NCBI GenBank assembly: GCA_035650475.1
Contig: DASRHP010000012.1
Location: 174,059 to 238,058, forward strand
DNA: 64,000 bases
From: Candidatus Binataceae bacterium
GTDB lineage: Bacteria; Desulfobacterota; Binatia; Binatales; Binataceae
Direction of reading: 5' to 3'
Shown: positions 1 to 64,000 of the stretch, piece by piece
Layout: every line of letters begins with the position of its first letter
How positions within the stretch are numbered: position 1 is the first letter of the stretch
Position numbers and translations under genes: made by a program
Notes under the pieces: generated by a model
Seen by the model: the letters and a program-made list of their open reading frames with translations, nothing else
Told to the model about the DNA's origin: nothing
Database searches by the model: none

Positions 1-168
1 GCAAATCCGCAAGTCGGCGTTGTGCAGCAGCGCCATCGCGTCGCCCCACGGGTACTCCGGCGCGACCCGCCGCAGCAAGTCGTTGACCATCCTGCCGAGC
101 ATCACGTCGCCGACGAACACGAGCCTCAGCGCGGCAGGTGACGGGGCGATTTGCGAATCGTTTGCCAT
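1..168 (-). CDS. CapA-family protein, N-terminal fragment
   Basis: Only the first 56 codons are present; the gene runs off the left edge. After a short polar N-terminus the reading contains LRLVFVGDVMLGRMV, the strand and metal-binding GD motif that opens CapA/PgsA-type domains (PGA_cap, a calcineurin-like phosphoesterase fold linked to poly-gamma-glutamate capsule synthesis). It continues with WGDAMALLHNADLRIC, where family members usually have a conserved dimer or metal segment. The ATG at 168 is the only in-frame start nearby and has no strong Shine-Dalgarno. The role in capsule synthesis is a family-level inference; many CapA homologues in soil bacteria have unknown substrates. Confidence 0.75.
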   Translation of the reverse strand, partial: MANDSQIAPSPAALRLVFVGDVMLGRMVNDLLRRVAPEYPWGDAMALLHNADLRIC

Positions 169-346
169 TCGCGACGAGCATCGAGCATATTCCGTTCCAT
201 TATAGAATAGGAAAGTGCGCAGCGGGGTGATTCCGGCACGGTCCATGCAGTTTGATTCGGCCAGTGGCGTCCTGCGCGGCGGAAGTCTGATGCACGCGGA
301 CGCATCGGGGCCTTCGGAGGGATCAGTAGTCTCGGTCAGACACATC

Positions 347-1165
347 ATGCTGGTTGAAAAGTGGATTTCAAATTTGCGGCAGCTCCTGAATGATCAGGAG
401 CTCTTCGTCCACGACGTACGGGTCGGCGTCTTTTACAGCGGTGCGCAGGTCTCCAGCGGGCACGCTGGCGTGGCCTTCACGCCGCGCGGAGTGAACGACA
501 CCGTATGCTGTCCCAGCACGGCGGCCTCGGCACCGCCGGCGGGACGGATGCTGGGGCGGCGCGCATGGGAGTTGGCCGAGTTTGCGCTCGCCGAGTCGCC
601 GCTGCGTCGCGCGATCGGGGTCGCCACGCTCAACGCGCTATCGGCGCTTGCCTTCGAACGTTACGGCGTGCCCGGCGGAAAGGCGCAGCCCGGGCGCGAC
701 GCGTTGCAGGCGGCGGGAATTGCGGCGGACGATCGGGTTGCGATGGTGGGGGCGTTTGCGCCGTTCATTAAGGCGCTCAAGGGCAAAGTCGCCACGCTGC
801 GCATAATCGACAGCCATCCCAACGCGCTCAAGCCCGATGAACGGCAGTTCTGGGTTTCGCGCGAGGAAACCGCCGATACCCTTCGCCACGCGAGTGTGGT
901 GATTATCTCGGGCGCCGCGCTGGTCGAGGGTGGAATCGACTTTATCCTGGAAAGTTCGCTGCTCGCGCGCCGGCGCGTGATGGCGGGCCCGACCGCGCCT
1001 TTGTGGGCGCCGCCCTTTTTCGAAAGCGGCGTCAATGTGCTCGGCGGAATCCAGGTTCGCGATCCGGCGCTGCTGCTGACGATCGCGAGCCAGGGCGGCT
1101 CGGGTTACTTCTTCAACGACGCCGCCGACAAAATCTCACTGGTGCGGGAGGACGCCCTGAACTGA
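347..1165 (+). CDS. DUF4213/DUF364 putative heavy-metal-chelation protein
   Basis: A 272-aa protein with an N-terminal DUF4213-like half (VFYSGAQVSSGHAGVAFTPR) and a C-terminal DUF364 half, a Rossmann-like domain with VAMVGAFAPFIKAL, VVIISGAALVEGGID and MAGPTAPLWAPPFFE. DUF364 proteins are predicted to bind heavy metals or metallo-cofactor intermediates; no reaction is proven. The ATG at 347 begins just before the conserved region, but in-frame ATGs also occur at 215, 245 and 290. The closest purine-rich stretch (GGAGGG at 318-323) is far from 347, so the start is uncertain. It stands alone between a divergent CapA gene and a nitroreductase gene 80 bp downstream. Confidence 0.75.
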   Translation: MLVEKWISNLRQLLNDQELFVHDVRVGVFYSGAQVSSGHAGVAFTPRGVNDTVCCPSTAASAPPAGRMLGRRAWELAEFALAESPLRRAIGVATLNALSALAFERYGVPGGKAQPGRDALQAAGIAADDRVAMVGAFAPFIKALKGKVATLRIIDSHPNALKPDERQFWVSREETADTLRHASVVIISGAALVEGGIDFILESSLLARRRVMAGPTAPLWAPPFFESGVNVLGGIQVRDPALLLTIASQGGSGYFFNDAADKISLVREDALN

Positions 1166-1245
1166 CAACGGGCGCGTTGGCGCGCGCGTAGGCGCAGTTT
1201 GGTGTCGCGCTATTCCTGCTGCGGTGCCTGGCGCGAGAGATCGCG

Positions 1246-1716
1246 ATGCTCGATGTTTTGGCTCGCCGGCGTTCGATAAGAAATTTCCAGAGGCGAAAGC
1301 TCGGCGTCGAGCAGTTGTGCGAAATCCTCGACGCCGCCGATTGCGCACCTTCGGCGGGCGGACTCAAGGCGCGCGAGGTCTCAGTCGTCACCGATGAAGA
1401 AACAAAAGCGCGGCTCGTCCATGCAGCGATAGGCCAGGGATTCATCGCCGAGGCGCCGGTCGTCCTCGTGTTCTGGGCGGTCGAAGAGCGCTCAGCAGCC
1501 AAATACGGTGAGCGGGGCAGGGGACTTTTCGCGCTCCAGGACGCGACGATCGCGGCGAGTTTCGCATGGATTCAGGCGGTCGGCGCGGGCCTTGGCGCGT
1601 GTTGGGTCGGCGCGTTCGACGAGGACGCGGTGCGCCAAATCTTCCGCAAGGACATCGGACGCGATTGGCGGCCGGTCGCGTTGATGCCGATCGGTTATCC
1701 CGCCGCGGACAGCTAG
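1246..1716 (+). CDS. nitroreductase-family flavoprotein
   Basis: A 156-aa member of the short nitroreductase family (FMN-dependent, NAD(P)H-oxidising, usually dimeric). Family marks are the N-terminal RRSIRNF (FMN phosphate-binding arginines), CAPSAGGLKARE after the first helices, and a C-terminal GLGACWVGAFDEDAVRQIF followed by ALMPIGYPA. The length fits the compact 150-180-aa subgroup that includes reductases, dehalogenases and ring-oxidising enzymes, so the substrate cannot be named. It follows the DUF364 gene by 80 bp on the same strand and could share its transcript. GAGA sits about 8 bases before the ATG. Confidence 0.85.
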   Translation: MLDVLARRRSIRNFQRRKLGVEQLCEILDAADCAPSAGGLKAREVSVVTDEETKARLVHAAIGQGFIAEAPVVLVFWAVEERSAAKYGERGRGLFALQDATIAASFAWIQAVGAGLGACWVGAFDEDAVRQIFRKDIGRDWRPVALMPIGYPAADS

Positions 1717-1955
1717 TTCGCACTTCCAAAGCTGCGTCCGGATGCGCCGTCAACATCGGGGCGCCGATGCCCCGATGGGGATGCCGAACTCCACACTTTC
1801 GCGAGCTGGCCTATTGCCTCCGTCGGCGCCTGGCCGGCTTGCGCGTGAGATCCCAGGGGAAACGCTCCAGTTTTCGCGCGGCACACCTATTGCTGAACCG
1901 AGCCTGGATAGGACTCAGGAAAAGACCGAGTAGGCAACACGGATCGGGTGAGAAG

Positions 1956-2324
1956 ATGGCAGCTTCGGCAAATGCTTCGCGCGAAAGCCTCTCCCCTCAG
2001 TCGTTTCTCGCGGTGCAGATGCTGGAGCTGTTGCATCGCTGTGACGCGCTCGCGGGCGAGCGCCTGCTCGCCTTCAGAGTGCTCAAGGGCGCGCTGAACC
2101 GCTACTTGGGAGGCGCCGATTCCGACGCGCGTCGCGCGGCGCTTTTCCGCGATGCCGAGGACTGGATCAACCGAAAGGGAGAGCGCTCGTTTTTCTCTTT
2201 TGAGCACGTGTGCAAGGTGCTCGATATCGAACCCGGCTATCTTCGCGGCGCGCTCCGTCAGCGCCGAACGTACAACGGGCCACCGCTGTTTTCCGACTCG
2301 GACAGGGCGCGGCGGCCTTCCTGA
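1956..2324 (+). CDS. small conserved protein of unknown function
   Basis: A 122-aa soluble, helix-rich protein. The pattern FRDAEDWI followed by FFSFEHVCKVLDIEPGYLRGAL matches small uncharacterised proteins I recall from deltaproteobacterial and related genomes, in which an A-x-W-[IL] segment precedes FSFe-x-[VI]Ce-x-L-x-[LI]-[DE]P-x-Y-[VL]R. The C-terminal part resembles a helix-turn-helix, but I see no certain DNA-binding signature. The ATG at 1956 has GTGAGAAG just upstream. It lies 240 bp after the nitroreductase gene and 176 bp before the membrane protein. No function is assigned. Confidence 0.65.
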   Translation: MAASANASRESLSPQSFLAVQMLELLHRCDALAGERLLAFRVLKGALNRYLGGADSDARRAALFRDAEDWINRKGERSFFSFEHVCKVLDIEPGYLRGALRQRRTYNGPPLFSDSDRARRPS

Positions 2325-2500
2325 TATCCTCGCAACGTTGAGCGACGTTTCTCCCTCGAGCGTCGCTGACCGGAGCCGTGGGCGCCGACGGCCTCCTCGG
2401 CTCCGGCGGCCAACCCCCGCCTGGCTGCTGTGGCTTGACACAAATTCAAAATCTGCCGCGCGGCGGTGGGCGCGGTAGGATAAGACGCGGGAGCGGACGC

Positions 2501-3781
2501 GTGGGCGCAAATAACAACCTTCACCTCCTGGTGCGTCTGGCGGTGGCGCTTGCGATCGGGTTGCTGATCGGGCTGGAGCGCGGATGGGAGCGGCGCGAGC
2601 TTCCTGAAGGACAGCGCGCCGCCGGCTTTCGCACCTTCGGCATTATCGGGCTTCTCGGCGGCGTGGCCGCGGTAGTTGGCGGCGGCACCGCATGGCTGCC
2701 CGCGGTGCTCGCCGTCGCGGTGAGCCTGTTCGTCGCGCTGGGCTATTGGCGCGAGCGCTGGCGCGAGCAGGACGTGAGCATCACTGGCCTGGTCGCGGCG
2801 CTGCTCACCTTCTGTCTCGGCGCACTAGCGGGAGAGGGCGAGCTCACGGCGGCGTCCTCGACGGCGGTGGTGGTGACGCTGCTTTTGGGGTTCAAGCCGG
2901 AGCTGCACGAAATCATCCGCCGCATCGAGCGCTCCGAGTTGCTCGCGACCCTGCGTCTGCTGCTGATCTCGGTTGTACTGCTGCCGGTGCTGCCCGACAG
3001 GGGATTCGGGCCGTGGCAGGCGATCAATCCGTACCGGATCTGGTGGATGGTCGTGCTGGTCGCGCTGATTTCTTACATCGGGTACTTCGCGATCAAGACG
3101 CTTGGCGAGCGGCGCGGCGTGCTGTTCACCGGGCTGTTCGGAGGGCTGGTCTCCTCGACCGCGGTCACTGTCAGCCTCGCGCGCCACGCGCATGACGAGC
3201 CGCCCGCGCCGGGGCTGCTGACCGCGGGCATCGCCGCCGCAAGCGCGATGATGTTTCCGCGAATGCTCTTGATTATCGGGTTTGTCTGGCTGCCGCTTGC
3301 GACCGCGCTCGCCTGGCCGCTGCTGCTCGCGTCGGTTTTGACGTTTGCGGTGGCGGCCTGGTTCTCGCGCCACGCGGATTCCGAGAAGCACGGTGGCGGC
3401 GGCGAGCGTGAGCTTAGCAATCCGCTCGACCTGAAGATTGCGCTTCAGTTTGGGGCGCTGCTGGCGTTGGTCATGTTGCTGGCGCGCGGGGCGGACGCCT
3501 GGATGGGCAGCCAGGGCCTCTACCTCCTCGCGGCGATCGCCGGACTCGCGGACGTCGACGCGATGAGCCTGTCGTGCGCCGCGATGGGGAGCCAGGGACA
3601 TCTGGCGCTCGACGCCGCGGCGGCCGCGACGCTTATCGCGGCGGCAGTTAACACGCTGATCAAGCCGCTGATCGCACTGGCGTTGGGCAGCCGGCAGATG
3701 GGATGGCGGGTCGCGTTGGCGGTCGTCGCCGCCTTTGTCGGCGGCGGCGCCGGATTGTGGGCGTTCGCCTTTGCCTGTTAG
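2501..3781 (+). CDS. MgtC/SapB and DUF4010 family membrane protein
   Basis: A 426-aa polytopic inner-membrane protein. It opens with LVRLAVALAIGLLIGLERGWERRE, the helix and conserved GLERGW of the MgtC/SapB family. The C-terminal two thirds correspond to DUF4010, with many hydrophobic segments and polar motifs such as GLFGGLVSSTAVTVSLAR and GLADVDAMSLS. MgtC proteins are tied to magnesium homeostasis and virulence; the MgtC-DUF4010 fusions are uncharacterised and may be transporters. The start chosen is GTG 2501, preceded by GGGAGCGG at spacing suitable for a ribosome site. It converges with malic enzyme, stop to stop 13 bp apart. Confidence 0.85.
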   Translation: MGANNNLHLLVRLAVALAIGLLIGLERGWERRELPEGQRAAGFRTFGIIGLLGGVAAVVGGGTAWLPAVLAVAVSLFVALGYWRERWREQDVSITGLVAALLTFCLGALAGEGELTAASSTAVVVTLLLGFKPELHEIIRRIERSELLATLRLLLISVVLLPVLPDRGFGPWQAINPYRIWWMVVLVALISYIGYFAIKTLGERRGVLFTGLFGGLVSSTAVTVSLARHAHDEPPAPGLLTAGIAAASAMMFPRMLLIIGFVWLPLATALAWPLLLASVLTFAVAAWFSRHADSEKHGGGGERELSNPLDLKIALQFGALLALVMLLARGADAWMGSQGLYLLAAIAGLADVDAMSLSCAAMGSQGHLALDAAAAATLIAAAVNTLIKPLIALALGSRQMGWRVALAVVAAFVGGGAGLWAFAFAC

Positions 3782-3794
3782 CCGTCAGCGCGAA

Positions 3795-5411
3795 TCAGAC
3801 CAGGCTCGCGTACGCCGGCCTGTACATCTGCGATTCGATAAAGGCGCCGAGGTCGCTCGGCTGCGCGACTCTCGCGAGACCCCGTGCGAAGACAACCTCG
3901 GCGATTCGCCGCGCCGCGTGGGTCTCGGTTTCGAGCATCGCCGAATGCGGCGGATAGATGAGGCCGGCGTCGAGTTCGCGAGCCGTCACCCGCTCCGCGA
4001 CAGCTTGCGCCGCGGCGACAAACATCTCGTCGGTGATCCGCCGCGCGCGGGTCGCGTACACCGCCAGTCCCATCGCCGGGAAGACGTACATGTTGTTGCA
4101 CTGGCCTGGGACTAGAGTTCGGCCGGCGATGCTGACGGGCGGCAACGGGCTGCCGCTGGCGAAGATCGCTCGGCCCTCGGACCATTGATAGGCGTCGCGC
4201 GCCGTGCACTCGGCGCGTGAGGTCGGATTGGAAAGTGCGAAGATGATCGGCCGGCGGTTGATGCGCGCCATCGTCTCGATCACGCGCCGGTCGAAAGCGC
4301 CCGCCGCCGTGCTGACGCCGACGATCACGCTCGGCCGCAGGTCCTCGATCGCGGCGGCAAAGTCGGCCACCGGCGCGTGCGGGTGCGCATAAGGCCGTTG
4401 GAAATCGGCCAGGTCGCCGCGCGCCGATTGGATGAGCCCGTTGCGGTTGAACATCCAGATCCGCCCGCGGGCGGCCTCGCGCGACAGACCCTCGGCGGCC
4501 ATCGCGCAGACCAGTACTTCGGCGATTCCGACCCCTGCGGATCCGGCGCCGAGAAACAGCAGCGTTTGTTCGGCGAGCCGACCGCCCGTGATGCGCATGG
4601 CGCTCTGCAAGCCGGCGAGCGCCGCCGCGCCGGAGCCTTGGATGTCGTCGTTGAAGCAGCAGACGCGCTCGCGGTAGCGCGCGAGCAGCCGGAAGGCGTC
4701 GGCGCGTCCCCAGTCCTCGAACTGGATGCAACAATCGGGAAATTCCTGTTGCACCGCGGCCACAAATTCCTCGACAAATTCGTCAAGTTCGGCGGCCGGC
4801 GGCCGGCGCTGGCGCAGTCCCAGGTAGAAACGATCGCGCAGCAACTCCTTGTTATCGGTTCCGCAATCCAGCATCACCGGCATCGTGACCGCCGGCGGCA
4901 CGCCCGCGCACGCGGTGTACAGCGCGAGTTTGCCGATGGGAATCCCCATGCCGTTGGCGCCGAGGTCGCCGAGTCCGAGGATGCGCTGCCCGCTGGTGAC
5001 CACAATGAAACGCACGTCGCGCTCGGGCCAGTTGCGCAACAGTTCGCGCACGCGCCCCTTGCGATTGATCGAAACGTACAGGCCGCGCGGACGCCCCATG
5101 ACCTCGCCGTATCTCAGGCACGCTTCTGCGACCGTCGGCGTATAGACCAGCGGCAGAAGCCGCGCGGGGTCGGATGCCAAAACCCGGAAGAAGAGCGTTT
5201 CGTTCTCCTCGCGCAGGGCGGCGAGATGAAGGTAGCGCTCTAAATCGCTGTGCTTACCCGACAGTTGTTGGAACACGCGCTCGACCTGGCGCTCGGCGCT
5301 TTCGATACCTTCGGGCAGCAGCCCGAGGAGCCCCAGCGCCTCGCGCTCGGCCGCATTGAAGGCGGTTGACTTGTTCAGACGGGGATCGTGCAGCAGCTCA
5401 GCGCCGCGCAT
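3795..5411 (-). CDS. NAD(P)-dependent malic enzyme
   Basis: A 538-aa cytosolic malic enzyme (oxidative decarboxylation of L-malate to pyruvate and CO2), matching the long bacterial/eukaryotic form such as E. coli SfcA/MaeA. Visible marks: LVYTPTVAEACLRYGE with the catalytic tyrosine; GDLGANGMGIPIGKLALY with the catalytic lysine; CIQFEDWGRADAFRLL and CCFNDDIQGSGAAALAGL with the acidic metal ligands; and a Rossmann motif TLLFLGAGSAGVGIAEVL. GALSNPTSRAEC-type residues appear as FALSNPTSRAE. GAGG lies 8 bases before the ATG. It is monocistronic as far as can be seen. Cofactor choice between NAD and NADP is not resolved. Confidence 0.95.
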   Translation of the reverse strand: MRGAELLHDPRLNKSTAFNAAEREALGLLGLLPEGIESAERQVERVFQQLSGKHSDLERYLHLAALREENETLFFRVLASDPARLLPLVYTPTVAEACLRYGEVMGRPRGLYVSINRKGRVRELLRNWPERDVRFIVVTSGQRILGLGDLGANGMGIPIGKLALYTACAGVPPAVTMPVMLDCGTDNKELLRDRFYLGLRQRRPPAAELDEFVEEFVAAVQQEFPDCCIQFEDWGRADAFRLLARYRERVCCFNDDIQGSGAAALAGLQSAMRITGGRLAEQTLLFLGAGSAGVGIAEVLVCAMAAEGLSREAARGRIWMFNRNGLIQSARGDLADFQRPYAHPHAPVADFAAAIEDLRPSVIVGVSTAAGAFDRRVIETMARINRRPIIFALSNPTSRAECTARDAYQWSEGRAIFASGSPLPPVSIAGRTLVPGQCNNMYVFPAMGLAVYATRARRITDEMFVAAAQAVAERVTARELDAGLIYPPHSAMLETETHAARRIAEVVFARGLARVAQPSDLGAFIESQMYRPAYASLV

Positions 5412-5540
5412 TTTCCGGCCTCATCGTTACGGGAAGGCGCAGACACCGCGCCAGCCGGCGACCGGTGTCGCAACGCGCGTCGCGGCCGTTTGCGGGGGGC
5501 TCGCGCTTCGCATCCCGGCGGCGCGCTGGGCAGTCGGCGG

Positions 5541-6164
5541 TCAGCCGATCAGCCGCTGGATCAGCGCGAGAAGCTGTTTGCGGTAGAAAGGCTTTGGGAC
5601 GTACTCGTTGCATCCGGCCGCGAGCGCGTTCTGCACGTCTTCGGTATTGGCGTATGCCGTCATCGCAACGATGGGCACGTCCTTCCAGCGCTCCTCGGCG
5701 CGCAACTCGCGGGTGAGCGCCACGCCGTCTTCTTCGCCCTCCAGCCTGAGGTCCATCAAGACCAGATCCATCGGCTTCGAGCGATCCTCCAGCAGACGGC
5801 GTACCTCTGCGGCCGAAGCCGCGGTGATAACCTCGTACTCGGGCTCGAGGATCAGCCTGAGCAGGGTGCGGGCGTCGGGCTCGTCGTCGATCACCAGCAC
5901 GCGCGACGACGCGCGCTTGACGTCGCACAGCTCGGCCGCGGCCGACTGGCGCTCGGGCTGCGCCTTATGCTCTTTGTTGCCGCTTGAAGAATCCGCTTTC
6001 ACGGCCCCGACCTCGGAATCTTCGCGCTGAGCGCGCTCTGCACTGGGTTGCAAATTCGGCGCCGGCGGACCTCCCCCCAGACGGTCCGCCTCGCGCCCCA
6101 ATCTCGCAGCCTGTCCAGTGAGCTGACGTGTCTGATAGCAATCGGACAGCAAGCGCAATGCCAT
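5541..6164 (-). CDS. response regulator receiver protein with N-terminal extension
   Basis: The C-terminal 120 residues form a CheY-like receiver domain: acidic pair in LVIDDEPDARTL, phospho-acceptor Asp in VLMDLRLEG, Thr in IVAMTAYAN, and the KPF lysine in YVPKPFYRKQL. No output domain follows, so it probably acts by protein contact in a phosphorelay. The first 85 residues are polar and low in recognised signature. A GTG at 6002 with GAGGT upstream would remove most of the extension and may be the true start. No histidine kinase is encoded in the window, making this an orphan regulator here. It lies 129 bp downstream of the malic enzyme start on the same strand. Confidence 0.8.
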   Translation of the reverse strand: MALRLLSDCYQTRQLTGQAARLGREADRLGGGPPAPNLQPSAERAQREDSEVGAVKADSSSGNKEHKAQPERQSAAAELCDVKRASSRVLVIDDEPDARTLLRLILEPEYEVITAASAAEVRRLLEDRSKPMDLVLMDLRLEGEEDGVALTRELRAEERWKDVPIVAMTAYANTEDVQNALAAGCNEYVPKPFYRKQLLALIQRLIG

Positions 6165-7077
6165 CGGACGAACGGGTGATCGATCAAAGTTTCGCCCGAG
6201 AGATCCCGCAATTCGGGTTTAACAAGATGCACCGGGGCACCAACCATATACATTATTTGTAACGTTGCCAACCCATCTGGGGCAGGCAAACGCCTTTGAT
6301 TTTGTGGCTCGCGGCCAGGCTCCGCATAAAGCAAGCGGTCGCTGCGATGTAGTCGATGGCAGCGCCGGGATGGCTCCAAAGGAGACAGCCACAAACTTCG
6401 TCGCCCCTGGATCACGTCGGCGGCAGGGGCGAAAGTCTTTTCAGGCAGGTTATACACTCCGGCTAAGTTTGCCCCCAAGCCGTCAGCGGGCGCAAATAAT
6501 TGTCGCGCGATTTTGCCGATCAGCAGCTTACCCAAATATACGCAGCCGCTAATTGAAGGACGTTCTGACAAATATTCTGCTGCAATTGCTGAGCTACAGT
6601 CGCATTCTGTGCAAGCGACGCGATGGACTCGTCTGTTGTCAGACTTCGGGCGCCTACATGCGCGATGTCGTCCGACGGCCGCCACCCGGCCACTTGGCAT
6701 TGAACTTGTGATCGCGAAATACAGACCGGTCCGCGCGAGAAGTAGTTTCGCTCAAGCCTCGGCGACCGACTCATAAATGTCCTTGCCGCACAACGCTCGG
6801 CGGCACGCCGCGTTCGATTCAAGAATGGCCCAGCGCACGCGCGCTCGTCACTCCGCGAGCGCCATTCTGATGCCGCGCGGCAACCGCAGGTCGCCGACAG
6901 CGCGGCCGCCGCCGTACGCTGCGCGCCAATCCCGCAGGCGCTCGACGCTCTTCGCACGCGATCGCGCACGCAGTTTTCAAACCGACTCGTGCGTCCAGCG
7001 CGTGGCCATGCCCGTTGACTGAAGCAACTCGAGCAGACCGGAGATTCTCGCCCGCCCGCTGCGACCGGAGTTAGCTA
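6165..7077. other. gene-poor stretch, no supported gene
   Basis: About 910 bp without a convincing gene. The part from about 6170 to 6620 is visibly less GC-rich than its surroundings, and its longest minus-strand open frame has no family signature or normal codon use. Near 6848-6960 the minus strand reads VERLRDWRAAYGGGRAV and on to RGIRMALAE before a stop. It looks protein-like but has no usable start, and may be an eroded gene end. I see no tRNA, hairpin terminator or clear promoter. Confidence 0.4.
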
Positions 7078-7536
7078 ATGTTAATAAGGCTTCTCCCGAT
7101 ACTCTCGCTGGCCGCGGCGTTCGCTGGGCAAGGATGTTCTGCGGCGGCGCACTTTCGCGGGCGACCGTCAGCCGACGTCACTGGAGTATGGGCCGGCGAT
7201 TCCGTTGCCGGCTGCAGCACTTTTTTCTACCAGGCCGGGCGCTGCATGGCACGGCAGAAGATCGGTTTCACCCTGATACAAGACAAGTCCGACGTCAGCG
7301 GCTTTTACACGTGTCGCTATGGCAATCAACCGTGCTTTAACGAGGACGACCGCGGCAGGGTGGTGGCGGCGACGATGGGAGACGGGCTGCTCTCGATGCG
7401 GGTGATGATGGACGACGGGATGGATTGCATCTTCAACGGTGTGCCGGTGGGCGACCGTCTCGGCGGCGCATACCTCTGCCTGCAGGGAGCAGGCGTGATG
7501 GAGAAGGGGCACTGGCTGGTGCGTCGGGCCTATTGA
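7078..7536 (+). CDS. small secreted or lipoprotein, unknown function
   Basis: A 152-aa protein with a hydrophobic N-terminal export signal (LIRLLPILSLAAAFAGQGC). Cys20 follows Gly, so lipid attachment is possible, though the -3 residue is not a typical lipobox. The mature part is small, glycine-rich and cysteine-containing (CSTFFYQAGRC, FYTCRYGNQPCFN, DCIFNG, YLCLQG) and probably a beta-barrel stabilised by disulfides in the periplasm. CGGAG lies before the ATG. It sits alone between the gene-poor stretch and the cupin dioxygenase 98 bp downstream. I do not recognise the family. Confidence 0.7.
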   Translation: MLIRLLPILSLAAAFAGQGCSAAAHFRGRPSADVTGVWAGDSVAGCSTFFYQAGRCMARQKIGFTLIQDKSDVSGFYTCRYGNQPCFNEDDRGRVVAATMGDGLLSMRVMMDDGMDCIFNGVPVGDRLGGAYLCLQGAGVMEKGHWLVRRAY

Positions 7537-7634
7537 GCTGATTGCGCCGCAGCGCGCCGGCTTCGCATAATCGGCGCGGGCGGGCGCGCGCTTGACCGGG
7601 CGCCGTCTGCCACGACCCCGGGAGGTGGAGCACG

Positions 7635-8684
7635 ATGGCAGCCCAGCCGCGACGCACGCCCGAGCGTGAAGCCTTCTACACAAAGATCGCCCAGCGCAGC
7701 CTTGCGCCGCTGTGGGAGGTGCTCAAGGGGATCCAGAGCCGTGAGCCGCGCCCGCCCGAAGCGCCTGTGCTGTGGCGCTACGAGGAAGTACGCCCGATGC
7801 TGATGGAGGCGGGCGGCCTTATCAGCGCACGCGAGGCCGACCGCCGCGTGCTCATCCTCGAGAACCCCGCGTTGCGCGGACAATTCCCGCCCCGGGTGAC
7901 CCATTCGCTGTTCGCGGGCCTCCAGCTTATTTTGCCCGGCGAAATCGCTCCCAGCCATCGCCACACCCAAAGCGCCCTGCGTTTCATCATCGAGGGAGCG
8001 GGCGCGTACACCGCAGTCGATGGCGAAAAGACCACGATGCGCCCGGGCGATTTCGTGATCACTCCCTACTGGACCTGGCACGACCACGGCAATGAAACCG
8101 ATGGGCCGATGGTCTGGCTCGATGGCCTCGATATCCCCATTGTCGATTTGCTCAACGCGGTCTTCTTCGAGCCCTACGGCGAGGACCAGTTTCCGCTCAC
8201 ACGTCCCGAGGGCGATTCAATCGCGCGCTACGGCAGCGGGCTTTTGCCGGCGGTCTGCGAGCGCCGCGCCCTGAGCAGCCCGATCCTGAACTACACCTAC
8301 GAGCGCACGCGTGAGGCGCTTGCGCGGATGAGCCGCGGCGGCGACATCGATGCCTGCCACGGCTACAGGATGCGCTACGTCAACCCGGTGACGGGCGAGT
8401 GGGCGATGCCGACGATCGGGGCGGCGATGCAGCTTTTGCCGCGCGGTTTCAGCGCGATGCCCTATCGCTCGACTGACAGCACGGTGTTCGTCGTGGTGGA
8501 GGGGCGCGGGCGCACGGTGATCGACGGCGAGACGTTCGATTGGGGCCCGCATGACATCTTCGTTGCGCCGAGCTGGCGCCCCTACCGCCACGACGCCGCT
8601 GAGGAGGCTGTTCTCTTCAGCTTCTCCGATCGGCCAGTGCACGAGAAGCTTGGCCTGTGGCGCGAGCTGCGCGCCAAGGCCTGA
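7635..8684 (+). CDS. gentisate 1,2-dioxygenase-like bicupin
   Basis: A 349-aa bicupin of the length and layout of gentisate 1,2-dioxygenase, an Fe(II) enzyme that opens gentisate to maleylpyruvate. The first cupin has PSHRHTQSALRFIIEG with metal-binding histidines and ITPYWTWHDHGNE with the third. The second has MPYRSTDSTVFVVVEG and VAPSWRPYRHDA. N-terminal LWEVLKG and LQLILPGEIA also match. A GGGAGGTGGAG precedes the ATG. Related ring-cleavers act on salicylate or 1-hydroxy-2-naphthoate, so the substrate is not certain. No maleylpyruvate isomerase or hydrolase is adjacent, so the rest of a gentisate pathway must lie elsewhere. Confidence 0.88.
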   Translation: MAAQPRRTPEREAFYTKIAQRSLAPLWEVLKGIQSREPRPPEAPVLWRYEEVRPMLMEAGGLISAREADRRVLILENPALRGQFPPRVTHSLFAGLQLILPGEIAPSHRHTQSALRFIIEGAGAYTAVDGEKTTMRPGDFVITPYWTWHDHGNETDGPMVWLDGLDIPIVDLLNAVFFEPYGEDQFPLTRPEGDSIARYGSGLLPAVCERRALSSPILNYTYERTREALARMSRGGDIDACHGYRMRYVNPVTGEWAMPTIGAAMQLLPRGFSAMPYRSTDSTVFVVVEGRGRTVIDGETFDWGPHDIFVAPSWRPYRHDAAEEAVLFSFSDRPVHEKLGLWRELRAKA

Positions 8685-8693
8685 GCGCGCTGC

Positions 8694-8879
8694 TCAGCGC
8701 CAGTCCGTCGGCCGCCCGCCGTCCGCAGCTGATTCGCTATCGCGTTGATGCCGCGGGCGCGCGAGCAGGCGGCGGGCCGCATGCCAAAGGTTTGCAATGA
8801 CGGCCAGCAGCACGATGAGCGCGACGATAACGATCACCAGCAAGGCAAAGCCGGCGTACAGCTCCATCGCGCTGCCCAT
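8694..8879 (-). CDS. small single-span membrane protein
   Basis: A 61-aa protein with one transmembrane helix (LYAGFALLVIVIVALIVLLA) followed by a basic cytoplasmic tail (WHAARRLLARPRHQR). AGGAGAAG lies directly before the ATG at 8879, which supports a real gene. It is convergent with the cupin dioxygenase and 47 bp downstream of the amidohydrolase on the same strand, so the two may be co-transcribed. Function unknown. Confidence 0.65.
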   Translation of the reverse strand: MGSAMELYAGFALLVIVIVALIVLLAVIANLWHAARRLLARPRHQRDSESAADGGRPTDWR

Positions 8880-8925
8880 GTGCTTCTCCTACGCCTTGCC
8901 GCCTGCCGCTCCGATCGGCCGCTGC

Positions 8926-10044
8926 TCAGATGCCATAGAACGCGGCCGGATTGTCGCACAGGATCTTTTCGACCGAGCGCTCGGGCAGGCCGCAGAGCCG
9001 CTCGCGCGTGGTCCGGATCGGATGGACGAAGCCTTCGGCGTGCGGATAGTCGGAGCCGATGAAGAAGCGCTCGTCGCCCGCGAATCCGACCATCAACGGG
9101 AACATCCGTTCTTCGGGGTTGGCGCTGACCCAGATATTGCGCGCGAAGTATTCGCTGGCCGAGCGCTTCATCCGTGAGGTATAGCCGATGTACTTGTAGC
9201 GGTAATCGATTCGTTCCAGCCACTCGCCGACCCATCCCGCCATCGATTCGATCGTCGCCACTTTAAGCCGCGGAAAGCGCTCGAACACGCCGTCGTACAT
9301 CATCGAGGTCAGCGCCATCCGCGGATCCTGCACATTCATCATCGTGATGTACATGAAGCCCGGATTGCCCGTACGATACCACTGGCTGCCGGTGTAATTG
9401 GGATGGCCGACGAGATGGATTCCCACCGCGAGGCTCAGCTCCTGCGCCGCCGCCCACAGCGGGTCGAAGTCGGGATGACCGAAGCTGCGCCCGCCGATCG
9501 GCGCCGCGCCGACGAAGACCGCGCGGCAGCCCATCGCCGCCACGCGCCGCATTTCACGCACGGCAAGCCCGGCGTCGCGCATCGAGATGTGCGCGGCCGG
9601 GAACAGGCGGTCGCGATGGCCCGCGACCAGCTCGAACGCCCACGTGTTGTATGCGCGGCACAGCGCGTCTGCGAGATGCGGGTCCTCGACCGAGCTTTCC
9701 CATAAGAGACCCATCGTCGGGTACAGCACCTGCGCGGCGAAGCCCTCCTCGTCGAGGTAGCGGATGCGCAAGTCCATGTCCTGCCAGTGTTCGCTTGCGA
9801 TCCGGTAGCGGTCGAAGTCGCTGAGCGCGCGCCCTTCTTCCTTTTGTCCGTAGCCGGCACACGCGCTCATCAGGTCGTCGATATCAGCCATGCGCATCGG
9901 CCGGTTATCGACCAACAGCCGCGTGATCCGCCCGGTGGTGTCGGCTTCGACGCGCACGGCGCGTTCACGAAAGGCCGGGTCGATATAACGCTCGAAGAGG
10001 TCCAGTGGCTCGATGACATGGCTGTCGCCGTCGATGGCTCGCAT
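8926..10044 (-). CDS. amidohydrolase 2 family metal-dependent hydrolase or decarboxylase
   Basis: A 372-aa TIM-barrel protein of the amidohydrolase 2 (ACMSD-like) family. It begins MRAIDGDSHVIEPLDLFERY, where DSHVIEP replaces the usual HxH first metal motif and is typical of the large uncharacterised subfamily in Binatia-like and actinobacterial genomes. It ends with FFIGSDYPHAEGFVHP (metal-binding Asp) and a terminal NPAAFYGI. Members decarboxylate or hydrolyse aromatic and cyclic acids. I chose ATG 10044 because GGGGAG lies 8-9 bases upstream; an ATG at 10068 would add eight residues. It stands upstream of the small membrane protein. Confidence 0.88.
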   Translation of the reverse strand: MRAIDGDSHVIEPLDLFERYIDPAFRERAVRVEADTTGRITRLLVDNRPMRMADIDDLMSACAGYGQKEEGRALSDFDRYRIASEHWQDMDLRIRYLDEEGFAAQVLYPTMGLLWESSVEDPHLADALCRAYNTWAFELVAGHRDRLFPAAHISMRDAGLAVREMRRVAAMGCRAVFVGAAPIGGRSFGHPDFDPLWAAAQELSLAVGIHLVGHPNYTGSQWYRTGNPGFMYITMMNVQDPRMALTSMMYDGVFERFPRLKVATIESMAGWVGEWLERIDYRYKYIGYTSRMKRSASEYFARNIWVSANPEERMFPLMVGFAGDERFFIGSDYPHAEGFVHPIRTTRERLCGLPERSVEKILCDNPAAFYGI

Positions 10045-10197
10045 GAGCGATAGCTCCCCGCCGCTCATTCATAGCGCGTCGGCACGGGGAGAGCCAAAGC
10101 GGTCGCCAGGACGGCTCAGCGACAGCGGCGAGTACGGAAGGCTAGCTGTTCGGGGCTGCCTGAGGAATTGGGCGGGACGATTCGACGCCCGGCCACA

Positions 10198-10386
10198 TCA
10201 CGCGTTGGTGAGTGAGTTCGTAATACCGTTTACGCTCGAGGAGACGCTCTGTCCGATGAGCTCGTAGCCGGTGGCTACGACAATCGCGATGCAGGTCAGG
10301 ATGAGCGCGTATTCGGCCATCGTCTGCCCGCGCTCGGTGGCCAAAGCCTCGCGGGTACGCACGTAAAGTCGGACCAAGAAATTCAT
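10198..10386 (-). CDS. Flp/Fap-type IVb pilin
   Basis: A 62-aa pilin precursor. A basic leader ends in ATERG, cleavage is expected after Gly20, and the mature protein starts QTMAEYALIL with the required Glu at +5 and Tyr at +6, followed by a hydrophobic helix (CIAIVVATGYELIG) and a short Ser/Asn-rich tail. This is the Flp family assembled by Tad systems into thin adhesive pili. AGGGAG precedes the ATG. No tad, cpa or prepilin peptidase genes occur in the window, so this copy is an orphan here. Confidence 0.9.
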   Translation of the reverse strand: MNFLVRLYVRTREALATERGQTMAEYALILTCIAIVVATGYELIGQSVSSSVNGITNSLTNA

Positions 10387-10731
10387 CTGCGCACTCCCTG
10401 ACGATATTCAGTGAAAATTGGCGTCATTGCTTCGCTAGTTTAGTTCAATAACGGCGGAGGTCCAAGGCGAGAAATAGCTCAAATTGCGCTCCATAACCTG
10501 TGTATAGTCACTATTATTTGCTTATAGATGTCAAATATCCGCGCACGCACACAAATTTTGGCAGCGATTTCCTGCGCTCGGATGCACTCGGCTATCTTCC
10601 CTAAGCTCGCCCAAGCCCATTTCAAACCGCGGCCTATCGGCGTGTGGCTTTCACGCCCATATCGGCGCTGTGCTAAAGGGCTGAGGGCCATCCAAGCAAG
10701 GCGACGGTCTGAGGCCTTCGGAGAGCGCGCG
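10387..10731. other. AT-richer intergenic region between divergent genes
   Basis: About 345 bp separating the Flp pilin gene and the LLM oxidoreductase gene, which point away from each other. The segment 10400-10560 is clearly richer in A and T than the flanks and should hold the pilin promoter. A minus-strand TTGACA occurs at 10529-10534, but no convincing -10 box stands at the right distance. No gene is supported. Confidence 0.45.
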
Positions 10732-11814
10732 ATGGAATTCGGAATCGGCATCGATACGCACATCGACAAGTGGGACGTCATCCGCTACTGCGAGGAACTC
10801 GGCTACGACCGCGCCTGGGTGCCTGATTCCCAGATGATCTGGTCGGACTGTTACGCGACCCTGGCGCTGGCGGCGGCCAACACCCGGCGGATTAAGCTCG
10901 GTACCGGGGTTGCGATCGCCGGCACCCGCATCGCGCCGGTCACCGCGCACTCAATCGCGACCATCAACCGTATCGCGCCCGGCCGCACTTTCCTCGGCAT
11001 CGGCACCGGGCACACCGCGATGCGCGTGATGGGGCAGAACCCGCTGCCGCTCGGCGAGTTCCGCGAATACCTGCGCGTGGTGCGCGCGCTCCTGCATGGC
11101 GAGGCGGTGGACTACACCTGGCGCGGACGCACGCGCGAGATCCAGTTCCTCCATCGCGACCGCCACTTCATCAACCTCGACGATCCGATTCCGATCTACG
11201 TCGCCGCCAACGGTCCCAAGGCCTGCGAGCTGGCGGGCGAGTTTGGCGACGGCTGGATCACCGCCGGCGGAATCAACGCGCGGGTCGGCGGCCGGCTGGC
11301 GCGGATCCGCGCCGGCGCCGAGCGCGCGGGCCGCACGCTGCCATCGACGTTCCATACCGTTTCGCTGAGCAGCGCGTGCGTGTTGCGCCCGGGCGAGCGG
11401 CTCGACTCGGAGCGCGTCGTCAACCAGACCGGCGCGCAGGTCACCAGCGCGCTCCACTTCGCTTACGAGAACTGGAAAGCGCGCGGCGAGCCGGACGACG
11501 CGATCCCGCCGTTCTTCCGCAACGTATGGGACGCTTATCTCAAGCGCGTGCGCGGCTTCAGCCTTCCCGAAACCGCGCGCTTTCGCCAGGTCCACGAGGG
11601 CCACGGCACCTTCATGCAGCCCGAGGAGCGGCGCTTCGTGACGCCCGAGGCGATTCGCGGCACCTGCCTGGTCGGCGAGCCGGACGAACTCGTCGCGCAG
11701 ATTCGCGCGATGGAAGCGGCGGGGATCAAGGAGACTTTCATCCTGCCCCCGGCGGATTTCCAGCGCGAGGTCTTCCGCGATTTCGCGGAGTTCGTGATCC
11801 CAGCGTTCCGCTAG
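10732..11814 (+). CDS. luciferase-like (LLM class) flavin oxidoreductase
   Basis: A 360-aa TIM-barrel flavoprotein of the bacterial luciferase-like family, probably F420- or FMN-dependent. Marks: MEFGIGIDTH at the first strand, ELGYDRAWVPDSQ, RIKLGTGVAIAGTR, PGRTFLGIGTGHTAMR, PIYVAANGPKACELAGEFGDGWI and a late GTCLVGEPDELVAQI, which resembles the substrate-proofing end of methylene-H4MPT-reductase-like members. ATG 10732 is preceded by GGAG at about 9 bases. It converges with the amidase (10 bp between stops). The substrate is unknown. Confidence 0.88.
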   Translation: MEFGIGIDTHIDKWDVIRYCEELGYDRAWVPDSQMIWSDCYATLALAAANTRRIKLGTGVAIAGTRIAPVTAHSIATINRIAPGRTFLGIGTGHTAMRVMGQNPLPLGEFREYLRVVRALLHGEAVDYTWRGRTREIQFLHRDRHFINLDDPIPIYVAANGPKACELAGEFGDGWITAGGINARVGGRLARIRAGAERAGRTLPSTFHTVSLSSACVLRPGERLDSERVVNQTGAQVTSALHFAYENWKARGEPDDAIPPFFRNVWDAYLKRVRGFSLPETARFRQVHEGHGTFMQPEERRFVTPEAIRGTCLVGEPDELVAQIRAMEAAGIKETFILPPADFQREVFRDFAEFVIPAFR

Positions 11815-11824
11815 GCCCGCACGC

Positions 11825-13219
11825 TCAGGCGAACTTGGGAGGCGGCAGCGGGCCGCGCGCCCGCTCGTAGGCGTCGCCGACGCGGATCACGGCCGCCTCG
11901 TCAAACGGCCGCCCCACGATCTGCATCGCGAGCGGCGCCCCGCCCTGGCTCACGCCGGTCGGAATCGCGAGCGCCGGCTGGCCGGTAACGTTGAACGGCG
12001 CCGTATGCCGGATGAGCTGGGCGAGTCCGATCCTGGATGTGCGCGCCTCGGCGATCGTCATCGGCGCCATTGCGCACGCGGGCGTGGCGAGCACGTCGCG
12101 CCCTTCCATCGCGCTGAGCGCGTCGGCGATTATCCGCGCGCGGGCGCGGGCAGCGCGCACGTAGGTGGCGGCCGGCAGCGCCGTTGCCGCCTCCAGCATC
12201 CTGCGCACGCCGCGCCCGTAGTCCTGCGCGCGTGCGACGAACCAGCGCTCATGATACTCGAGCGCCTCGGCGTACATGATATTCATCGCAGCCGCGCCGG
12301 CCTCGTCGATCGACGGGATCGAGACTTCATCCACTGCCGCGCCGAGCCCCTCCAACGTGCACATCGCGGCCTGGAATGATTGCGCGACCTCGGCGGTCAC
12401 GCCCTGGTTGAGCTCGCGGATAACGCCCACGCGGACGCCCTTGAGGTCGTGGCCGAGTGCCGCCGAATAGTCGGGTACGGGCTCACGGCTGGAGGTCGGA
12501 TCGTCGGGGTCGTGGCCGGCGATCACCGCGAGCATCGCGGCCGCGTCGCGCACGCTGCGCGTGATCGGGCCGACATGGTCGAGCGAATCGCTAAGCGGCA
12601 ACACGCCGTAACGGCTGACCCGGCTGTAGGTCTGCTTGAGCCCGACGCATCCGCAGAACGCGGCCGGGATACGAATCGAGCCGCCGGTGTCGCTGCCGAT
12701 CGTCGCGGCCGCGCTGCGCGCGACGATCGCCGCCGCCGAGCCGGAACTCGAGCCGCCCGGCAGGCGCTCGGGATCATACGGATTCAGCGTGGTGCCCCAC
12801 GCGGTCTTGGCGGTGCCGCCGCAGGCGAACTCGTGCATGTTGAGCTTGCCGAGCAGCACCGCGCCCTGCGCCGCCAGCCGCGCCCATACGGTCGCGTCGC
12901 GATCGGGGACGTAGTCGGCGAGCACCCGTGAGGCGCTGGTGGTGAGGATTCCGGCGGTGCAGCAGAGGTCCTTGAGCGCGACCGGCACACCGTGGAACGT
13001 GCCGCGCCATCCGCCCGCCGCGATCTCGCGCTCGGCGCGCCGCGCGCTTTCGCGCGCTAGCTCGGCGGTTACGGTGACGTAGGCGCACAGGCGCTTTTCG
13101 GTGGCCGCAATACGGTCGAGGTAGGCCTCGGCGACTTCGACCGGCGAGAGTTCGCGGGCCTTGAGCCGGGCGGCCAGCCCGACCGCGTCAAGGGCGAGGA
13201 TGTCGTCGGCTGCGGCCAT
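11825..13219 (-). CDS. amidase (amidase-signature family)
   Basis: A 464-aa amidase-signature enzyme using a Ser-cisSer-Lys triad. The lysine is in VPVALKDLCC, the glycine/serine-rich signature is PGGSSSGSAAAIVA, and the nucleophile lies in GSDTGGSIRIPAAFCG. The rest (GLKQTYSRVSRYGVLPLSDSLDHVGPITRSV) matches GatA-like amidases, but no gatB or gatC is nearby, so it is a catabolic amidase rather than the tRNA amidotransferase. GGAGG precedes the ATG. It is the last gene of a leftward set containing MaoC hydratases, acyl-CoA dehydrogenase and CoA-transferase, though 190 bp separate it from the MaoC gene. Confidence 0.92.
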   Translation of the reverse strand: MAAADDILALDAVGLAARLKARELSPVEVAEAYLDRIAATEKRLCAYVTVTAELARESARRAEREIAAGGWRGTFHGVPVALKDLCCTAGILTTSASRVLADYVPDRDATVWARLAAQGAVLLGKLNMHEFACGGTAKTAWGTTLNPYDPERLPGGSSSGSAAAIVARSAAATIGSDTGGSIRIPAAFCGCVGLKQTYSRVSRYGVLPLSDSLDHVGPITRSVRDAAAMLAVIAGHDPDDPTSSREPVPDYSAALGHDLKGVRVGVIRELNQGVTAEVAQSFQAAMCTLEGLGAAVDEVSIPSIDEAGAAAMNIMYAEALEYHERWFVARAQDYGRGVRRMLEAATALPAATYVRAARARARIIADALSAMEGRDVLATPACAMAPMTIAEARTSRIGLAQLIRHTAPFNVTGQPALAIPTGVSQGGAPLAMQIVGRPFDEAAVIRVGDAYERARGPLPPPKFA

Positions 13220-13409
13220 CGTCGTTCCTCCGTACGCTCAGGATTGGCGTAGCCGACGCTCCGCGCGCCGGCGCTTTCGACGATTTAGCGCAACTCGCTA
13301 TGCGGACCCTAACGGTCGTGAGCGAAGGAAAAAGTCGCGAGCTGAAGCCCGTGCCACGCGAATCTCAGCGCCTTACTCAAATGGCCACAGAGCTCCGCGC
13401 TTATCAGCT

Positions 13410-13829
13410 TCACCCGCGGCGGGGGAGCTGGACGCGGGCCCAGCCGGCGGCGCACAGCTCGTCCTTCTGATTGCGCTCTTCGAGCTCGCACTCGACCACG
13501 CCGGCCTCGGCGCTGGTCACCTTGCCGCGGCAGGTCAGGGTGTCGCCGGGGATCGCGATGCCGCGGTTCTGCCAGCGGAAGTTGGTCACCCGCGCGCGCG
13601 GCCCCGCCCAATCCGCCACCATCTGGAGGAGAAACGATCCGTGCAGATGTGCCTGGACCAGGACGTCGGGATAGCCCTCACTCAGCGCGTACGGCTTGTC
13701 GTAGTGGATGCGGTGGGCGTTCCAGGTGACGGCGCTGAAGCGGAAGAGCTGGGCGGTGGTGGGATGTTTGACCAGCGGCGTGAGCGCGGCGCCGACCTTG
13801 ACGTCTTCGAAGTACAGTTGATTGGCCAC
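13410..13829 (-). CDS. MaoC-like hot-dog hydratase, C-terminal-type subunit
   Basis: A 139-aa single hot-dog domain. The segment AVTWNAHRIHYDKPYA replaces the classical hydratase-2 motif (D-x-x-[NP]-x-H) in the way seen in HTD2 and mesaconyl-C4-CoA-hydratase-like proteins, and VLVQAHLHGSFLLQMV follows. The GTG at 13829, with GGGAG upstream, is the start. It is encoded 16 bp after a FAS1-like MaoC protein, so the two probably form a heterodimer that hydrates an enoyl-CoA. The acyl-CoA dehydrogenase and CoA-transferase upstream fit that role. Confidence 0.82.
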   Translation of the reverse strand: MANQLYFEDVKVGAALTPLVKHPTTAQLFRFSAVTWNAHRIHYDKPYALSEGYPDVLVQAHLHGSFLLQMVADWAGPRARVTNFRWQNRGIAIPGDTLTCRGKVTSAEAGVVECELEERNQKDELCAAGWARVQLPRRG

Positions 13830-13845
13830 GGTCCGTGCTCCCGGT

Positions 13846-14349
13846 TCAGCGCGCGATAAAGGTTTCGCGGCAGGTTACCAGCGGGCGCTCGGCCGCGTCG
13901 CGATAGATCTGCGTCACCCGGATCAGCAGCAGCTCGCCCGAACGTCCCTGCTTGAGCTCGACCCCGTCCAGCCGCATCTCCATCGAGACCCGCATCCCGT
14001 CGGTTACCGGGGCGTGGAAGTCCAGGTCCTGGCCGCCGCCCATGATCCGCGTTCCCTCCAGCGGCAGGAAGCCGAACTCATGGCTGGTGGTGCCATCGGG
14101 TTTGAGCGCATCGTTGGGCGGTCCGGCCTGCCAGTTCCTGACCGCGCTCAACAGAAGCGGCGGCGCGATTACCCCTGGATAGCCGGCGGCCCTGGCCGCC
14201 GCGTCGTCGAGGAAGACAGGGCTGAGATTATCGGAGGCGATCGCGAAGCGCGCGAAGTCAGACGCGCGCATCACGCCCAGATCGACGCGCTCGCTTCTGC
14301 CCACGTAGCGCTGGAGTTCCTGGTGCAGCTTGGGAAACGAAATGTTCAT
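13846..14349 (-). CDS. FAS1-like dehydratase (MaoC N-terminal type) subunit
   Basis: A 167-aa hot-dog protein of the FAS1-like dehydratase (N-terminal MaoC) type. Where active hydratases have an Asp-His pair, it reads ASDNLSPVFLDDAAARAAG: the Asp is kept and the His is replaced by Phe. This is the usual state of the structural partner in two-subunit MaoC enzymes. GFLPLEGTRIMGGGQDLDFHAPVTDGMRV matches the downstream part of the fold. GAGAGG precedes the ATG. The gene lies between the acyl-CoA dehydrogenase (22 bp) and the second MaoC subunit (16 bp), so the three are surely co-transcribed. Confidence 0.82.
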   Translation of the reverse strand: MNISFPKLHQELQRYVGRSERVDLGVMRASDFARFAIASDNLSPVFLDDAAARAAGYPGVIAPPLLLSAVRNWQAGPPNDALKPDGTTSHEFGFLPLEGTRIMGGGQDLDFHAPVTDGMRVSMEMRLDGVELKQGRSGELLLIRVTQIYRDAAERPLVTCRETFIAR

Positions 14350-14371
14350 GTGCCTCTCGTGGGGGAAGCCG

Positions 14372-15517
14372 TCAGTCGCGCGACGACTGGCCGAGCATGT
14401 TGCGCGCGATCATCCATCGATGGATCTCCGAGGTGCCGTGGCCGATGCGCCATACGCGGACCTGGCGGAAGAAGCTCTGGATCGGAAGCTCGCGCGTATA
14501 CCCGAGGCCGCCGAAGATCTGGATGCAGCGGTCGGTGACGCGCTGCGCCATCTCGGTCGCGTAGAGCTTGGCGATGAAGGCCTCGTTGCGGATTTTCTGC
14601 TTGGCGTCGGCCATCCAGCCCGCGCGATAGACCAGCAGCCGTGCCGCCTCCAGCTCGACCTCGGAGTCGGCGAGCATCCACTGGATCGCCTGGCGGCTGG
14701 CGATCGGCTTGCCCCACGTGGTCCGCTGCTTGGCCCACTCGAGCGCGAGCTCGATCGAGCGCGCGGCGATACCGAGCTGGAAGGCCGCGATCTTGAGCCG
14801 TCCGTGCGTTAGCTGATAGTCGGCGACGGCGAAGCCGCCGTTGACCTCGCCCAGGCGATTGGCATCGGGCACCGCGCAATCGGTGAACTGAAGCTCGTGC
14901 GGATCCCAGTTGTCGCCCATCGTCGGAATCTGGCGCGCGACGGTGAAGCCGGGCGTGCCCATTTCGACCAGAAAGCAGGTGATGCCGCGTGGGCCGGCCT
15001 TGGGGTCGGTCGTGGTGAACAGGATGACGAAGTCGGCGCCCTCGACGTAGGAGATGAAGGTCTTGGTGCCGTTGACGATCCAGCGGTCGCCGTCGCGCAC
15101 GGCGGTGGTGCGGATCCGCGCGAAGTCGGAGCCGGCGTCGGGCTCGGTGAACGCGTAGCAGCTATGCTTGTCGCCCGCGATGATCGGGTAGAAGAAGCGC
15201 TGCTTCTGCTCGTCGTTGCACAGGTACAGCGCCGGCTCGGGACTGCCGCCGAACTCGAACATCGCGGGATGCTTGAACAGTTCTTCGTTAATCATGCACA
15301 TCGCCTGCTGGCCGACGTCATTGCCGCCGTACTCGGCGGGCACTTCGAGCGCCCAGAAGCCGGCCTCGCGCCCTTTGCGCTCCAGGCCGTGGCGCACCTC
15401 GATGTCGAGTTTGCCCTTGAGCAGGAAGTCCTTCTCCAGCGGCATCAGCTCCTTCTCGCGGAACTGGCGCACGCTGGCGACCATCATGCGGTGTTCTTCC
15501 GATATTCCGAAGTCCAT
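14372..15517 (-). CDS. acyl-CoA dehydrogenase
   Basis: A 381-aa FAD-dependent acyl-CoA dehydrogenase. Marks include YAFTEPDAGSDFARIRTTA, WIVNGTKTFISYVEGADF, FTVARQIPTMGDNWDPHELQF, and the C-terminal YATEMAQRVTDRCIQIFGGLGYTRELPIQSFFRQVRVWRIGHGTSEIHRWMIAR. The latter includes the FAD-binding GGxGY and a GTSEI end. The canonical Glu base position before GGxGY is not obvious here. GGGGA precedes the ATG. It starts a tight set with the two MaoC subunits, suggesting dehydrogenation and hydration of one acyl-CoA intermediate. Confidence 0.93.
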   Translation of the reverse strand: MDFGISEEHRMMVASVRQFREKELMPLEKDFLLKGKLDIEVRHGLERKGREAGFWALEVPAEYGGNDVGQQAMCMINEELFKHPAMFEFGGSPEPALYLCNDEQKQRFFYPIIAGDKHSCYAFTEPDAGSDFARIRTTAVRDGDRWIVNGTKTFISYVEGADFVILFTTTDPKAGPRGITCFLVEMGTPGFTVARQIPTMGDNWDPHELQFTDCAVPDANRLGEVNGGFAVADYQLTHGRLKIAAFQLGIAARSIELALEWAKQRTTWGKPIASRQAIQWMLADSEVELEAARLLVYRAGWMADAKQKIRNEAFIAKLYATEMAQRVTDRCIQIFGGLGYTRELPIQSFFRQVRVWRIGHGTSEIHRWMIARNMLGQSSRD

Positions 15518-15617
15518 CAGTCCATCCCCCGGCGGCGGATTGTTATCGACGATTGATCTCCAGCGGCGAGCTTAAATCAATCAACTTCGCCCTGCGCGCA
15601 TGCGGCGGTGCGGAGCG

Positions 15618-16799
15618 CTATGCGATGACTCCCTGCGCGCGCAGCGCGGCTAGTTCGTCGCGCGCCACACCCGCCTCCAGCAGCACCTCGTCAGTATGCT
15701 CGCCGAGCATCGGGGCGAAGCGGCGCAGTTCGGCCGGCGTGCGCCCGAAGCGCGCGGCCGGCCGCGGCTGGCGTATCGGTCCTGCGTGTGGATGGGTCGA
15801 TTCGACGACGAGTTCGTTGGCGACAACCTGGGCGTTGCGGATTACTTCCTCGCGCCTGAGCACCGGTGCGCAGGGGACGTCGTTGTCGCGCAGGCGGCGC
15901 AGCCACTCGGCCGAGCTCCTGGTCTTGAGCACCTCGGCGGTCATCTCCAGCCGCACGTCGGCGTTGCGGATGCGCAGAACCGGCGTCTTGAAACGCTCGT
16001 CGGCGAGCCATTCAGGCCGTTCGAGCGCCTGGCAGAGCCCCCTCCATTCGGAGTCGGTGTTGGCGGCGGCGGTGATAAAGCCGTCGGCGGTTTCGAAGAT
16101 AAGCTCGCGTGCCCGCGCCGCGCGAAGCGAGCTGCGATTCTCGCCGACGAAGGTGTAAGCCGCCATCCCCTCCGGCCACAGGAAGGCGATCACCGCGTCG
16201 AGCATCGCCAGCCGCACGTGCTGGCCCTCGCCGCTGCGCTGGCGCGCGAACAGCGCGGCCGTCATCGCCTGCGCGCCGGTCAGCGCGGTGACCTTGTCTG
16301 GGATGATGAGGCGGATCATGTGCGGATGGCCGGTGGCGACGTCGGCCTGGATGTCGGCGAGTCCGGAGAGGGCCTGGATCACGGGGTCGTAAACGCGCTG
16401 GTCGGCGTAGGGGCCGCGCTCGCCGAAGCCGCTGATCGAGACATAGACGAGGTCGGGCCTGACCGCGCGCATCGCGGCCTCACCGATACCCATCCGCTCG
16501 GCCACGCCGGGGCGGAAATTCTGCACGAAGAGGTCCGCGCCCTTTACCAGCCGCCTGAGCATTTCAAGCCCACGTGGATCGTGAAGGTTGAGCACGACCG
16601 AGCGCTTGTTGCGGTTGATCATCGCGAAGGTGGGCGCGACGCCGCGCCGCGTCCCGCCCATCGCGCGGGTAAAATCGCCGGTCGGCGGCTCGACCTTGAT
16701 CACGTCGGCGCCCTGGTCGCCGAGGATCATCGTGCCCATCGGGCCCGACAGATTCTGGGTCAGGTCGATGACGCGAACTCCGCTGAGCGGTCCTGCCAT
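15618..16799 (-). CDS. CaiB/BaiF CoA-transferase family III
   Basis: A 393-aa family III CoA-transferase. It begins with MAGPLSGVRVIDLTQNLSGP, then ILGDQGADVIKVEPPTGDFTR, RNKRSVVLNLHDPRGLEMLRRL, and SGEGQHVRLAMLDAVIAFLW, in which Asp stands at the position of the catalytic aspartate that forms the acyl anhydride in formyl-CoA transferase. The C-terminal CAPVLRREEVIRNAQVVANE and GEHTDEVLLEAGV are typical. ATG 16799 is the first codon of the conserved domain, though the frame is open further upstream. It is 38 bp downstream of the LLM gene and upstream of the acyl-CoA dehydrogenase, and could load CoA onto the substrate of that pathway. Confidence 0.92.
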   Translation of the reverse strand: MAGPLSGVRVIDLTQNLSGPMGTMILGDQGADVIKVEPPTGDFTRAMGGTRRGVAPTFAMINRNKRSVVLNLHDPRGLEMLRRLVKGADLFVQNFRPGVAERMGIGEAAMRAVRPDLVYVSISGFGERGPYADQRVYDPVIQALSGLADIQADVATGHPHMIRLIIPDKVTALTGAQAMTAALFARQRSGEGQHVRLAMLDAVIAFLWPEGMAAYTFVGENRSSLRAARARELIFETADGFITAAANTDSEWRGLCQALERPEWLADERFKTPVLRIRNADVRLEMTAEVLKTRSSAEWLRRLRDNDVPCAPVLRREEVIRNAQVVANELVVESTHPHAGPIRQPRPAARFGRTPAELRRFAPMLGEHTDEVLLEAGVARDELAALRAQGVIA

Positions 16800-16837
16800 A
16801 TCGCTCTTCCCCGCCGATGTGCTCGGGCGCCCGCCGA

Positions 16838-17752
16838 TCAGCGGAAAGCGGGAACAACTTCCTTGGCGATCGTCTCCATGTTGCGGTCGATATCGTCGTG
16901 GCGGCAGGCCCACGAGAAAATCACGGTGCGCGCGCCGGCGTCGACGTATTCGCGCAGCCGCTTGCGGCAGTCCTCGGGGCTGCCGTAAAGGACGTAGCGG
17001 CCGGCGATCTTCGAGAAATCCTGCGCGTAGTTCTTGCCCAGCGCGCGCGCCGCAACTTCCTCGGCTTCCTTGCGGTCGGGATAGACCGAAGCGAAGATGA
17101 AGAGCCCGAGGCGAAACCCGCTCAGGTCGCGCCCGGCCTCGCGCCCGAACGCCTGGATTTTGGCCACGCTGTCGCGCAGCATCTCCGGCGTATACATATA
17201 CGGCAGCCATCCGTCGCCGAAGGTCGCGGCGCGGCGCATCGCGGGCTCCTTGCGTCCGGCGACCCAGATCGGCGGTCCCGGCTTTTGCGTCGGCGCGGGC
17301 TCAAGAGTGATGCCGCTAAAGCGGGTATAGCGCCCCTCGAAACTGACATTCTTCTCGGCCCACAGCTTTCGGATCACGGCGAGCGCCTCGTTGGAGCGCG
17401 AGCCGCGCTGCTTGACCGGGACGCCGCAGGCCTCGAACTCCTTGGGGAACTCGCCGCCAATTCCGACGCCCATGTGGTAGCGGCCGCCCGAGGCGACGTC
17501 GAGGACGGCGGTCTGCTTGGCCAGCATCACAGGTTGATAAAGCGGGAGCAGCACGATCGTGCTCATCAGCTTGATCCGCTCGGTCGCGCCTGCCGCAACC
17601 GAAAGCCCGATGAGCGAGTTCGACACCGGCCCGTGAAACATCACGTGCTCGCCGCTGGCCACGTAGTCGAAGCCGAGCTGCTCGGCGCGCCGCGCCGCCT
17701 CGCCGATTCCCTTTACCGAGGTTAGCGCGACGCCGAATTCGATCGATGCCAC
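16838..17752 (-). CDS. LLM class F420-dependent oxidoreductase
   Basis: A 304-aa luciferase-like flavin protein of the TIGR03619-like F420 group: FDYVASGEHVMFHG, RIKLMSTIVLLPLYQPVMLAKQTAVLDVASGGRYHMGVGIGGEFPKEFEACGV and PPIWVAGRKEPAMRRAATFGDGWLPYMYTPEML. A perfect AGGAGG at 17759-17764 decides the start: the GTG at 17761 overlaps it, whereas the GTG at 17752 stands eight bases beyond, so 17752 is chosen. It heads the leftward CoA-transferase and acyl-CoA dehydrogenase cluster and may perform the first oxidation of the substrate. The second LLM gene at 10732 belongs to a different subgroup. Confidence 0.9.
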   Translation of the reverse strand: MASIEFGVALTSVKGIGEAARRAEQLGFDYVASGEHVMFHGPVSNSLIGLSVAAGATERIKLMSTIVLLPLYQPVMLAKQTAVLDVASGGRYHMGVGIGGEFPKEFEACGVPVKQRGSRSNEALAVIRKLWAEKNVSFEGRYTRFSGITLEPAPTQKPGPPIWVAGRKEPAMRRAATFGDGWLPYMYTPEMLRDSVAKIQAFGREAGRDLSGFRLGLFIFASVYPDRKEAEEVAARALGKNYAQDFSKIAGRYVLYGSPEDCRKRLREYVDAGARTVIFSWACRHDDIDRNMETIAKEVVPAFR

Positions 17753-17950
17753 CGTATCCACCTCCTGGCATGCCCGCGTGGCTGCGCGGGCGCGAATTGA
17801 AGTTCGACCGGCGCGACGCCTAAGCCGCCGCGCCGGGCCGATTCCTGTCTAGCACATTCGCTGCGACCAGCACCAAATAACAGATTCAGCGCCGAGCCTG
17901 CCTCCGCCCTGCGACAGAGGCCGTTTGCCGGTCTCGCGCAGGCGCTGCGC

Positions 17951-19609
17951 TCAATCCGGCCGGACCAGGCCGCTAAGCCCGGCCGCGAACAGTGGTGTGA
18001 TCACCCATCCGGCCAGGATATGCAGCCACAGGTACCATCGCAGCACCGTGCCCGAGAGCATGCGCATCCGGCCGCCCGAACCGTGGCGCGGGTTCGGGCG
18101 CCAGTAGAGTCCCTGATGGAGATCGACGACGGGCAGGAAATTCTCCAGCGAGTAGATCACGGCGTTGAAGGGCGGATAGTGCGGCGGCGGCTCGCCGTCA
18201 CGGACGAAGCATTGGTAGGCTGCGGGTTCGGTTGGCGTGATCGCGCGCTCGTGGTAGCCAAAGCGAAAGAGCATCGCACCCAGCGCGACGAAGCCGAAGA
18301 TCCACCATAGCGCGCGGATCGGCCGGTAGCCGTAGCCGATGGTCGCGTCGAGCAGCAGGCCCCACAGGCGCTCGCCCACTCCCAACTCGCGCTGGCGGCG
18401 GCGCGCATCCTCCTTAGCGATGAGCACGCTTACCGCCCCGATGTCCGAGCCGCGCTCGCGCAGCACGCGGGCGAGCTGTCCATAAGGCTGCGGGCGGTAG
18501 CCGGGCGGCTGGAGCGCAAGCCACTTCAGCCTGCTCGGCGCATCGGCGGGACCGCCGCTGAGGTCGCCGTACGCGAAACCTTCGAGGAAGAGCCGGCCGG
18601 GCGCGGGCCAGCTCGCCGCATCGTCCCATAGCGCTGCCGCGCGCGCGTTGGCGAGGTCGAGTTCGGTGCGCGGGGTGCGCGTGATATCGACCCAGTAAAG
18701 CGTGCCGTCGATTTTGGCGCGCTCGGCGTTGAGCCCGTTGTCGCCCGCGCCCACGAAGCGCGCGTGATTGAAACTGAGGCCGCGCTCGACCTCGGCAAGC
18801 CGCAAATCGACGACGCCGCTCGTGGTAAAGCCGGCATGGAACGACGCGTCGCCCTTAATCGTCGCCTCGACCAGTGAGAGCGGGTCGTCGCCGCGCACGA
18901 ACGCCGCGCCGCTGCAATCGAGGCTGCCGTCGATCTCGGTGCGAAAGAGACTGGTGGGGCCGAAGTTGCCGGCGGTCAGGATGAGATCGCCGCCGATTAC
19001 CGCACGGTCGCCGACGATCGGGCCGGTCGTGCTGCGCGAAAGGTCGAGCCCGGGGATGCGCGCGAAGGAGAAATCGACGCCCTCGGGGATGGCCGAGCTG
19101 AGGATGGTCACCGGCGAGGCGAGCGTCAGGTAGGAGAGGTCGAGCTCTCCATCGATCTTGGCGCCGCCGACACCGACTCCGCTCGGATGGACGTAGGGGC
19201 GCGCGGCGGGGTCGGCGGCGAGCCATCGGATGAGCGCGGCGCGGATCGTGCGCCCGGGATGCCATTCGGCGGCGTGCGCGGGATCGTTGGCCGGACTGTT
19301 GATGTCGTTGGTGGGACCGACCCAGAGCAGCGCGCGCCGCGGCGCCGCGTGCACCAGCTTGAGCTCGGCCTCGCTCAACGCGCCAAAGTTGTCGCGCGCC
19401 ATCCGCTCCAGCGCCGCGCCGGCCGCCTCCGTGCTGCGATCGCCGCCCGAGAGCTGCGCGGTGGCTGCCTGCGCGTGAGCGAAGGTACAGCGGATGCCCA
19501 GGCTCAGCGCCGCCAGGAGCGCCGCGGTCACGCCGATCACCCCCGCGCGCGCACTATGCCCGCGGGTTTGACGCAGGCGAGACCGCGACAGTACAAGTGG
19601 GCTCGTCAC
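17951..19609 (-). CDS. membrane-anchored beta-solenoid protein of unknown function
   Basis: A 552-aa protein in three parts. An N-terminal hydrophobic segment (VIGVTAALLAALSLGI) is an export signal or anchor. A long middle part of short repeats (GAKIDGELDLSYLTL, AVIGGDLILTAG, TEIDGSLDCSGAAF, ATIKGDASFHAGF, AKIDGTLYWVDI) is of the kind that folds as a right-handed beta-solenoid, similar to bactofilin or pentapeptide proteins. The C-terminal part has membrane helices (ALWWIFGFVALGAMLF, LHILAGWVITPLFAAGL) and the conserved YSLENFLPVVDLHQG. Related actinobacterial proteins are annotated as membrane-associated oxidoreductases, with no proof of a reaction. The start is a GTG. It diverges from the glyoxalase-fold gene 40 bp away. 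Confidence 0.75.
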   Translation of the reverse strand: MTSPLVLSRSRLRQTRGHSARAGVIGVTAALLAALSLGIRCTFAHAQAATAQLSGGDRSTEAAGAALERMARDNFGALSEAELKLVHAAPRRALLWVGPTNDINSPANDPAHAAEWHPGRTIRAALIRWLAADPAARPYVHPSGVGVGGAKIDGELDLSYLTLASPVTILSSAIPEGVDFSFARIPGLDLSRSTTGPIVGDRAVIGGDLILTAGNFGPTSLFRTEIDGSLDCSGAAFVRGDDPLSLVEATIKGDASFHAGFTTSGVVDLRLAEVERGLSFNHARFVGAGDNGLNAERAKIDGTLYWVDITRTPRTELDLANARAAALWDDAASWPAPGRLFLEGFAYGDLSGGPADAPSRLKWLALQPPGYRPQPYGQLARVLRERGSDIGAVSVLIAKEDARRRQRELGVGERLWGLLLDATIGYGYRPIRALWWIFGFVALGAMLFRFGYHERAITPTEPAAYQCFVRDGEPPPHYPPFNAVIYSLENFLPVVDLHQGLYWRPNPRHGSGGRMRMLSGTVLRWYLWLHILAGWVITPLFAAGLSGLVRPD

Positions 19610-19649
19610 GATTGCGAACCATTCGACCAGAGCGCGGAGGCAAAAGGCA

Positions 19650-20111
19650 ATGCACGGAATCTCGCACGTGGCGATCGGCGTCGCTGACCTCGAGCGCTCA
19701 CTGCGCTTCTATCGCGACCTGCTCGGCCTGCGCGTCACCCTTGACAAGGAGGAGCCGGTGCGGGGCTCCGAGCGGCTGTTCGCCGACCCCGTGCAGAACC
19801 GCCGCCGGGCGGTTTATCTCAAATGGAACGGCGGGCCGGAGGCGGGGTTTATCGTGCTCTCGCAAAAGCCCGGCGAACCCTCGGGGCGGCCGATCAAGCT
19901 CGACCAGGTTGGCATCCACCACTTCTCATTCTGGGTGAGCGACCTGCGCGAGCGGGTCGAGAAACTTAAGGCGGCGGGGGTCAAAATCCTGATCGGTCCG
20001 TACGAGTCCGACTCGATCGCCTACGGCGAGCCGCCGGGGAAAAAGGTCCTGACCTGCCTGTTCGAGGATCCCGACGGTATAATCCTGCAATTCGACCAGC
20101 GGCTAGGCTAG
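19650..20111 (+). CDS. VOC (glyoxalase/bleomycin-resistance) family protein
   Basis: A 153-aa two-module vicinal-oxygen-chelate protein. Each half supplies beta-alpha-beta-beta-beta units: GISHVAIGVADLERSLRFYRDLLGL with metal-ligand His6, and GIHHFSFWVSDLRERVEKLKAAG, ending CLFEDPDGIILQFDQ. Family members include glyoxalase I, epimerases and extradiol dioxygenases. At this length it may be a methylmalonyl-CoA-epimerase-like or lyase-type enzyme, and the substrate is open. GCGGAGG and AAGG precede the ATG. It converges with the SGNH hydrolase gene. Confidence 0.88.
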   Translation: MHGISHVAIGVADLERSLRFYRDLLGLRVTLDKEEPVRGSERLFADPVQNRRRAVYLKWNGGPEAGFIVLSQKPGEPSGRPIKLDQVGIHHFSFWVSDLRERVEKLKAAGVKILIGPYESDSIAYGEPPGKKVLTCLFEDPDGIILQFDQRLG

Positions 20112-20121
20112 GACGCCGCGG

Positions 20122-21312
20122 CTAGCGTGGGGCGCCAGCCGCCGTGCAGCTGGGGCATTTGCCCGCCTCGGCCATCGCGCACAGACGCCTGCCGATTAGC
20201 TCGCCGGCCACCCGATGCCCGACCTTGTTCCAATGGCCGAAGCCCTCGCGCGTGTTGGCGAAGCCGTGGAGATAGACGTGATGCTGCTCGGCGTAGCGGA
20301 GCAGCGGCTCGGCCAGTGCCAGCACCTCGAAGCCCTCGCGTTCGCCGAGCGCGGCGATGCGGCGGTCGGGATAGAAGAGGTCGCTCACGCCGATCCGCTT
20401 CATGAAGTTGGCGCGCACCTGTTGATCGGGCCAGACCTGGATGCTGGTGTCGAGCGTCGTGACCAGGAAGGCCGCGCCGTGCGCCGCGACCTCGCGATGC
20501 ATCTCGCTGATAAGCGCCTCGGTGACTTGCCAGGCGTCGCTCCACGCCTTGTCGGCGGGCGGCTTGTAGATGTTGTAGTTGATCGCCGCTTCGACCGGGG
20601 ATTGCGCGGTCGGCCCGCGGCTGTGTTCGCGGATTATCGTCCATCCATTGCGCAGCATCGTGAGCAGTCCCGCCTTGCGATAATCGAAGCGCGTCATGCA
20701 CCACAGCCGAAACGAGGCCGAGCTCCTGAACGGCCCCGCCGGTTCGAGCTTGCCATCGCGCTCGACAAAGAACGGCCGGCATTCGTCGCCTTCGAGCGAT
20801 ACTGAGTTGTTGCGGACGTCGTTGCCGAGAAAGACCGCGAGCACCACGATGTCGGGATGGTAGGGCCAGACCTTCTCGCGCAGCGTCACCAGCTCCTGCG
20901 CGGTGCCGTAGCCGTCAACGCCGAAGTTGAGCGCTTCGACGCGTTTGCCGCGAAACAGCGGGCATTGCGCTAGCGCGTCCGCCGCCACCGAGGCGAAGGT
21001 GTCCTCGTAGGGGACCTGCATCGCCTGGGTATAAGAGTCGCCGAGCACCGCGATGCGAATCGTCCCGGGCGGCTTGCGACGCGAAAAGTCGGGGCCGCGG
21101 AAGCCGTGTGCGTTGATGCTCACCCAGGCGCCGCCCTCGCGCCGATAGTAGCCGGCGGTGTTCGGCCGCAGCCCCCATCCGCGCGCGGCGTCGTAGCAAT
21201 AGAAATAAGGGAACCAGTGGTTGGCGATGCGCACCCCGGCCTCGGCGATCAGCAGCGCGCCGACCACGCCGAAGAGAATCAGCGCCGCTATGCCTGCTGC
21301 CCTGCGTATCAT
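20122..21312 (-). CDS. SGNH/GDSL-type hydrolase with N-terminal membrane anchor
   Basis: A 396-aa protein with an N-terminal transmembrane helix (AAGIAALILFGVVGALLIAEAGVRI) and an SGNH hydrolase domain. Block I is AVLGDSYTQAMQV with the catalytic Ser, block II NFGVDGYGTAQEL supplies the Gly, block III VVLAVFLGNDVRNN supplies the Asn, and block V HWNKVGHRVAGELI supplies the His. The domain faces the periplasm if the anchor is a signal anchor. This subgroup (with INAHGFRGPDFS before block I) often deacetylates or esterifies surface polysaccharide. It diverges from the diiron-protein operon. Confidence 0.85.
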   Translation of the reverse strand: MIRRAAGIAALILFGVVGALLIAEAGVRIANHWFPYFYCYDAARGWGLRPNTAGYYRREGGAWVSINAHGFRGPDFSRRKPPGTIRIAVLGDSYTQAMQVPYEDTFASVAADALAQCPLFRGKRVEALNFGVDGYGTAQELVTLREKVWPYHPDIVVLAVFLGNDVRNNSVSLEGDECRPFFVERDGKLEPAGPFRSSASFRLWCMTRFDYRKAGLLTMLRNGWTIIREHSRGPTAQSPVEAAINYNIYKPPADKAWSDAWQVTEALISEMHREVAAHGAAFLVTTLDTSIQVWPDQQVRANFMKRIGVSDLFYPDRRIAALGEREGFEVLALAEPLLRYAEQHHVYLHGFANTREGFGHWNKVGHRVAGELIGRRLCAMAEAGKCPSCTAAGAPR

Positions 21313-21369
21313 CGGCTAACTTCGCCCGAACCCGGCCGCGCGAGCGCGAAGGGCGTTCGCGCGCTTCCG

Positions 21370-21399
21370 TTGACGAAAATCAAGCTGTCAACATAACGT
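21370..21399 (+). promoter_or_regulatory. candidate promoter with overlapping inverted repeat
   Basis: TTGACG at 21370-21375 and TAACGT at 21394-21399 are separated by 18 bp, a reasonable sigma-70-type pair for the rightward diiron/molybdoenzyme operon starting at 21501. The -35 box is also one arm of an inverted repeat: TTGAC at 21370-21374 and GTCAA at 21387-21391, 12 bp apart, which could bind a dimeric regulator. The leader would be about 95 nt. Confidence 0.4.
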
Positions 21400-21500
21400 A
21401 GGCGGCGGGCCGAGGGGAGACGCCGGCCGCCTCGGCTCATCGGCGCCTGCGGCGACACCTGGTCGCCCGGCGGACAAAAAAGGGCGGCGCGAGGGGTCGG

Positions 21501-22271
21501 ATGCACATCGTCAAGAGCCACGACGAGATTCCCGACGACAATTACCGCAGGATGGTGCTGACGCTGATGGACCGCCAGGCGGGACGCGAGATCGCCACCG
21601 CCGAGGTCTTTGGCCAATGCGTGATCCACGCGCCCGGCGTGGACGACAAGATCCGCATCACGCGCTACCAGAACGAGGAGCTCAAGCACTTCAAACTGAT
21701 CGCCAGGCTAATGGCCGAGCTGGGCGTCGATATCGAGGCCTACGTGCGCGAGCGCCGCAAAGCCGGCGCGCGCTTCACCGGCGACGAGGCCGACGTCCGA
21801 ATCGAGGACTGGATCGACGCGACGCTGTTCAATTTCATGATCGACCGCGCGGCGACCTTTCAGCTCACCGAGTACACCAAGGGCAGCTACCTGCCGCTCG
21901 CCCGCGCCAACCAGTCGATCCTCAAGGACGAGGAGGGACACAAGAACTTCGGTGAAACGTGCCTGGTGGAGATGTGCCGCGACGCGGCGACGCGCGCCGA
22001 AATCCAGCGCCGTTTCAGGAAATGGTTCGTTGCCGCGATACGGATTTTCGGACGCCCGGAAACGGCCGGCAACCGCTATTGCATCGAGGTCGGCCTCAAG
22101 ACGCGCGACAGCGGCGACGTCGCGGCCGCCTACCTCGATTCGATTCGGCCAGTGATGGCGCAATGCGGGCTGCGTTTTCCGGAGCGCCACGAGCTGCCGG
22201 TCGAGCTGCCGGCGCAAGTCGATCTCTCCGTGCCCGGCGCCGAATTCGCCGCCGCCCACCTCACGCATTGA
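21501..22271 (+). CDS. diiron ferritin-like protein of the PaaA/BoxB (phenylacetate oxygenase) superfamily
   Basis: A 256-aa helical protein related to PaaA/PaaC of the phenylacetyl-CoA epoxidase. The diiron carboxylate ligand set is visible: Glu35 (TAEVFGQ), Glu60-x-x-His63 (NEELKHF), Glu124 (QLTEY) and Glu144-x-x-His147 (DEEGHKNF). All ligands are present, so it could be catalytic rather than a structural PaaC-like subunit. It is shorter than PaaA (about 310 aa). No paaB, paaD or paaE lies nearby. GAGGGG precedes the ATG. It begins an operon with molybdenum hydroxylase subunits and a CoA ligase, suggesting that it oxygenates a CoA-activated aromatic or cyclic acid. Confidence 0.82.
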   Translation: MHIVKSHDEIPDDNYRRMVLTLMDRQAGREIATAEVFGQCVIHAPGVDDKIRITRYQNEELKHFKLIARLMAELGVDIEAYVRERRKAGARFTGDEADVRIEDWIDATLFNFMIDRAATFQLTEYTKGSYLPLARANQSILKDEEGHKNFGETCLVEMCRDAATRAEIQRRFRKWFVAAIRIFGRPETAGNRYCIEVGLKTRDSGDVAAAYLDSIRPVMAQCGLRFPERHELPVELPAQVDLSVPGAEFAAAHLTH

Positions 22272-22297
22272 ACCGAATCCGAGCCCGAGAGGTGGCG

Positions 22298-24715
22298 ATG
22301 GCGAAGTGGGTCGGACAGCCGCTCAAGCGCGCCGAAGATCCGCGCCTGCTGACCGGACGCGGCGCCTTCGTCGCCGACCTGCCGCTCAAAGAGCCGTACG
22401 CCGCGGCGATCCTGCGCAGCCCGCACGCCCACGCGCGCATCCGCGCGATCGACGCCTCGGCGGCGCTGCGCGCACCCGGCGTCGCCGGCGTGATCACCGG
22501 CGCCGACGCGCTCAAATACACGCAGCCGTTTTCGGTCGGCGTGCAGGCGCCGGTCAGGTACTACTGCATGGCGACCGACAAGGCCCGCTTCGTCGGCGAG
22601 CCGGTGGCCGTGGTCGTCGCGCGCGACCGTTATCTGGCCGAGGATGCGCTCGAACTCGTCCAGGTTGATTACGAACCGCTGCCGGCGGTGATCGATCCGG
22701 AGCGCGCGCTCAAGCCCGGAGCGCCGCTGCTCCACGAGGCCGTCGGCTCCAACGAGGCGTGCCATCGTCACATCGTTTACGGCGACGTCGAACGCGCCTT
22801 CGCCGAAGCGGACATCGTGATCCGCGAGCGTTTCCGCTACCCGAAATATTCCTCGACCCCGCTGGAGACTTACGGCGTGATCGGGACGTGGGATCCGACG
22901 ACCGGAGTGCTCACGATCACGTCGAACTTCATGGGGCCGTTCATCTTGCACGCGCTGGTCGCCCGCGCTCTGGGACTGGCGGAGAACCGACTGCGCTTCG
23001 TGGTCCCGCCCGACATCGGCGGCAGCTTCGGCATCAAGACCAGCATCTTTCCCTACCTCGCGCTGATCGGGCTTGCTGCGATGCGCATCGGCGTCACCGT
23101 GCGCTGGATCGAAGATCGCCGCGAGCATCTGCTGGCCTCCTCCAGCGGCGTGGACCGTGTCGCCTACCGCGAACTGGCCGCGCGCAGCGACGGCACGATC
23201 CTGGCGATGCGCTCGCGATGGTACGACAACGTTGGCGGCTACGTGCGCAGTCCGGAGCCGGGATGCACATTTCGCCCGATCGGCAACTGGGTCGGGCCGT
23301 ACAGCTTCACGAACCTCGAAGCCGACGCCCACGTCGTGATGACCAACAAGAGCCTGACCGGGCCGAACCGCGGCTACGCCTGCGGCCATCTGTACTTCGA
23401 GATCGAGCGGATGGTCGATCTGTTGGCCGAGCGGCTCGCGATGGATCCGGCCGAGGTGCGCCGGCGCAACTTCATCCGCCCCGCCCAATTTCCCTATCGC
23501 ACGCCGACCGGCGGGCTCTACGATTCGGGCAATTATCCCGCAGCCTTCGAGCGTGCGCTCGAGGCCGCCGGCTACCCTGCGCTTCGCGAGGAGCAGCGGC
23601 GCGCGCGCGCCGCCGGCCAACTCTACGGTGTGGGGCTCGCGGTCGCGGTCGATCCGTCGGTTTCCAACATGGGCTACGTCACCGTCGCGCTCGATCCCGA
23701 GGTGCGCGCGCGTCCGGAATACCTGCCCAAGTCGGGCGCGATCGAAAGCGCGACCGTCAAGATCGATCCGCTTGGCCGGGTGACGGCTATCCTCGGCTCG
23801 GCGCCCCAGGGCCAGGGTCATCAGACGATCGTCGCCCAGATTATCGCCGACGAGCTCGGCGTGGCACCCGCCGACGTCACGGTGGTTGACGAGATGGACA
23901 CCTTCACCCGCGTGTGGGGCATTTCCTCAGGCACCTATTCAAGCCGCTTCGGCTCGGTCGGCACCAGTGCCGCCGCGCTCGCTGCGCGCAAGCTCAAGGA
24001 CAAATTGATTCGTCTCGCCTCGGCCCTGACCGAGACCCCGGCCGAGAATCTCATCTTCGCCGACGGGCGCGTGGTGGCGCGCGCGGGCGGCGGGCGCGCG
24101 CTGACGCTCAAGGAGCTGGCCGGGCGCGCGCACTGGAACACCGAATCGCTGCCGCGCGGGATGGAGCCGGGGCTCGAGGCGACGGCGGTGTTCGGCTTTC
24201 CGCTCGCCGACTCGCCTGACGCGCACGACCGCGTTAATTCATCGAACACCTACGGCTTTATCGCCGAAGTGATGGCGGTCGAAATCGATCGCGAAACCGC
24301 CGAGATCAAAATCCTGCGCTACGTCACGGTCCACGATGCCGGCGTGATAATCAATCCGCTCATCGCGGAGGGCCAGATTGTCGGCGGCGCGCTCCACGGG
24401 CTCGGCGGCGCGCTATGGGAGGAGCTCGCCTATGATTGCGAGGGGCAGTTTCTCTCCGGCACCTTCATGGACTACCTGGTGCCGTCGGCGAGCCAGGCGC
24501 CGCGGATTGAGGTCGCGCACATCGCCACTCCCTCGCCGTTCACAACGCTGGGAGCAAAAGGGCTGGGCGAGGCGAGCTCGATGACCGCGCCCGCGGTGGT
24601 CGCCAACGCGGTGAGCGACGCGCTCGCTCCGCTCGGCGTCCGCATCACCGAGCTGCCGATCACGCCCGAGCGCCTGTGGCATCTGCTCGACGGCGCGGGC
24701 CGGAGGGCGCAATGA
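22298..24715 (+). CDS. xanthine-dehydrogenase-family Mo-binding large subunit (first copy)
   Basis: An 805-aa molybdopterin-cytosine-dinucleotide large subunit (MoCo-binding, CoxL/XdhA-type). N-terminal GQPLKRAEDPRLLTGRGAFVADL, then SPHAHARIRAID, the Mo-cofactor stretches PDIGGSFGIKTS and APQGQGHQTIVAQIIADELG, and the catalytic Glu in AKGLGEASSMTAPAVV. The usual active-loop YRGxGRPE is replaced by TGPNRGYACGHLYFEIER, so it is neither CO dehydrogenase (no AYRCSFR) nor a typical aldehyde oxidase. Start ATG 22298 follows GAGAGG. It overlaps the FAD-subunit gene by four bases (ATGA). Likely substrate: an aromatic or heterocyclic compound hydroxylated with water-derived oxygen. Confidence 0.92.
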   Translation: MAKWVGQPLKRAEDPRLLTGRGAFVADLPLKEPYAAAILRSPHAHARIRAIDASAALRAPGVAGVITGADALKYTQPFSVGVQAPVRYYCMATDKARFVGEPVAVVVARDRYLAEDALELVQVDYEPLPAVIDPERALKPGAPLLHEAVGSNEACHRHIVYGDVERAFAEADIVIRERFRYPKYSSTPLETYGVIGTWDPTTGVLTITSNFMGPFILHALVARALGLAENRLRFVVPPDIGGSFGIKTSIFPYLALIGLAAMRIGVTVRWIEDRREHLLASSSGVDRVAYRELAARSDGTILAMRSRWYDNVGGYVRSPEPGCTFRPIGNWVGPYSFTNLEADAHVVMTNKSLTGPNRGYACGHLYFEIERMVDLLAERLAMDPAEVRRRNFIRPAQFPYRTPTGGLYDSGNYPAAFERALEAAGYPALREEQRRARAAGQLYGVGLAVAVDPSVSNMGYVTVALDPEVRARPEYLPKSGAIESATVKIDPLGRVTAILGSAPQGQGHQTIVAQIIADELGVAPADVTVVDEMDTFTRVWGISSGTYSSRFGSVGTSAAALAARKLKDKLIRLASALTETPAENLIFADGRVVARAGGGRALTLKELAGRAHWNTESLPRGMEPGLEATAVFGFPLADSPDAHDRVNSSNTYGFIAEVMAVEIDRETAEIKILRYVTVHDAGVIINPLIAEGQIVGGALHGLGGALWEELAYDCEGQFLSGTFMDYLVPSASQAPRIEVAHIATPSPFTTLGAKGLGEASSMTAPAVVANAVSDALAPLGVRITELPITPERLWHLLDGAGRRAQ

Positions 24716-25593
24716 AGCCGCCGCCGTTCGAGTACCATGCGCCTGCCAGCGCCGCCGAAGCGCTCGACCTGCTGGCGCGTCACGGCGCCGACGCGCGCCT
24801 GCTCGCCGGCGGCCAGAGCCTCGTTCCGCTCCTGAATTTCCGCTTGAGCGCGCCGGCAGTGATTGTCGATCTTAACCGCACTGCCGAGCTTGCCTACATC
24901 AAGGAGGATACCGGGCGTGTGCGAATCGGCGCGATGACGCGCCAGCGCACGATCGAATTCTCGCCGCTGATCAAAGCCCGCCTGCCGCTGCTTTCCGAAG
25001 CGACGCGCTGGGTCGGCCATCTGCCGACGCGCACCCGCGGCACGATCGGCGGCTCGATCGCGCATGCCGATCCGGCCGCCGAGTATCCCGCGGTCGCTTC
25101 CGCGCTCGACGCCGAACTGGTGATTCGCAGCGCCGGCGGCGCCGAGCGGGTCGTGCACCCGGCGGAGTTCTTCCGGGGCCTGATGACGACCGCGCTTGCG
25201 CCGGGCGAAATGCTCTCCGAGGTGCGGCTGCCGGTCGCGCCGCCGAACTCGGGATGTGCCTTCGAGGAATTCAGCCGCCGCCATGGCGATTTCGCGATAG
25301 TCGGTATCGCCGCGATGGTGGTTGTGGAGGGCGAGCGATGCCGCCAGGCGCGGCTGTCCGCGTGCGGCGCCGGCCCGATCCCGGTCCGCCTGCGCGGCGC
25401 CGAAGAAATCGTCGAACGCGGGGGGCTGGGCGAGCGCGTGGTGGACGAAGCGGCGGCGCGCGCGGCCCAGCTGGTCGATCCCGGCGCCGACCTGCACGCA
25501 TCCGTCGAATATCGGCGCCATCTGACGCGCGTGCTGACGCGCCGCGCGCTTAAGCGTGCGATCGAAAGGGCGTGCGCCGTCAAGGGAAGCTAG
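24712..25593 (+). CDS. xanthine-dehydrogenase-family FAD-binding medium subunit
   Basis: A 293-aa CoxM/XdhB-type FAD subunit. FAD-binding motifs are LLAGGQSLVPLLNFRL near the N-terminus and TRGTIGGSIAHADPAAEYPA. The C-terminal CO_deh_flav_C domain follows (SRRHGDFAIVGIAAMV, LRGAEEIVERGG). It passes electrons between the 2Fe-2S clusters and NAD or another acceptor. The start codon overlaps the stop of the large subunit (ATGA), so translation is coupled. This is the only medium subunit in the operon and would also have to serve the second large subunit at 27692. Confidence 0.92.
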   Translation: MKPPPFEYHAPASAAEALDLLARHGADARLLAGGQSLVPLLNFRLSAPAVIVDLNRTAELAYIKEDTGRVRIGAMTRQRTIEFSPLIKARLPLLSEATRWVGHLPTRTRGTIGGSIAHADPAAEYPAVASALDAELVIRSAGGAERVVHPAEFFRGLMTTALAPGEMLSEVRLPVAPPNSGCAFEEFSRRHGDFAIVGIAAMVVVEGERCRQARLSACGAGPIPVRLRGAEEIVERGGLGERVVDEAAARAAQLVDPGADLHASVEYRRHLTRVLTRRALKRAIERACAVKGS

Positions 25594-25595
25594 CG

Positions 25596-26078
25596 ATGGC
25601 GGAGCCGAGAAAGATCCAGATGACCGTCAACGGCCAGGTGCGCGAAGGATGGGCCGAGCCGCGGCGCCTGCTAGCGGACTTTCTGCGCGAGGAGCTGGGC
25701 CTGACCGGCACGCATATCGGATGCGAGCACGGGATCTGCGGCGCCTGCACCGTGCTGTTCAACGGCGAGGCCGCGCGCGCGTGCCTGATGTTTGCGGTGC
25801 AGGCCGACGGCGCCGAGCTGATGACGGTCGAGGGGCTGGCGCATGACGGCCGGCTCCATCCGCTCCAGGAAGCCTTCTGGGAGCATCACGGACTGCAGTG
25901 CGGCTTCTGCACGCCCGGGATGCTGATGGCGGCGTACGATTTCCTGCGCGTCAATCCCGATCCCAGCGAGCAGGAAATCCGCGAGGCGCTCTCGGCCGTG
26001 CTTTGCCGATGCACCGGTTACCTGGGGATAGTGCGTGCGGTCAAGGCGGCTGCGGAGCGGATGCGCGCGGTCCGGTAG
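25596..26078 (+). CDS. xanthine-dehydrogenase-family 2Fe-2S small subunit
   Basis: A 160-aa CoxS/XdhC-type iron-sulfur subunit. The plant-ferredoxin-type cluster is bound by CEHGICGACTVLFNGEAARAC and the second, helical cluster by LQCGFCTPGM and LCRCTGYLGIVRAV. There is no Tat signal, so this hydroxylase is cytoplasmic, unlike the PaoA-like copy at 58100-58864. The ATG at 25596 follows AGGGAAG and lies one codon past the FAD-subunit stop. Confidence 0.93.
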   Translation: MAEPRKIQMTVNGQVREGWAEPRRLLADFLREELGLTGTHIGCEHGICGACTVLFNGEAARACLMFAVQADGAELMTVEGLAHDGRLHPLQEAFWEHHGLQCGFCTPGMLMAAYDFLRVNPDPSEQEIREALSAVLCRCTGYLGIVRAVKAAAERMRAVR

Positions 26079-26099
26079 AAGGGCGCGCAGCATGCGACG

Positions 26100-27695
26100 A
26101 TGACCACGGCGGCTCGCGAACGCGGTTATCTGGAAATTCCCGAGCGCTTGAACGTCGGGGCGTACGTCATCGATCGCCACGTCGAGGAAGGGCGCGGCGG
26201 GCGTGTGGCCGCGTGGGCGGAGGGCCGCGGCTGGACCTTCGCCGAACTGCGCGAGCAGACAAATCGCTTCGCCAACGCGTTGCGCGCGCTCGGCGTGCGC
26301 CGCGGCGAATGCGTGATGCTGCGGATGGGTACCCGGCTGGAGACGCTGATCGCGCTGGTCGGCGTGATGAAGCTCGGTGCGATTGCGATCCCGACCAGTT
26401 TCCTGTTCCGCGAGCACGAGGTCGAAAAAATCCTGCGCAACAGCGACGCGGTCCTCGCGGTCTCGACGCCCGAGCTGCTCGGCCCGATCGAGGCCGTGTG
26501 CGCGCGCACGCCGGCGCTGCGCCGGCTGATCCTGGTCGGCGCGGAGAGCGGCGCGATCGATAGCCAGCGCACGTTTTCGTGGGAGCGCCTGATGGCCGAC
26601 GCGTCGGACGAATTCACCCCGGCGCCAACCGCGTGCGACGACGTTGCCTTCGTAATCTACACCTCCGGTACCACGGGCGAGCCCAAGGGCGTCCAGCAGG
26701 CCCATCGCTGGCTGCTTGGCACCGGCGATCCGTACAACCGCGCGATGGTGAAGATGCGCCCTGCGGACGTCTGTTACCAGCCGCAAGACTGGTCGTTCAT
26801 CTATGCGCTCGGGTCGGGATGCCTGTATCCGCTGATCGAGGGCGCCGCGATCGTTGTGCCGTACGGCCGCTTCGCATCGGAGCCGACGTTCGAGACGATC
26901 GAGCGCCATCGCGTGACCGTGCTCGCTGCCGTGCCGACCATCTACCGGATGCTGCTCACGGTGCCGGACGCCGAGCGGCGATGGCGGCTCGATTCGCTGC
27001 GCGCCGCCGTCAGCGCCGGCGAGTCGCTGCCCGCCGACACGTTCAATGAATTCCGCCGCCGCTTCGGCGTCACGATCCACGACGGCATCGGCCAGACCGA
27101 AACCCATATCTTCGTCGGCAACCGGATCGGGATGGAGGTCAAGCCGGGCTCGATGGGCCGGCCGCTGCCGGGCTACGAGGTCGCGATCCTCGACGATGCT
27201 GGTCGTCCGCAAAAGCCCGGCGAGCCTGGCCACCTGGTGCTGCGCAACGACCATCCGGGGCTGACCGTAGGCTACCGCAAAGCGGCCGAGCGCTGGGCCG
27301 AGGTCAACCGCGGCTCGTGGTACTACACCCAGGACGTCGCCTACGTCGATGGCGACGGCTACTTCTGGTACGTCTCACGCTCTGACGATTTGATTAAGAG
27401 CCGTGCCTATCTGATCTCGCCCAAGGAAGTTGAATCCGCGCTGCTCGAGCATCCAGCGGTGCTCGAAGCGGCAGTAGTAGGGATTTCGCACCCCCAGATC
27501 GGCGCACGGGTCAAGGGCTTCGTAACCCTGCGCGAGGGATACGCACCGTCGGAGACCCTCGCGGAACAGATCCGCGCCCACGCGCGCAGCGTAATCGCGC
27601 CCTACAAGGTGCCCCATCAGGTCGAATTCATGGCCGAGCTCCCCAAAAGCCCCAACGGCAAGATCCTGCGCCGCGTGCTGCGCGATCGCGGATGA
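26100..27695 (+). CDS. benzoate-CoA-ligase-like acyl/aryl-CoA synthetase
   Basis: A 531-aa ANL-superfamily ligase that activates a carboxylic acid through an acyl-adenylate. AMP motif VIYTSGTTGEPKGVQQAHRW; ATP-binding IHDGIGQTET; hinge and Lys region YVSRSDDLIKSRAYLISPKEVESAL; catalytic Lys in SPNGKILRRVL. The N-terminus (IPERLNVGAYVIDRHVEEGRG and TNRFANALRALGVRRGE) resembles benzoate-CoA ligases and medium-chain acyl-CoA synthetases. If aromatic, it could supply benzoyl-CoA to the box enzymes 8 kb downstream, which otherwise lack a ligase in the window. That link is inference. It overlaps the next gene by four bases. Confidence 0.9.
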   Translation: MTTAARERGYLEIPERLNVGAYVIDRHVEEGRGGRVAAWAEGRGWTFAELREQTNRFANALRALGVRRGECVMLRMGTRLETLIALVGVMKLGAIAIPTSFLFREHEVEKILRNSDAVLAVSTPELLGPIEAVCARTPALRRLILVGAESGAIDSQRTFSWERLMADASDEFTPAPTACDDVAFVIYTSGTTGEPKGVQQAHRWLLGTGDPYNRAMVKMRPADVCYQPQDWSFIYALGSGCLYPLIEGAAIVVPYGRFASEPTFETIERHRVTVLAAVPTIYRMLLTVPDAERRWRLDSLRAAVSAGESLPADTFNEFRRRFGVTIHDGIGQTETHIFVGNRIGMEVKPGSMGRPLPGYEVAILDDAGRPQKPGEPGHLVLRNDHPGLTVGYRKAAERWAEVNRGSWYYTQDVAYVDGDGYFWYVSRSDDLIKSRAYLISPKEVESALLEHPAVLEAAVVGISHPQIGARVKGFVTLREGYAPSETLAEQIRAHARSVIAPYKVPHQVEFMAELPKSPNGKILRRVLRDRG

Positions 27696-30115
27696 CGGCC
27701 ACGCCGGAGCGACCGAGGAGCGGCGGAGAGGGCAGGGAGCGCGACACCTCGATGGGAACCGGCGGCGGCAAGCTGGTGGGAGCGCGCGTGCGGCGCGTCG
27801 AGGACCGCCGCTTCCTGACCGGACGCGCTGCCTACGTTGCCGACTATCTGCCGTCCGGCACGCTGCACGTCGCTTTCGTGCGCTCTGAGTACGCGCACGC
27901 GAGAATCGTCGCGATCGACACAGCGGCGGCGCGCGCAAGCGCCGGCGTCGTCGCGGTCGTCGCTGGCGCCGAGATCGCGCAGCAAGCGCGGCCGATGGTG
28001 GCGGCGTCGACGATGCCCGGCTACAAACTAACGCCGATCCCGGCGCTCGCGGTGGACGTCGTGCGATACGTCGGCGAGGCGGTCGCGGCCGTCGTCGCCC
28101 ACAGCCGCTACCTCGCCGAGGATGCGGCCGAGCGCGTCAGCGTCGAGTATGAACCGCTTGAAGTCGTCAGCGATGCCGAAGCTGCGGCCGACTCGGGCTC
28201 GCCGCTGGTCCACGAACAGGCGGGCACCAACGTGCTGGTCGCTCGCGAGTTCGCGCGCGGCTCGTTCGAGCTGCCGTCCGGCGCCGATCTTATCGTAAAG
28301 GAACGCTTTAGATTTCACCGCGCGGCGGCGATCGCGATCGAGCCGCGCGGATGCGTTGCCGAGTACAATCCGGGTTCAGGCGAACTCACGCTGCATTCGG
28401 CCACCCAGTGCCCTGGAATCCTGCGCAGCGCGCTCGCGCTCCATCTCGACATCCCCGAGCATCTGGTGCGCGTCGTTGCGCGCGACGTCGGCGGCGGCTT
28501 CGGCGCGAAGTCCTCGGTATATCCCGAGGAGGTCGCGGTCGCGGCGCTGGCGCGGATGCTCGGGCGGCCGGTGCGATGGATAAGTGATCGGCGTGAGGAT
28601 CTGCTGACCACGTCGCAGGGATGGGACGAGATTGTTGACGCTGAACTGCAGCTCAAATCTGACGGCACCATCGTCGGCTTGCGCGCGGAGGTTGTGGGCG
28701 ACGTCGGCGCTTATTCGGTCTATCCGTGGACCGCCGTGATCGAACCGATTCAGGTCGTAAGCTTCCTGCCCGGGCCGTACCGGGTGCCGAACTACTATGC
28801 GCGTGCGCGCGCGGTCGCAACAAACAAGGCGCCGACCGGGCCGTATCGCGGCGTGGGGCGACCGCCAGCGGTCTTCGCAATGGAGGCGCTGGTCGAACGC
28901 GCCGCCCGCCGGCTCGGAATCGATCCCGTCGAGCTGCGCATGCGCAACTATGTGCGTGCCGAGGAATTTCCCTACAGGACACCCACCGGCATCGTCTGGG
29001 ACCGCGCCGGATTCGCCGAGTGCATGGCGAAGGCGTGTGCGATGCTCGGCTACGCGGCGGCGCGCGCCGAGCAGCAGCGCGCGCGCGCGGGCGGCCGGCT
29101 GATCGGGATCGGATTTGCCTCCTACGTTGAGCTCACCGGGATCGGTTCGGCGACTCCGGCCGCGCCCGGGATGCCTGTGCCGGCGGGGACCGAAGCGGCG
29201 ACCATCCGAGTCGATCCGTCGGGGACGGTCACCGCGATTTTCGGCGTCGCCTCGCACGGGCAGGGGCTGGAGACGGCGCTCGCGCAGATAGTCGCGGACG
29301 AACTTGAAGTGCCGCTTGAAAACGTGTGCGCGCGCTTCGGCGATACCGCCTCTGCCCCCTACGGCACCGGCAGCTACGCCAGCCGCGGTGCGGTGCTGGG
29401 CGGCGGCGCCGCCACTCTCGCCGCGCGCGCGATCCGTGACAAGGCGCGCCGCATCGCGGCGCATTTACTCGAGACCGATCCTGCCGAACTCGACGCCGGC
29501 GGCGGGGAGCTTTGGGCGCGCGGCGCGATCCGACGGCGGGTAAGCCTGCGCGATATCGCGCAGGCCGCGTACGCCGGCGCCAAACGCCTGCCACGCGGGA
29601 TGGAGCCCGGGCTGGAAACGACGATTTTCTACGACCCATACTACGGCACTGCGACCGCGGCGACGCATGCCGTGATGCTGGAGATCGAGCGCGAGACGTG
29701 CGCGGTGAAGGTCCTGCGCTATGTCGTTGCCGAGGATTGCGGGCGCGTGATCAATCCGCTGATCGTGGACGGCCAGGTGCAGGGCGGCGTCGCGCAGGGG
29801 CTCGGCGCGGCGCTGCTTGAAGAGATGGTCTACGACGACGCCGGTCAGCTGGTCAGCGGTACCCTGATGGATTATATCGCGCCGTCGGCGTCGGAAGTGC
29901 CCGCGGTCGAAGCGCACCATCTGGCTGCCGAGTCGCCGACCACGCTGGGCGGTTTCCGCGGCGTTGGCGAGTCGGGAACGATCGGCGCGCCAGCCGCGAT
30001 TGCCAACGCGATCGCAGACGCGCTTGCGCCACTCGGCGTCGAGCCGGCCGAACTGCCGCTCACGCCCGAGCGCATCTTCCGACTCTGCTTGCGCGCTGGT
30101 GCGCCTGGTTATTGA
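27692..30115 (+). CDS. xanthine-dehydrogenase-family Mo-binding large subunit (second copy)
   Basis: An 807-aa molybdenum large subunit with the standard architecture: GARVRRVEDRRFLTGRAAYVADYLP, RDVGGGFGAKSSVYPEEVA, the active loop TGPYRGVGRPPAVFAMEALV, VASHGQGLETALAQIVADEL, and the catalytic Glu in FRGVGESGTIGAPAAIAN. It is therefore more conventional than the copy at 22298. The ATG at 27692 overlaps the ligase stop (ATGA). An in-frame ATG at 27752 with GGGAG upstream is an alternative start. No FAD or 2Fe-2S partner of its own is encoded next to it. Confidence 0.92.
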   Translation: MTATPERPRSGGEGRERDTSMGTGGGKLVGARVRRVEDRRFLTGRAAYVADYLPSGTLHVAFVRSEYAHARIVAIDTAAARASAGVVAVVAGAEIAQQARPMVAASTMPGYKLTPIPALAVDVVRYVGEAVAAVVAHSRYLAEDAAERVSVEYEPLEVVSDAEAAADSGSPLVHEQAGTNVLVAREFARGSFELPSGADLIVKERFRFHRAAAIAIEPRGCVAEYNPGSGELTLHSATQCPGILRSALALHLDIPEHLVRVVARDVGGGFGAKSSVYPEEVAVAALARMLGRPVRWISDRREDLLTTSQGWDEIVDAELQLKSDGTIVGLRAEVVGDVGAYSVYPWTAVIEPIQVVSFLPGPYRVPNYYARARAVATNKAPTGPYRGVGRPPAVFAMEALVERAARRLGIDPVELRMRNYVRAEEFPYRTPTGIVWDRAGFAECMAKACAMLGYAAARAEQQRARAGGRLIGIGFASYVELTGIGSATPAAPGMPVPAGTEAATIRVDPSGTVTAIFGVASHGQGLETALAQIVADELEVPLENVCARFGDTASAPYGTGSYASRGAVLGGGAATLAARAIRDKARRIAAHLLETDPAELDAGGGELWARGAIRRRVSLRDIAQAAYAGAKRLPRGMEPGLETTIFYDPYYGTATAATHAVMLEIERETCAVKVLRYVVAEDCGRVINPLIVDGQVQGGVAQGLGAALLEEMVYDDAGQLVSGTLMDYIAPSASEVPAVEAHHLAAESPTTLGGFRGVGESGTIGAPAAIANAIADALAPLGVEPAELPLTPERIFRLCLRAGAPGY

Positions 30116-30168
30116 CCTTGGACCGCGCCGCCGCGACGGCGCGGTGCGACAATGGAGGGATTAAAGCG

Positions 30169-31161
30169 ATGACGAAGCACGCCCTGACCGCCGCCACCTC
30201 AGCCGCCATCGTGCTCGCGCTGGGCTTGCGCAGCCCGGCCTTGTGCGCCGAAGGCGCGATTCACCCGGCACCGGTGAGCGCCACGGTGAGCAAGACACCG
30301 CCGGGCTACAGGCCGGCCAATCCGACGGTCATCCCGGAGCAGCTGCCGCCGTTGCCCGCGGCCAAGGTCGTGCATATCAAGCTCGCGCTGATGAACGAGA
30401 CCGTTGACATTGGCGGCGGGCGCAAGTACCAGGCGTGGACCTTCAACGGCACGGTGCCCGGGCCGGTGCTGCACGCGCGCGTCGGCGATACCGTCGACGT
30501 CGAGCTCACCAATACCGCCACGATGGGCCATTCGATCGATTTCCACGCGGGCTTGGTGCCTAACGAAGTCGGATACCAGACGATTGAACCCGGCCAGACG
30601 CTCCACTTCACCTTCGTCGCCTACTATCCGGGCGCGTTTCTCTACCATTGCGGGACAGAGCCGGTGCTGCTGCATATCGCTAACGGCATGTACGGCGCGA
30701 TCATCGTCGATCCCAAGGGTGGATGGGGCTCCGGCCAGAACTTCGTCCTCGTCCAGAGCGAGTTCTACACCGAGCCAGTGCCGGCTCATCCCGATCTACT
30801 CCAGGGCGACCTGACGAAGATGATGCATGGTGTCGCCGACGTGGTGACCTTCAACGGCAGGGCCAACCGCTATATCGACGCTCCGCTCTCGGTGAAGACC
30901 GACGAGCCCGTGCGCATCTTCCTTATCAACGCCGGACCCAATCACATCTCGGCGTTCCACGTGATCGGTTCAATCTTCCAGCGGGTCCTAGAAGATGGCA
31001 ACCCGCGCAACGTGACGGTTGGCCGGCAGACCGTTAACGTGCCTCCGGGGGGCGGCGCGGTGCTCGAGCTGACGCTGTATCAGGCCGGACGCTATACCTT
31101 CGTCACCCACGCGTTGGGTGACTCCACGCTGGGCGCGATGGGCCGCTTCATCGCGCACTGA
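30169..31161 (+). CDS. NirK-like copper nitrite reductase family protein
   Basis: A 330-aa two-cupredoxin-domain protein with a Sec signal (TAATSAAIVLALGLRSPALCA). All ten functional positions of copper nitrite reductase can be matched: type-1 ligands His121, Cys161, His169 and Met174; type-2 ligands His126, His160 and His314; catalytic Asp124 and His264, the latter in FHVIGS. The Cys161 to His169 loop is one residue shorter than in the Alcaligenes enzyme and resembles thermophile-type NirK. It would act as a periplasmic trimer reducing nitrite to NO, but some relatives have other oxidase roles. GGAGG precedes the ATG. It follows the molybdoenzyme genes by 53 bp and converges with a cytochrome c gene. 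Confidence 0.8.
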   Translation: MTKHALTAATSAAIVLALGLRSPALCAEGAIHPAPVSATVSKTPPGYRPANPTVIPEQLPPLPAAKVVHIKLALMNETVDIGGGRKYQAWTFNGTVPGPVLHARVGDTVDVELTNTATMGHSIDFHAGLVPNEVGYQTIEPGQTLHFTFVAYYPGAFLYHCGTEPVLLHIANGMYGAIIVDPKGGWGSGQNFVLVQSEFYTEPVPAHPDLLQGDLTKMMHGVADVVTFNGRANRYIDAPLSVKTDEPVRIFLINAGPNHISAFHVIGSIFQRVLEDGNPRNVTVGRQTVNVPPGGGAVLELTLYQAGRYTFVTHALGDSTLGAMGRFIAH

Positions 31162-31170
31162 GCGGAGAGC

Positions 31171-31186
31171 AAGGCGCGCGCGCCTT
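31171..31186. terminator. possible bidirectional hairpin terminator
   Basis: AAGGCGCGCGCGCCTT is a perfect 16-bp palindrome lying exactly between the convergent stops of the NirK-like gene (31161) and the cytochrome c gene (31187). It could fold as a six-pair stem with a four-base loop, with TT on either exit side. The T-tract is short, so efficiency is uncertain. Confidence 0.4.
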
Positions 31187-31978
31187 TCAGTGCTTGCCGT
31201 AGTCGAGCGGGACTCCCCTGCGCTGGGCCAGAATATAGGCTTCGAGCGCACGCATCTTGGGATCGTTGGGAGCCAATGTTGCGCCCCTGACCGGATTCTC
31301 GATGCACCAGTCGATCATGTCGCGCAGCAGGGCGACGCGCTGGAGCTGCACTTGGTACTTGGGATAGGTCTCCGGATGGGTGTTGGCGGCGTTGGGATGG
31401 CACATGTCGCAGCTCACGCCGATCGTGCTGCCGAGCAACTTGGCCGAATGAAAGACCTGGTTGCCGTACTCCACGAAGGCGTCGGTTTGCGCTTTCCAGA
31501 TCTTGTAGTCGCGCTCATGGAAACTTGCGTACGTGTCGCCCTGCTGTGACTTGGCCGGCGCGGCAACGCCGGGGCCGGCTATACTCGGCTGACCCGCGGC
31601 GGGTCCGCTACTGGCGGCTGAGGGCTGCTCCTTCGCCGACCCTGGCCCGGCCTCACCGCCGGCCTGCGCCATCACCCAGTGCTGGTCGGGATGCTTGCGC
31701 TGCCATCCGGCCATCAGACGGCGCGTGACTTCGAGCGCTTGGGCGCGGCTCATCTGGTGCCCGGGCTTGAGGCCCTTGACCTCGGTGCTGGTGACCCCGT
31801 CGCAGAGCTGAATTACGGCTCCGCCGTTCGTGGCCAGTGGCACGCGATGCGTGGTGACGGGGTTGGCGTCGGCGCGTGCGGGGCGGCGGCCGAATCCAGC
31901 GTAGGCGGCTGCGCCAGCTGCGCCGATGATGATCGCGATGGCGGCTATTCTGCTGCGAAGCTGCATGTTCTTTTCCAT
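31187..31978 (-). CDS. exported monohaem c-type cytochrome
   Basis: A 263-aa protein with an N-terminal signal (IAAIAIIIGAAGAAAYAGF) and one haem c site, CDMCH near residue 190, followed by a possible distal ligand region (LRDMIDWCIENPVRG) like that of SoxA/TsdA-type cytochromes. A Pro/Ala/Ser/Gln-rich linker separates an N-terminal domain of unknown type (VIQLCDGVTSTEVKGLKPGHQMS) from the haem domain. It is the third gene of a leftward set with the dihaem peroxidase and a Tat-exported phosphoesterase, and could be the electron carrier for the peroxidase or the nearby NirK-like protein. Confidence 0.82.
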   Translation of the reverse strand: MEKNMQLRSRIAAIAIIIGAAGAAAYAGFGRRPARADANPVTTHRVPLATNGGAVIQLCDGVTSTEVKGLKPGHQMSRAQALEVTRRLMAGWQRKHPDQHWVMAQAGGEAGPGSAKEQPSAASSGPAAGQPSIAGPGVAAPAKSQQGDTYASFHERDYKIWKAQTDAFVEYGNQVFHSAKLLGSTIGVSCDMCHPNAANTHPETYPKYQVQLQRVALLRDMIDWCIENPVRGATLAPNDPKMRALEAYILAQRRGVPLDYGKH

Positions 31979-32026
31979 CGGCCGGTTCAGTGCTCCGCTG
32001 CGCGCTTGAGACGGTGCGCGGCGGTC

Positions 32027-33175
32027 TCAGTAGCTGGCGAACTGCGGCGCGGGAGGCTTATCGACTTTGCCGTCGGAGACCAGGTAGTTCGCCTTGACCG
32101 TCACCGGGTTGCGGTCCCAAAGGTTGTAGATCGTATCAACGAGGCTGTCGGCGCGGACGGTGAACTCGCCGTCGCCGCAGCCGTCGAATTGATCGAACGG
32201 GTCGGCGCGATTCATCTGCACCGTCAGCTTGGGCAGCCCCTCGGGCGCATATGGCCACGGCCACGCTGTCGAGAGCATCCCGTAAAAGCTGATATTCCCG
32301 ATCTGGTTAAAGAGCATCTGATGCGTGTGTCCGTGGATGACAGTGACCTTGCGGTAGGGGCGCAGAATCGCCTGCACCTCGCCGGCGTCCTCGGTCCAGA
32401 AATTCCACGGGCGGTAGTACTTGTAGAGCGGCGAATGGGAGAAGACGAGGATCGGCGTGGCGGGCGGATACTTCGCCAGGTCCTTTGTGAGCCATTCGCG
32501 CTGGGCTTCGCCGACCTCGAAGCGCGACTGGAGCGCGTTGTCGAGCCCGGCGACAGTTTGCATCCGCTGCTCGGGCGTCATCTTGCGCGCGGTCCAGAAG
32601 TCCTTTTCGTACACGCTCTGCAAGACCACGACGTGCACGCCTTTCCAGTCGAAGGAATAGGTCGGCGGTCCGAACAGCTCCTGCCATTTCTCGCCCAGGT
32701 CAAGAAACCAGTCGTGCTCCCCGACCATCATCTTCACCGGCGCTTTGAGCGTGCTCAGGATCTGGCGTCCCAGTTCGAGCTGCGCGGGGCTGCCGAGCTG
32801 GGCCAGATCGCCGCCATAGAGCACAAAGTCAGGTTGCGGATCGAGCGCGTTGACGTCGTCGACCGCCTTGACGATCGCGCGGACGAAGCGCTGGTTGAGC
32901 GTGCGCTCGTAGAGATGGGCGTCCGAGATATAGGCGAAGCGGAATGGCGCGCCGCCCTGCGCACCCGTCTTCGCCCATCCCTTGTCCACCGCGGCGTCGG
33001 CCACCTCCACGAGCTGGAAGGTATGGGGTGGCGTCAGCCCCTTGCCCATCGCCGCGGCGAGCGTGGCCGCCGACAGCTTGAGAAACGTGCGTCGGTCGCA
33101 ATTGCGCAGCGCTGTGAGCACGCGGCCGCGCGCTTCGTAATATTTGGTCTCGACGCTTTTGTGGCGCGCGGCCAT
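32027..33175 (-). CDS. Tat-exported calcineurin-like metallophosphoesterase
   Basis: A 382-aa protein with a twin-arginine signal (DRRTFLKLSAATLAAAMG) and a metallophosphoesterase domain: YISDAHLYE (D-x-H), VLYGGDLAQLG (GD), VGEHDWFLD (in place of GNHD), SHSPLYK and VTVIHGHTHQM (GHxH). These are the dinuclear-metal ligands of the fold. The C-terminal 100 residues have no known catalytic motif. The start at 33175 follows a GGAGGATC site. The substrate is unknown. It lies 43 bp after the dihaem peroxidase and 48 bp before the cytochrome c, so the phosphoesterase is part of a periplasmic redox operon. Confidence 0.88.
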   Translation of the reverse strand: MAARHKSVETKYYEARGRVLTALRNCDRRTFLKLSAATLAAAMGKGLTPPHTFQLVEVADAAVDKGWAKTGAQGGAPFRFAYISDAHLYERTLNQRFVRAIVKAVDDVNALDPQPDFVLYGGDLAQLGSPAQLELGRQILSTLKAPVKMMVGEHDWFLDLGEKWQELFGPPTYSFDWKGVHVVVLQSVYEKDFWTARKMTPEQRMQTVAGLDNALQSRFEVGEAQREWLTKDLAKYPPATPILVFSHSPLYKYYRPWNFWTEDAGEVQAILRPYRKVTVIHGHTHQMLFNQIGNISFYGMLSTAWPWPYAPEGLPKLTVQMNRADPFDQFDGCGDGEFTVRADSLVDTIYNLWDRNPVTVKANYLVSDGKVDKPPAPQFASY

Positions 33176-33218
33176 AACCGATCCTCCGCAACGATACGTC
33201 CGGGCGCAGAGGCGCCCT

Positions 33219-34541
33219 TCAATATCCGCCCAGCAACGCCGGGTCTTCGCGCATCGCCGCCTGGCCCGGTCCGATATCGCCAAAGGGGCCGCCGAAGCCG
33301 GGGCCCTTGCGTCCCTTGCGCCCCATCGCGGCTTCGGTGTCGCGTTGCGGACGCGTCGTGCGCGAAAGCTTGAACTGGCGCTCGTACTCGGCGCGCGCCT
33401 GTTTCATGTAGGGCTCGCTGGTGAGCGAAAGCAAAAAGGCCGCGAGATCGTCCTCCTGCTGCTCGCTCAGGCCGAGCGGCACGATTCCGCCGTCAAGGAA
33501 CGGGTTCTGGACCCCGCCCTTGTTATAGTGGTCGAGCGTGTCCCAGATCGTCGCCTGTGAGCCGTCGTGGAAATAAGGCTCGGTGAGATAAAGGTCGCGC
33601 AATCCCATCGTTCTGAACGCGCCAATGTCGTGCGGCTGGCGCGTGACCAGGAAGCGGCCGAGTTCACTGAGGTCGGTCGAGATCGCGAGTTCGTCGATCT
33701 GGCGCTCGCCGCCGCCTTTGGCGAGCAGCGCGAGCGCCTGGCGCGCATGGGGAACGAAACTCGCCGCATGCGCGGAGACGCCAATGTTGTGGAAGCGGTC
33801 GTCGGTGAACAGCGGGCGCGTCGGATTCCATCCGTGGCACGACATGCAGCGTCCCTGGCCGTTGAAGGTCGCCCATCCACGCAGCTGCTGCTCGGTGAGC
33901 GCCTTGCTTTCGCCCGCCATGTAGCGGTCGAAGGGCGAGTCGAAGGAGATCTGCGTGCGTTCGTACACCGCGATCGCGCCGACGATGTTCTGGTAGGTGG
34001 GCGCCTGCTTGAAAGCCTGCTTGAACAGGGGCTGATACTCGGCCAGCGCGCGGACCTTCTCCACCACCGCCTGCTCATTCGGCATCCCCATCTCCACCGG
34101 GTTCAGGATCGGCTGCTTGGCCTGATCCTCGAGCGTCGGCGCGCGTCCGTCCCAGAACTGTTCGATGTTGAACAGGGCGTTGAGCACGGTTGGGGCGTTG
34201 CGCTTGCCGAACTTGCCGTGCACGCCCATCGAGGTCGGCAACTGATCGGTAAAGCCCTTGTCGGGATCGTGACAGCTCGCGCAGGAAACCGTGTTGTCCA
34301 CCGAAAGGCGCGGGTCGAAGAACAGCTTTTTGCCCAGGGCGACCTTAGCCGCCGACTGCGGATTGTCTGCCGGTACGACCCATTTGTAGAGTTGATCGGG
34401 GAATCCAGGTTGGTTGACGCTCTTCGGCTCAGCCGACCGTCCCGCCTTGGGTGCGGGGACGGTGGCTCGTGCCACGAGTCCGCTGCCGATGACTGCGGCC
34501 GCGGCTAGCGCGGTTAGGGTGGCGAAGAACCTCGCAGACAT
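33219..34541 (-). CDS. MauG/cytochrome c peroxidase family dihaem protein
   Basis: A 440-aa periplasmic dihaem protein with a signal peptide (FFATLTALAAAAVIGSGLVARA). Haem sites are CASCH (low-potential side, with LGKKLFFDPRLS before it) and CMSCH. The segment RNAPTVLNALFNIEQFWDGRA is characteristic of the cytochrome c peroxidase/MauG family, and YFHDGSQATIWDTLDHYNKGG follows late. The C-terminus has a glycine- and basic-rich tail not typical of CcpA. It is likely a peroxidase or a protein-oxidising enzyme that receives electrons from a small cytochrome. It begins the leftward set with the phosphoesterase and cytochrome c. Confidence 0.92.
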   Translation of the reverse strand: MSARFFATLTALAAAAVIGSGLVARATVPAPKAGRSAEPKSVNQPGFPDQLYKWVVPADNPQSAAKVALGKKLFFDPRLSVDNTVSCASCHDPDKGFTDQLPTSMGVHGKFGKRNAPTVLNALFNIEQFWDGRAPTLEDQAKQPILNPVEMGMPNEQAVVEKVRALAEYQPLFKQAFKQAPTYQNIVGAIAVYERTQISFDSPFDRYMAGESKALTEQQLRGWATFNGQGRCMSCHGWNPTRPLFTDDRFHNIGVSAHAASFVPHARQALALLAKGGGERQIDELAISTDLSELGRFLVTRQPHDIGAFRTMGLRDLYLTEPYFHDGSQATIWDTLDHYNKGGVQNPFLDGGIVPLGLSEQQEDDLAAFLLSLTSEPYMKQARAEYERQFKLSRTTRPQRDTEAAMGRKGRKGPGFGGPFGDIGPGQAAMREDPALLGGY

Positions 34542-34751
34542 GGCCGTCCTCCGCAGCCAGATGCCGGCACTGTCTTACGCCGGCGCTTCGATCGCGGCCT
34601 CGCCTATTCGGCCAACAACCAGGCGATTGGTTGCTCACAGTCCTGCTGACTGGAGCAAACTCTCCGTAGCGAGTGACGAACAGCGTGATGCTACGCTAGC
34701 ACGCCTGTCAGTGCTGACCAAAGAATAATTTGTAGAGTGACCAGACCCCGC

Positions 34752-36149
<1,398 letters not shown>

Positions 36150-36179
36150 GGATAACTCCGAATCGCGGCTGTGCGCGGT

Positions 36180-37802
36180 TCAGGTGCGCCGGAAATCGAA
36201 CTGCGGACTTTGCGGCTGGCCGTAAAGCCTGAGCGCCCCGTGCTCGCCGACCGCGTTGGGGCGCTGGAAAATCCAGTTCTGCCACGCCGAGAGCCGCCCG
36301 AAAATCCGCGTCTCCATCGTCTCCGGCCCGGCGAAGCGGATGCTCGCCTCCATCGCGGTCAGGGCGTCGGGCGAGAGCGACAGCCGCTCGCTTATCGCAA
36401 GCCGCAGCTCCTCTTCCCAGTCAAGCTCGTCGGGCGCGACGGTGGCGAGCCCCGCTTCCAGCGCCTCGTCGGCGTCGAAGACCCGTGCGGAGGCAAGCGC
36501 GACGGCGTGTGCGGGGTCGGCCACGAAGCGGGTTTGCAGGCGGCTTAGCCCGTTGCTCATCGGCAGCGCGCCCGCATTGAGCGGACCAGTCGCGATTCGC
36601 GCGCCGGCGCCGCTCTTCATGTATATCCGGTCGGCGGCGAGCGCGAGCTCGAGCAGCCCGCCGCCGAAGCACGCGCCGGGTTCGACGAGCGCGAAGAAGC
36701 TCTTGGCGGTGAGGTCGAGCCGCTTGAGCACGCGTTTCATCAGCAGAATCGTTTCGTTGATGAACCAGTCGGCGCGCCGCTCCCACATCCGGCGCTCCAA
36801 TTCGAGCACGCGCTCGAGCTCGCCCTGGGACCTGATCAGTACCAACCCGATCTCTGGATAGTTGCAGCGCAGGCGAAGCAGCGCGTCGTCGATTTCACGG
36901 AACAGCCTGAGTGGATAGAAGTCGGCCCCCAGCGCCGCGGGCTCGGCGGGAATCGCGGGCACGCCCGCCGGCCCTTCAACGATCATTTCGGCGAGGCGCC
37001 GGCTGCGCTCGAGCCGCAGCGTCAGATGGCGGTAGCGGATCTGCTCGTCGCTCTCCGCGGGCGAGAGCGCGTCGAGCGTGATGCCCGCGCGCCCGGCGCG
37101 CGCCGGATCGACGAGCGCCTCGACGCGCGCCTCGACTGCCGCGTCAAAGCGCGAGCGCGGCGCGATCGCATCCACCAATCCCCATTTCACCGCCCGCTCG
37201 CCGCGCACGCCCTCGGCGAGCGTGACGAAGAGGTCGGCGAGGTCGCGCCGCACCTTGCGCTTGTCCACCAGCCGAATCAGCCCGCCCGTGCCCGGCAGCA
37301 CCCCTAGGTAGGGGATCTCGGGCAGGCTCACCGCGGAACGGCGGTCGTCCACCAGGATGAGCTCGTCGCAGGCCAGTGCCAGTTCGTAGCCGCCGCCGCT
37401 GCACGTGCCGTTGAGCGCCGCCAGATAGCGCTGGCCGCTGTGCCGGCTGGCGTCCTCGATTGCAAGCCGGGTCTCGTTGGTGAACTTGCAGAAATTGACC
37501 TTGAAACCGTGCTCGGAGCGAGCGAGCATGAAAATGTTGGCGCCGGCGCAGAACATCCCCTCGGTCGCGCTGCTCAGCGTGACCACGCTGACGCCCGGAT
37601 GCTCGAAGCGCAGGCGCATGACGGCGTCGGCGAGCTCGATATCAACGCCGAGGTCGTAGGAGTTGAGCTTGAGCGCGTAGCCGGGGCGCAGGCCGCCGTT
37701 TTCGTCCACCTTTATCAGCAGGCGGGCGCGGTCGCGCTCGGCCTCGAGCTTCCAATGACGGTAGCGGCACGGCTCGGTCTCGAAACGGATCGGCTCTTCC
37801 AT
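36180..37802 (-). CDS. boxC: benzoyl-CoA-dihydrodiol lyase BoxC
   Basis: A 540-aa crotonase-superfamily protein, near the usual 550 aa of BoxC. It opens the epoxybenzoyl-CoA ring hydrolytically and releases formate, giving 3,4-dehydroadipyl-CoA semialdehyde. The two crotonase-like halves are visible: MLARSEHGFKVNFCKFTNETR, LAALNGTCSGGGYELALACDEL and LPEIPYLGVLPGTGGL (oxyanion-hole glycines), then FFALVEPGACFGGGLLELALAADR and a C-terminal RIFGRLSAWQNWIFQRPNAVG. AGGA precedes the ATG at short spacing. Its promoter lies in the 58-bp gap to boxR and carries TGCA operator sites. Confidence 0.95.
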   Translation of the reverse strand: MEEPIRFETEPCRYRHWKLEAERDRARLLIKVDENGGLRPGYALKLNSYDLGVDIELADAVMRLRFEHPGVSVVTLSSATEGMFCAGANIFMLARSEHGFKVNFCKFTNETRLAIEDASRHSGQRYLAALNGTCSGGGYELALACDELILVDDRRSAVSLPEIPYLGVLPGTGGLIRLVDKRKVRRDLADLFVTLAEGVRGERAVKWGLVDAIAPRSRFDAAVEARVEALVDPARAGRAGITLDALSPAESDEQIRYRHLTLRLERSRRLAEMIVEGPAGVPAIPAEPAALGADFYPLRLFREIDDALLRLRCNYPEIGLVLIRSQGELERVLELERRMWERRADWFINETILLMKRVLKRLDLTAKSFFALVEPGACFGGGLLELALAADRIYMKSGAGARIATGPLNAGALPMSNGLSRLQTRFVADPAHAVALASARVFDADEALEAGLATVAPDELDWEEELRLAISERLSLSPDALTAMEASIRFAGPETMETRIFGRLSAWQNWIFQRPNAVGEHGALRLYGQPQSPQFDFRRT

Positions 37803-37837
37803 GGTTCCTGGCGACGGTTCGGCCCCAAGGGCACTCT

Positions 37838-37877
37838 ATGCGATATAATGCATCTGATGTCAAGCATCATTATGCAT
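37838..37877 (-). promoter_or_regulatory. boxC promoter with two TGCA-type BoxR operator sites
   Basis: On the minus strand a consensus -35 TTGACA occupies 37858-37863, overlapping the boxR stop codon; a weak -10 (CATAGA) follows 17 bp later. Two operator-like units flank it: plus-strand ATGCGATATAATGCAT at 37838-37853 (TGCG-N6-TGCA), and 37863-37877 (AGCA-N6-TGCA). Each has one perfect and one imperfect TGCA half-site spaced one helical turn, and both resemble the palindrome before boxR. BzdR/BoxR repressors in Azoarcus recognise TGCA repeats and release DNA on benzoyl-CoA. Assignment to this BoxR is inference from motif similarity. Confidence 0.65.
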
Positions 37878-38852
37878 GTGGAAGCGTCGCGGGAGCTGCG
37901 CGGCCGCGATGCGTGCGCGGCGGATCGTTGCCAGCAAGTCGCGCAGCGACTGTGCGGGAGTTCTGCCCGCGGTGTCGAGCCGGGCGTCGGCCTTGGCGTA
38001 CAGCGGCTCGCGCTGGGCGAGGATCCGCCGCATGTCGGCCATCGCCTGCGTCGCGCTGACCCCGGCGCTCATCCGGTAGTCGCCCTGGCGCCGCACGCGC
38101 TCCCAGTACTCGCGGGGCGAAGCCTGCAACCAGACCGTGTAGCAGGACTCGAGCAGGCGCTCGAAAGTGGACAGTTCGGAAACGAGGCCGCCGCCCGCCG
38201 CAATCACGACTTGCGCGTGCGCGCGCAGCAGACTCTCGACCGCGCGCCGCTCGTAGCGCCGGTAGGCGGCCTGGCCGAGGAGGTCGAATATCTCGCCGAC
38301 GCTCATCCCCGCGGCGCGCTCGATTTCGCGGCTGAGCTCCACGAAGCGCCAGCCGAGCCGTTTCGCAAGCGCCGCGCCAAGCGTGCTCTTGCCGGCGCCG
38401 CGCAGTCCGATTAGCGCGATTCGCTCGAGCCGTGCCGGTCGTTCGCCGAAGCGCCGCGCGAGCAGCGCGGCAGCCTCGGCCAGTTCGGCGGGCGAGAGCC
38501 GACGCAGGCGCTCGGCCAGCAGTGCGTATTCCACTGGCGGCACCTCTTCGCCGACCAGCTCGGCGAGCGGGACGTCAATTGCGGCAGCGACGCGTCTGAG
38601 CAGCGTGATCGAGAAATTGCCGCATCCGGCTTCGAGCTGGGCAAGATAGCGCTCCGAAACTCCCGAGTCGTGGGCCAGCATCCGGCGCGTCATTCCGTGG
38701 CGTGCGCGCGCGTCGCGCACGCGCGCGCCGAGCAGCTTCAGGAATTGCGCAGGGCCGCCGCCGCGATCGCCGTCCGGATGCGGAGCGGCGCGGCGCGCGG
38801 TGCGCGGCGATGGGCGTCCGTTGCGTTCCCCAACATGTGTCCGTGGATGCAT
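37860..38852 (-). CDS. boxR: BoxR/BzdR-type benzoyl-CoA-responsive repressor
   Basis: A 330-aa regulator in the BzdR/BoxR layout: an XRE-type helix-turn-helix (about 38-100: LGARVRDARARHGMTRRMLA, SGVSERYLAQLEAG) joined to a shikimate-kinase-like domain (about 145-330) with P-loop GLRGAGKST and VVIAAGGGLVSE. In Azoarcus the second domain binds benzoyl-CoA rather than shikimate. The frame is open upstream, but the domain and promoter layout favour the ATG at 38850-38852, which lies inside a 22-bp palindrome and lacks a Shine-Dalgarno. The final codons overlap the boxC promoter. It lies upstream of boxC and boxB on the same strand, so it can repress its own operon. Confidence 0.88.
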   Translation of the reverse strand: MHPRTHVGERNGRPSPRTARRAAPHPDGDRGGGPAQFLKLLGARVRDARARHGMTRRMLAHDSGVSERYLAQLEAGCGNFSITLLRRVAAAIDVPLAELVGEEVPPVEYALLAERLRRLSPAELAEAAALLARRFGERPARLERIALIGLRGAGKSTLGAALAKRLGWRFVELSREIERAAGMSVGEIFDLLGQAAYRRYERRAVESLLRAHAQVVIAAGGGLVSELSTFERLLESCYTVWLQASPREYWERVRRQGDYRMSAGVSATQAMADMRRILAQREPLYAKADARLDTAGRTPAQSLRDLLATIRRARIAAAQLPRRFHMHNDA

Positions 38853-38865
38853 TATAATGCATCCA
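38844..38865. promoter_or_regulatory. 22-bp perfect palindrome, probable BoxR operator
   Basis: The 22 bases are fully self-complementary, with core ATGCATTATAATGCAT at 38847-38862 containing TGCA-N6-TGCA and a TATAAT on both strands. It overlaps the predicted boxR start codon, so a bound repressor would block either promoter opening or elongation. A minus-strand TTGCCG about 16 bp before TATATC, just upstream, could be the boxR promoter and would give an almost leaderless mRNA. Matching, less perfect units occur in the boxC promoter. Autorepression by BoxR is inferred. Confidence 0.7.
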
Positions 38866-38916
38866 GTGATATACGAAATCGCGCCCGGGCGGCAAGAGCG
38901 GACGGAGCCCGACCGC

Positions 38917-39066
38917 CTAGTAGCCGCCTGGGGTCGCGGTCGCCGCGGGCGCCGGCGCGGGTTCCGACGAGTAGCTCGAAGAATAGCTGTACGGATTAGG
39001 TGCCGCGCACGCCGCAACCCCAAGCCCGAGGATTAGTGCGAGTGCCAAGGAAAAGAGCGTCCTCAT
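38917..39066 (-). CDS. very small lipoprotein, unknown function
   Basis: A 49-aa protein with a lipoprotein signal (RTLFSLALALILGLG followed by the lipobox VAAC) and a low-complexity mature part rich in Ser, Tyr, Pro and Ala (PYSYSSSYSSEPAPAPA). GGGAGG lies 8-9 bases before the ATG, which supports expression. Such tiny lipoproteins often tether to or coat the outer membrane; no function is assigned. It is transcribed toward boxR, with its stop 65 bp upstream of the boxR start. Confidence 0.65.
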   Translation of the reverse strand: MRTLFSLALALILGLGVAACAAPNPYSYSSSYSSEPAPAPAATATPGGY

Positions 39067-39146
39067 CGCCGGATCCTCCCGCGGCTGGCAAACGGGATCG
39101 AAGGCCGCACGGTTCCCCGGGACAGAAACAGCCCTTCGTGCGGCAG

Positions 39147-40025
39147 CTAGGTCGGCCGGCGCGACTTTTCGCCCGGCGCAAGATGCAGCTCGGCGACCGG
39201 GTTCAAACCGGAAGTCCAATGGAGGTTGCGCCGGAAGACCTCCATGTCATGGCCGGGAACCACGCGCGGCAGCTTGTCGCCGATTATCCCGGCCATCCGC
39301 TCGAACACCTTCATCACGTTCCACGGATTGCCCTGGATATAGCCCGGCGGCCACATCTTCTCGAGGTTCGCGTACCAGTACAGGCAGTCGCCGGCGGCGA
39401 TATGCGGACCCGCCGAGGTTTCGATCTCCACCCACTGCGAGCCGAAGGTGTGCGATTCGGCGGCGAGCCTGCAGGTGACACCGGGCGCGACCTCGCGGTC
39501 GCCATCGAGCAAGGTCACGCGCCCGGCGCGGAGCGCCTCGTCGAAGCGGTCGAAGTTCTCCCAGTTGATCGAGGACAGCGCCCACGAACCCGAACCGGCA
39601 GTCCTGATCAGTTCGCCGCGGCGCAGGCGCGTCCAGCCTTCGTACTCCGCGCGCTGGACATATACGCGCGCGTTGGGAAACGCGCCGACATTGCCGGCGT
39701 GGTCGGCGTGCATGTGGGTCAGGATTACGGTATCGACCTCCTCCGGCCGGAAGCCGATCTTGCCCAGCACCGCCGCGGGCCATTCGATGTGGGTGAACAC
39801 GCCGGACAGCTTTTCTTCGGCCGAGGCGAAGCCGCTTTCGCCGAATCCGGTGTCGATCGCGATTACGCGCCGTTGCGCGCTCGCCGGCGCGGAGACCAGC
39901 AGCGTGTAGAGCATCGGGATTTCGAACGTCCCGGTGTTGCTGGCGATGGGCGAACCGCCCATAAAGTCGCCCGACACCATCGTGCGCGCATAGCAGAGCA
40001 CCCAGATCGAATAGTCAGCCGCCAT
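39147..40025 (-). CDS. MBL-fold metallo-hydrolase (N-acyl-homoserine-lactonase-like)
   Basis: A 292-aa metallo-beta-lactamase-fold hydrolase. The dinuclear zinc motif is VILTHMHADHAGNVG, with further ligands in SHTFGSQWVEIETSAGPHIAAGD (His, Asp) and VVPGHD (His). The layout resembles AHL lactonases and other lactone or ester hydrolases of the family. The start ATG 40025 follows GGGGAGA. It is downstream of the extradiol dioxygenase pair, 67 bp after the AmnA-like gene, so it may hydrolyse a ring-opening product. A lactone- or enol-lactone-type substrate would fit but is not shown. Confidence 0.85.
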   Translation of the reverse strand: MAADYSIWVLCYARTMVSGDFMGGSPIASNTGTFEIPMLYTLLVSAPASAQRRVIAIDTGFGESGFASAEEKLSGVFTHIEWPAAVLGKIGFRPEEVDTVILTHMHADHAGNVGAFPNARVYVQRAEYEGWTRLRRGELIRTAGSGSWALSSINWENFDRFDEALRAGRVTLLDGDREVAPGVTCRLAAESHTFGSQWVEIETSAGPHIAAGDCLYWYANLEKMWPPGYIQGNPWNVMKVFERMAGIIGDKLPRVVPGHDMEVFRRNLHWTSGLNPVAELHLAPGEKSRRPT

Positions 40026-40092
40026 CGCTTTCTCCCCGCTCGATTCGCCGCCCTGCGGCCGGCCCACGAAGCCGGCATCCGGCGCGCCACGC

Positions 40093-40914
40093 TCACGCGC
40101 TGAACTCGACCACCGCCGCACCGCTGCCCCAGATCGAGCCGTAGCCCAGGAGCTTGCCGGTGATGCGCCCGGCTTCCATCGCGCCCATCAGCCAGTAGTA
40201 GCCCTTGAACTGCATGTCGGCGCCGGTCTTCGCCGCGTAATCCGGCACGCGGTCCATCGCCTCCCTGCATTTGCCCGCGGCCATCAGGTCGAGCATCGCG
40301 CGGTTGTGCGCGTCATCCTCGGGGCTTGCGATATGGTCCTCAGCGTCGCTTATCTCGCGCGTGAAGTAATGGCCCGACAGGCCGCTGGACAAGACCGCAA
40401 CGGCGCGCCTGCCGAGCGCGCGGACCGCGTCAGCGGCGGCGCGGCCCAGCGCGAGCTCCTCCTCGCGTCCCGCATAAATGTTGCACGACATGCAGACGAC
40501 CGGGATTTCGTTTTTCGGGTTTAGAAAGTCGAGGGCGACCAGGGTGCCGGTGTCCACCGGGAAGCCTTCGTAATCGACTGCGCGTACCTGGAGGCCCGCG
40601 GCGGTTCCGAGTTCGATCGTCTTGCGCGCCAGTTCGACGTCGGTGCGGAAGTCGTACGGCAGATCGCCGAGGTCGTACCAGTTTTCGTCAACGTGCAGGC
40701 CGCACGGGTTTGCGCGCGCCTGCACCAGATGCCCGAGCACGGAAATCCACTGCGTGCTGAAGATCACCAGCACGTCGGGCCGCGCCTCGAGCGCGTTGGC
40801 GCCCGCCGTCCGGCACGCCCGGCGCAGCTCCTGGCGGCTCGCCGCGTCGCGCGGCAGCATCACGTGCGGCATGCCCGGCATCAGGTAGCCGCGGACGATT
40901 CGCCCCTCAGGCAT
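40093..40914 (-). CDS. amnA: AmnA-like non-catalytic subunit of a 2-aminophenol 1,6-dioxygenase
   Basis: A 273-aa LigB-superfamily (class III extradiol) protein paralogous to its neighbour. All three iron-ligand positions of the catalytic subunit are altered: the first His is Gly (LMPGMPHVML), the second is Gln (IFSTQWISVLGHL) and the Glu is Asp (KTGADMQFKG). That is the known state of the alpha subunit of 2-aminophenol 1,6-dioxygenase, which is structural. Its start overlaps the stop of the beta gene by 8 bp. Sequence similarity also extends to protocatechuate-4,5-dioxygenase-type proteins, so the aromatic substrate is not fixed. Confidence 0.85.
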   Translation of the reverse strand: MPEGRIVRGYLMPGMPHVMLPRDAASRQELRRACRTAGANALEARPDVLVIFSTQWISVLGHLVQARANPCGLHVDENWYDLGDLPYDFRTDVELARKTIELGTAAGLQVRAVDYEGFPVDTGTLVALDFLNPKNEIPVVCMSCNIYAGREEELALGRAAADAVRALGRRAVAVLSSGLSGHYFTREISDAEDHIASPEDDAHNRAMLDLMAAGKCREAMDRVPDYAAKTGADMQFKGYYWLMGAMEAGRITGKLLGYGSIWGSGAAVVEFSA

Positions 40915-41830
40915 CGGCGTTGGCTCCGTCGCCGCCCGCCGCCGAGAGGTCCCATTCGACCACCGCGTTGCCGGTAGCGATCACGCTCCAGTAGCCGTGC
41001 ACGCGCGCCGGGACCTTCGGAAATCCCATCGCCGCGAGCATCCAGAACAGCCCGCCCGACTTCACCTCGGCGCCGGTCCTTTCGATAAACTCGGGCAGCA
41101 CCGCCAGCAGCTCGTCCATCCTGCCCGAGCGCATCAGCCCGAGCACGCGCATGTCCCACAGGTAGTTGGCGTGGCTGAAGACGTGCTCCTTGCTCATGTC
41201 CTCGGGCAGGTTGGGGTCGGGCTCGCGATCGAAGTGCAAGTGCGAGAGCGTATTGCTCGCGGCGAGCACGGCGCGCCGGCCGGTCTTCTCGATCGCGCGG
41301 CGCGTGGCGCGGCCGAGCTTGTACATTTCTTCGATCCCGACGTTGAGCGAGAAGTAGTAGGGCGAATTGTTCGCGCTGAGGCTCAGGATCGGGATGTCCC
41401 AGTCGGGATTGAGCATGTGCGAGGTGACGATCGTTCCGTAGTCGAGGCGAAAGTTGGGGTTGGTCATCTTGCGCGCGATCAACCCCTCGGCGCGCGCCTC
41501 GTCGTATACCGCGTCGGCCAGCTCGACGTCGATCGCGGTGTCGAACCTGTAGCGGAACAGATGCGGGAAGATCGGATCGACCGAGAGCCCTTTAAGGCGC
41601 GGCACGCGGCTGACGTGATGGCCGACCAGCGTCATCCAATGCGGCGTGTGGACGACGATCACATCGGGTTTGAGCTGTTTGATCTTCGCGCGGCAGTTGT
41701 CGTACGCCCAGCGCAGGACCTCCCATCCGCCGCTCGAACGCGGGATGTTCTGCGGAGGATTCTCGCCGTAAACCAGATGTGGCGGATGCGGAGCGATGAA
41801 GCCGCAGACGATCGAGCCTTTGCCAGCCAT
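40907..41830 (-). CDS. amnB: AmnB-like catalytic subunit of a 2-aminophenol 1,6-dioxygenase
   Basis: A 307-aa class III extradiol dioxygenase closely resembling AmnB of aminophenol degraders: IAPHPPHLVYGENPPQNIP, VVHTPHWMTLVGHH, LSLSANNSPYY, LAASNTLSHLHFD, MSKEH. The non-haem Fe(II) ligands correspond to His15, His64 and Glu255. 2-Aminophenol 1,6-dioxygenase cleaves the ring to 2-aminomuconate semialdehyde. GGAGGG stands 10 bases before the ATG. Dehydrogenase and deaminase genes of the aminophenol pathway are absent, so the real substrate may be another ortho-substituted phenol. It is divergent from the berberine-bridge-like oxidase. Confidence 0.92.
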   Translation of the reverse strand: MAGKGSIVCGFIAPHPPHLVYGENPPQNIPRSSGGWEVLRWAYDNCRAKIKQLKPDVIVVHTPHWMTLVGHHVSRVPRLKGLSVDPIFPHLFRYRFDTAIDVELADAVYDEARAEGLIARKMTNPNFRLDYGTIVTSHMLNPDWDIPILSLSANNSPYYFSLNVGIEEMYKLGRATRRAIEKTGRRAVLAASNTLSHLHFDREPDPNLPEDMSKEHVFSHANYLWDMRVLGLMRSGRMDELLAVLPEFIERTGAEVKSGGLFWMLAAMGFPKVPARVHGYWSVIATGNAVVEWDLSAAGGDGANADA

Positions 41831-42029
41831 CTCCGGGCGCCCTCCGGGCGATTTGGTTTTGTTCTGCGCCCCCGGGCCGTCCGAGGGCGGGCCGAGTCTA
41901 CTCTCTTGTCGCGTCGTTGGGGAAGCGAGCGGCGCGACGCCCGACCTTTGCGCGGTCACCGTTGACGCCGAATCGGCGATAGCGGATAAGGCAGGAACGG
42001 CGGCCCGCCGCGCCCGTCCGGGGGAATCC

Positions 42030-43403
42030 ATGGAACTGACAGAATTGCGCAGACGAATCCGCGGCAACGTGACCTCTACGGACGACGGCGGTTACGAGGC
42101 CCTGCGCCGCGCGATGGTGTGGAATCGGCTGGTGCCGCAGCGCCGGCCGCGCGCAATCGTCGAAGCCGCCAGCGAAGCCGACGTGGTCGAGGCGGTTCGC
42201 TTTGCACGCTCCAACGGGTTCAAGGTGGCGATCCGCGGCGCCGGGCATAGCTGGGTCGGCTTCGCGCTGCGCGACGACAGCCTGTTGATCGATCTGGGCC
42301 GGCTGAACAACGTAGCGATCGACCGTGCGCGGCGCAGCGCGACGATTGGTCCCGCCGTGCGCGGTCGCGAATTCAACCGGATGCTGGCCGCGCAAGGCCT
42401 GGCGTTTCCGGTCGGCCATTGCCCGACCGTCGCGATGAGCGGGTTTCTGCTCAACGGCGGGCTTGGCTGGAACTTCAACGCCTGGGGGCCGGGCTGCTTC
42501 AGTATCACCGCGGCGAGGGTGGTGACCGCGGACGGCCGCCAGGTCATCGCGAGCGAGAGAGAGAACTCGGATCTATTGTGGGCGATCCGCGGCGCGGGGC
42601 CGGGGTTCTTCGGCGTGATCACCGAATACTCACTGCGGCTTTATCCCGCGCCGGCGGCGATCACGACCAGCAATTACTACTATCCGCTCGAGCGGGCGGA
42701 AGAGGTCGGCGCGTGGGCCGGTAAGATTGCGCGCCAGCTACCGAAGCACGTCGAGATGACGATTTTGACCGCGGCCGCGCCGCCCGCGATCGCGGGCCGA
42801 TGCGCTTCCAGCCGCGGCTTTGCCTGCCTCGTGAGCGCGACCGCGTTCGTCGATAGCCCGAACGAAGCGGCTTCCACGCTGGCCATCCTCGACAGTTGCC
42901 AGGTCGCCGGCCTGCTCAAGGAGCCGAACCTGCCCACGCCGATCGACACCCTGCACGACGTGGGCGCGATGGCGTGGCCGGAGGGCCATCGTTATCTTGC
43001 CGACACGTTGTGGACGAACTCGCCGCCGGGCGCGGTGCTGGCGACTTTGCGCGATAACTTCATGCGAGCGCCGTCGCCGAAGTCGCATGGGGTCTTCGTG
43101 CCGGCGACCGGGCCGCGCTCGCCGCTGCCGGACGGCGCCTATTCGATGACGGGCGACGCGCTGCTGCTGTGTTATGCGGTATGGGAGCGCGTCGAGGATG
43201 ACGCCGCCAACGCGGCGTGGCATCGCACGACGGTTGCGGCCCTCGATCCCTACGCCATTGGCCACTACGTTGGCGAATCGGACATCATCGGCGACCCACG
43301 CCGCGCGCAACGCTCCTACGCCCGGGCCAACTGGGAACGCCTGCAGGCGCTGCGCCGCAAGTACGATCCCGACGGGCTATTCCCCGCGCGCTTCGACGAG
43401 TAG
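42030..43403 (+). CDS. berberine-bridge-type FAD-linked oxidoreductase
   Basis: A 457-aa PCMH-type flavoprotein. The FAD-binding domain has VRFARSNGFKVAIRGAGHSW, where His is the 8-alpha attachment site, and FPVGHCPTVAMSGFLLNGGLGWN, where Cys is placed to form the 6-S-cysteinyl bond, so the FAD is probably bicovalent. The C-terminal BBE domain ends with YARANWERLQALRRKYDPDGLF. Such enzymes oxidise alcohols, sugars or amines with O2. GGGGA precedes the ATG. It diverges from the AmnB-like gene, 199 bp away, and converges with the DUF35 gene. Confidence 0.9.
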   Translation: MELTELRRRIRGNVTSTDDGGYEALRRAMVWNRLVPQRRPRAIVEAASEADVVEAVRFARSNGFKVAIRGAGHSWVGFALRDDSLLIDLGRLNNVAIDRARRSATIGPAVRGREFNRMLAAQGLAFPVGHCPTVAMSGFLLNGGLGWNFNAWGPGCFSITAARVVTADGRQVIASERENSDLLWAIRGAGPGFFGVITEYSLRLYPAPAAITTSNYYYPLERAEEVGAWAGKIARQLPKHVEMTILTAAAPPAIAGRCASSRGFACLVSATAFVDSPNEAASTLAILDSCQVAGLLKEPNLPTPIDTLHDVGAMAWPEGHRYLADTLWTNSPPGAVLATLRDNFMRAPSPKSHGVFVPATGPRSPLPDGAYSMTGDALLLCYAVWERVEDDAANAAWHRTTVAALDPYAIGHYVGESDIIGDPRRAQRSYARANWERLQALRRKYDPDGLFPARFDE

Positions 43404-43406
43404 CCG

Positions 43407-43829
43407 TCAACGGGCGCGGCGGAATTTGGGCAGCGTCACCTGGGGCGTGACGTCGTCGAAGACAACCTCGACCGGCATCCCGAGCGCCAACTCGTCGGGC
43501 TTGATGTCAGTCACCCACGCCACCATCCGCACGCCCTCCTCGAGCTCGACCACCACTACCGGGTATGGCACCATCGGCGCGAACTGCGGCAGGAAGGGCT
43601 GCGCCGCGACGGTCCACGAAAAAATCTTGCCTTTGCCCGACGAGCGCGCCCATTCGAACTTGAACGAGCCGCACCTCGCGCACATGTCGCGCGGGATATG
43701 CCGCCACGCGCCGCAATCGGCGCATCGCTGGAAGCGCAGTTCATGCGCATGGCAGTACTTGTAGAAATCCTCGGCCGGCCCGCGCATCCGCGGCAGCGGC
43801 AGCTTGTATTCGCTCTGCGTCTCGGCCAT
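43407..43829 (-). CDS. DUF35 (zinc-ribbon plus OB-fold) acyl-CoA partner protein
   Basis: A 140-aa protein with rubredoxin-like zinc ribbon (CADCGAWRHIPRDMCARCG) and a C-terminal OB-fold (GKIFSWTVAAQPF to PYPVVVVELEEGV). DUF35 proteins bind acyl-CoA chains and pair with thiolase-like proteins; the steroid side-chain aldolase Ltp2 with the DUF35 part of ChsH2 is a studied case. AGGAGG precedes the ATG. It starts 4 bp after the stop of the thiolase-like gene, so the two are made as a pair. Confidence 0.9.
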   Translation of the reverse strand: MAETQSEYKLPLPRMRGPAEDFYKYCHAHELRFQRCADCGAWRHIPRDMCARCGSFKFEWARSSGKGKIFSWTVAAQPFLPQFAPMVPYPVVVVELEEGVRMVAWVTDIKPDELALGMPVEVVFDDVTPQVTLPKFRRAR

Positions 43830-43833
43830 CGCG

Positions 43834-45006
43834 CTACCTCCTCAGGATCGCCAGTCCGCCGTCGCCGAAGTCGCCCCATCCAGTGACCAGCCCGACCTCG
43901 GCGTCCTTGACCTGGCGCTCGCCGCATTGGTGGCGCAACTGGCGCGTGGCCTCGACGATGTGGTTGATGCCCCAGACGTGGGCCTCAGAATGAAGCCCGC
44001 CGTGGGTGTTGAGCGGCAGCTCACCGCCGAGCCCGATCCGCTCCATCGTGACGAAGTCCTTGACCTCGCCGCGTTTGCACAGGCCGAGCGCTTCCATCTG
44101 GAGCATCACCACGTAGGTGAAGCAGTCGTAGATTTCGGCGAAGTCGAGGTCCTGCGGTGTCACGCCGGCCATCTTGAACGCCTTGGGTGCGGCGAAGCTG
44201 AGCCCGATGACGAACGGGTCGGGACGCGCGGGGATGTCGTCGGCGGGGTAGGGATGGCCCTCGGCGACGCCCGAGATGTACACCGGCGGACATTTGAGGT
44301 CGCGCGCGCGTTCGGGCGAGGTGACGATCACGGCGCCGGCGGCGTCGGTTTCCAGGCAGCAGTCGTACAGGCGGAACGGATAGGAGACCCATCGCGCCTT
44401 GAGATAGTCGTCCATGGTCAGCGGCCGCCCGCGCATGAGGGCCTGCGGATTGAGCTGAGCATGCTTGCGCGAGGTCAGCGCGATCGTGCCCATCGCCTCG
44501 AACGGCGTGCCGTACGTTTTCATGTGGCGGGTGGCGAGCCAGGCGTACCATTGCACCGGCGCCATCGCGCCATACGGCAGGTAGTAGGCGCCGATCGTTC
44601 CCGCCAGCGGACCCGGCGGCGCCGAGCTGCGGCCGCCCCCGCCGCCCGCGCTCACCCGCATCACCGAGTACCCGTTCCATCCGCACGGCACCAGCACGCA
44701 GTTGGCGACGCCAAACGCGATCGCCATCGCCGCGCTTTGCAGTGCGACCACCGGGCTCGCGCCGCCCATCTGGACGTAGGTCGAGTAGCGCAGATCCTCG
44801 ATCCCCAGGTTGGCCGCGAAGTGCTCGGCGCTGGCGCCGAGCGGCGGGCCGACGATGCCGTCGATGTCGTGCGGCCGAAGTCCGGCGTCGTCGAGCGCCC
44901 TTGCCGACGCTTCGAGCATCAGTTGCAGTTCGGTCTTGCCCGAGCCGCGGGTGAACGCGCTCTCACCCACGCCGACGATGCATGCCTTGTCCTTAAGTGA
45001 TTCCAT
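43834..45006 (-). CDS. thiolase-like (SCP2/Ltp2-type) protein without catalytic cysteines
   Basis: A 390-aa thiolase-fold protein: [30 protein letters not shown], and the C-terminal [21 protein letters not shown]. The position of the first catalytic Cys reads [13 protein letters not shown] and the usual late Cys-Gly reads [11 protein letters not shown], so both cysteines are absent. This loss is typical of the Ltp2 class of non-thiolytic lyases. Pairing with the DUF35 gene suggests an acyl-CoA retro-aldolase, the substrate being a branched beta-hydroxy acyl-CoA. It is the upstream gene of the pair. Confidence 0.85.
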
Positions 45007-45187
45007 CCAGGTTCACCCACACTCGCGCCGTGGTTCCGTCGCCGCGGCGTCGCTTAGGGCGGAGCGAATCGACGTCGAGTCGCCTTACGCACGCCGCCGA
45101 TCTCCTTACCATGATTGGGCGCGTGAGTGTTATATCCAAAGCAGCGAGTCGCGCGGCGTGAGAGCCGGCGCGGCTGGGAGGATCACG

Positions 45188-45919
45188 ATGGCGACGTTCG
45201 TCCTTGTGCATGGGGCATGGCACGGCGGGTGGTGCTACAAGCGGGTCGCGGCCCATCTGCGTGCCGCCGGCCATGAAGTCTATACGCCGACGATGACCGG
45301 TGATGGCGAGCGCGCACATCTGATGAGTCGCGCGGTCAACCTCGAAACCCACATCCAGGACATTCTCGGCGTGTTGCGCTGGGAGGAACTCAGCGAGGTC
45401 GTGCTGTGCGGCCATTCGTACGGCGGGATGGTGATCACGGGCGTGGCCGACCGGGCGCCGGAGAGAATCCGCTCGCTCGTCTATCTCGATGCGTTTGTGC
45501 CCGGCAGCGGCGAATCGATGTTCGACCTGATGACAGCCGGGAGCCGGGCCGCCTTCCGCGACGACGCGAAACGAAACGGCGAGGGCTACCTGATGACGCC
45601 GATACCGGCGGCAGTCTTCAACGTCAATTCGAGAGATGCGGCGTGGGTGGATCGGATGTGCGTCAAGCATCCGCTGGCCTGATTCGAGCAGAAGATTTCG
45701 CTGAGCGGTGCCGTAGCGCAGGTCAAGAAGCGCACGTACGTGCTGGCCGCCGGATGGGCGCCGCCGGCCGAGATGGGCGATGAGTCGCCGTTCGTGCCCC
45801 TGGCGGAGAGGTTCAAAAAGGACAGCGCCTGGCGCGTGGTAAGCCTGCCATGCGGCCACGACGCAATGGTGGACATGCCGAAGGAGGTCGCCGAACTGCT
45901 AATAGAAGCAAGCCTTTGA
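45188..45919 (+). pseudogene. alpha/beta hydrolase interrupted by an in-frame TGA
   Basis: The frame opens with a good GGAGG site and ATG at 45188 and encodes VLVHGAWHGGWCYKRVA (oxyanion HG) and LCGHSYGGMVITG with the nucleophile Ser77. At codon 165 a TGA (45680-45682) stops it after CVKHPLA. The same frame then continues 78 codons with normal composition and family-like sequence (FEQKISLSGAVAQVKKRTYV, then PCGHDAMVDMPKEVAELL), restoring the catalytic His and ending at 45917-45919. A single-base nonsense change, sequencing error or recoding would all explain it. Intact relatives are about 240-aa esterases. I favour a recent nonsense mutation. Confidence 0.8.
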
Positions 45920-46114
45920 AATCCAAGTAGCCAATTCCCGCAATGGGCCGACCGGGGAAGCGCCACAACGATGCTGCTAACCCGCCGGTTAGTGGCATCG
46001 CCTAAAGCAGCCCAACCGGCGATACACCATCGGTCTTGCGATACGACGCGCTTTTGGTCTAGCGTTCGCTTCGGTTCCCCGTCTGACAAGCAAATCTTTT
46101 CGAAGGAGCCCGCT

Positions 46115-47449
46115 ATGCGAACCATCGGTTTTCTTGCGGCTCTGTTACTGATCCTGCTCGCTCCGCTTGGGGTGTTCGCCCAGACGCAGGATTTCTCCGA
46201 GATGCAGAAGTGGCTTGCTTTGAAGGCGACCGAAGGAGGGTTGCCGCCCGGTACCAAGATCACGCTGGACAACTGGCGCCAGTATCAGCAGTATATGCCG
46301 CTCGGCCTCGATGTGCTGTTCGAGGGCAAGTACTTCTGGAAGATGCCTCCGGGTGCCGAGATCGATATCGGCCCGACCGAACGCGGCCTGTTGCCCAAGA
46401 ACTACGTGGAGGCGGGTGAGAAGTACGGGGCGCAGACCCGCGTCGTTCATCTGCCCAACGGCCACATGGACATCGCGAACTACGTTGCCGGAATTCCGTT
46501 CCCCAGCCCGCAGGGGCCCGACAAGGGCTACGAGATCCTTGTCAATAACTGGCTTGCCTATGTGCCGCATATCTACTGCAATACGCCGGACAACGACGGC
46601 CAGCTCTGGTTCCAGGATCGCTTCCGCAGCTTCACCGAATCCGACGTTGACGTAGTCTATCGCCAGACCGGGTATAACACCGATCCCGGCACTCAGCGCA
46701 CCGAGCCGGCCGGCGGCACCTGGTACACGGAATGGCTGATGCAAGAGACGCCGGAGCAGGCGAAATATACGCAGTCGCTCGAACTGTTCTACATGGACCA
46801 GCAGAAGACGCTGGACCTGTACGTCTTCGTTCCCGCGCTGCGCCGCTCGCTGCGCCTGGCCACCACCGCGCGCTGCGCGCCGGTGTTCGGCTCGGACTGG
46901 ACCAACGACGACGCCAAGACGATCGGGTTCAACGGCGGCATCGCGCTGTTCGACGCCAAGGTTCTGGCCGAGCGCCCGGTTATCGGGCTGATGCACTACA
47001 ACGAGGACTACGGCACCTTCCCCGGCAACTGGCTGATGCCGATCGGATTCTACAAGCCGTCATGGGGCAAATGGCAGGTGCGCAACGTGTACGTGCTCGA
47101 TGTGCGGCGCGTGCCCAGCGAGCGTTCCGGCTACTGCTACGGCAGCCGCATCATGTACGTGGACAAAGAAGTCTTTTACACGGTATGGAACGACCTCTAT
47201 GACTCCAACCTGAGGTTGTGGAAGGTGCAATGGTGGGCGCCGCGAGTCCGACCAGTGCCCGGCGACGGAGACGTGATTACCAACTCGGTCGGCGCCGCAA
47301 CCTACGACCTGCAGAACGAACACGCCAGCTATTGGAGCAGCGCCAATCCGAAGGGAATCGATCCCTACTTCAACTCGGATACGCCGAAGCAGTACCAGAA
47401 CCTGGTGCGCTTCAGCACGCCGGCAGGCATGATGCAAGTTATGCGATAA
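46115..47449 (+). CDS. DUF1329 (LolA-fold-like) exported protein
   Basis: A 444-aa exported protein with a Sec signal (IGFLAALLLILLAPLGVFAQ) and the DUF1329 pattern found in proteins near aromatic and alkane degradation genes of Pseudomonas, Burkholderia and Binatia-like genomes. It includes LPPGTKITLDNWRQYQQYMP, DVDVVYRQTGYN, YVFVPALRRSLRLAT and a conserved DWTNDDAK. The family is predicted to carry lipid or hydrophobic molecules in the periplasm. AAGGAG precedes the ATG. A palindrome CTAACC-CGCC-GGTTAG at 45977-45992 lies in the upstream gap. A GC-rich hairpin follows the stop. Confidence 0.85.
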   Translation: MRTIGFLAALLLILLAPLGVFAQTQDFSEMQKWLALKATEGGLPPGTKITLDNWRQYQQYMPLGLDVLFEGKYFWKMPPGAEIDIGPTERGLLPKNYVEAGEKYGAQTRVVHLPNGHMDIANYVAGIPFPSPQGPDKGYEILVNNWLAYVPHIYCNTPDNDGQLWFQDRFRSFTESDVDVVYRQTGYNTDPGTQRTEPAGGTWYTEWLMQETPEQAKYTQSLELFYMDQQKTLDLYVFVPALRRSLRLATTARCAPVFGSDWTNDDAKTIGFNGGIALFDAKVLAERPVIGLMHYNEDYGTFPGNWLMPIGFYKPSWGKWQVRNVYVLDVRRVPSERSGYCYGSRIMYVDKEVFYTVWNDLYDSNLRLWKVQWWAPRVRPVPGDGDVITNSVGAATYDLQNEHASYWSSANPKGIDPYFNSDTPKQYQNLVRFSTPAGMMQVMR

Positions 47450-47487
47450 TAAGTTCGGCCCGCCTTTCCAACTCGGCGATGTGGCAG

Positions 47488-47524
47488 CGCACGGCCGCCC
47501 ATGAAGCGGCCGTGTGCTCCTTTC
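47488..47524 (+). terminator. GC-rich hairpin after the DUF1329 gene
   Basis: Inverted arms CACGGCCGC (47490-47498) and GCGGCCGTG (47506-47514) pair perfectly over nine bases around a seven-base loop, and CTCCTTTC follows. The position 40 bp past the stop suggests a Rho-independent-type terminator with a weak T-tract. The rest of the 47450-47796 gap holds no supported gene; a second near-perfect hairpin (about 47706-47731, ten-base arms around GAAC with one mismatch) resembles a dispersed intergenic repeat. Confidence 0.55.
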
Positions 47525-47796
47525 CGAACGGATTTGCAATGCTCCAAGCGCCGACCTCGCGCTGCCTGTTGATCGTGCCGCTTCAGCGGGACGGCATCCT
47601 GCGAATAGTGGGCAACGCGAACGAAGTCGAAGGATCTCGGACAGCTTCGCGCGAGCGAAGCCGGTACCGATTTTTTCATCCGCGAAGCGCGCCCTCGTCG
47701 GCGCGTTACCCCTCTCCTTGAACAAGGGGAGGGACCTGAAGTGTTTCGCAACGGCCCCGCGGACCAAGGAGCCGATTTGCAAATCTGCGAGGCTGG

Positions 47797-49017
47797 TCAG
47801 TAGACTATTTTCTCTTCAGTCAGTCGCGCGATCTCTTCCCTGGACAGTCCGAGGATTCCGTTCAACACCTCAAAATTGTGCTGGCCGAGGTCGGGCGGCG
47901 GACTGAAATTGAGCTGCGGTGCATTACTCAGTTTGGCGGGCATCCCGGGCAGAATACGCTTGCCGGACTGATGATGGTTAATTTCCCACCAGTAGCCCCA
48001 TTCCCACAGATGACGGTCCTGATGGATTTCGACGCTGTCGAGCACAGGGCCGGCGGGAACTCCAGCGCGCTGGAGCTGCTCGGCGAGAGCGACATGCTCG
48101 TGCCGGCGCGTCCATTCGGCAAGCCGCGCGTCTAGTTCGTCGGAATTCTTCCAGCGGCCGAACTGGTCGGCGAACTTCGGATCGCGCGTCCACGCCGGCT
48201 CGCCCATCACATGGCATAGCGCGCGCCACTCGGCCTGGTTGCCGACCGCAATTGCGATCCACTTGTCCTCGCCCGCGCACGGATAGGTGTTGTGCGGCGC
48301 CATCACATCGTCGCGATTCGCCCATTGCCGGCGGTCGCGCCCGTTCATGAAATAGTCCATGTACCATTCGGGCGTCTCGCCGATGACGGTCTCGCCCATG
48401 CTGGCGTCAATCCATTGGCCCTCGCCGGTGCGATTACGATGGCGCAGCGCGGCGAGCACGTGGAAGACGACCGCGCTGCCGATCGCGTAGTCGGGCCAGG
48501 TGCCGCCGGTGTGGCGCGGCGCGCCGCCCGGATAGCCTTGGGCGTCGAAGGTGCCAACAAACGAGCACGCCATCGGGCCCCATCCGACCCACTCCGCGGG
48601 CTCGAGGCCGACCTTGCCGAGCAGCGAGACCGAAATCAGGATGATGTCGCGCTTGACCGCGCGCACGTCGTCGTAGCTCAGGCCCAGCCGGCGCGCGAGC
48701 GGCGCCGGATAGCATTCCAGCACGAAGTCGCTGCGCCTGATCAGCTCGTAAGCGAGCTCCTTGCCGCGCGCGGTTTTGAGATTGAGGTTGACCGACTTCT
48801 TGCCGTAGTTGAGCGCGTGGTAACAGCCGTTGTTGTCGGGATGCTGGCGACCATCGGCCATGAAGGCTGGATTGAGCCGCGAGAAGTCGAGATACATGCG
48901 CGACTCGACCTTGATCACCTCGGCGCCCATCGTCGCCAGCCACAGCCCAATCTGCGGGCCGTTGATGATCCAGCTGAAGTCGGTCACCCGGATTCCCTCG
49001 AGCGGCAGCGGTGCCAT
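47797..49017 (-). CDS. CaiB/BaiF-type CoA-transferase-like protein with Glu at the catalytic Asp position
   Basis: A 406-aa family III CoA-transferase fold: LEGIRVTDFSWIINGPQIG, MGAEVIKVESRMYLDFSRLN, GKKSVNLNLKTARGKELAYEL, GEGQWIDASMGETVIG. In formyl-CoA transferase the last motif carries the catalytic Asp; here that position is Glu. AGAAAATCG with GAGGGAG just upstream supports the ATG at 49017. It is downstream of another CoA-transferase-like gene (22 bp), which has Gln at the same position. The two could form a heteromeric enzyme like the BbsEF succinyl-CoA:benzylsuccinate transferase, but neither has the standard nucleophile. Confidence 0.88.
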   Translation of the reverse strand: MAPLPLEGIRVTDFSWIINGPQIGLWLATMGAEVIKVESRMYLDFSRLNPAFMADGRQHPDNNGCYHALNYGKKSVNLNLKTARGKELAYELIRRSDFVLECYPAPLARRLGLSYDDVRAVKRDIILISVSLLGKVGLEPAEWVGWGPMACSFVGTFDAQGYPGGAPRHTGGTWPDYAIGSAVVFHVLAALRHRNRTGEGQWIDASMGETVIGETPEWYMDYFMNGRDRRQWANRDDVMAPHNTYPCAGEDKWIAIAVGNQAEWRALCHVMGEPAWTRDPKFADQFGRWKNSDELDARLAEWTRRHEHVALAEQLQRAGVPAGPVLDSVEIHQDRHLWEWGYWWEINHHQSGKRILPGMPAKLSNAPQLNFSPPPDLGQHNFEVLNGILGLSREEIARLTEEKIVY

Positions 49018-49039
49018 CGATTTTCTCCCTCGCACGCAG

Positions 49040-50251
49040 TCAGATAACGCCCGCGGCGCGCAGTCCGCTGAGCTCAGCCGGCGGGAGCCCGAGCCGCCCG
49101 CACAGAATTTCCTCGTTGTGCTCGCCGAGGAGCGGTGCGCGGCGCGGCGCCGGTGGAGTCGCGGTCAGGCGGACCAGCGGTCCCGGATAGCGCAAGTGCC
49201 CTGCGACCGGATGGTCGATTTCAACGAAGGCGCCGCGGTGCTTGAGATGGGGATGCTCGGCGGCCTGGGCGACGGTCAGGACCGGGCCAATCGGCAATCC
49301 CAGCTTCTGCCCCTCGCGCACCAGCCATTCCTGGCCGTGCTTGAGCAGCTCTCGCTGGATCAGCGGGCGCACGACGTCGTCGTACTCGGCGCGCTGCGCG
49401 GTGTTCTTGAACAGATCGGCCTCTAGCGCTTCGGGATGACCGAGCAGTTCCTTGAGCGCTTCGAAGTGCGAGTCGACCACCCACAGGACGTACACGTAGC
49501 CGTCGCGGCAGGGCGAAGGCTCCAGCCCCGCCTTGGCCTTGGCACGCAGCCGGCTGTACGGCATCCCGGCGTAGCCGTAAACGGCCATCTCGACCTTCGC
49601 GGTGTTGACCACCGACTGCCAGCACGCGGCGTCCACCCACTGGCCCTCGCCGCTCGCCTCACGTTGCAACAGCGCCAGCATCGAGGCCGCCGCCGCCGTC
49701 GTCGCACCCATCATGTCAGCCTGACGGCCGGGCGCGCGTAGCGGATTTTCCTTTTCGGAGTCCGTGATCAGCGTCGGCGTGTTGTAGCCGGTCAGGCTCA
49801 TCGCCCACGCGATGAGGTCCGTGCCTTTCCATCCGGCATACGGCCCGTGCTGCCCGAACGGCGTGACTGAAGTGACGACCAGCCGCGGGTTAAGCGCGTG
49901 AAGCACGTCGTAGGCGAGCCCGATGCTTGCGAGGTAGCCCGGTGGATGGTTTTCGATCAGAAGATCGGCGTCGGCGACCAGGCGTTTGAATAACGCCGCG
50001 CCGCTGGGTGTGGCAGGATCCAGCGTCACGCTCTTCTTGCTGGTGTTGAGGTAGAGGAAAAGGCCGCTCTTCTCGGGATGGGGGACGTCGCCGGGGAAGG
50101 GCGGATGGCGGCGTGCTTCGTCGCCGGCGCCCGGCGGCTCGATTTTGATGACTTCGGCGCCCATGTCGGCGAACAGCTTGCCGCACATCGGCCCCGACAC
50201 CATCTCGGCAAATTCGACGACTTTCAGACCTTCCAGCGCCGCGCCGCCCAC
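49040..50251 (-). CDS. CaiB/BaiF-type CoA-transferase-like protein with Gln at the catalytic Asp position
   Basis: A 403-aa protein of the same family: LEGLKVVEFAEMVSGPMCGK, MGAEVIKIEPPGAGDEARRH, TSKKSVTLDPATPSGAALFKRL, GEGQWVDAACWQSVVNT. In the last motif the nucleophilic Asp is replaced by Gln. The start is GTG 50251 with CGGAG upstream. It lies upstream of the Glu-containing paralogue and is divergent from the beta-helix protein gene, 340 bp away. It may be a structural or regulatory partner. Confidence 0.88.
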   Translation of the reverse strand: MGGAALEGLKVVEFAEMVSGPMCGKLFADMGAEVIKIEPPGAGDEARRHPPFPGDVPHPEKSGLFLYLNTSKKSVTLDPATPSGAALFKRLVADADLLIENHPPGYLASIGLAYDVLHALNPRLVVTSVTPFGQHGPYAGWKGTDLIAWAMSLTGYNTPTLITDSEKENPLRAPGRQADMMGATTAAAASMLALLQREASGEGQWVDAACWQSVVNTAKVEMAVYGYAGMPYSRLRAKAKAGLEPSPCRDGYVYVLWVVDSHFEALKELLGHPEALEADLFKNTAQRAEYDDVVRPLIQRELLKHGQEWLVREGQKLGLPIGPVLTVAQAAEHPHLKHRGAFVEIDHPVAGHLRYPGPLVRLTATPPAPRRAPLLGEHNEEILCGRLGLPPAELSGLRAAGVI

Positions 50252-50384
50252 GTGTGTTCTCCGCAGTTATCCCGGCCGTCAACCGCCCATCCTGTTAGCG
50301 CCAGAATAAGCAAAAACCAGCACCGCTACGCCAGCGCAACGAGCGCGCGCCAAGAGTTTGAGGGACGGAGGACGAAACATTGGG

Positions 50385-50525
50385 CGTAATTGAGAGTAAT
50401 AGCCCTTAAAAGCAATTATTGTCTAAATAAATTAGTGATAGATAGTTAATGAGATTAATTAAGATGCATTAAAGCTTATTGTCTTGATTTATGCCGTATT
50501 GTTATGAAACACAGTGTATAGAGAT
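50385..50525. promoter_or_regulatory. AT-rich promoter-like island
   Basis: About 140 bp are much richer in A and T than the rest of the window (runs such as AATTATTGTCTAAATAAATTAG, shortened here to positions 50414-50435). The segment sits between the divergent CoA-transferase-like gene and the beta-helix protein gene and is the likely promoter zone of the latter, with TTGTCT and TTGATT near 50480-50490. It could also attract a nucleoid-silencing protein. No gene is coded in 50252-50591. Confidence 0.5.
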
Positions 50526-50591
50526 GAAACCTCGCTTCCAAACCTCAATCTCGGTCTACGAGTCCCATTTCTATCTGAAGGGGAGGAGATT

Positions 50592-52592
50592 ATGCGGACT
50601 CTGCGCTCGCCTCGCTCAAAGGCCGCGATGTTTGCGGCAGTGATTCTGGCCTTGGCCGCCTCGGCTCTTGCGCAGTCCTCGGCGGCGGATGCTCAGAGCG
50701 TCACGGTCTGCGCCAGCGGCTGTAACTATACGACCATCGCGGGAGCCCTGGCGAGCGCGGTCTCGGGTGAAACCATCAACATTCTCGATGCCGTTCATAA
50801 CGAGGCGAACCTCACGATTGACGGCGGTCTAACGCTCACTATCCAGGGCAAGGACCCGATCAGCACGGTCATAGACGGCGGCAACGCCGGCCCCGTGTTC
50901 ACGATCAATAGTGGCACGGTGACGATTCAGAACCTGACGGTGCGGAACGGACTGAACGGCGCCGACGGCGGCGGGATCATCAACTGGGATGCGCTCACGC
51001 TTAAGAACTGCGTCGTCTCGGGCAACACCTCCGGCGCCAACGGCGGCGGGTTGGTCAACTTCGGCGGCGTGGTCGCGATCAGCGACTGCACGGTCTCCGG
51101 CAACACGGCCGCTTCGTTTGGCGGCGGCGTTCTGAACACTTCTTTCGGCACGCTCACCATCAACCGCAGCACGCTCTCCGACAACCTGGCGACCAACGAC
51201 GGCGGCGGCCTGGCCAACGCTTCGGGGTCGGTGACGGTCCTCAACAGTACGTTCTCGGGCAATTCCGCCACGCTGGGCGGCGGCGTCGAGAATTTCGACA
51301 CGCTCGCGATCAGCAGCAGCACGATCGCCGACAACACGGCCAGTGCGAGCGGGGGCGGAATCGACAACGGCGGCGTCGCGACGGTCAAGAATTCGATAGT
51401 CGGCGACAACAACTCCGATTGCTCCGGTACGCTGACCGCGCTCGGCGCAAATCTCGACACCGACGCGAGCTGCGCCAATTTCGCCCAGGTCGCCTCGACC
51501 GAGCTCGGCTTGACTTCGCTAGCGCTCAATCCGCCCGGGAGCACCGAGACGTTTGCCCTGGTGCCCGGCAGCGCAGCGATTGATAAAGCGACGGATTGTA
51601 CAGACGTCACCGGCAATCCTGTAACCACTGACCAGCGCGGGGTGTCCCGGCCCCAAGGCCTGGCGTGCGATATCGGGGCCTTCGAGGCGCAGCCGCAAGC
51701 GATCTCGGCGGTCACGAATCAGATCGACTACGGCCTGGCTGACGACCCGTATGATACGTCAGCCGGGTCGCGCGTTACGATGGGCGCGTTCGTGCACGAA
51801 AAAGCGACGGTTACGACCACCGTTGATCCAATTCCGAGCCGAAGCAGTCTCACTCTCAACGCCTTCTCCGGCAATGATTGTTCGCCTACTCCGGCGGCGA
51901 GCGAAATTGTCAACCTCAACGGCGGCGCGATGACGGAATCGGCGGAGTCGAGCGGGAGCGCGGGAGTCGCGGCCGAGGGCCCGCTGCCAGTGGGCGCGGT
52001 CGCCTACAACGCGGTCTTCAAAAGCGGCAATACGCTCGTACCCGATGCGACCAGCCCGTGTGCGGCGCTCAATGTGATTTCACCGATAAGCCAGTTCTCC
52101 TACACGGTGAACGGCGATGCGAGCGTCTATAACTGTACGCTCGAGTCGATCGCAGGCGGCGCCTGTCCGAGCGGCACTCAGGAGGCTTCCGTAGCGCCGG
52201 GCAGCACCAACAGCTACCTGGTCACGATCGCGCTCACGAACCTGACCGGTCTGACCGTCAGCGAGAATGTCTCCGGCTCGTTCGTCGCTGGCAAGGGCGT
52301 TTCGATAGGCAATCCCACGCTAACTCCCGGGTGCGGCGACGCGGTCATCAAGCACAACGGCCAGGTCCAATGGAACGCGAACGGCTCCAACAGTCCCAAG
52401 GCCGCCGGCTTCACGATGATGCCTGGTCAAAACTGCGCGCTCCAGGTCACTGTCAGCGCGGCGTTCGGCGCGGGGCAGCAAGCGATTACCGGCCAGTGGT
52501 CGGCTACTCAGAACGAGTTGTCGCCGCTGACCAACCAGAACCTGACGCTGAAGTCGCCGCTGACCGGCAGCCTTGCGGTCAACGTGAATTAG
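50592..52592 (+). CDS. secreted right-handed beta-helix (Pmp-like) surface protein
   Basis: A 666-aa secreted protein. A signal peptide (AAMFAAVILALAASALAQ) is followed by a parallel beta-helix of repeats such as GGGIINWDALTLKNCVVSGN, GGGLVNFGGVVAISDCTVSG and GGGVENFDTLAISSSTIADN, ending in a DQRGVSRPQGLACDIGAFE motif of the choice-of-anchor Q type (about 370). About 275 further residues form immunoglobulin-like or DUF11-like modules (TVNGDASVYNCTLESIAG). GGAGGAG precedes the ATG. Such proteins are adhesins or surface polysaccharide-binding proteins. Codon use is GC-rich, but the promoter is AT-rich. Confidence 0.85.
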   Translation: MRTLRSPRSKAAMFAAVILALAASALAQSSAADAQSVTVCASGCNYTTIAGALASAVSGETINILDAVHNEANLTIDGGLTLTIQGKDPISTVIDGGNAGPVFTINSGTVTIQNLTVRNGLNGADGGGIINWDALTLKNCVVSGNTSGANGGGLVNFGGVVAISDCTVSGNTAASFGGGVLNTSFGTLTINRSTLSDNLATNDGGGLANASGSVTVLNSTFSGNSATLGGGVENFDTLAISSSTIADNTASASGGGIDNGGVATVKNSIVGDNNSDCSGTLTALGANLDTDASCANFAQVASTELGLTSLALNPPGSTETFALVPGSAAIDKATDCTDVTGNPVTTDQRGVSRPQGLACDIGAFEAQPQAISAVTNQIDYGLADDPYDTSAGSRVTMGAFVHEKATVTTTVDPIPSRSSLTLNAFSGNDCSPTPAASEIVNLNGGAMTESAESSGSAGVAAEGPLPVGAVAYNAVFKSGNTLVPDATSPCAALNVISPISQFSYTVNGDASVYNCTLESIAGGACPSGTQEASVAPGSTNSYLVTIALTNLTGLTVSENVSGSFVAGKGVSIGNPTLTPGCGDAVIKHNGQVQWNANGSNSPKAAGFTMMPGQNCALQVTVSAAFGAGQQAITGQWSATQNELSPLTNQNLTLKSPLTGSLAVNVN

Positions 52593-52607
52593 CGCGTCCC
52601 GACGCGC
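52592..52607. terminator. short GC hairpin between convergent genes
   Basis: GCGCGTC at 52592-52598 and GACGCGC at 52601-52607 are perfect inverse complements separated by CC. The structure begins at the last base of the beta-helix stop and lies 14 bp from the stop of the convergent methyltransferase gene. No T-tract follows, so terminator function is tentative. Confidence 0.3.
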
Positions 52608-52621
52608 CGCTGCGACATCGC

Positions 52622-53374
52622 CTATTGAGCCGACGTGCCCGCACCTGCGCCCGCGTTGCCGCTCGCCGACGCGGGCGCAGGGGGAGCGGCGGGCGAGGCG
52701 GTGGCTGGTCCCTGCGGCGGCCGTTCGAACAACAAACAGTAGCTCGAGATGAACCAGCTGCCGGGCCACGGATCGATCATCCGGATGTACTCGAAGCCCG
52801 CGTGCGTCATTTCGCTCGACACGATAATCGGATCCACGCCGTGCCCTTCGCGATTTGCCGGCAGGCCCTTTGGCCGCCATAGCCAGAGCAGGATGGTAGG
52901 ACGAAAGTCGAGCACGGCCAGTCGGCCGCCCGGGCGCAGCGCGCGCAGCAGGCTCGCATTGTAGTCGGCGGGGTCGGTCAGATGATGGTAAACGCGGCTC
53001 AGGAAAATCGCGTCGCAACATCGCGCGGGCAGGCCGGTGTCGCTCGCGGTCGCCTTGACTACCACTACGTTGGCGAGTCCCGCCGCGCGGGCCGCGCTGC
53101 GGATTTGCGCCAGCGCAGCCGGATCGATCTCGGTCGAATAGACGCGCCCCCTGGGACCGACCAGCCCGGCCATCACCAGCGTCATCGCGCCGCGTCCCGC
53201 GCCTACGTCCGCCACTACCGACCCAGGCCTGACCGCAAGCAACTCGGCCAGTCGGCCCACATCCTCATCTCCGCTCGAACATCCGGCCGCGGCGGCTGCG
53301 ATCGCCAGCGCGGCTGCCGCGACGCACAGGTGCGCGGCGGCGGCGCGGCTCAGGGTCCAACGTCGAAGCTTCAT
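52622..53374 (-). CDS. lipoprotein-type SAM-dependent methyltransferase-like protein
   Basis: A 250-aa class I methyltransferase fold: motif I VVADVGAGRGAMTLV, motif II VYSTEIDP, motif IV-like CCDAIFLSRVYHHLTD and post-motif LRALRPGGRLAVLDF. It has an N-terminal export signal ending in the lipobox AAAGC at Cys32, which would put the domain outside the cytoplasm, where S-adenosylmethionine is not expected. Pro/Ala/Gly-rich low-complexity residues close the protein. GGGGAAG precedes the ATG. Related exported methyltransferase-like lipoproteins occur in other soil bacteria. The real ligand may not be SAM. Confidence 0.8.
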   Translation of the reverse strand: MKLRRWTLSRAAAAHLCVAAAALAIAAAAAGCSSGDEDVGRLAELLAVRPGSVVADVGAGRGAMTLVMAGLVGPRGRVYSTEIDPAALAQIRSAARAAGLANVVVVKATASDTGLPARCCDAIFLSRVYHHLTDPADYNASLLRALRPGGRLAVLDFRPTILLWLWRPKGLPANREGHGVDPIIVSSEMTHAGFEYIRMIDPWPGSWFISSYCLLFERPPQGPATASPAAPPAPASASGNAGAGAGTSAQ

Positions 53375-53463
53375 CGCGAATTGCTTCCCCAGCTTCGCTT
53401 GTCAGTGCGGTATGCTTGCCGATAATACGAAACCCTGAAGTCCGCAACAAAACGGAGGCGTCG

Positions 53464-54270
53464 ATGCCCGCGCTGTTGTACGAAGTCCGCGACCATATCG
53501 CCTATCTGACGATCAACCGTCCCAAGGTACACAACGCGATGAACCCCGAGGTCATCGTGCGCCTGGCCGAAGCCTGGCAGCGCGTCGCCGAGGACGACCA
53601 CGTGCGCGCGGCGATCATCACCGGCGCCGGCAACAAGGCGTTCTCCGCCGGCGCCGATTTGGGCCGCCTGATCCCGCTGTTCACCGGCGCGCGTCAGCCC
53701 GAGGACGAATGGGATTACAAGCTTAAGGACAATCCCAAGCTGGGCGCGATCGCGCTGATGCGCGGATGGAGCCTCTACAAGCCGGTGATCGCGGCGGTCA
53801 ACGGGTTCTGCATCGCGGGCGGGCTGGAGCTGATGGAAGCGACCGACCTGCGGGTCGCGACGGCGTCGGCGAGCTTTGGGTTACAGGAAGTGAAGTGGGC
53901 GATCATCCCGGCCGGCGGCTCGCTGGTCCGCCTGCCGCGCCAGATCCCGTACTGCAAGGCGATGGAGATTCTGCTGACCGGCAATCGGATCGCGGCCGAC
54001 GAGGCGTGGCGGCTCGGCCTTATCAACTACGTCGTCGGGCAAGAGCAGGTGATGGCAAAGGCGGAGGAGCTGGCGCGCACCATCGCCGATAACGGCCCGC
54101 TCGCGGTGCGCAAGATAAAGGAGGCGGTCGAACGTTGCTCCGGAGTGCCGTTCGAGGAGGGGTTCAAGATCGAGAACGAGGTCCAGCGTTTCATCGCCCG
54201 CACCGAGGACGCGCGCGAGGGCCCGCGCGCGTTTATGGAAAAGCGCAAGCCCAACTACAAGGGGTGCTGA
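53464..54270 (+). CDS. enoyl-CoA hydratase/isomerase (crotonase) family protein
   Basis: A 268-aa crotonase: NRPKVHNAMNPEVI near the start, ITGAGNKAFSAGADL (first oxyanion-hole segment), FCIAGGLELMEATDLRVA (second) and FGLQEVKWAIIPAGGSL. The classic Glu-Glu pair of mitochondrial hydratase is only partly conserved: the first position is in GGLELMEATD and the second in LQEVKWAI is replaced by neighbouring residues. So it may be a hydratase, isomerase or lyase. GGAGG stands before the ATG at 53464. It diverges from the methyltransferase and is not linked to other fatty-acid genes. Confidence 0.92.
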   Translation: MPALLYEVRDHIAYLTINRPKVHNAMNPEVIVRLAEAWQRVAEDDHVRAAIITGAGNKAFSAGADLGRLIPLFTGARQPEDEWDYKLKDNPKLGAIALMRGWSLYKPVIAAVNGFCIAGGLELMEATDLRVATASASFGLQEVKWAIIPAGGSLVRLPRQIPYCKAMEILLTGNRIAADEAWRLGLINYVVGQEQVMAKAEELARTIADNGPLAVRKIKEAVERCSGVPFEEGFKIENEVQRFIARTEDAREGPRAFMEKRKPNYKGC

Positions 54271-54645
54271 TCTTTAAGGACTTCCCCCCCCGCATTCATC
54301 GCCGAACGAAAGTTGGGATGTGGGCCCAACTGCTGCGACGCGGAGGCTATCGCCTCACTCCCCCGCGCGGCGGTAATCGCGATAAATGCGCCGGCCGAAG
54401 CGGCCGACGAGTTGGCCGACCGGCTTTAGCTTGGCGCCGAGCGGATTTGCATGTGCACCGCGCTGAACGCGGATTTTTCAAAGGTACTGCCGTCGAATCG
54501 GCAATGGCCCAGGTTGCGGCTTATGCGTGCTGAGTTCAGCGGGGCGTCCGCGCACGCCCGTCCAATGCCGACCATCGTTTGGGGGCAGGCGCGGAGGCGC
54601 AATTCATTGCGGCCGGAACAGCCAGGCTCGCTCAGACAGTGCGAA
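54271..54645. other. intergenic region, no gene seen
   Basis: About 375 bp after the crotonase gene with no reading frame carrying a family signature on either strand. A run of seven C residues lies near 54286. No promoter, repeat or RNA could be supported. Confidence 0.4.
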
Positions 54646-54855
54646 CTAGCGGTCTTCGCGATAGCAGGTGCGCTCGGGGCCGCAGTCGCGCGCCGAGCAC
54701 GGCTGCCCGTCGGGGCCCACGGGGCGCTGGGTAAGCAGGCAGTTGTAGCACGCGGTCGAGCTGTCCGGATCGATCAGGCGCTCGCCCGCGGGCGACCGGA
54801 AGTAGCCGTTCTTGGTCCTCAGATAAAAGCAGAAGCGGCGCGCCGCGCCAGCCAT
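54646..54855 (-). CDS. 69-aa cysteine-rich small protein
   Basis: A small soluble protein with six cysteines: Cys9, Cys36, Cys39, Cys53, Cys58 and Cys64, the last five in the C-terminal half as STACYNCLLTQRP and QPCSARDCGPERTCYRE. The CxxC plus Cx4C and Cx5C spacing suggests a zinc or iron-sulfur site. The ATG at 54855 lies inside the end of the FAD-subunit gene region (1 bp gap to its stop) with GGAGG upstream, so it is translationally coupled to the PaoABC-like operon. It could be an assembly factor or an electron carrier. I do not recognise the family. Confidence 0.72.
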   Translation of the reverse strand: MAGAARRFCFYLRTKNGYFRSPAGERLIDPDSSTACYNCLLTQRPVGPDGQPCSARDCGPERTCYREDR

Positions 54856-54856
54856 C

Positions 54857-55849
54857 TCAAACGTCCTCCATCTGGCCGGCGCGCAGAATCGTGCGCCGGA
54901 TGAGCGCCCGGGCGATCGCAACCTTGTAGGCGTTATGCGGCAGGGGACGCGCCTGCTTGAGCGCCGCCTCCGCCGCTTCCATTGCCCGCGCGCGCGTCAG
55001 CGCTCCCGCGCCCAGCGCCTGTTCCGCCTCGCGCGAGCGCCACGGAATCGGCGCCACCGCGCCGAGCACTACACGTGAGTCGTGGACCGCCTTCGAGCGC
55101 GGATCGATTTCGAGCATCGCGGCGACGCTCACCAGCGGCCAATCGAAGCTCTGCTTCTCGCGTACTTCGAGGTAGGCGCTGCGCGCGGCCGGCGCCGGTC
55201 GCGGCACGATAACTTCGAGGAGGATTTCGCCCGGCCGCATCACGTTCTCGCGCGTCGGATCCACGCTCGGCAGCGTGAAGAACTGGTCGAGCACAACCGC
55301 GCGCTCGCCGCCGGGGCCGACGAGGCGCGCGCTTGCGCCGAGCGCGATCAGCGCCGGCGCGAGGTTGGACGGATGCACGATGAACGACGGGCCGCCGCCA
55401 AGCACCGCGTGGTAGCGGTTGAGCCCGCCCAGCGCGTAGCAGGTGCGCCCGCCTTTCTTGAGGCAGGCGACGTCGGGGTTGCGGAAGTACCAGCATCGCG
55501 GGCGCTGCAACAGGTTGCCGCCCACTGTGCCAAGATTGCGAATCTGCGGCGTCGCCGCCTCGCCCGCCGCCGCGGCCAGCGCGGCGAAACGCTCGCGCAC
55601 GAGCGGATTTTCGGCGACCTCGCTCAGACGGGCGAGCGTGCCCACTCGCAACCCGCCGTCTGGCGTCGGACCGATTCCCCGCAGTTCCTTCAGCCCCTTC
55701 AGATCGACCAGTGTGTCCGGCGCGACGAGCCGCTGCTTGAGCAGATCGGCGAGATCGACGCCGCCGGCGAGCGCCGCATGCCCGGGCTGCGCGAGCAGGC
55801 GGACGGCGCTTGACAAATCGGCGGGCGTTACAACCTCGAAGCGCTTCAT
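54857..55849 (-). CDS. PaoB-like FAD-binding subunit of a periplasmic aldehyde oxidoreductase
   Basis: A 330-aa CoxM/XdhB-type FAD subunit with GNLLQRPRCWYFRNPDVACL and GGRTCYALGGLNRYHA: cysteines at 119, 129 and 137 in the insertion that in E. coli PaoB binds an additional 4Fe-4S cluster. FAD motifs are AALAGGVDLADLLKQRL and RNLGTVGGNL. It carries no export signal; in PaoABC the folded complex is exported through the Tat signal of PaoA. GGAAAG precedes the ATG. It lies 46 bp downstream of the Mo subunit. Confidence 0.88.
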   Translation of the reverse strand: MKRFEVVTPADLSSAVRLLAQPGHAALAGGVDLADLLKQRLVAPDTLVDLKGLKELRGIGPTPDGGLRVGTLARLSEVAENPLVRERFAALAAAAGEAATPQIRNLGTVGGNLLQRPRCWYFRNPDVACLKKGGRTCYALGGLNRYHAVLGGGPSFIVHPSNLAPALIALGASARLVGPGGERAVVLDQFFTLPSVDPTRENVMRPGEILLEVIVPRPAPAARSAYLEVREKQSFDWPLVSVAAMLEIDPRSKAVHDSRVVLGAVAPIPWRSREAEQALGAGALTRARAMEAAEAALKQARPLPHNAYKVAIARALIRRTILRAGQMEDV

Positions 55850-55895
55850 CGCTTTCCATCAGCGCGGTTCGTCAAACGCCCGCGCAATTCCCAGG

Positions 55896-58100
55896 TCAGA
55901 CCTTGCCGAGCGCCGCCAGCACGCGATCCGGCGTGATCGGCAGATCGCGCACCGGCACGCCGATAGCATCGGCTACGGCGCATCCAATTGCCGCCGTCGT
56001 GCTGACGTGCACCGCCTCGCCGAGCCCGAGCACGCCGGTGTTGGTTACGCCGTTGGCAACCTCGACAAAGCTCACGTCGATCTCCGGGGTGTCGAGGGGC
56101 CCCGGCAGCTTGTAGTCGTCCATCGTCGGATTGACCATCAGCCCGGTCTGAGGGTCGAGGCGGCGGTCCTCGAACAAGGCAAGGCCGACGCCCATGATCA
56201 CGCCGCCGTTGACCTGGCTGCGCGCGGTGAGCGGATCGATGATTAATCCCGCGTCGTGCACCGCGACCACGTTGAGTACGCGCACGACGCCGGTTTCGAC
56301 GTCAACCTCGACCTCGATGAACTGACATCCAGCCTGGTCGTAGCGGTAGCCTTCATAGTTGGGCACGCGCTCGCCAGTAGCGGAGATCGAATCGCCCGGA
56401 ATGCGCCGGCAGACGTCACGGATCGAGATCGCGCGCTCGGGTTGGAAGCGCACGCGGATCGCGCCGTCGCGCGCTTCCAGATCGGTCGGCTCGGCGCTCA
56501 GCATCGGCGCCGCGATCCGCAAGAGCTTGTGCTTGAGATGGGCCGCGGCCTGGCGGACGGCGGGCGAGTCGGAGGGCGAGGTGCTGCTGCCGCCCGAGGG
56601 CACCGAGAACGGAAAGCGCGAATCGCCGATCTGCGCGGCGACCCACTCCAGCGGCACGCCCAGCTCCTCCGCCGCAACCATCGCGAGCACCGTGCGCGTG
56701 CCGGTGCCGATATCCTGCGCGCCGATCCGCATCTCGAAGCGCCCGTCGCGCCGCGCGACCACGATCGCCTCGGGCCCCGAGCGGCCCAGGCCATGCCATG
56801 CGCCGGCGGAAACTCCGATCCCGCGCCTCAGCGCCCCGGCGCTGATTCGGCGCGCCCGGTTTTTTTCGTTCCATCCGAAGCGCGCCGCTCCCAGTTCGAA
56901 CTCGGCCGCGCGCACCGGATCGCGGTTGTTGCGCCGGCGAAACTCGAGGCGGTCGAGCTTGAGCTTGCGCGCAAGCTCGTCGATCGCAAGCTCCAGCGCG
57001 AACAGCCCCTGCGGCCATCCCGGCGCGCGCATCGGCGACGACGGCCCCGCGTTGATATAGACGTCGCGTTCGGAAGTGCGCACGTCAGGGCATGAATAGA
57101 CGGCGAAATAGGGGCCCGAGCTTCCGGCGCCGGCCCCGATTCCGCCGCTGCCGTGCTCTTCGAGCTCGAGCGCGACGAGCGCGCCGTCGGCGCGCGCGCC
57201 CAGCTTGACCCGCTGCCACGAACTGGGCCGGTTGCCGGTGGCGACGTGCTCGGCTGCCCGCGGCAGCATCAGCTTCACTGGGGCGTCGGCCGCGCGCGCA
57301 AGGCGCGCCGCGATCACGACCTCCGCCCCCGCGCCGAACTTCGAGCCGAAGCCGCCGCCGAGGTATTCGGTAATCACGCGCACGTTTTCGGGCGGCAGGT
57401 CGAACAGCACGGCGAGGTCGTCGCGGACGGTGAAGATGCCCTGGGTGGAGCACCAGACGGTGAGTTTGTTGCCCCGCCAGCTCGCTACCGCGCCGTGCGT
57501 CTCAAGCGAGACATGCGTCTGCACGGGCGTCGTGTAAACCGCCTCGTGAATCGCGGCGGCCTGGGCGAAGCCGCGCTCGACCTCACCGCGGACGCTGATG
57601 CGCGGCGCGCTGACATTGCTGCGTCCGCTGAACACGCGCGGCGCGCCGTCGGCCATTGCGCTTTCCACGTCCACTACGAACGGCAGCGGCTGGTATTCGA
57701 CCTTGATAAGCCCGAGCGCCTCTTCGGCGATTTCGGGGCGCAGTGCGGCGACCGCGGCCACCTCCTGGCCGGCGAAGCGAATCTCGCCTTCGTCCACCCG
57801 CAGCGCGGCGCGCACGCCCTCCATCCGCCGCGCTGCCGAGAGGTCCGCGTTGCGCACCGTGGCATGGGGATGCGGGCTGCGCAGGATCGCGCCGTAGAGC
57901 ATCCCCGGCAGCCGGATATCGTAGCTGTAGCGGGCGTTGCCGGTCGCCTTGAGCGCGCCGTCGAGACGCGGCGTCTCCCGCCGCAGCACACTGAAACGCT
58001 CGCCCCATTGCCATGGCGTCGGCTCGTCGTCGGGGATTACGACCGCGACCTCGCGGACCTCGCCGTCGAAGCCGAGCCTCAGTGTCTCGCGCCGCGCCAT
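55896..58100 (-). CDS. PaoC-like molybdenum-binding subunit of a periplasmic aldehyde oxidoreductase
   Basis: A 734-aa molybdopterin subunit, shorter than the cytoplasmic copies at 22298 and 27692 and of PaoC length. Motifs: LKATGNARYSYDI, EYLGGGFGSKFGAG, the loop SSPMRAPGWPQGLFALEL, AQDIGTGTRTVLAMVAAEEL and catalytic Glu in GVLGLGEAVHVSTTAA. Its ATG overlaps the 2Fe-2S gene stop (ATGA), and the FAD gene follows, giving the order S-L-M of paoABC. Aromatic or aliphatic aldehydes are the expected substrates. The Mo cofactor form is probably MCD. Confidence 0.9.
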   Translation of the reverse strand: MARRETLRLGFDGEVREVAVVIPDDEPTPWQWGERFSVLRRETPRLDGALKATGNARYSYDIRLPGMLYGAILRSPHPHATVRNADLSAARRMEGVRAALRVDEGEIRFAGQEVAAVAALRPEIAEEALGLIKVEYQPLPFVVDVESAMADGAPRVFSGRSNVSAPRISVRGEVERGFAQAAAIHEAVYTTPVQTHVSLETHGAVASWRGNKLTVWCSTQGIFTVRDDLAVLFDLPPENVRVITEYLGGGFGSKFGAGAEVVIAARLARAADAPVKLMLPRAAEHVATGNRPSSWQRVKLGARADGALVALELEEHGSGGIGAGAGSSGPYFAVYSCPDVRTSERDVYINAGPSSPMRAPGWPQGLFALELAIDELARKLKLDRLEFRRRNNRDPVRAAEFELGAARFGWNEKNRARRISAGALRRGIGVSAGAWHGLGRSGPEAIVVARRDGRFEMRIGAQDIGTGTRTVLAMVAAEELGVPLEWVAAQIGDSRFPFSVPSGGSSTSPSDSPAVRQAAAHLKHKLLRIAAPMLSAEPTDLEARDGAIRVRFQPERAISIRDVCRRIPGDSISATGERVPNYEGYRYDQAGCQFIEVEVDVETGVVRVLNVVAVHDAGLIIDPLTARSQVNGGVIMGVGLALFEDRRLDPQTGLMVNPTMDDYKLPGPLDTPEIDVSFVEVANGVTNTGVLGLGEAVHVSTTAAIGCAVADAIGVPVRDLPITPDRVLAALGKV

Positions 58101-58864
58101 CAGACGCCGCCTCTCGCAGGCTTGCCTGGTTTGTAACCGGCCGCCGCCAGCGCCGCCCTGAAGACGTGCGGATAGGTGCCGCAGCGGCAGATATTGCCGG
58201 CGACCGCGCGTTTGATGTCGTCGAGGGTCGCGGCGGGATTGCGGCTGATCTCCGCCGCCACAGACATCACCATCCCGGGCGTGCAAAATCCGCACTGGAG
58301 CGCGTCGTTGGCGACGAAGGCGCTCTGCACCGGATGCATCCGGTCGGCCGATCCGAGTCCTTCGACGGTGGTGATCGTGTGGCCGCGCGCTTCGAAGGCA
58401 AAGATCATGCACGCGGTTACTGGACGGCCGTCGAGGTGGACCGTGCAGGCGCCGCAGGCGCCGCGATCGCATACCAGCTTGGTGCCGGTGAGCCCGAGAT
58501 GGTTGCGCAGCGCATCGACCAGCGTGACGCGCGGCTCGACCGCGACCCGCACCTTGTTGCCGTTGACGAGAAGCTCGATCGCTTGCGCGCCCGGGCCTAG
58601 CCGCTCGACGACGCCGGGCTCCACCGGCGCCGTCGCGGCTTTCTCATCGGCGTCCGCCAGCCGGGTGCCGCCGAGTCCGGCGATTGCAGCCGCCACGCCC
58701 GCGCCCTTGATAAACGCGCGCCGGCTGAGTGCGCGCCCGCCGGGCGCATCCGATCGGGGCTGACCCGAATTGTCCGCGTGCGGTGGCGTATTCGGACCGT
58801 CTGCGTGATCGCCGGTTTCTGCCGGATGAGCGCGGGGTGGAAGGTTAGGGCGCTTGGTCTTCAT
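58100..58864 (-). CDS. PaoA-like Tat-exported 2Fe-2S subunit
   Basis: A 254-aa iron-sulfur subunit with a twin-arginine signal (LSRRAFIKGAGVAAAIAG) after a polar, proline-rich leader. Cluster motifs: CDRGACGACTVHLDGRPVTAC and LQCGFCTPGM with ICRCGTYPHVFRA. The Tat signal would carry the whole complex to the periplasm, as for E. coli PaoABC. The start at 58864 overlaps the stop of the upstream membrane-protein gene (58861-58863). The 60-residue region before the RR motif is longer than usual. Confidence 0.9.
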   Translation of the reverse strand: MKTKRPNLPPRAHPAETGDHADGPNTPPHADNSGQPRSDAPGGRALSRRAFIKGAGVAAAIAGLGGTRLADADEKAATAPVEPGVVERLGPGAQAIELLVNGNKVRVAVEPRVTLVDALRNHLGLTGTKLVCDRGACGACTVHLDGRPVTACMIFAFEARGHTITTVEGLGSADRMHPVQSAFVANDALQCGFCTPGMVMSVAAEISRNPAATLDDIKRAVAGNICRCGTYPHVFRAALAAAGYKPGKPARGGV

Positions 58865-59421
58865 CGCGGGTCGGCTGGCGAGGGTTGAGCAGCCTTCAGC
58901 GTACCGCCGCTGCACGCGCTCAGGCTTGCGCCAACCACGACGGCTCCGAACAGTCCAAGGCCGAACAGGAAAGCGAAGCCGACGGTCTTCACAAAATAAA
59001 CGCCCGCGATCAGAATTTTGTCAAGGAGCTTGGCGGCGGCGTAGCCCGCCAGGGAGGCGATTCGCTCAGGCGCGATTGCGCTGGTCGCGTCGGCGCCGAC
59101 GCGACCAGCTGCAGCGCAAAGACGGGTCAGCGGCACCAACAGTACAGCGTCGAGCGCAAGTGTCAGAAGCGCGGCCCGGCGTCCGGAGCCTGTCTCGGAA
59201 AAGAACATCCCGACGCGCAGCGCGATCAGCAGGCCGAGTGCGGTGGCCGCGCCCTCCATAAAGTAGAACTCGTATCGGTTCCACCACGCGCCGAAGGCGG
59301 GCGCCGTCATGCGCAGCTCGTAATGGAGCGTGGTCGCATAGCTCAACGTCGAAACGACCCCCACCGCGAACGAGGCGCCGAGGAGGTAGCGCAGAAGTCG
59401 GCGAATTACCGCATTCGGCAT
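58861..59421 (-). CDS. polytopic membrane protein upstream of the PaoA-like gene
   Basis: A 186-aa protein with about four transmembrane helices (LGASFAVGVVSTLSYATTL, FMEGAATALGLLIALRVGMFF, AALLTLALDAVLLVPLTRL, GFAFLFGLGLFGAVVVGASL). No catalytic motif is visible. The stop codon overlaps the next start (ATGA), so it is coupled to the oxidoreductase subunits. It could be a quinone- or cytochrome-linked anchor, but no haem-binding histidine pattern is clear. Family unknown. Confidence 0.72.
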   Translation of the reverse strand: MPNAVIRRLLRYLLGASFAVGVVSTLSYATTLHYELRMTAPAFGAWWNRYEFYFMEGAATALGLLIALRVGMFFSETGSGRRAALLTLALDAVLLVPLTRLCAAAGRVGADATSAIAPERIASLAGYAAAKLLDKILIAGVYFVKTVGFAFLFGLGLFGAVVVGASLSACSGGTLKAAQPSPADPR

Positions 59422-59434
59422 CGTCAGCGCCCAC

Positions 59435-59920
59435 TCAGCGCACCGCCAGCATTGCCGGCGCCGGCCCGATCCGAGTCAGCCCTAACGATAGATAAACGAT
59501 CACGAGCACGAGGATCCCGACTCGCAGGCCGACGCGGCGAAAGCGCGCCTGCAAGGCGGGCAGTTGAGGGTCGGGCCCGTCGGCCGAAATCTGCCAGATC
59601 CGCGCGCCGAGCGTGCCGTACTGGTAAAGCGCGAGGATTATCACGAGCGCTACGAGGACCAGTTTCACCGCGAGCAGCGCGCTCATCGTGCCGAGAAAGA
59701 GCACGTTGAAAATGCCGGTGACGACCAGAACGGCGAGCGCGCTCAGCACGATCGCGCCCAGCCGGCGCACGATTCGGCGCGCGACGCGCACCCGCGCCGG
59801 CGGCTCCAGCTCTTCGGCGAGCACCGGCGTCAGCGCGAAAGTGCTGAACAGCGAACCGCCGAGCGCAACAATCACCGCGGTCACGTGGATGAAGAGGGCC
59901 AGCAGGCGCAGGCTGAGCAT
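59435..59920 (-). CDS. CopD-like or DUF4149-like membrane protein
   Basis: A 161-aa protein with four predicted helices (LRLLALFIHVTAVIVALGGSLF, AIVLSALAVLVVTGIFNVLF, LLAVKLVLVALVIILALYQYG, VGILVLVIVYLSLGL). The N-terminal HVTAVIVALGGSLFSTFAL resembles CopD/DUF4149 proteins, which bind haem or copper in some cases. It precedes the second membrane protein by 13 bp and heads the PaoABC-like operon. A role as electron acceptor is plausible but not shown. The ATG lacks a strong Shine-Dalgarno. Confidence 0.72.
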   Translation of the reverse strand: MLSLRLLALFIHVTAVIVALGGSLFSTFALTPVLAEELEPPARVRVARRIVRRLGAIVLSALAVLVVTGIFNVLFLGTMSALLAVKLVLVALVIILALYQYGTLGARIWQISADGPDPQLPALQARFRRVGLRVGILVLVIVYLSLGLTRIGPAPAMLAVR

Positions 59921-60074
59921 GATAGGGGCTTGTATTCCCTTGCAGGCGCCGGGGACAAGAGATGCCGCCGGCCTTCAGTTCGCGGCTGCTGGTTGAAAAA
60001 AGCGCGCCGTTCGCGAATCGCCCTTACAGAAGACCCCGGAATGAGGCAATCGCGACAGACACATGACGGAGCTT

Positions 60075-61181
60075 CTAAAGCGCGCGCCGATAGGTGACGA
60101 AGTTGCCGCTGACGTGGGCGCCCAACGCCATCGCGGTGCGCCGCGAGGGCCAGTTGTCATCGAGCACCAGCGTGTAGCCCGTGTACCGCATCCCGTGGCG
60201 CGCCATCGTCAGAAACGACCGCGCCGCCATCGCCAGGGCCGTGCCCCGTCCGCGCGCCGCCTCGACCACGCCGATATTGATGAGCGCGCCGCGTGTGCCG
60301 CCGCCGCGTTCGGGATGAAGCTTGACGCCGGGTCGGAGCTGCGCGAGCACCGGGCTCAGGTCCGGTACCGAGAAGACCACGCCAACCGGCTCGCGCCCGG
60401 CCACCGCCACCATCGAAAGGTCGCTGACCAGCGAGCCGTGCAGCGGCGCCATCATCGGCCTCACCTCAGTGCGCGTTATCGGATTCCATCCCCAATGGCG
60501 GGCGAATGCCGCGTTGGTGACATCGGTCCAGGCGTCGGCGGCGGCGAGGAATCCGTACTCGCGCCAGCTCAGCACCGTGATCCCGGCGGACCGTATCGCT
60601 TCGACCATCGATGTATAGCGCGCCAGGGTCTCGGGCGTCAGCGCGGCGGTGTAATCGATATGCCCCTTCTCGGTCTCGAAACCGGCGTCCTTGAGGTAGC
60701 GATGGTAGTAGTCGGGATTGCCGCGCAGGAGGAAGGATGGCAGGTCGCCGTAGTTGTCGATCGCGTAGGGATAGTCGAGAAAGGCGGCGAAGCCGCTGCG
60801 CGCAAACCGCATCCCGCGCCGCGCCAGCCACTCCAGCGCCCGCGTCAGCATTTCCGCCACCGCCTCGTCCTCGCCGGCGATCGCCTCGAAGTGGATGAGC
60901 TGGCCAAGCTGCTCGCCCCAGTGCTCGATATAGCGGCGGTTGACGACTGCGCTGACGCGCGCGACCAGCCGGCCCTCGCGCCATGCGCAAAACGGCTGAA
61001 GATCGAGAAAGGGCGCGGTGCGCGTGCGCCCGGCGAGCAAGTCAACCTCGTTGCGGATATCGGGCGGCCACCACGCCTCGCGCTCGGCATAGACCGCAAA
61101 CGGCAGGCGGGCAAACTCTTCGAAGTCCTGCGGGCTGCTTATCGCCTCGACGCGTATGCTGGCGGCGGCGCTCAACGTCAT
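60075..61181 (-). CDS. GNAT-fold N-acyltransferase-like protein
   Basis: A 368-aa two-lobed protein. The C-terminal half carries a GNAT acetyl-CoA-binding segment (GVVEAARGRGTALAMAARSF, V-x-x-x-[RQ]-x-x-G-x-[AG]) followed by GYTLVLDDNWPSRRTAMALGAH. The N-terminal half with AREAWWPPDIRNEVDLL and FLDLQPFCAWREGRLVARVSAVVN matches a second acyltransferase-like lobe. Uncharacterised proteins of this length are common in Actinobacteria and Deltaproteobacteria. I use ATG 61181; a GTG at 61202 is possible. The substrate is unknown. It is not coupled to neighbours. Confidence 0.85.
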   Translation of the reverse strand: MTLSAAASIRVEAISSPQDFEEFARLPFAVYAEREAWWPPDIRNEVDLLAGRTRTAPFLDLQPFCAWREGRLVARVSAVVNRRYIEHWGEQLGQLIHFEAIAGEDEAVAEMLTRALEWLARRGMRFARSGFAAFLDYPYAIDNYGDLPSFLLRGNPDYYHRYLKDAGFETEKGHIDYTAALTPETLARYTSMVEAIRSAGITVLSWREYGFLAAADAWTDVTNAAFARHWGWNPITRTEVRPMMAPLHGSLVSDLSMVAVAGREPVGVVFSVPDLSPVLAQLRPGVKLHPERGGGTRGALINIGVVEAARGRGTALAMAARSFLTMARHGMRYTGYTLVLDDNWPSRRTAMALGAHVSGNFVTYRRAL

Positions 61182-61202
61182 CGACGGACCGGCGCGGCGC
61201 AC

Positions 61203-61513
61203 TAGGGCCGGCGCCGTCGCGGTTGCTTAATCCCAAAGACTAGCATTTGCCTGAGCGCGCTCCACATACCGCGCTCCTGTTGAGCGGCTCGGGCGTGCGC
61301 CGAGCGCGCCGGGCGGGAACCCCACGGACGGTGCGCACGGTTATGCAAGATGCCAGGCCGATGTGCGGCCAGCATGGCGGCGGTTTGCGCCGAAGCGCAT
61401 CGGTGCCCTGGCTCGCTTCTCCCGGAACCGGCCCGGTGTGTGGCGTGAAATCCCCCAAACCCACCGCCGGGCCGGTCGTAAGTTCGAAATTGTGCGACGC
61501 CCGCACGAGCGGG
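61203..61513. other. intergenic region without a supported gene
   Basis: About 310 bp between the MNIO gene (stop 61514) and the GNAT gene, both transcribed leftward. In related MNIO operons a DUF2063 partner would be expected here; no open frame with that signature exists on either strand. No promoter or hairpin is clear. Confidence 0.4.
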
Positions 61514-62395
61514 CTACACCGGCCGCGACGGTTCTCCAGCGTGATGGGTTTCGCCCAGCACGGCGTCGCATCGCCGGCGTGCCTCGTCCGCCACAGCAGC
61601 AAGCTCGGCGAAGGGCGGGATATGGTCGTCCCATTCGATAAGCGTCGGTACATGGCCGAAGCGGCAGACCGCGTACTCGTAAAGCTGCCAGACCTCGGGG
61701 CGGATCGGATGATCGTGGGTGTCGAGCAGATAGGCGCCGTGATCGCTGTGGCCGGCAAGATGGAACTGCACGACGCGGGCGGGATCGATCGCGTCGACGT
61801 AGCGGCGCGGGTCGAAGCGATGGTTAAAGGCATTCACGAAGATGTTGTTGATGTCGAGTAGGATAGCGCAATCAGCCTCTTCGGCGACCGCGCCGAGGAA
61901 TTCCCACTCGGCCATCGTCGAAGCACGAAACCCCAGGTAGCTCGAGACGTTCTCAATCAGGATCGTCTGCTCCAGGATTTCCTGCACCTGGCGCAGGCGC
62001 GCGGCGACGTGGCGCACGACTTCGTAGGTATAGGGCAGCGGCACGAGGTCGTGCAAATTGCGTCCACCGGTGCCGGTCCAGCACAGATGGTCGGAAATCC
62101 AGGCCGGCGCAAACCGCCGCGCCGTATCGCGCAACGCCTCGAGGTAGGCACGGTTGAGCGGGTCGGTCGAGCCGATCGACAAACTCACGCCATGCATCAC
62201 GATCGGGTAGCGCGCGCGCACGCCTTCGAGCACCTCCAGCGCGCGCCCGCCCTTGACCATGAAGTTCTCCGAGATGACCTCGAACCAGTCGATCGGCGGG
62301 TGAGGCTGCGATGCGTCCGGGTCGAGCACTTGCGCATAGTGGGGCCGGCGCAGGCCGACACCGAAGCCCAGCGGTGCGAACGCGGAGCGCTTCAT
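61514..62395 (-). CDS. MNIO (DUF692) multinuclear non-haem iron enzyme, BufB/MbnB-like
   Basis: A 293-aa TIM-barrel DUF692 protein, the family that modifies cysteines of peptide precursors using a multi-iron centre (MbnB, BufB). Visible ligand motifs are YPIVMHGVSLSIGS, WISDHLCWTG, TILIENVSSYLG, DINNIFVNAFNHRFD, FHLAGHSDHG and LIEWDDHIPPFAEL, carrying the conserved His, Asp, Glu and Asn residues. GGAGT stands before the ATG. It is 61 bp downstream of a six-cysteine precursor, as expected for its substrate. The usual partner protein (MbnC or DUF2063 BufC) is not found next to it. The modified product is probably metal-related, but this is inference. Confidence 0.92.
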   Translation of the reverse strand: MKRSAFAPLGFGVGLRRPHYAQVLDPDASQPHPPIDWFEVISENFMVKGGRALEVLEGVRARYPIVMHGVSLSIGSTDPLNRAYLEALRDTARRFAPAWISDHLCWTGTGGRNLHDLVPLPYTYEVVRHVAARLRQVQEILEQTILIENVSSYLGFRASTMAEWEFLGAVAEEADCAILLDINNIFVNAFNHRFDPRRYVDAIDPARVVQFHLAGHSDHGAYLLDTHDHPIRPEVWQLYEYAVCRFGHVPTLIEWDDHIPPFAELAAVADEARRRCDAVLGETHHAGEPSRPV

Positions 62396-62456
62396 CGCCA
62401 GACTCCGCGAGGCGGCGCGCCGCGCACAACATCGCCGCCGCGCGCCCCGCGCAAGC

Positions 62457-62741
62457 TCACGACTTCTTCTCAGGCGGCGCGGGATGGCCGCCCTTGTCAG
62501 TGCACTCCTTGACCGACGCCGTCGTTACCCATCCCTTGCCTTTGCACGAGTTTTGTCCCATGCAGGAGTTGGTCGCGCTCGCGCACGAGCTCTGCCCCTT
62601 GCAGCTGTTGCCACCGATACACTTGACCTGGCTCGCGCTCGACCCGCTGCTAGACCCGTTCTCGGCGAATGTCGGATTAGCTAGGAACATCGCGCCGACC
62701 GCCGCCGCCAACACCGCGCCGGTGAGTGTCTTGCCGTTCAT
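62457..62741 (-). CDS. exported six-cysteine bufferin-like precursor peptide
   Basis: A 94-aa protein. A Sec signal (TGAVLAAAVGAMFLANPTFA) ends near residue 26. The mature part has cysteines at 41, 47, 53, 60, 66 and 80 with the repeated unit CxGxNSCKG (41-48 and 60-67), and the segment GKGWVTTASVKECTDKGG is conserved in similar precursors I recall beside DUF692 genes. GAGGAG precedes the ATG at 62741. It is the substrate candidate for the MNIO enzyme, by analogy with bufferins, in which cysteines become thiooxazole-like metal-binding groups. The peptide would act in the periplasm, possibly as copper buffer. Confidence 0.82.
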   Translation of the reverse strand: MNGKTLTGAVLAAAVGAMFLANPTFAENGSSSGSSASQVKCIGGNSCKGQSSCASATNSCMGQNSCKGKGWVTTASVKECTDKGGHPAPPEKKS

Positions 62742-63111
62742 CCGTGGTCTCCTCTTCTGTTCTGCCGCGGGTCCGCGTCGCTGCGGTTCCCGCCGCGCCC
62801 GCTGCTTTGACCAATCCAAAGGCTCGGCGTGTGGAACCGAGGCCGGCCTCGTACGCGTTGAACACCCTGAGATATGGCGAGCGTTCCTTGCCGCCTGACC
62901 GGCGCGCTCCGCTCCCCCTGACAGGCAAAGCATAGGCCTGCCGATGGACCGGGTGTCAATAACACGCAGCCTCTCCCGCCTGTGTTGCGCGACAGCCTGC
63001 AGCCGCTTGCGGTCGCAGAAATCGGCGCGCGCTCGTGAGGTTGGGGGAACTTTTCCGCCGCATAGGCGATTTACTCAGCGGCCGATGCTATATGTTGGTG
63101 CTCCGTTGGAT
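62742..63111. promoter_or_regulatory. divergent regulatory region between the MNIO locus and an ECF sigma gene
   Basis: About 340-370 bp separate the leftward precursor gene from the rightward ECF sigma gene. Pentamers of the ECF -35 type occur: plus-strand GGAAC at 63046-63050 (followed after 16 bases by CGAT) and minus-strand GGAAC at 62883-62887, with others at 62786-62790 and 62833. Chance occurrence is possible, so the sites are candidates only. No gene is supported in the region. Confidence 0.3.
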
Positions 63112-63687
63112 ATGGGGGAAAAAGGGGGCACCGGAAGAGAAAAGCGCGCGCTCTTCGAGCGCGAGGCGTTGGCTCACGTCGACGCCCTGTACTCGGCGGC
63201 GCTGCGCCTTGCGCGCAATCCCGACGACGCCCGCGACCTGTTGCAGGAGACCGTGCTGCGCGCCTACCGCTTCTTCCATCAGTACACCCCGGGCACCAAC
63301 TGCCGCGCGTGGCTGCTCACCATCCTGTACAACAACTTCCGCAACGGCTACCGCGGCGGCTCGCGCGAGATGCTCGCGGCAACCCCGGAGGACTTCGAGC
63401 GCGAGCTGGAGGGAGCCAGCATGCGCGCTGACCGAGCCGCCGACAATCCCGAGGCGCTGCTCGCCGAGCAGATCCTCGACCATGAGGTGGCGGCCGCGCT
63501 CGACGCGCTGCCCGCCGACTTTCGCACGGTCCTGATCCTGGTCGACGTCCAGGAGCTCAACTACCAGGAGGCCGCGCAGGTGCTCGGATGCCCGATCGGC
63601 ACCGTCAAGTCGCGGGTTTCGCGCGGGCGCCAGATGATGCGCAATGCGCTGGCGGCATTCGCCCGCAAGCGCGGGATCACCCGGTGA
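63112..63687 (+). CDS. ECF-subfamily RNA polymerase sigma factor
   Basis: A 191-aa ECF sigma factor with sigma2 (LYSAALRLARNPDDARDLLQETVLRAYRFFHQYTPGTNCRAWLLTILYN) and sigma4 (ALPADFRTVLILVDVQELNYQEAAQVLGCPIGTVKSRVSRGRQMMRN) domains joined by a short linker. It is of the RpoE/SigR type paired with zinc-binding anti-sigma factors. ATG 63112 is taken; an in-frame ATG at 63085 would add nine residues, and neither has a clear Shine-Dalgarno. A GGAAC element lies upstream (63046). It is 40 bp before the anti-sigma gene and divergent from the MNIO locus. Confidence 0.93.
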   Translation: MGEKGGTGREKRALFEREALAHVDALYSAALRLARNPDDARDLLQETVLRAYRFFHQYTPGTNCRAWLLTILYNNFRNGYRGGSREMLAATPEDFERELEGASMRADRAADNPEALLAEQILDHEVAAALDALPADFRTVLILVDVQELNYQEAAQVLGCPIGTVKSRVSRGRQMMRNALAAFARKRGITR

Positions 63688-63727
63688 GCCGGATGCAGTC
63701 GGGGCCGTGTTGCGTGTATAAGGCTTG

Positions 63728-64000
63728 GTGAAAGCCGTGAACTGCGAGGAGTACATTGCTAACTGCCTCTCAGCCCACGCCGATGGCGAGCTGACGCCCG
63801 AGGAGGAGCGTGCGGTTGCCGACCATCTCGGCCACGGGGTCGACGACGGATGCGCCGCGTGCCGCACGCGCCTTGCCGAGGAGCGCCTGCTTAAGGCGCT
63901 GATCCGCCGCCACGGCGCGGCCCAAGCGCCCGAGGAGCTGCGCGCTCGGCTGAGCGCCGCGCTCGACGGTCTCGATCGCGAAGCCGGGGCGCGGCGCTCC
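63728..64000 (+). CDS. zinc-finger anti-sigma factor, 5-prime part
   Basis: The frame starts at GTG 63728 and is open to the window end (91 codons). It begins NCEEYIANCLSAHADGELTPEE, and has DHLGHGVDDGCAACRTRLAEERLL, a His-x3-or-more-Cys-x2-Cys zinc-binding site like zf-HC2 (mycothiol/RsrA-type) anti-sigma factors, then a helix-rich region. It would bind and inhibit the sigma factor encoded just upstream and release it on thiol or metal stress. The C-terminus, including any membrane span, lies outside the window. The start lacks a strong Shine-Dalgarno, and the alternative GTG at 63737 is equally possible. Confidence 0.85.
   Translation, partial: MKAVNCEEYIANCLSAHADGELTPEEERAVADHLGHGVDDGCAACRTRLAEERLLKALIRRHGAAQAPEELRARLSAALDGLDREAGARRS

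Follow-up and report, generated by a model that had tools for sequence, protein, structure and literature searches.

BoxR/BzdR regulators have been described in Betaproteobacteria, for which Suvorova and Gelfand (2019) gave the binding motif ATGCACTATAGTGCAT, of the form TGCA-N6-TGCA (PMC6449761). In Azoarcus, BzdR binds TGCA(N6)TGCA and related palindromes, with an OR1 footprint from -32 to +31 (PMC6678401). Its SK-like domain binds benzoyl-CoA (PMC3602430), which releases the protein (PMC6678401; PMC3602430). In Azoarcus sp. CIB, the target of BzdR is the anaerobic bzd operon, and the regions OR2 and OR3 lie upstream (PMC6678401).

We analyzed a window of 64,000 nucleotides (the whole stretch of DNA examined) from Candidatus Binataceae, in which a perfect 22-bp palindrome, TGGATGCATTATAATGCATCCA (38844 to 38865, no strand assigned), covers the start of a boxR gene. 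As in the betaproteobacterial operators (PMC6449761), a 16-bp TGCA-N6-TGCA palindrome with a TATA centre is present at multiple sites beside boxR and boxCB, and the comparison with known BoxR/BzdR operators, which the initial annotation had proposed, shows that the core fits the published motif ATGCACTATAGTGCAT. The lineage differs, being Candidatus Binataceae, as do positions 6 and 11, which are T/A here and C/G in the betaproteobacterial motif (PMC6449761); T/A at these positions is also common among the alpha- and betaproteobacterial sites that we collected. The sites likewise resemble OR1 to OR3 of the PN promoter of Azoarcus sp. CIB, which are TGCA(N6)TGCA palindromes, and in both cases one operator region appears to lie over the transcription start with others farther off (PMC6678401). 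Unlike OR1 to OR3, the perfect site here coincides with the start of the gene for the regulator itself, and the two degenerate sites stand before boxC.

We interpret the palindrome, with a probability of roughly 0.93, as an autoregulatory BoxR operator through which BoxR represses boxR, while degenerate copies repress boxCB and benzoyl-CoA releases the regulator. Read in this way, it is an ordinary BoxR operator of known kind, in a lineage without an account in the open-access literature searched, where no paper on Binatota with benzoyl-CoA was found. The BoxR circuit and its operator, described for Betaproteobacteria, would thereby be extended to the mostly uncultured Candidatus Binataceae. 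Mechanistically, a BoxR dimer would bind both TGCA half-sites through its N-terminal helix-turn-helix (HTH) and block RNA polymerase at the boxR start region (negative autoregulation), and the two degenerate copies before boxC would let BoxR shut off boxCB. Benzoate would be converted to benzoyl-CoA, which would bind the shikimate-kinase-like C-terminal domain; BoxR carrying benzoyl-CoA would then leave the DNA, and the box genes would be expressed. Dimer binding, repression, and the role of benzoyl-CoA as inducer are carried over by analogy from BzdR/BoxR work in Azoarcus.

The palindrome and the boxR gene

The boxR gene (37860 to 38852, minus strand) encodes 330 amino acids, in which an N-terminal XRE-type HTH (HTH_3, 4.7e-11) is fused to a C-terminal shikimate-kinase-like domain (SKI, 7.9e-35). 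Against NCBIfam NF006015, the BzdR/BoxR-type regulator family, the protein scores 371.9 bits (cut-off, 204). Its HTH is nearly identical in Binataceae, Alphaproteobacteria, and Betaproteobacteria, for example in SGVSERYLAQLE, and the conservation includes SERYLAxLE.

The elements that the initial annotation had described were all reproduced, namely, exact self-complementarity over 22 bases, TGCA-N6-TGCA (38848 to 38861), a central TATAAT, which can be read on either strand, and coverage of the boxR start. TGGATGCATTATAATGCATCCA occurs once in the window, and the bases on its two flanks, G and G, do not pair, so that self-complementarity stops at 22 bp. Read on the minus strand, the centre is TATAATG, and its ATG (38852 to 38850), inside the palindrome, opens the 330-codon frame that ends at 37860.

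The same annotation had called self-complementarity of this length far from chance, a claim that does not hold. Besides this one, the window (GC content, 66.5%) contains two perfect palindromes that reach 22 bp or more, and a palindrome of that size also turned up in 19 of 100 Markov shuffles of the window; length by itself is weak evidence against chance. One of the two others is a 22-mer, GCCTGCGCGATATCGCGCAGGC (29544 to 29565), within the frame 27692 to 30115. The second, a 30-mer, GCTGGTCGCGTCGGCGCCGACGCGACCAGC (59080 to 59109), is longer than the palindrome at boxR, has one copy in the genome, and lies in a region with long frames in both orientations. Relatives keep the inner 16 bp of the boxR palindrome, ATGCATTATAATGCAT (38847 to 38862), the putative functional core, and not the outer TGG/CCA. 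The full length of 22 bp is partly fortuitous, because the bases beyond the inner 16-mer vary among relatives. We judge the palindrome to be real because this core recurs at BoxR loci, rather than by its length.

Conservation and specificity of the core

Among 41 Candidatus Binataceae genomes, 15 encode BoxR, 16 hold the core (at most 2 mismatches), and 13 have both, the core being present in 13 of the 15 BoxR genomes versus 3 of the 26 without BoxR (Fisher p = 2.7e-6). Within the family it stands ahead of boxR, in the interval between boxR and the following gene (usually boxC), or at both places. Two BoxR genomes lack a core match: one (G030) carries sites with 3 mismatches, and in the other (G061, locus L032) the contig ends 15 bases from the gene on its downstream side, and no site was found upstream of boxR. 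For comparison with the three BoxR-less genomes that have a match and the two extra matches in G059, the reversed control gave a match in four genomes. The non-box matches that were inspected each have different, unrelated neighbouring genes, as chance predicts. As a separate observation, the BoxR match in G059 (L033) contains one in-frame TAA according to the search output.

Footprinting over 84 BoxR loci, with a site defined by at most 2 mismatches in TGCA/TATA/TGCA, extends the pattern beyond the family. In Binataceae, 10 of 15 loci have a site upstream of boxR (0.04 expected) and 13 of 14 have one after the gene (0.12 expected). Upstream sites are also present in 12 of 13 alphaproteobacterial loci (0.15 expected) and 49 of 56 betaproteobacterial loci (0.81 expected), these two groups being assigned by record titles, with a few Proteobacteria, Gammaproteobacteria, or Klebsiella titles counted as Betaproteobacteria. 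The core is thus conserved beside boxR orthologues in all three groups, which supports the proposal that the palindrome is a BoxR operator.

In a tree of these loci, the Binataceae BoxR proteins form one fully supported group. The exact 16-mer ATGCATTATAATGCAT lies after boxR in five relatives (L010, L013, L014, L034, and L035), followed by what appears, by eye from the N-terminal codons, to be a boxC-like start. This recurrence makes the earlier suggestion that the palindrome represents the high-affinity consensus of BoxR a fitting, if still putative, one. No site was found before boxR in L013, L014, L032, L034, and L035, which together are one clade, and autoregulation would thus not extend to the whole family.

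When the 3.83-Mb genome was scanned by pattern, the core ATGCATTATAATGCAT with at most 3 mismatches gave four sites, and the reversed-pattern control gave none. Three of the four, all at boxR/boxC (38847, 37838, and 37862), are the three matches in the window, where 0.06 is expected. The fourth, likely a chance match, falls where a PAS/histidine-kinase-like frame (named by eye from sequence) begins. A search for a wider regulon with TGCANTATANTGCA (at most 2 mismatches) found sites with 0 or 1 mismatch solely at boxR and boxC; the remaining eight sites all have 2 mismatches, compared with six in the reversed control. These scans suggest a very small regulon of boxR and boxCB only, and the core may serve as a specific motif that marks BoxR-regulated genes in Candidatus Binataceae.

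The boxR start region and alternative readings

Between the ATG of the palindrome and the HTH there is no other in-frame ATG, GTG, or TTG, and in a relative of the same genus (L006) the start codon likewise lies within the palindrome. Because these two genomes have just one start codon ahead of the HTH, the one within the palindrome, we tentatively suggest that the operator in both probably lies over the start of the transcript. A scan with the sigma-70 consensus did not recognize the boxR promoter, which counts against the operator reading, and neither a strong sigma-70 promoter nor a terminator was found at the palindrome. By eye, a weak promoter-like pair, TTGCCG-N16-TATATC (38868 to 38895, minus strand), can tentatively be picked out, which is absent from the output of the consensus scanner and would start transcription at the operator edge. 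A more speculative idea, to which we give less than even odds, is that in this genus the operator spans the start codon of a nearly leaderless boxR mRNA, one 16-bp element acting as both operator and translation start. If so, repression would act right where the transcript begins, and the BoxR N terminus (Met-His-Pro) would be constrained.

In a variant of the operator reading that we consider unlikely, the TATAAT centre is the -10 box of boxR, for which BoxR competes directly with RNA polymerase, with the actual start of boxR lying at another position. In many relatives, examined by eye, the operator centre does occupy the -10 place, preceded by a -35-like hexamer that begins with TTG and followed by the gene start. 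However, this genome and L006 have no in-frame start ahead of the HTH other than the ATG of the palindrome, so that the transcript cannot begin downstream of that ATG, which argues against this variant.

Two further readings dispense with BoxR. That the self-complementarity arose by chance, or that the palindrome is a coding or translation-start feature with no regulatory role, gains something from the two other palindromes in the window and from the roughly one in five shuffled windows that hold one as long. Yet recurrence of the core is specific to BoxR loci and spans three bacterial groups, and sites before and after boxR have no coding constraint in common, leaving this reading a negligible probability. 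The palindrome could also be the operator of a different regulator at the box locus, given that TGCA-containing palindromes are used by other proteins too, such as CopG (PMC6678401), or the end of a mobile element or repeat. Against the former, site presence follows BoxR across genomes. The latter had been expected to show as the same palindrome at many unrelated loci, whereas the genome scan shows that it is not dispersed. With the inspected non-box matches at mutually different, unrelated genes, as by chance, we regard both possibilities as very improbable.

The boxC side of the locus

Directly downstream of boxR lie the catabolic genes boxC (36180 to 37802, minus strand), for 2,3-epoxybenzoyl-CoA dihydrolase (TIGR03222, 722.4 bits, just above the cut-off of 712.3), and boxB (34752 to 36149, minus strand), for a benzoyl-CoA 2,3-epoxidase subunit (TIGR03225, 676.9 bits; cut-off, 499.1). 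Both are putative BoxR-regulated genes and likely belong to the same operon. The degenerate units that had been noted before boxC as matching the palindrome are confirmed at 37862 to 37877 (AAGCATCATTATGCAT, 3 mismatches), where the unit overlaps the stop codon of boxR, and at 37838 to 37853 (ATGCGATATAATGCAT, 2 mismatches), within the promoter of boxC. Neither is assigned a strand, and their centres are 24 bp apart. The counterpart position of the 37838 to 37853 site is occupied in most relatives. Relative to these two, the site at boxR would be the stronger one.

No candidate electron donor for BoxB emerged from a search of the whole genome for the reductase BoxA (TIGR03224), in which the best score was 29.7 against a cut-off of 459.2 bits. 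A benzoate-CoA-ligase-like gene (26100 to 27695; 374.9 bits, just short of the cut-off of 375.25) is found on the opposite strand about 7 kb beyond boxB, and scans of the window found no BoxR-like site before it. Immediately following boxB, in the same orientation, a gene at 33219 to 34541 encodes a MauG/MbnH-like di-heme protein that scores under the family cut-offs.
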